From Flavobacterium lipolyticum (GTDB lineage Bacteria > Bacteroidota > Bacteroidia > Flavobacteriales > Flavobacteriaceae): a DNA stretch of 17,837 nucleotides. The position numbers and the translations under genes are program-made. The notes beneath the pieces were generated by a model. That model saw only the letters and a list, made by a program, of their open reading frames with translations. It did not search any database and was not told the DNA's origin. Shown here in pieces: positions 1-17,837 of this stretch (its first letter is position 1; each line of letters starts with the position of its first letter). Location of the stretch: positions 1 to 17,837 of the forward strand of contig NZ_JAJJMN010000005.1 in the NCBI RefSeq assembly GCF_020905335.1, read 5' to 3'.

Positions 1-3000
1 TCTTCCGATACATAATCCAATGCTGTTAAAGACTGATCCCCGTTTTGTGCAAACGCCTTGATTACGGTAGCAATATCATTTACCAGCTGCTTTAATGATC
101 TTGTATCATAACGATTGCTATTGTATCTGATATTTAGGTGTAATGAAACGGGGGAAGGGGTAACTATAATATTAAAATCATAGTTGCTTTGATCACTGAC
201 TTCCCTTGATTCTATTGAAAGCCCCTCTTCTTCCCGACTATTGAATACGCCTTCGTTTTCCAGTTCCTTTACTGCATAGTTCTCAAATATCATGACATGA
301 TCCATCAGATCCATGCCCGGTTCACTCTGAGACTGAACCTCCGACAGATTCATATAATGATGTGATGTACCTTGTATCGATTGCTCTTGCAACATTTTTA
401 ACAGGTCAGCAGCCGTAGTATCAACATCATACTTTACTCTGACCGGAATAGTATTACTAAACAGTCCGATCATATCTTCAACACCCGCTAAATCGGCTGG
501 ACGACCTGATACCACAGCCCCAAACACCACATCACTCGTGTTGTTGTAACGTGACAATAGATAGCCCCAAACGCCTTGCACAAAAGTATTGTGGGTAATG
601 CCTAAAGTGGTGCAAAGCGTGTCTACTTGCTTAAACACAACTCCCCCTATTTCAAGGCGTTCACTGTATTCGATATAAGTAGTGTCTACAGCTCTTGTCT
701 TGAAAGGAATCTCTGCCGGTGCTGCATAACCTTTAAGGCACTCCTTCCAGTAACCAAGTGAATGCTCTCTGTCTATGGTTTTCAACCAATTGATATAATT
801 GGAATAAGGTATTACCGGTGGCAAATCAGCTGTACTGCCTTTTATTGCGGCACTCAACAATTCATTAAAGTCATTGATAAGCACACTTACACACCAACCG
901 TCCATCAGGATATGATGATGGCTCCAGATAAACTCATACTCCCCTTGCGACAGATCAACAACCTGCAAACGCATCTGAGAACCACTGCCCAAATCAAAAC
1001 CTCTTTCCCTGTCCTGTTGCTTGATCAGTCCAAGCTGTACCACATCATCAAGCTTCTGATAAGTAAAATTACTCGCTACTTCTTTCCTTACAATTTGCAA
1101 AGATCTCCCTGCATATTCAGTACGGAAACTACTGCGTAAAACAGCATGTCTGGCTGTTAAATCATCATAAGCTCCTTTTAATTTTTCTATATCCAATACT
1201 TTGGCTCGTACCCTGTAGGAGGTCTGCTCAAAATAAAGCGAACCGGAATCTTCTGCCAACCAGTGGTAGTAGATGCCTTCCTGAAGAGGAGATAACTCAT
1301 AGACATCCTCAAGTGTATTATCTGCGTTAAGCTCTAAGAGCTCTGCCCCGCTCAATCCTTGGAAAGTTAAATCCGATGGGGTCAGATGCTGCTCTTTGCT
1401 TTTAGCCAATTCCTCTATTAAAAACTCCAGATGTTTCTTGTAAGATCCTGCCAGACTTTTTATCGTTGCCGCATCATACCTCAAACCTGAATAACGGATC
1501 GATATACCCAGTTCCCCCTTTACCAGCATCCCCGATACATCAAGGATTGTATGCATTTTATTCTCTTTAGAGCTCTCTGATCCCATATGCTCTGAGGCAT
1601 ATTCAAACAGGGAATCTTCCTCATTGGATACATTTACACCAAAATCACCCAAATAATTAAAGGTAATCTCCGGTACAAGTGCACTCTCAAGTCTTTCCTG
1701 ACTTAAGTGGGTCAGAATACCGTAACCAATTCCTTTATTAGGCAAACGGCGTAAAGCTTCTTTTACTGCCACTAAATGTACTGCTTCATTACCAGAACCC
1801 GATACATCCAGTACAAACGGGTAAACCGTTGTAAACCAGCCAACCGTTCTGCTGATATCTACTCCATCGATGATCTCCTCTCTTCCATGACCCTCCATCT
1901 GTAAGACACTTCTAGCTGCTGACAAAACTTCTTTCAGCGCTAAACCAAGACCTGTCAGTAACACATCGTTTATCTCTGTGTTATAAACTCCGTGAACACG
2001 GGTTTGCAAAAGTCCTGTGGTATGCTGATCCAGAGCGAAAGATTCCGAAGAATCAATTACAGCTGCACGACCTTCTTCTATCGCTTTATCCTGCGCCAAG
2101 CCTGCAATCTGATGATCACAAACCTGTTGCCAGTAAACACGCTCCTTTTCAAGTTTGCTGCCTGATGCATATTCCTTTTGAAGCAAAGCCCATCGCTGGA
2201 AAGAATCGGTCTTTGCCGGTAAGGCTGTTTTTTCACCTTCCTTATAACCGGAATACAGACTCGATAAATCTTCTAAAAGTATACGCCAGGAAACGCCATC
2301 CACCACCAGGTGATGAACAATCAGACCCAAACGGTCTCCGTCTTTTAGCCTGAAATGTGCTACCCTCAACAATGGACCTTCAGACAAGTTGATACTTGAT
2401 TGCAGGGCTTCGCCTAGTTGTGCCATCTCAGCCTGAGCAGCTTCTGATTCCCTTAAGTCATAGAAGTGAATCATGCAGCGATTGGAGCTTACAGCTCCAT
2501 TAAACTGCTCCCATACTCCCTGATTCTGTTTATAAACCATACGAAGGGCATCGTGATGCCTCGTCAAATCTTCTATGCTCTTCTCCAGTATACTGCCATC
2601 CAGCTCCTCCTTACTATACAGTAAAACAGATTGATTGAAGTACTCATGTGCTTTTATCTCCTCTGATTTGAAAAACCATTCCTGGATTGGGGTCAGCACA
2701 ACAGCACCACTCACTTCACTTTGATCGCTAACCTGGGTGGTCAGCTCCATCAACCCTGCCAGATCTTCCAATACCGGTGTGCTTAACAACTGCTCTACTT
2801 TAAGTCTGTAACCCTGTTGCTTTAATCGGGCTACCACCTGAATTGACTTGATGGAATCTCCCCCAAGATTGTAAAAACTATCCTTGATACCGATGCCTTC
2901 TTTTTTCAATACCGCTGACCATACCAAAACCAAAACCTTTTCCTGTTCTGTTCCCGGTGCTACATATTCAACACCACTCGATAATCCCGCACCCTCAGGA

Positions 3001-4523
3001 TTCGGTAATGCTTTTCTGTCTATCTTACCATTGGCCGTTAATGGGATCGCTTCGAGTTGAACAAAGTACGCCGGAAGCATATACTCCGGCAGCGACTGTT
3101 TTAAATAAGCTCGTAAATCACTTGCGTTCTGCTCGACATTAGAAACGATATACGCTACAAGTTCTTTCTCTGCTGACTCGTTCTCTCTGGCTACAACAAC
3201 TGCCTGATTTACAGCTTCATGTTTGACTAAAGCATGCTCTATCTCTCCAAGTTCTATCCTGTGTCCTCTTATTTTTACCTGATCGTCTTTTCGACCTATG
3301 AACTCAATGTTGCCATCGGGTAGCCAACGACCCAAATCGCCTGTTTTGTACAAACGCTCTCCTGCTCTAAAAGGATTTGTTATAAACTTCTCCTGACTTA
3401 GCGCTTCCTTATTTAAATAACCTCGTGCTACCTGATCTCCTCCAATCAGAATCTCGCCTAAAACCCCAACCGGCTGAAGCGAATTCTTTTCATTTACGAT
3501 GTAAATCTGTGTATTCTCAACAGGCTTGCCTATCAAAACTTCATGACCCACAGTTGGGTGTTGGCTTAAGTTTATTGCGGTGACATCTATCGAAGCTTCC
3601 GTTGGTCCATAATAATTATGCAAGCTCGAAAAAGGAGCCTTTGCTTTAAAGGATGATTCGATTCTTTTTGATAAAGCTTCTCCACTGCATATTACATGCT
3701 GCAAACATTCCAGTTTATCCCACTTTATAGTGTCCAACGCTGCACTCAACATCGAAGGAACAAAGTGAATAATACTTATTTTTTGTGATTCTAATAGCTC
3801 CTCTAAGTATACCGGGTCTTTATGCCCTTCCGGTTTTGCAAAAACAAGCTTACTGCCACAAACCAATGGGAGGAATAACTCCCAAACCGAAACGTCAAAC
3901 GTTACAGGTGTTTTCTGTAAGAACACATCTGCCTCTTTCACTTCTAGGTCACGTTTCATCCAAAGCATTCTGTTTACCAGACCGCTATGTTCGAGCATTA
4001 CTCCTTTTGGATTCCCTGTCGAACCTGAGGTGTAAATCACATAAATCAGGTTCTCCGGTTGAGACCTGCGAGTCTCTACATCTTTAGCATAACGCTCCTG
4101 GTTTTCTTTGAACTTGCTTAACTCTTGCTCATCCAGGCAAACCTTACACTGAGTATCTTCTTTAATATAGTCTATTCTTTCCTGAGGATATTGCGGATCA
4201 ATAGGAACATAAGCTCCTCCCGATTTTAACACACCCAATATCGACACAATCATCCACTCGCTTCGCTCCAATTGTATCCCTATCAGATCATCAGGCTGAA
4301 TGTTGTAATTTTCTATTAGGTAATGCGCCAACTGATTGGATCGCTCATTAAGCTCCCTGTAGGTCAGTTCTGTATCCTCAAAGACTATGGCGATGTTATC
4401 CGGTGTCTTTGCCACCTGTTCTTCAATTAAATCTACAATTGTCTTGTCCTTCGGATAAGCTGCTGTTGTATTATTGAATATGAACAATAATTCGTGCTCT
4501 TCTTCTTTTGTTAAGAAATTCAT
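1..4523 (-). CDS. NRPS gene C, N-terminal part: A(Ser)-T-E-C(DCL)-...; 3' end outside window
   Basis: The minus strand reads open from the ATG at 4521-4523 to the window edge (1507 codons), ending in the C-A linker (TALDYVSE), so another module follows. Order: adenylation about residues 18-510 (A1 LTYREL, A3 YTSGSTGNPKG, A4 FDVSVWE with D210, A5 NYYGPTE, A7 YKTGDL, A10 NGKIDRK); carrier with S557 in GGDSIKSI; epimerization (HHLVVDGVSWR, H737); and DCL condensation (HHHILMDGW, H1203/H1204). The code D-V-W-H-I-S-Y-I-D-K differs at two positions from the EntF Ser code DVWHLSLIDK, so L-Ser is activated and then epimerized. The protein starts within the C-A linker (MNFLTKEEEHELL), so it has no condensation domain of its own for Ser and must use the C-terminal one of gene B. 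The start overlaps the gene B stop (ATGA), which favours reinitiation by the same ribosomes. No docking domain is visible at this junction. Confidence 0.95.
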   Translation of the reverse strand, partial: MNFLTKEEEHELLFIFNNTTAAYPKDKTIVDLIEEQVAKTPDNIAIVFEDTELTYRELNERSNQLAHYLIENYNIQPDDLIGIQLERSEWMIVSILGVLKSGGAYVPIDPQYPQERIDYIKEDTQCKVCLDEQELSKFKENQERYAKDVETRRSQPENLIYVIYTSGSTGNPKGVMLEHSGLVNRMLWMKRDLEVKEADVFLQKTPVTFDVSVWELFLPLVCGSKLVFAKPEGHKDPVYLEELLESQKISIIHFVPSMLSAALDTIKWDKLECLQHVICSGEALSKRIESSFKAKAPFSSLHNYYGPTEASIDVTAINLSQHPTVGHEVLIGKPVENTQIYIVNEKNSLQPVGVLGEILIGGDQVARGYLNKEALSQEKFITNPFRAGERLYKTGDLGRWLPDGNIEFIGRKDDQVKIRGHRIELGEIEHALVKHEAVNQAVVVARENESAEKELVAYIVSNVEQNASDLRAYLKQSLPEYMLPAYFVQLEAIPLTANGKIDRKALPNPEGAGLSSGVEYVAPGTEQEKVLVLVWSAVLKKEGIGIKDSFYNLGGDSIKSIQVVARLKQQGYRLKVEQLLSTPVLEDLAGLMELTTQVSDQSEVSGAVVLTPIQEWFFKSEEIKAHEYFNQSVLLYSKEELDGSILEKSIEDLTRHHDALRMVYKQNQGVWEQFNGAVSSNRCMIHFYDLRESEAAQAEMAQLGEALQSSINLSEGPLLRVAHFRLKDGDRLGLIVHHLVVDGVSWRILLEDLSSLYSGYKEGEKTALPAKTDSFQRWALLQKEYASGSKLEKERVYWQQVCDHQIAGLAQDKAIEEGRAAVIDSSESFALDQHTTGLLQTRVHGVYNTEINDVLLTGLGLALKEVLSAARSVLQMEGHGREEIIDGVDISRTVGWFTTVYPFVLDVSGSGNEAVHLVAVKEALRRLPNKGIGYGILTHLSQERLESALVPEITFNYLGDFGVNVSNEEDSLFEYASEHMGSESSKENKMHTILDVSGMLVKGELGISIRYSGLRYDAATIKSLAGSYKKHLEFLIEELAKSKEQHLTPSDLTFQGLSGAELLELNADNTLEDVYELSPLQEGIYYHWLAEDSGSLYFEQTSYRVRAKVLDIEKLKGAYDDLTARHAVLRSSFRTEYAGRSLQIVRKEVASNFTYQKLDDVVQLGLIKQQDRERGFDLGSGSQMRLQVVDLSQGEYEFIWSHHHILMDGWCVSVLINDFNELLSAAIKGSTADLPPVIPYSNYINWLKTIDREHSLGYWKECLKGYAAPAEIPFKTRAVDTTYIEYSERLEIGGVVFKQVDTLCTTLGITHNTFVQGVWGYLLSRYNNTSDVVFGAVVSGRPADLAGVEDMIGLFSNTIPVRVKYDVDTTAADLLKMLQEQSIQGTSHHYMNLSEVQSQSEPGMDLMDHVMIFENYAVKELENEGVFNSREEEGLSIESREVSDQSNYDFNIIVTPSPVSLHLNIRYNSNRYDTRSLKQLVNDIATVIKAFAQNGDQSLTALDYVSE
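3..1315 (-). other. DCL condensation domain, gene C
   Basis: YELSPLQEGIYYHW, then HHHILMDGW (H1203/H1204/D1208) and SGRPADLAGVEDMIGLFSN. Compared with its sisters it is four residues shorter just after FTYQKLD (near 1030-1065) and has DIEKLKGAYDDL where they have DIDKLAIAYQGL. It leads into the linker TALDYVSE of a further module outside the window. Confidence 0.9.
1385..2710 (-). other. Epimerization domain, gene C
   Basis: TPIQEWFF, HHLVVDGVSWR (H737/H738), EGHGRE, RTVGWFTTVYP and FNYLGDFG are all intact, so D-Ser is expected. Third near-identical copy in the window. Confidence 0.93.
2750..2950 (-). other. Carrier (T) domain, gene C
   Basis: LGGDSIKSI motif, accepting Ser at residue 557 (codon 2853-2855). 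Followed by an epimerization domain. Confidence 0.92.
3000..4470 (-). other. Adenylation domain, gene C (Ser)
   Basis: Code D-V-W-H-I-S-Y-I-D-K, read from FDVSVWE, the SIIHFVPS stretch, VICSGEA and NYYGPTEASID. It matches the EntF Ser code DVWHLSLIDK at eight of ten positions, making this the best-supported substrate in the window. The first part (4255-4480) is nearly identical in DNA to the matching part of gene A (17590-17820), while the core between A3 and A6 is unrelated to it. Confidence 0.9.
4520..4523 (-). promoter_or_regulatory. ATGA stop/start overlap between genes B and C
   Basis: Minus-strand ATGA: the ATG of gene C (4521-4523) overlaps the TGA of gene B (4520-4522). No purine-rich ribosome-binding sequence precedes it. 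The arrangement is typical of termination-reinitiation coupling, which would keep the two halves of this split module in similar amounts. Confidence 0.85.
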
Positions 4524-7500
4524 ATGTTTAATGCCTGAGTTGGATATTCTACAAATTTATTTACTACACCATTAAGGTGATTTATTACTCGTCCAATCAA
4601 TGGCATACTATAATAATTTTGATTATACTTGATATTTATGGTGATAGAAGTTGATGTTGAATGAACTGTCAGGTTAAAATCATAATTAGTCTGTTCAAAC
4701 ACTTCCATTGCTTGCAGGATCAAACCTTCTTCACTTTGCGTATTTAATAAGCCTTCACTTTTGAGTTCTTTTGCAACATAGTTCTCAAATATCATAATAT
4801 GATTCATCAGATCCATGCCCAATTCACTCTGTGACTGAACCTCCGACAGGTTCATATAATGATGTGATGTACCTTGTATCGATTGCTCTTGCAGCATTTT
4901 TAACAGGTCAGCAGGCGTAGTATCAACATCATACTTTACTCTGACCGGAATAGTATTACTAAACAGTCCGATCATATCTTCAACTCCCGCTAAATCGGCC
5001 GGACGACCTGATACCACAGCCCCAAACACCACATCACTCGTGTTGTTGTAACGTGACAATAGATAGCCCCAAACGCCTTGCACAAAAGTGTTGTGGGTAA
5101 TGCCTAAAGTGGAACAAAGCGTGTCTACTTGCTTAAACACAGCTCCCCCTATTTCAAGGCGTTCACTACATTCGTCATAAGTAGTATCTACAGCTCTTGT
5201 CTTGAAAGGAATCTCTGCCGGTACTGCATAACCTTTAAGGTACTCCTTCCAGTAACCAAGTGAATGCTCTCTGTCTATGGCGCTCAACCAATTGATATAA
5301 TTGGAATAAGGTATTACCGGTGGCAAATCAGCTGTACTGCCTTTTATTGCGGCACTCAACAGCTCATTAAAGTCATTGATAAGCACACTTACACACCAAC
5401 CGTCCATCAGGATATGATGAGAACTCCAGATAAACTCATACTCCCCTTGTGACAGATCAACAACCTGCAGACGCATCTGAGAACCACTGCCTAAATCAAA
5501 ACCTCTTTCCCTGTCCTGTTGTTTGATCAGCGCTACTTGCAAATCTTGGTCTGCCGAACCGTCAAGTTTCTGATAAGTAAAATTACTCGCTACTTCTTTC
5601 CTAACAATTTGCAAAGATCTCCCTGCATATTCAGTACTAAAACTAGTACGCAAAACAGCATGTCTGGCTGTTAAACCCTGGTAAGCAATAGCCAGTTTAT
5701 CGATATCCAATACTTTGGCTCGTACCCTGTAGGAGGTCTGCTCAAAATAAAGCGAGCTGGAATCTTCTGCCAGCCAGTGGTAGTAGATGCCTTCCTGAAG
5801 AGGAGATAACTCATAGACATCCTCAAGGGTATTATCTGCGTTAAGCTCTAAGAGCTCTGCCCCGCTCAATCCTTGGAAAGTTAAATCCGATGGGGTCAGA
5901 TGCTGCTCTTTGCTTTTAGCCAATTCCTCTATTAAAAACTCCAAATGTTTCTTGTAAGATCCCGCCAGACTTTTTATCGTTGCCGCATCATACCTCAAAC
6001 CTGAATAACGGATCGATATACCCAGTTCCCCCTTTACCAGCATCCCCGATACATCCAGAATCGTATCCTTTTTATTTTCTTTAGAGGTATCTGATCCCAT
6101 ATGCTCTGAGGCATATTCAAACAAGGAATCTTCCTCATTGGATACATTTACACCAAAATCACCCAAATAATTAAAGGTAATCTCCGGCACAAGTGTACTC
6201 TCAAGTCTTTCCTCACTTAAGTGGGTCAGAATACCATAACCAATTCCTTTATTAGGCAAACGGCGTAAAGCTTCTTTTACTGCCACTAAATGTGCTGCTT
6301 CATTACCAGAACCCGATACATCCAGTACAAACGGGTAAACCGTTGTAAACCAGCCAACCGTTCTGCTGATATCTACTCCATCGATGATCTCCTCTCTTCC
6401 ATGACCCTCCATCTGTAAGACACTTCTAGCTGCTGACAAAACTTCTTTCAGCGCTAAACCAAGACCTGTCAGTAACACATCGTTTATCTCTGTGTTATAA
6501 ACTCCGTGAACACGGGTTTGCAAAAGTCCTGTGGTATGCTGATCCAGAGCGAAAGATTCCGAAGAATCAATTACAGCTGCACGACCTTCTTCTACCGCTT
6601 TATCCTGCGCCAAGCCTGCAATCTGATGATCACAAACCTGCTGCCAGTAAACACGCTCCTTTTCAAGTTTGCTGCCTGATGCATATTCCTTTTGAAGCAA
6701 AGCCCATCGCTGAAAAGAATCGGTCTTTGCCGGTAAGACTGTTTTTGCACCTTCCATATAACCGGAATACAGACTCGATAAATCTTCTAAAAGTATACGC
6801 CAGGAAACGCCATCCACCACCAGGTGATGAACAATCAGACCCAAACGGTCTCCGTCTTTTAGCCTGAAATGTGCTACCCTCAACAATGGACCTTCAGACA
6901 AGTTGATACTTGATTGCAGGGCTTCGCCTAGTTGTGCCATCTCAGCCTGAGCATTTTCTGATTCTCTTAAGTCATAGAAGTGAATCATGCAGCGATTGGA
7001 GCTTACAGCTCCATTAAACTGCTCCCATACTCCCTGATTCTGTTTATAAACCATACGAAGGGCATCGTGATGCCTCGTCAAATCTTCTATGCTCTTCTCC
7101 AGTATACTGCCATCCAGCTCTTCCTTACTATACAGTAAAACAGATTGATTGAAGTACTCATGTGCTTGTATCTCCTCTGATTTGAAAAACCATTCCTGGA
7201 TTGGAGTCAGCACAACAGCACCACTCACTTCACTTTGATCGCTAACCTGGGTGGTCAACTCCATTAACCCTGTCAGCTCTCCCAATACCGGTGTGCTTAA
7301 CAACTGCTCTACTTTAAGTCTGTACCCTTGTTGCTTTAATCTGGCTACCACCTGAATTGACTTGATGGAATCTCCACCAAGATTGTAAAAACTATCCTTG
7401 ATACCGATGCCTTCTTTTTTCAATACCTCTGACCATACCGAAACCAAAACCTTTTCCTGTTCTGTTACCGGTGCTGCATATTCAACACCACTCGATAGTC

Positions 7501-10500
7501 CCATAGCTTCAGGGTTCGGTAATGCTTTTTTATCTATTTTACCATTGGCCGTTAATGGGATGGCTTCGAGTTGAACAAAGTACGCCGGAAGCATATATTC
7601 CGGCAACGACTGTTTTAAATAAGCTCTTAAATCGCTTGTGTTTTGCTCGACATTAGAAACGATATACGCCACGAGTTCTTTCTCTCCCGACTCGTTCTCT
7701 CTGGCTACAACTACTCCTTGATTTACAGCTTCATGTTTTACTAAAGCATGTTCTATCTCTCCAAGTTCTATTCGGTAACCCCTAATCTTTACCTGATCGT
7801 CTTTTCTCCCTATGAACTCAATATTGCCATCGGGTAGCCAACGACCCAAATCGCCTGTTTTGTACAAACGCTCTCCTGCTTTAAAAGGATTTGCTACAAA
7901 CTTCTCCTTGGTTAACGCTTCCTGATTTAAATAACCTCGTGCTAAACTATTACCTCCTATACAAATTTCTCCTATTACACCAATTGGCAGTAAATTTTGA
8001 TTTTTGTCCAGAATTAAAACCTGGCGACCAGCATACGATCTACCAATTGGAATTGTATTCTCAAATTTTGCGAGCTTGCCCTGTAACATAATTGGAAACC
8101 ATGTAGCTGTAAGCGTCGTTTCCGTTGGTCCATAAACATTGTAAAACTCTTTTGTAAAATTTGAAATGTTATGCCAATGTTTTTCAAATATTCCTTTTTC
8201 AAGTTTTTCCCCACCTATTGCACAAAACTCAAGCTTATGCGAAAATGTCTCAGAATTAAAAGTTGTTATAAAAGAATTAAAGAAGGCAGTTGAAAAATCC
8301 GCATGTGTAATTTTATATTTTGAAATTAGTCCATAAATATATTCAGGATCAACGTTATGTGTTTTTATATACAAGCTGGCACCGAAGCATAAAGTTGTAA
8401 AAATTTCCTGAGCAGCTGCGTCAAAAGCAACGTTAAAAAATTGCAAAAAGCGAGATTCGGCACTTACTCCATATAAATTTTTAACATTAAAAATATGGGC
8501 AATGATGCTGCGATGTTCAATTAAAACGCCTTTTGGCAAACCTGTAGATCCAGAAGTATATATGGCATAAATTAAGTTATCAGGACTTAATTCTTTTAAT
8601 AAATTTGTCTTTTGATACGATAAACTTTCGGCAATAAAAACATCCAATTTACTTTTATCAATAATTAATGAACATTTACTATCGTTTGCGATATATTTTA
8701 TTTTTTCTTCCGGGAAATCTAAATCGATTGGTATATATCCTGCCCCTGCTTTTAAAATTGCAAGAATTGTAATAATCATATTTTCATTTCTCTCTAATTG
8801 AAAACCGATTAAATCATCTGGCCTGATTTTATAATTATTCTTTAAATAATGTGCGAGTTGATTCGAACGCTTATTTAACTCGTTATAGGAAATTTCTTTA
8901 CCTTCGAATACAAGTGCTACTTTGTTTGGTGTCTTTTCAACCTGTTCTTCAAACAAGTCCACAATCGTCTTGTCCTTCGGATATATTGCTGTTGTATCAT
9001 TAAAGGTGAACAACAGTTTGTGTTTCTCTTCTTCAGATAAATAATCTAATGCTGTTAAAGACTGATCCGCGTTTTGTGCAAACGCCTTGATTACGGTATC
9101 AATATGGTTTACCAGCTGCTTTAATGATGCTGTATCATAACGATTGCTATCGTATCTGATGTCTATCTTTAGTGAAAAAGCGGATGGGATCACTATAATA
9201 TTAAAATCATAATTGGATTGCGCAATAACTTCCACTGAATCTAAGGCAAATCCTTCTTCTTCTTCCTGGCTATTGAATACACCTTCGTTTTCCAGTTCCT
9301 TTACTGCATAGTTCTCAAATATTATAATATTATTGATCAGATCCATGCCCGGTTCACTCTGAGACTGAACCTCCGACAGGTTCATATAATGATGTGATGT
9401 ACCTTGTATCGATTGCTCTTGCAGCATTTTTAACAGGTCAGCAGCCGTAGTATCAACATCGTACTTTACTCTGACCGGAATAGTATTGATAAACAGTCCG
9501 ATCATATCTTCAACACCTGCTAAATCGGCCGGACGACCTGATACCACAGCCCCAAACACCACATCACTCGTGTTGTTGTAACGTGACAATAAATACCCCC
9601 AAACACCTTGCATAAAAGTGTTGTGGGTAATGCCTAAAGCAGTACAAAGCGTGTCTACTTGCTTAAACACAGCTCCCCCTATTTCAAAGTGTTCACTGTA
9701 TTCGACATAAGTAGTGTCTACAGCTCTTGTCTTAAAAGGAATCTCTGCCGGTACTGCATAACCTTTAAGACACTCCTTCCAGTAACCCAGTGAATGTTCT
9801 CTGTTTATGGTTTTCAACCAATTGATATAATTGGAATAAGGTATTACCGGTGACAGATCAGCTGTACTGCCTTTTATTGCGGCACTCAACAACTCATTAA
9901 AGTCATTGATAAGCACACTTACACACCAACCGTCCATCAGGATATGATGATGACTCCAAATAAACTCATACTCCCCTTGTGACAGATCAACAACCTGCAG
10001 ACGCATCTGAGAACCACTGCCTAGATCAAAACCTCTTTCCCTGTCCTGTTGCTTGATCAGCGCTACTTGCAAATCTTGGTCTGCCGAACCGTCAAGTTTC
10101 TGATAAGTAAAATTATTCGCTACTTCTTTCCTTACAATTTGCAAAGATCTCCCTGCATATTCAGTACTAAAACTACTACGCAAAACAGCATGTCTGGCTG
10201 TTAAACCCTGGTAAGCAATAGCCAGTTTATCGATATCCAATACTTTGGCTCGTACCCTATAGGAGGTCTGCTCAAAATAAAGCGAGCTGGAATCTTCTGC
10301 CAGCCAGTGGTAGTAGATGCCTTCCTGAAGAGGGGATAACTCATAGACATCCTCAAGGGTATTATCTGTGTTAAGCTCTAAGAGCTCTGCCCCGCTCAAT
10401 CCTTGGAAAGTTAAATCCGATGGGGTCAGATGCTGCTCTTTGCTTTTAGCCAATTCCTCTATTAAAAACTCCAAATGTTTCTTGTAAGATCCCGCCAGTT

Positions 10501-13500
10501 TTTTAATCGTTGCCGCATCATACCTCAAACCTGAATAACGGATCGATATACCCAGTTCCCCCTTTACTAGCATCCCCGATACATCAAGGATTGTATTCAT
10601 TTTATTCTCTTTAGAGGTCTCTGATCCCATATGCTCTGAGGCATATTCAAACAAGGAATCTTCCTCATTGGATACATTTACACCAAAATCACCCAAATAA
10701 TTAAAGGTAATCTCAGGTACAAGTGTACTCTCAAGTCTTTCCTGACTTAAGTGGGTCAGAATACCGTAACCAATTCCTTTATTAGGCAAACGGCGTAAAG
10801 CTTCTTTTACTGCCACTAAATGCGCTGCTTCATTACCAGTACCAGAACCCGATACATCCAGTACAAACGGGTAAACCGTTGTAAACCAGCCAACCGTTCT
10901 GCTGATATCTACTCCATCGATGATCTCCTCTCTTCCATGACCCTCCATCTGTAAGACACTTCTAGCCGCTGACAAAACTTCTTTCAGCGCTAAACCAAGA
11001 CCTGTCAGTAACACATCGTTTATCTCTGTGTTATAAACTCCGTGAACACGGGTTTGCAAAAGTCCTGTGGTATGCTGATCCAGAGCGAAAGATTCCGAAG
11101 AATCAATTACAGCTGCACGACCTTCTTCTACCGCTTTATCCTGCGCCAAGCCTGCAATCTGATGATCACAAACCTGCTGCCAGTAAACACGCTCCTTTTC
11201 AAGTTTGCTGCCTGATGCATATTCCTTTTGAAGCAAAGCCCATCGCTGGAAAGAATCGGTCTTTGCCGGTAAGGCTATTTTTTCACCTTCCTTATAACCG
11301 GAATACAGACTCGATAAATCTTCTAAAAGTATACGCCAGGAAACGCCATCCACCACCAGGTGATGAACAATCAGACCCAAACGGTCTCCGTCTTTTAGCC
11401 TGAAATGTGCTACCTTCAACAATGGACCTTCAGACAAGTTGATACTTGATTGCAGGGCTTCGCCTAGTTGTGCCATCTCAGCCTGAGCATTTTCTGATTC
11501 TCTTAAGTCATAGAAGTGAATCATACAGCGATTGGGGCTTACAGCTCCATTAAACTGCTCCCATACTCCCTGATTCTGTTTATAAACCATACGAAGGGCA
11601 TCATGATGCCTCGTCAGATCTTCTATGCTCTTCTCCAGTATACTGCTATCCAGCTCTTCCTTACTATACAGTAAAACAGATTGATTGAAGTACTCATGTG
11701 CTTGTATCTCCTCTGATTTGAAAAACCATTCCTGGATTGGGGTCAGCACAACAGCACCGCTCACTTCACTTTGATCGCTAACCTGGGTGGTCAGTTCCAT
11801 TAACCCTGCCAGATCTTCCAGTATAGGCGTTCGAAGAAGATGCTCTACTTTAAGTCTGTAGCCCTGTTGTTTTAATCGGGCTACCACCTGAATTGACTTG
11901 ATGGAATCTCCACCAAGATTGTAAAAACTATCCTTGATACCAATGCCTTCTTTTTTCAATACCGCTGACCATACCGAAACTAAAACCTTTTCCTGTTCTG
12001 TTCCCGGTGCTACATATTCAACACCGCTCGATAATCCTGCGCCTTCAGGGTCAGGTAATGCTTTTTTGTCTATTTTCCCACTAGTGTTTAATGGGATGGC
12101 TTCGAGTTGAACAAAATGCACCGGAAGCATATACTCAGGCACCAACTGTTTTAAATAAGTTCGTAAATCACTTGCATTCTGCGCGACATTAGAAACGATA
12201 TACGCCACGAGTTCTTTCTCTCCCGACTCGTTCTCTCTGGCTACAACAACTGATTGACTTACAGCTTCATGTTTTACTAAAGCATGCTCTATCTCTCCAA
12301 GCTCTATCCTGTGTCCTCTTATTTTTATCTGATCGTCTTTTCTCCCTATGAACTCAATGTTTCCATCAGATAGCCAACGACCCAAATCGCCTGTTTTGTA
12401 CATGCGGGTATAGTTCAGATCAACTTGCGTTTTTTCCTGCTTGTTTCCACAAAATATAAAAAGGGTATAATCCTGCATTCCATTTTTACTACTTACCTGT
12501 ATTTTGGTCTGAAATAGTTCTATATCTGCAATTCCCGCTTTTAACAGCATTTCCACCAGATAGTATCGATCTTCTTTTTCACTAAGTCCGGGAGTAATTC
12601 TATTTTCTTGTTTTGTATAATCAAATGCACTTTGATTTTCACCATCTTCATGGGCAACAATCGGTAATAACGTTCCTAGTATAAACCTACCGCCTTCTCT
12701 CAAAAGCATTGACATGTTCCTTACTAAATTACTCGGGTACTGAACACGATCCAATGTTAGAGTACTTACCACAAAGTCCATAGAGTTTGCTTGTAACTTA
12801 CTTTCTTTCAAAAATACATTTACAGGCATATCTATTCGACAAAGGATCCCATTAATTTTATCGTTGATCAGCTTTTTAACGAAAAAGGGATTCGCATCAA
12901 TACCCGTAATATGATAAGTCCCATTTGCATTTATACTACGGACAAGTTCTCCACTTCCACATCCGAGATCTATACCTTTTGATAAGGGAGCTAAATTGTT
13001 AGTGAGCTTCAGGAAAACTTCCCAGGAGATACTTTGAGCCTTATAATTATCAAACATTCCTTCATAATAATAGCGCAAAAATGTTGATGTAAATTCTTTC
13101 TCTAAATTATTATCTTTTATTAATTGAATAGCCTCGTTTTTTAGTTTACCCTCAAAATTCTTTTCAATTTCAAAAATGATCTCTTCTGTAGATAATCCAT
13201 AATCTAACCGTTCATTTATTTCTTTAACTGTTAGATATTGTGGAGCCTCAATCTTTTTAAAGGCAGTATTAGAAATCTCACCTCTGTCAACGTATATCTC
13301 ATCCAAATAAAAATAATTAGGGACAAAACTTGAAAATGTTTTCCATCTATTATTTAAATACGCTCTCGCTAAACCTGGCCCGCTAAGATACATTTCGCCC
13401 GGAACCCCCAACGGTGTTAACTCTCGATCTGTATCCAGAATATAGGTTTTAAGATTTTGCCTCGATTTACCGATAGGAACGCTCAACGAATCAACTATAC

Positions 13501-15982
13501 CATGCCACGCGTGAGAGTAAACCGTATACTCAGTAGGGCCGTAGCCATTCACAAAATGACATTTTTCTGTCCAGCGCTGATAGAGTTCCGAAGAACATTT
13601 TTCTCCTACTGACACAATGGTTGGACGTGCGATAAGCTTTTCCGGATCCAACTGTTTCAAAAGAGACGGCACTGTTACAACTACATCTATATTCTGTTCA
13701 TTGATAATTTCAACCAATTGAGAAAAATTTTCTTTGCGAATCAGTGTTAATGTTCCTCCATTTGTGAGTGCCATAACACTTTCTCCCACCGAAGCGTCAA
13801 AACTAAATGAGCCCATTTGAGATATCTTCTTTGGCACATCCAGATTAAAATAACACTTCTGCCAATATGATAAATCTACCAAAGAATGATGCTCTATCAT
13901 GACCCCCTTTGGATTTCCAGTGGATCCCGACGTATGGATCACATACGCCAGATTATCCGGAGCAATTTTACCCGGGCATTTTTCAACACTGTAATCTTCC
14001 GGCACAAACTCAACATCAATGGCAAACAATTCTCCTTCATAAAAATCCATATCATAAATGAAGTTTGCCTCTGTTATCAGTAATTTTAAGGAAATGTCTT
14101 TTACAATTTGTTCCTTTCTTGAAGATGGATTCTCAGGATCAATAGGAACGTAAGCCCCTCCTGCTTTTAATATTGCTAATACAGTGATAATTGCCCATTC
14201 CGTTCTGTCCAATTGTATTCCTACTAAATCCTCAGTAGTAATTCCATAATTTTCTCGCAAAAGATTTGCAAGTTGGTTGGAACGTTCATTAAGTTCCTGA
14301 TACGTCAATTCGATATCCTCAAATACTATAGCTATATTGTCCGGAGCCTTTGCAACTTGTTCTTCAAACAAATCGACAATCGTCTTATCTTTTGGATAAG
14401 AAACTACTGTATCATTGAATGTAACTAGTAGTTCATTTTTTTCTTCTTCTGACAGATAATTTATTTGTGCTATTTTCTCATCAGGATAAGATAATATCGA
14501 ATTTAAAAGATTTTTGAAATGTTTCATTAAACGCTCTATCATCTCGCGCTCATAGACATCCACATTAAAGATTAATTTGAAATAAATATAATCTCCAACC
14601 TCTCCAAAATGCAGCTCTATATCATTCTTAACCTTCAAAGGCCCATTATCCGACACCTGGTTTATGACCGTATCATCCGATATCTCCAAGTCTTCATTTT
14701 CCTTAATATTATGATAGGTGATCGAGATGTCAAAAATCGGACTTCTGCCTGTATCTCTCTGAAGTCCCAACTCTTCTGCCAATCGATCAAAAGGATACAT
14801 TTGATGATTATAGCTTTTTAAAGTATGCTCTTTTACAGACTGGTAAAAATGGTTAAAACTTTCCTGAGGGTCAACCTCATTTCTTAAAGCCAGCGTGTTT
14901 ACATAAAACCCAATCTGGTCTTCCAGATCCGCATGATCTCTACCCGCTACCGGGCTTCCTATGATGATATCTTTTTCAGATGTATAACGATACATTAACA
15001 CCTTCCATGAGGCTAGTAAGCTCATGAAAAGACTGCCGCCATTCTTCTGGATATATCCTTTTAGTTTAGTTGTTGTTGCTTTGTCTAGATAAGTGGCTAA
15101 GCCATGACCGTTATAGGTCTTAACCTGAGGCCGTTGTTTGGTACTTGGCAAGTCCAGCAATGGTAATTCTCCTGAGAGCTTGTCCAGCCAATATTCTCTA
15201 TGCGCCTTAAATGACTCCTGGTTCAACTGGGCCAACTGCCAGGCTGAATAATCCTTGTATTGGATTTTTAATTCCTTTAAATCAGGTTCTTTGTCTGCCT
15301 TGTAAGCTTCATAGTATTTGAATACATCCCTGGACAATACTTCATTAGACCAGCCATCGCTAATGATGTGGTGCATATTGAAGTAGAAAAGATACTCCTC
15401 TTCCTCTACATGAAGCAGCGCTGCCCTGAGTAAAGGTCCCTTCTCCAAGTCAAATGCCCGGTAAGCATCTGCGGTAATATAGTCCTCTGTCTTTCCTTTC
15501 TTGTCTTCTTCTTTTCTAAAATCCATATACTCGATTGAAAAGTTTAGGTCTTCCCTTTCCAATATCCGCTGTCCGATCTCTCCAGACTCCTCCTCCCTGA
15601 AAACCGTTCGTAAGATCTCGTGACGATCAATTGTGGAATCAATGGCTCTCTTGAAATTTTCAATTTCAATACCTTCTTTCAAGTAAGTACTTCCGGGTAA
15701 GTTATACGCTAATGAACCTCCTTCAAACTGACTCAAGATCCATAACCTTCTTTGGCCTGATGACAATTTAAATTGCTCCAGACCCTTGACTGGAGTAATG
15801 TCCTCATAATTAGATTTTATATCCTCTCTACTTAAGTGCTCTAATAATGCATTTTTGTTTTTTTTAACCTTGTATAATAAATCATCAGGTATTGAATCGC
15901 TGTTGAATTCAATATTGAGTTTATCTCCGATTTTAGAAAGATAAACACCATTTTCTAATAATTGAGCGATTAATTTATCCAT
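4520..15982 (-). CDS. Multimodular NRPS gene B: dock-C-A(MT)-T-E-C-A-T-E-C, 3820 aa
   Basis: Complete synthetase subunit that should add two residues and carry the condensation domain for a third. Order and approximate residues: TubC-like docking 1-52; LCL condensation 68-500 (HHIISDG, H204/H205/D209); adenylation 530-1310 interrupted by a SAM methyltransferase at about 890-1190; carrier with S1360; epimerization (HHLVVDG, H1540); DCL condensation (H2012/H2013/D2017); second adenylation about 2330-2825 (D2521); carrier S2872; epimerization (H3052); and a final condensation domain (H3522/H3523/D3527) that ends the protein. All catalytic motifs look intact, so both modules should be active. Both carriers have GGDSIKSI, the form usually paired with E domains. 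The ATG at 15980-15982 follows the gene A stop with no gap and no clear ribosome-binding sequence, so translational coupling is likely. The TGA overlaps the gene C start by four bases. The protein lacks a partner A domain for its last C domain; that A domain begins gene C. Confidence 0.97.
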   Translation of the reverse strand: MDKLIAQLLENGVYLSKIGDKLNIEFNSDSIPDDLLYKVKKNKNALLEHLSREDIKSNYEDITPVKGLEQFKLSSGQRRLWILSQFEGGSLAYNLPGSTYLKEGIEIENFKRAIDSTIDRHEILRTVFREEESGEIGQRILEREDLNFSIEYMDFRKEEDKKGKTEDYITADAYRAFDLEKGPLLRAALLHVEEEEYLFYFNMHHIISDGWSNEVLSRDVFKYYEAYKADKEPDLKELKIQYKDYSAWQLAQLNQESFKAHREYWLDKLSGELPLLDLPSTKQRPQVKTYNGHGLATYLDKATTTKLKGYIQKNGGSLFMSLLASWKVLMYRYTSEKDIIIGSPVAGRDHADLEDQIGFYVNTLALRNEVDPQESFNHFYQSVKEHTLKSYNHQMYPFDRLAEELGLQRDTGRSPIFDISITYHNIKENEDLEISDDTVINQVSDNGPLKVKNDIELHFGEVGDYIYFKLIFNVDVYEREMIERLMKHFKNLLNSILSYPDEKIAQINYLSEEEKNELLVTFNDTVVSYPKDKTIVDLFEEQVAKAPDNIAIVFEDIELTYQELNERSNQLANLLRENYGITTEDLVGIQLDRTEWAIITVLAILKAGGAYVPIDPENPSSRKEQIVKDISLKLLITEANFIYDMDFYEGELFAIDVEFVPEDYSVEKCPGKIAPDNLAYVIHTSGSTGNPKGVMIEHHSLVDLSYWQKCYFNLDVPKKISQMGSFSFDASVGESVMALTNGGTLTLIRKENFSQLVEIINEQNIDVVVTVPSLLKQLDPEKLIARPTIVSVGEKCSSELYQRWTEKCHFVNGYGPTEYTVYSHAWHGIVDSLSVPIGKSRQNLKTYILDTDRELTPLGVPGEMYLSGPGLARAYLNNRWKTFSSFVPNYFYLDEIYVDRGEISNTAFKKIEAPQYLTVKEINERLDYGLSTEEIIFEIEKNFEGKLKNEAIQLIKDNNLEKEFTSTFLRYYYEGMFDNYKAQSISWEVFLKLTNNLAPLSKGIDLGCGSGELVRSINANGTYHITGIDANPFFVKKLINDKINGILCRIDMPVNVFLKESKLQANSMDFVVSTLTLDRVQYPSNLVRNMSMLLREGGRFILGTLLPIVAHEDGENQSAFDYTKQENRITPGLSEKEDRYYLVEMLLKAGIADIELFQTKIQVSSKNGMQDYTLFIFCGNKQEKTQVDLNYTRMYKTGDLGRWLSDGNIEFIGRKDDQIKIRGHRIELGEIEHALVKHEAVSQSVVVARENESGEKELVAYIVSNVAQNASDLRTYLKQLVPEYMLPVHFVQLEAIPLNTSGKIDKKALPDPEGAGLSSGVEYVAPGTEQEKVLVSVWSAVLKKEGIGIKDSFYNLGGDSIKSIQVVARLKQQGYRLKVEHLLRTPILEDLAGLMELTTQVSDQSEVSGAVVLTPIQEWFFKSEEIQAHEYFNQSVLLYSKEELDSSILEKSIEDLTRHHDALRMVYKQNQGVWEQFNGAVSPNRCMIHFYDLRESENAQAEMAQLGEALQSSINLSEGPLLKVAHFRLKDGDRLGLIVHHLVVDGVSWRILLEDLSSLYSGYKEGEKIALPAKTDSFQRWALLQKEYASGSKLEKERVYWQQVCDHQIAGLAQDKAVEEGRAAVIDSSESFALDQHTTGLLQTRVHGVYNTEINDVLLTGLGLALKEVLSAARSVLQMEGHGREEIIDGVDISRTVGWFTTVYPFVLDVSGSGTGNEAAHLVAVKEALRRLPNKGIGYGILTHLSQERLESTLVPEITFNYLGDFGVNVSNEEDSLFEYASEHMGSETSKENKMNTILDVSGMLVKGELGISIRYSGLRYDAATIKKLAGSYKKHLEFLIEELAKSKEQHLTPSDLTFQGLSGAELLELNTDNTLEDVYELSPLQEGIYYHWLAEDSSSLYFEQTSYRVRAKVLDIDKLAIAYQGLTARHAVLRSSFSTEYAGRSLQIVRKEVANNFTYQKLDGSADQDLQVALIKQQDRERGFDLGSGSQMRLQVVDLSQGEYEFIWSHHHILMDGWCVSVLINDFNELLSAAIKGSTADLSPVIPYSNYINWLKTINREHSLGYWKECLKGYAVPAEIPFKTRAVDTTYVEYSEHFEIGGAVFKQVDTLCTALGITHNTFMQGVWGYLLSRYNNTSDVVFGAVVSGRPADLAGVEDMIGLFINTIPVRVKYDVDTTAADLLKMLQEQSIQGTSHHYMNLSEVQSQSEPGMDLINNIIIFENYAVKELENEGVFNSQEEEEGFALDSVEVIAQSNYDFNIIVIPSAFSLKIDIRYDSNRYDTASLKQLVNHIDTVIKAFAQNADQSLTALDYLSEEEKHKLLFTFNDTTAIYPKDKTIVDLFEEQVEKTPNKVALVFEGKEISYNELNKRSNQLAHYLKNNYKIRPDDLIGFQLERNENMIITILAILKAGAGYIPIDLDFPEEKIKYIANDSKCSLIIDKSKLDVFIAESLSYQKTNLLKELSPDNLIYAIYTSGSTGLPKGVLIEHRSIIAHIFNVKNLYGVSAESRFLQFFNVAFDAAAQEIFTTLCFGASLYIKTHNVDPEYIYGLISKYKITHADFSTAFFNSFITTFNSETFSHKLEFCAIGGEKLEKGIFEKHWHNISNFTKEFYNVYGPTETTLTATWFPIMLQGKLAKFENTIPIGRSYAGRQVLILDKNQNLLPIGVIGEICIGGNSLARGYLNQEALTKEKFVANPFKAGERLYKTGDLGRWLPDGNIEFIGRKDDQVKIRGYRIELGEIEHALVKHEAVNQGVVVARENESGEKELVAYIVSNVEQNTSDLRAYLKQSLPEYMLPAYFVQLEAIPLTANGKIDKKALPNPEAMGLSSGVEYAAPVTEQEKVLVSVWSEVLKKEGIGIKDSFYNLGGDSIKSIQVVARLKQQGYRLKVEQLLSTPVLGELTGLMELTTQVSDQSEVSGAVVLTPIQEWFFKSEEIQAHEYFNQSVLLYSKEELDGSILEKSIEDLTRHHDALRMVYKQNQGVWEQFNGAVSSNRCMIHFYDLRESENAQAEMAQLGEALQSSINLSEGPLLRVAHFRLKDGDRLGLIVHHLVVDGVSWRILLEDLSSLYSGYMEGAKTVLPAKTDSFQRWALLQKEYASGSKLEKERVYWQQVCDHQIAGLAQDKAVEEGRAAVIDSSESFALDQHTTGLLQTRVHGVYNTEINDVLLTGLGLALKEVLSAARSVLQMEGHGREEIIDGVDISRTVGWFTTVYPFVLDVSGSGNEAAHLVAVKEALRRLPNKGIGYGILTHLSEERLESTLVPEITFNYLGDFGVNVSNEEDSLFEYASEHMGSDTSKENKKDTILDVSGMLVKGELGISIRYSGLRYDAATIKSLAGSYKKHLEFLIEELAKSKEQHLTPSDLTFQGLSGAELLELNADNTLEDVYELSPLQEGIYYHWLAEDSSSLYFEQTSYRVRAKVLDIDKLAIAYQGLTARHAVLRTSFSTEYAGRSLQIVRKEVASNFTYQKLDGSADQDLQVALIKQQDRERGFDLGSGSQMRLQVVDLSQGEYEFIWSSHHILMDGWCVSVLINDFNELLSAAIKGSTADLPPVIPYSNYINWLSAIDREHSLGYWKEYLKGYAVPAEIPFKTRAVDTTYDECSERLEIGGAVFKQVDTLCSTLGITHNTFVQGVWGYLLSRYNNTSDVVFGAVVSGRPADLAGVEDMIGLFSNTIPVRVKYDVDTTPADLLKMLQEQSIQGTSHHYMNLSEVQSQSELGMDLMNHIMIFENYVAKELKSEGLLNTQSEEGLILQAMEVFEQTNYDFNLTVHSTSTSITINIKYNQNYYSMPLIGRVINHLNGVVNKFVEYPTQALNI
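4523..5830 (-). other. C-terminal DCL condensation domain of gene B, serving the gene C Ser module
   Basis: YELSPLQEGIYYHW start and SSHHILMDGW (H3522/H3523/D3527), with the HHxxxDG motif intact although the preceding His of HHH is Ser here. Its last 80 or so residues (about 4523-4770) differ strongly from the two sister C domains. It ends the polypeptide at PTQALNI, inside the linker to an A domain that is encoded by the next gene. Confidence 0.88.
5900..7225 (-). other. Epimerization domain, gene B module 2
   Basis: Same motif set as its sister domains: TPIQEWFF, HHLVVDGVSWR (H3052/H3053), EGHGRE, RTVGWFTTVYP and FNYLGDFG. No catalytic change is seen, so a D residue is expected at this position. 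Confidence 0.93.
7260..7465 (-). other. Carrier (T) domain, gene B module 2
   Basis: LGGDSIKSI motif with the accepting Ser at residue 2872 (codon 7367-7369), followed by an epimerization domain. Nearly identical to the other two GGDSI carriers. Confidence 0.93.
7510..8990 (-). other. Adenylation domain, gene B module 2 (Gln/Glu-like code, weak)
   Basis: All core motifs are present: ISYNELNKRSN (A1), YTSGSTGLPKG (A3), FDAAAQE (A4, D2521), NVYGPTETT (A5), YKTGDL (A7), GRKDDQVKIRGYR (A8) and NGKIDKK (A10). The hand-aligned code is D-A-Q-D-C-I-V-L-T-K. The first four positions equal those of the Gln code DAQDLGVVDK but the rest differ, so Gln or Glu is only a weak suggestion. The A1-A6 core (about 7980-8930) is visibly AT-richer and more divergent than its flanks; for example, the 60 bases from 8281 hold 16 G or C. 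Confidence 0.9.
9040..10365 (-). other. DCL-type condensation domain, gene B module 2
   Basis: Begins YELSPLQEGIYYHW and has HHHILMDGW (H2012/H2013/D2017) and SGRPADLAGVEDMIGLFIN. It directly follows an epimerization domain, the normal position of a domain accepting a D-configured donor. It shares long identical stretches with the C domains at 4523-5830 and 1-1315. Confidence 0.9.
10440..11765 (-). other. Epimerization domain, gene B module 1
   Basis: Converts the carrier-bound L residue to a D/L mixture for the downstream DCL condensation domain. Motifs: TPIQEWFF (E1), HHLVVDGVSWR (E2, H1540/H1541/D1545), EGHGRE (E4), RTVGWFTTVYP (E5) and FNYLGDFG (E7). It is nearly identical to the two other E domains in the window. 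It alone carries a two-residue insertion (SGSGTGNEA) from a 6-base duplication near 10836-10850. Confidence 0.93.
11798..12005 (-). other. Carrier (T) domain, gene B module 1
   Basis: LGGDSIKSIQVVARL, with the phosphopantetheine-accepting Ser at residue 1360 (codon 11903-11905). The GGDSI form is the one typically found before epimerization domains, and an E domain follows. The end of the domain (HLLRTPILEDL) differs from the other two copies (QLLSTPVL). Confidence 0.93.
12050..14400 (-). other. Interrupted adenylation domain, gene B module 1 (substrate unassigned)
   Basis: A1 (LTYQELNERSN), A2 (LKAGGAYVPID), A3 (HTSGSTGNPKG, with His where Tyr is usual; T684-G689), A4 (FDASVGE, D729), A5 (NGYGPTEYTVY) and A6 (GEMYLSGPGLARAYL) come before a methyltransferase. 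A7 (MYKTGDL from M1194), A8 (GRKDDQIKIRGHR), A9 and A10 (TSGKIDKK) come after it. Both halves of the fold are therefore complete. The hand-aligned specificity code is D-A-G-V-V-V-G-V-Y-K. D235 and K517 equivalents are present, so an alpha-amino acid is expected, but I recognise no close standard code. The A2-A3 stretch (FIYDMDFYEGELFAIDVEF) resembles that of the gene A Tyr domain. Confidence 0.88.
12412..13315 (-). other. SAM-dependent methyltransferase domain inserted between A6 and A7
   Basis: About 300 residues (roughly 890-1190) lie between FVPNYFY and RMYKTGDL, where an ordinary A domain has only a few residues (compare NPFKAGERLYKTGDL elsewhere in this protein). The glycine-rich motif I is GIDLGCGSGEL (D1005-G1011), followed by the acidic post-I loop TGIDANPF, then VSTLTLDRVQYPSNL and LLREGGRFILGTLLP, typical of class I methyltransferases. 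A helical segment of about 110 residues precedes motif I. The motif wording is not that of the common NRPS N-methyltransferase, so N-, O- or C-methylation cannot be chosen from sequence alone. Expected role: methylation of the residue activated by the host A domain. The stretch is AT-richer than the flanking A7-T-E block. Confidence 0.85.
14483..15781 (-). other. LCL-type condensation domain, gene B module 1
   Basis: Forms the peptide bond between the gene A Tyr-bound chain and the first gene B residue. Motifs seen are SSGQRRLW (C1), RHEILRTVF (C2), MHHIISDGWS (C3, catalytic second His 205) and GRDHADLEDQIGFYVNTL (C5). The sequence differs clearly from the two DCL domains of this protein. An LCL type fits because the upstream carrier has no epimerization domain. 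Confidence 0.88.
15827..15982 (-). other. TubC-like N-terminal docking domain of gene B
   Basis: The first 52 residues (starting MDKLIAQLLENGVYLSKIGD and ending KKNKNALLEHL) match the pattern of the TubC N-terminal docking family: a helix, the phrase GVxLxxxGDKLxI for the beta hairpin, then SIPDDLLYKVKKNKxxLL. In that family the hairpin binds a short C-terminal motif of the upstream synthetase, which here would be the charged tail of gene A. It lies directly before an LCL condensation domain, as usual. Seen: the pattern. Inferred: the partner. Confidence 0.8.
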
Positions 15983-17837
15983 TTAGATTTCAATTTTGTT
16001 TTTATAGGTTACTGTTTTACCTTCTTGCTGTAATTTTAAAATATCTTTTATCAAAATAATTTTCTTTCCTAGGTTTTGTATGTTAGTATTCTCAAGAATG
16101 TCAATAATTTTTAGGTCAATATTTAATTTTTTATGAACCAATGCGATTAATCTCATCGCCTTCAATGAGTCCAGCCCCAAATCATAAAAATCATCCAATA
16201 TTCCAATCTTATCCCTTTGCAGTACTTCTTCCCAAATCTTTACCAAATCCTCTTCCAGCTCATTCCGTGGCGCTACATATTCAAAACAACCCATTAATCT
16301 CAGCCCTTTCGGATTCGGTAAGGACTTCTTGTCTATTTTGCCATTAGTGGTTAATGGAATGGCTTCGAGTTGAACAAAGTACGACGGAAGCATATACTCC
16401 GGCAACGACTGTTTTAAATAAGCTCGTAAATCACTTGCGTTCTGCTCGACATTAGAAACAATATACGCTACAAGTTCTTTCTCTGCTGACTCGTTCTCTC
16501 TGGCTAAAACTACTACCTGACTTACAGCTTCATGTTTTACTAAAGCGTGTTCTATCTCTCCAAGTTCTATCCTGTGTCCTCTTATTTTTACCTGATCGTC
16601 TTTTCGGCCTATGAACTCGATGTTGCCATCGGGTAGCCAGCGACCCAAATCGCCTGTTTTGTACAGACGCTCTCCCGCTTTAATAGGATTTGTTATGAAC
16701 TTCTCTCTAGTTAACCCTTCCTGATTTAAATAACCTCGGGCTAAACCATTACCGCCTATACAAATCTCTCCAACTACTCCTATAGCTTGTAATTCTTCTT
16801 TTTCGTTTAAAATATAAATCTGCGTGTTGCCAATAGGCTTGCCAATTGGAATACTATCAGATACTATCTTTTCTCTGTAATCCAGCTTAAATATCGTTCC
16901 ACAAATACTTGCTTCAGTTGGACCGTATGCATTGTAATACGTGCCATATTTAAGGTAATCAATAGCCTTTTCGTACTGAGCTGATTCTCCCGCTGTGATA
17001 AGTGTCTTTAATCCTGTCAATTCACTAATTTCTATTCTGTTCAGAATTGACGGAGAAAGTGTAGCAATATCAATTGCATTAGACCTGATAAAGGATACTA
17101 GTAAATCCGGATCCTTACGGTGTAATTCGGTAGCAATAAATAAGCGAGCACCCGAAAGTAAAATGATAAATGTTTCTGAAATAGAAGCATCAAATGAAAA
17201 TGATGCAAACTGAAGTGCCCTGCTTCCACTATTCACATTAAAATCAGTTATTTGCGACAAAATAGTATTAACAATAGCCTGATGCTCTACCATCACTCCT
17301 TTGGGATTACCCGTAGAACCTGAGGTGTAGATCACATAGGCAAGATGATCCGATGCATCTCGTTTCGATACTGTTTCTGAACTATAATTCTCTGAATCAA
17401 ACTCTACATCAATGGCAAAAACGTCTCCTTCATAATAATCAATATCGTAGATGAAACCTGCCTCGGTTATCAGCAATGCTATAGCACTGTCTTTTACAAT
17501 ATATTCCTTTCTGGAAGATGGGTACTCCGGATCGATAGGAACATAAGCTCCTCCTGATTTTAATACCCCCAGTATCGCCACAATCATCCACTCACTTCGC
17601 TCCAATTGTATCCCTATCAGATCATCCGGCTGAATGCTGTAATTATCCATTAGGTAATGCGCCAACTGATTGGATCGCTCATTAAGCTCCCTGTAGGTCA
17701 GTTCTGTATCCTCAAAGACTATGGCGATGTTATCCGGTGTCTTTGCAACCTGTTCTTCAAACAAGTCTACAATTGTCTTGTCCTTCGGATATGCTACTGT
17801 TGTATCATTGAAGGTGAACAACTGTTTGTGTTTCTCT
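15983..17837 (-). CDS. NRPS gene A, C-terminal part: adenylation (Tyr-like)-thiolation; 5' end outside window
   Basis: Activates an amino acid as its aminoacyl-AMP and loads it on the phosphopantetheine arm of its own carrier domain. Reading is open to the window edge: the codons before the TTG at 17819-17821 give EKHKQ followed by LFTFNDTT, matching the usual C-A linker, so that TTG is not the real start. Visible A motifs in order are LTYREL (A1), YTSGSTGNPKG (A3), FDASISE (A4, Asp at 17189-17191), NAYGPTE (A5), YKTGDL (A7), GRKDDQVKIRGHR (A8) and NGKIDKK (A10). The carrier has LGLDSLKAM with its Ser at 16166-16168. The hand-read code is D-A-S-T-I-A-A-I-C-K, close to the known Tyr code DASTVAAVCK and also related to Phe codes. 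There is no E domain, so the unit should be L. The protein ends in a helical, charged tail (ending YKNKIEI) that probably contacts the docking domain of gene B. The TAA stop directly abuts the gene B ATG. Confidence 0.95.
   Translation of the reverse strand, partial: EKHKQLFTFNDTTVAYPKDKTIVDLFEEQVAKTPDNIAIVFEDTELTYRELNERSNQLAHYLMDNYSIQPDDLIGIQLERSEWMIVAILGVLKSGGAYVPIDPEYPSSRKEYIVKDSAIALLITEAGFIYDIDYYEGDVFAIDVEFDSENYSSETVSKRDASDHLAYVIYTSGSTGNPKGVMVEHQAIVNTILSQITDFNVNSGSRALQFASFSFDASISETFIILLSGARLFIATELHRKDPDLLVSFIRSNAIDIATLSPSILNRIEISELTGLKTLITAGESAQYEKAIDYLKYGTYYNAYGPTEASICGTIFKLDYREKIVSDSIPIGKPIGNTQIYILNEKEELQAIGVVGEICIGGNGLARGYLNQEGLTREKFITNPIKAGERLYKTGDLGRWLPDGNIEFIGRKDDQVKIRGHRIELGEIEHALVKHEAVSQVVVLARENESAEKELVAYIVSNVEQNASDLRAYLKQSLPEYMLPSYFVQLEAIPLTTNGKIDKKSLPNPKGLRLMGCFEYVAPRNELEEDLVKIWEEVLQRDKIGILDDFYDLGLDSLKAMRLIALVHKKLNIDLKIIDILENTNIQNLGKKIILIKDILKLQQEGKTVTYKNKIEI

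Follow-up and report, generated by a model that had tools for sequence, protein, structure and literature searches.

An NRPS adenylation domain interrupted by a methyltransferase between motifs A6 and A7, with a single pocket code and a METTL9/DREV-like fold

The interrupted NRPS gene and its domain order

The window, i.e. the whole stretch of DNA that was analysed, comprises an entire contig of 17,837 bases from a genome of 5.77 Mb with 67 AMP-binding matches. On its minus strand, the NRPS gene at 4520-15982 shows the order TubC_N-like docking domain, C, A(MT), T and E-type domain, followed by more C-superfamily, A and T domains. The features are as follows:

4520-15982, minus strand: NRPS gene, 3820 aa, with the interrupted A domain in the first module
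15830-15979, minus strand: TubC_N-type docking domain, residues 2-51 (Pfam, 22.0 bits and hence below the cut-off of 26 bits)
14426-15772, minus strand: condensation domain, residues 71-519 (Pfam)
13310-14410, minus strand: first part of the A domain through A6, residues 525-891, pocket code DAGVVVGVY (motifs)
12407-13309, minus strand: inserted class I SAM methyltransferase (MT), residues 892-1192, METTL9/DREV-like fold
12950-12967, minus strand: MT motif I LGCGSG, residues 1006-1011
12746-12751, minus strand: invariant Asp1078-Arg1079 of the LDR motif, aligning with METTL9 Asp213-Arg214
12287-12406, minus strand: A domain resumed, A7 (RMYKTGDL) to A8, residues 1193-1232
12047-12286, minus strand: small C-terminal subdomain of the A domain with A9 and A10, residues 1233-1312
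11813-12010, minus strand: carrier (T) domain of the same module, limits approximate, GGDS at residue 1357
10376-11770, minus strand: condensation-superfamily domain read as an epimerisation (E) domain, upstream limit approximate

The E-type domain contains the motifs TPIQEWFF and HHLVVDGVSW. It was also matched at residues 1722-1869 by NCBIfam TIGR01720, which we take to be a marker of E domains, with a total of 261.7 bits over two stretches compared to a cut-off of 74.2.

The T-E-C stretches of successive modules in the window (3-4523 and 4520-15982) appear near-identical, and a similar block was seen at the start of contig C2 (locus L017). The T-E-C repeats probably broke the assembly, and the window contig, C5, may join C2.

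Position and limits of the insert

At 12412-13315 on the minus strand, one of the three frames is open and codes for residues ~890-1190 of the 3820-aa ORF. A6 (GEMYLSGPGLARAYLNN) was located at residues 862-878 with FVPNYF at 886-891, A7 (RMYKTGDL) at 1193-1200, A8 at 1213-1232, A9 at 1282-1287 and A10 at 1301-1310. The domain thus reads A2-A6, then ~300 residues of MT, then A7-A10, with all motifs well formed. Comparison with plain A domains placed the insert at residues 892-1192 (window 13309-12407), which departs by a few bases from the limits given in an earlier note on this DNA. The spacing from A6 to A7 amounts to 327 residues in the interrupted domain compared to 30 in all three remaining A domains of the window and 29-37 in the same genome (29 fetched stretches in which both motifs were found). 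The insert showed a G+C content of 34% compared to 40% window-wide.

The profile search proposed in the earlier note returned for the insert only methyltransferase families from Pfam, namely Methyltransf_11 (E 2.3e-10), Methyltransf_23, _12, _31, _25 and MetW. Together with the intact motif I, this bears out its description of a complete class I MT, and the motif positions and spacings given above agree with the claimed A6-A7 site, with its location in the core subdomain upstream of the hinge and with the sharpness of its boundaries, FVPNYF ending at 891 and RMYKTGDL beginning at 1193. A placement at a8-a9 was rejected by motif order, A7, A8, A9 and A10 all lying downstream of the MT; the stretch from the end of A8 (1232) to the start of A9 (1282) is too short to hold an MT.

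The contig measures merely 17.8 kb and the repeated T-E-C blocks in the genome could mislead assembly, both of which would fit an assembly or frameshift artefact fusing an MT gene to an NRPS gene. Such an artefact is nevertheless extremely improbable. A record of Flavobacterium sp. UGB4466 (contig L007, 5.5 kb) covers residues 1-1665 of the protein and differs at 11 of them, with one difference inside the insert, and since it has the same arrangement, an assembly error can be ruled out. This near-identity also makes Flavobacterium the most likely origin of the window. The arrangement also recurs in the other NRPS proteins described below.

Distribution of A6-A7 inserts

With the insert as query against 5.8 billion proteins, 2 of 1020 candidates matched: P0002, a 211-aa fragment in which A7 directly follows the MT, and P0003, a free-standing 310-aa protein with 34% identity over 42%. 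When the whole NRPS served as length guide in the protein search, 4 of 1526 candidates matched, and a search from the most distant of those four added at least six more (at least 7 of 1260, counting the query). Chitinophaga sp. RAB17, Chitinophaga nivalis and a Pyrinomonadaceae MAG are the named carriers. Two peptide patterns scanned against genome contigs led from 39 stretches to two loci, in Flavobacterium and Myxococcus. In the genome samples, 5 of 150 relatives and 2 of 395 genomes of the order matched, these being, the own genome excepted, weak matches in frames of 213-342 aa. The phylum sample gave a match in 1 of 395 genomes, which was the own genome, and for the phylum of the Myxococcus genome 3 of 195 matched, twice with an NRPS-sized frame and once with a frame of 211 aa. 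The a6-a7 MT insert is a rarity, occurring here and there in at least three phyla.

The search for further inserts of this kind, likewise proposed earlier, revealed the same site in 11 other NRPS proteins. The MT lies between A6 and A7 in all 12 of 12 interrupted A domains, with a spacing of 323-343 residues compared to 30-34 in 20 plain ones (two mispaired rows left out), and locus L014 contributes a 13th interrupted A domain with the MT at the same site.

P0008 and P0010 each carry in module 2 an A domain that lacks the MT and closely resembles the interrupted A domain of module 5. Up to the insert, the two match at 355 (P0008) and 351 (P0010) of 436 positions, with end branches of 0.04-0.06, and downstream of it 131 of 190 positions are shared in P0008. 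The MT begins where the plain twin passes from F[IL]PN[RK]F to RMYKTGDL. Since P0008 and P0010 are close kin, they represent one presence/absence case and not two.

Other interrupted A domains

In the own genome, counting the a6-a7 MT of the window, A domains are interrupted at four sites by four kinds of enzymes. Locus L017 (C2:1-6000) contains a luciferase-like monooxygenase (PF00296, E 3e-42) between A4 and A5, and its code DILQLGMIW is presumably of the glycine type. At L016 (C1:3231000-3237000, frame residues ~745-1250), a PLP decarboxylase (PF00282, E 3.3e-41, residues 804-1165) interrupts an A domain after A5 and before A6; the pocket of this A domain, VDWVISIAD, we take to be of the beta-alanine type. 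From this arrangement, the A domain would seem to produce its beta-alanine itself, starting from aspartate. JamL from the jamaicamide pathway offers a precedent, its A domain enclosing a PLP domain of the decarboxylase type, as mentioned in PMC3870968.

N-MT-like MTs (INSVIQNF) were found between A2 and A3 at L019 (C3:261500-266500) and L018 (C2:14500-21000). At L018, the remainder of the interrupted A domain looked decayed and a whole A domain follows directly. In Myxococcus, the second A domain of a 3171-aa NRPS (L008) holds ~340 aa between A8 and A9 that by eye resemble an FkbM-type methyltransferase.

Pocket code

The nine pocket positions, which we take to follow PheA numbering, were placed by motif anchors. 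The pocket D[AG]GVVV[GA]VY was determined for 12 of 12 interrupted A domains, whose rows are not independent as they include the pairs P0004/P0006, P0008/P0010 and L008/L014, and it was also read by eye in L014. Among the plain A domains of these proteins and of two neighbouring window genes, 24 of 26 showed other codes, and the two sharing the code are the MT-less twins of P0008 and P0010. The same holds true for the own genome, where only the interrupted domain carries D[AG]GVVV[GA]VY among 56 A domains read. These comprise 52 from 55 fetched loci (L052, L060 and L063 had no readable frame) and the four of the window; fetched loci and window cover 62 of the 67 AMP-binding matches, the remaining five being weak or partial. 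At least two of the 56 codes (L023, L064) are unlike amino-acid codes.

The a6-a7 MT thus goes with one and the same pocket code throughout. The interrupted A domains are kin to one another, and their common descent may explain part of this one-code rule. In the window, the pocket is hydrophobic except for Asp235 and Tyr331. The code D[AG]GVVV[GA]VY was not found in the literature searched, and we know of no substrate code that the window pocket matches.

Comparison with NRPS methyltransferases

A profile of the a6-a7 MTs reached 397-444 bits on five MTs that had also built it. On three NRPS MTs from other sites, namely the two a2-a3 MTs of the own genome and the a8-a9 MT of P0007, the same profile gave just 2.7-9.5 bits, while these three match each other at E <= 3e-26. 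BLAST of the a6-a7 MT against the three resulted in a best E of 0.002, a likeness at the level of the class I core only. The suspicion that the MT is unlike the NRPS N-methyltransferases is thereby confirmed. Accordingly, the two a2-a3 MTs resemble the N-MT-like domain of P0007 and not the a6-a7 MT.

P0007 (4789 aa) was seen to contain, at residues ~3953-4640, one A domain with two MTs. The a6-a7 MT shows an odd motif I (DLCFGNA), the one after A8 is N-MT-like, and A9 of P0007 was not found by motif search.

Comparison with METTL9/DREV

The best fold match of the insert was METTL9/DREV, extending across nearly the whole insert and including parts outside the Rossmann core. The Foldseek TM-scores to METTL9 were modest (0.52-0.55 by query length), an algal DREV enzyme stood at row 17 of the list, and several N-methyltransferases were among the nearest folds. 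By sequence score, UbiG-type O-MTs (3.4e-8) outrank the algal DREV enzyme (2.9e-7) and human METTL9 (2e-4). The PF05219 profile gave 13.4 bits for the window MT compared to a gathering cut-off of 26; of four relatives, two lay above the cut-off (29.5 and 26.7), one reached 20.4 and one was not listed at E<=0.001.

The eukaryotic METTL9, itself a free-standing enzyme, methylates HxH peptides and binds the histidine in a pocket of Asn210, Asp213, Arg214, Val241 and Tyr295 (PMC10073072). Asp213 and Arg214 are kept in 11 of 11 a6-a7 MTs, and the position of Val241 is occupied by Leu or Ile in 11 of 11. At Tyr295, six of the 11 have Tyr, one has Phe and four have Ile or Thr, the window MT having Ile, while Asn210 is kept in 0 of 11. 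The position of Asp300 showed Asp in 7 and Asn in 4 of 11. Arg123, Met126 and Tyr306 are kept in 0 of 11 and Gly124 in 2 of 11, the two ends of the computed alignment probably being shifted. Seven members lie outside the Bacteroidota group; close to their C-terminus, six of these share R[LI]P[YF] with METTL9/DREV and the seventh has QLPY.

Further features in common with METTL9/DREV (PF05219) are the fold, the Asp-Arg of the LDR motif and the Pro of the LP motif. In contrast, the window MT is without Tyr295, Asn210 and R[LI]P[YF] and sits inside an NRPS. It is conceivable, but unlikely, that the a6-a7 MTs are an assembly-line branch of METTL9/DREV, in which the pocket would load His or a heteroaromatic relative and a ring nitrogen would be methylated, e.g. 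to pi-N-methylhistidine.

The conserved positions also bear on whether the MT is active at all. Since the twin A domains of P0008 and P0010 are nearly the same without the MT, the A domain does not need it, and this, like the odd motif I of P0007, would agree with a non-catalytic methyltransferase fold that is structural or regulatory or is decaying. This explanation is considered very unlikely, as the window MT has an intact motif I, an intact LDR motif and the acidic residue that follows beta-2. Furthermore, all 11 MTs have an acidic residue at the positions of Asp151 and Glu174, and 10 of the 11 retain Gly153. Pairwise identity among the MT parts amounts to 24-83%, with invariant residues in the core.

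Proposed function

We consider it fairly probable that the locus codes for a natural bifunctional domain, adenylating and methylating, with the a6-a7 type of interruption and as part of a C-A(MT)-T-E module, in which the side chain of the carrier-bound residue is methylated and the residue is then epimerised. The A domain would activate one particular amino acid and load it onto the next carrier domain. The MT in the A6-A7 loop would move a methyl group from SAM onto the side chain of the carrier-bound residue, with the invariant Asp-Arg pair in the putative chemical role of holding and probably deprotonating the accepting group. The methylated residue would then be epimerised and passed on, epimerisation being placed last because of the domain order. 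Judged from the intact motifs, both adenylation and methylation activities are predicted to work. Methylation presumably takes place after loading, by analogy with the general picture for interrupted A domains in a review, i.e. adenylation and loading followed by methylation on the carrier.

The side chain is preferred over the backbone because of the type of the MT, the second, N-MT-like domain of P0007 and the E-type domain that comes next, each of which is weak alone. It is rather unlikely that the MT is a backbone N-methyltransferase at an unusual site, acting on the alpha-amine of the carrier-bound residue as a8-a9 MTs do. Backbone N-methylation is the commonest use of interrupted A domains according to a review, a pocket that is hydrophobic throughout speaks for an amino acid lacking a nucleophile in its side chain, and the N-methyltransferases among the nearest folds point in the same direction. 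On the other hand, the kinship with the three NRPS MTs stops at the class I core, and in P0007 the A domain with the a6-a7 MT already includes an N-MT of this kind. Since motif I of the a6-a7 MT in P0007 is odd, this argument from two methylated atoms is weaker, and it fails if that copy is dead. The E-type domain further argues against the backbone, as N-methyl residues are rarely epimerised.

Known interruption sites and implications

Lundy, Mori and Garneau-Tsodikova are said to have named a6-a7 in 2020 as a new interruption site (family 6), with a2-a3 plus a6-a7 reportedly as family 7. The claim of the earlier note that the insert is most likely undescribed will therefore in all likelihood not hold; the arrangement probably represents a rare type that had been catalogued before. 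With family 6 as reported, matched by description and not by sequence, the locus has in common that a complete NRPS A domain encloses ~300 aa of MT between A6 and A7, while the pocket code, the METTL9-like fold and the presence/absence pair are not known to be part of that list. P0007, with a6-a7 and a8-a9, would be a di-interruption differing from family 7 as reported. To our knowledge, a6-a7 is the least studied interruption site.

In the accessible parts of a 2024 and a 2022 review, a8-a9 and a2-a3 are the only sites named, and a 2021 paper adds a4-a5. TioS and McyA (a8-a9 N-MT) also have an A domain enclosing a SAM methyltransferase (site from Table 2 of PMC11355689), but their site lies in the small subdomain and their MT is NSVVQYFP-like; the merely core-level similarity of the a8-a9 type to the window MT was judged on the a8-a9 MT of P0007 rather than on TioS. 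TioN and MarQ (a2-a3 S-MT) share an MT in the core subdomain and side-chain methylation, according to reviews, but differ in the a2-a3 site, with the sequence contrast drawn from the two a2-a3 MTs of the own genome.

The fold match to animal histidine methyltransferases and the tie to one pocket are fresh clues to the product. Interrupted A domains serve, according to a review, as templates for building bifunctional enzymes, and the twins of P0008 and P0010 with and without MT form a natural presence/absence pair, which points out a site where a graft is tolerated. Under the one-code rule, the question of what is methylated comes down to a single substrate screen, and the METTL9-like fold points to the first residues for mutation. 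If the unlikely METTL9/DREV assignment were true, the METTL9 active site would exist in bacteria as part of an NRPS.
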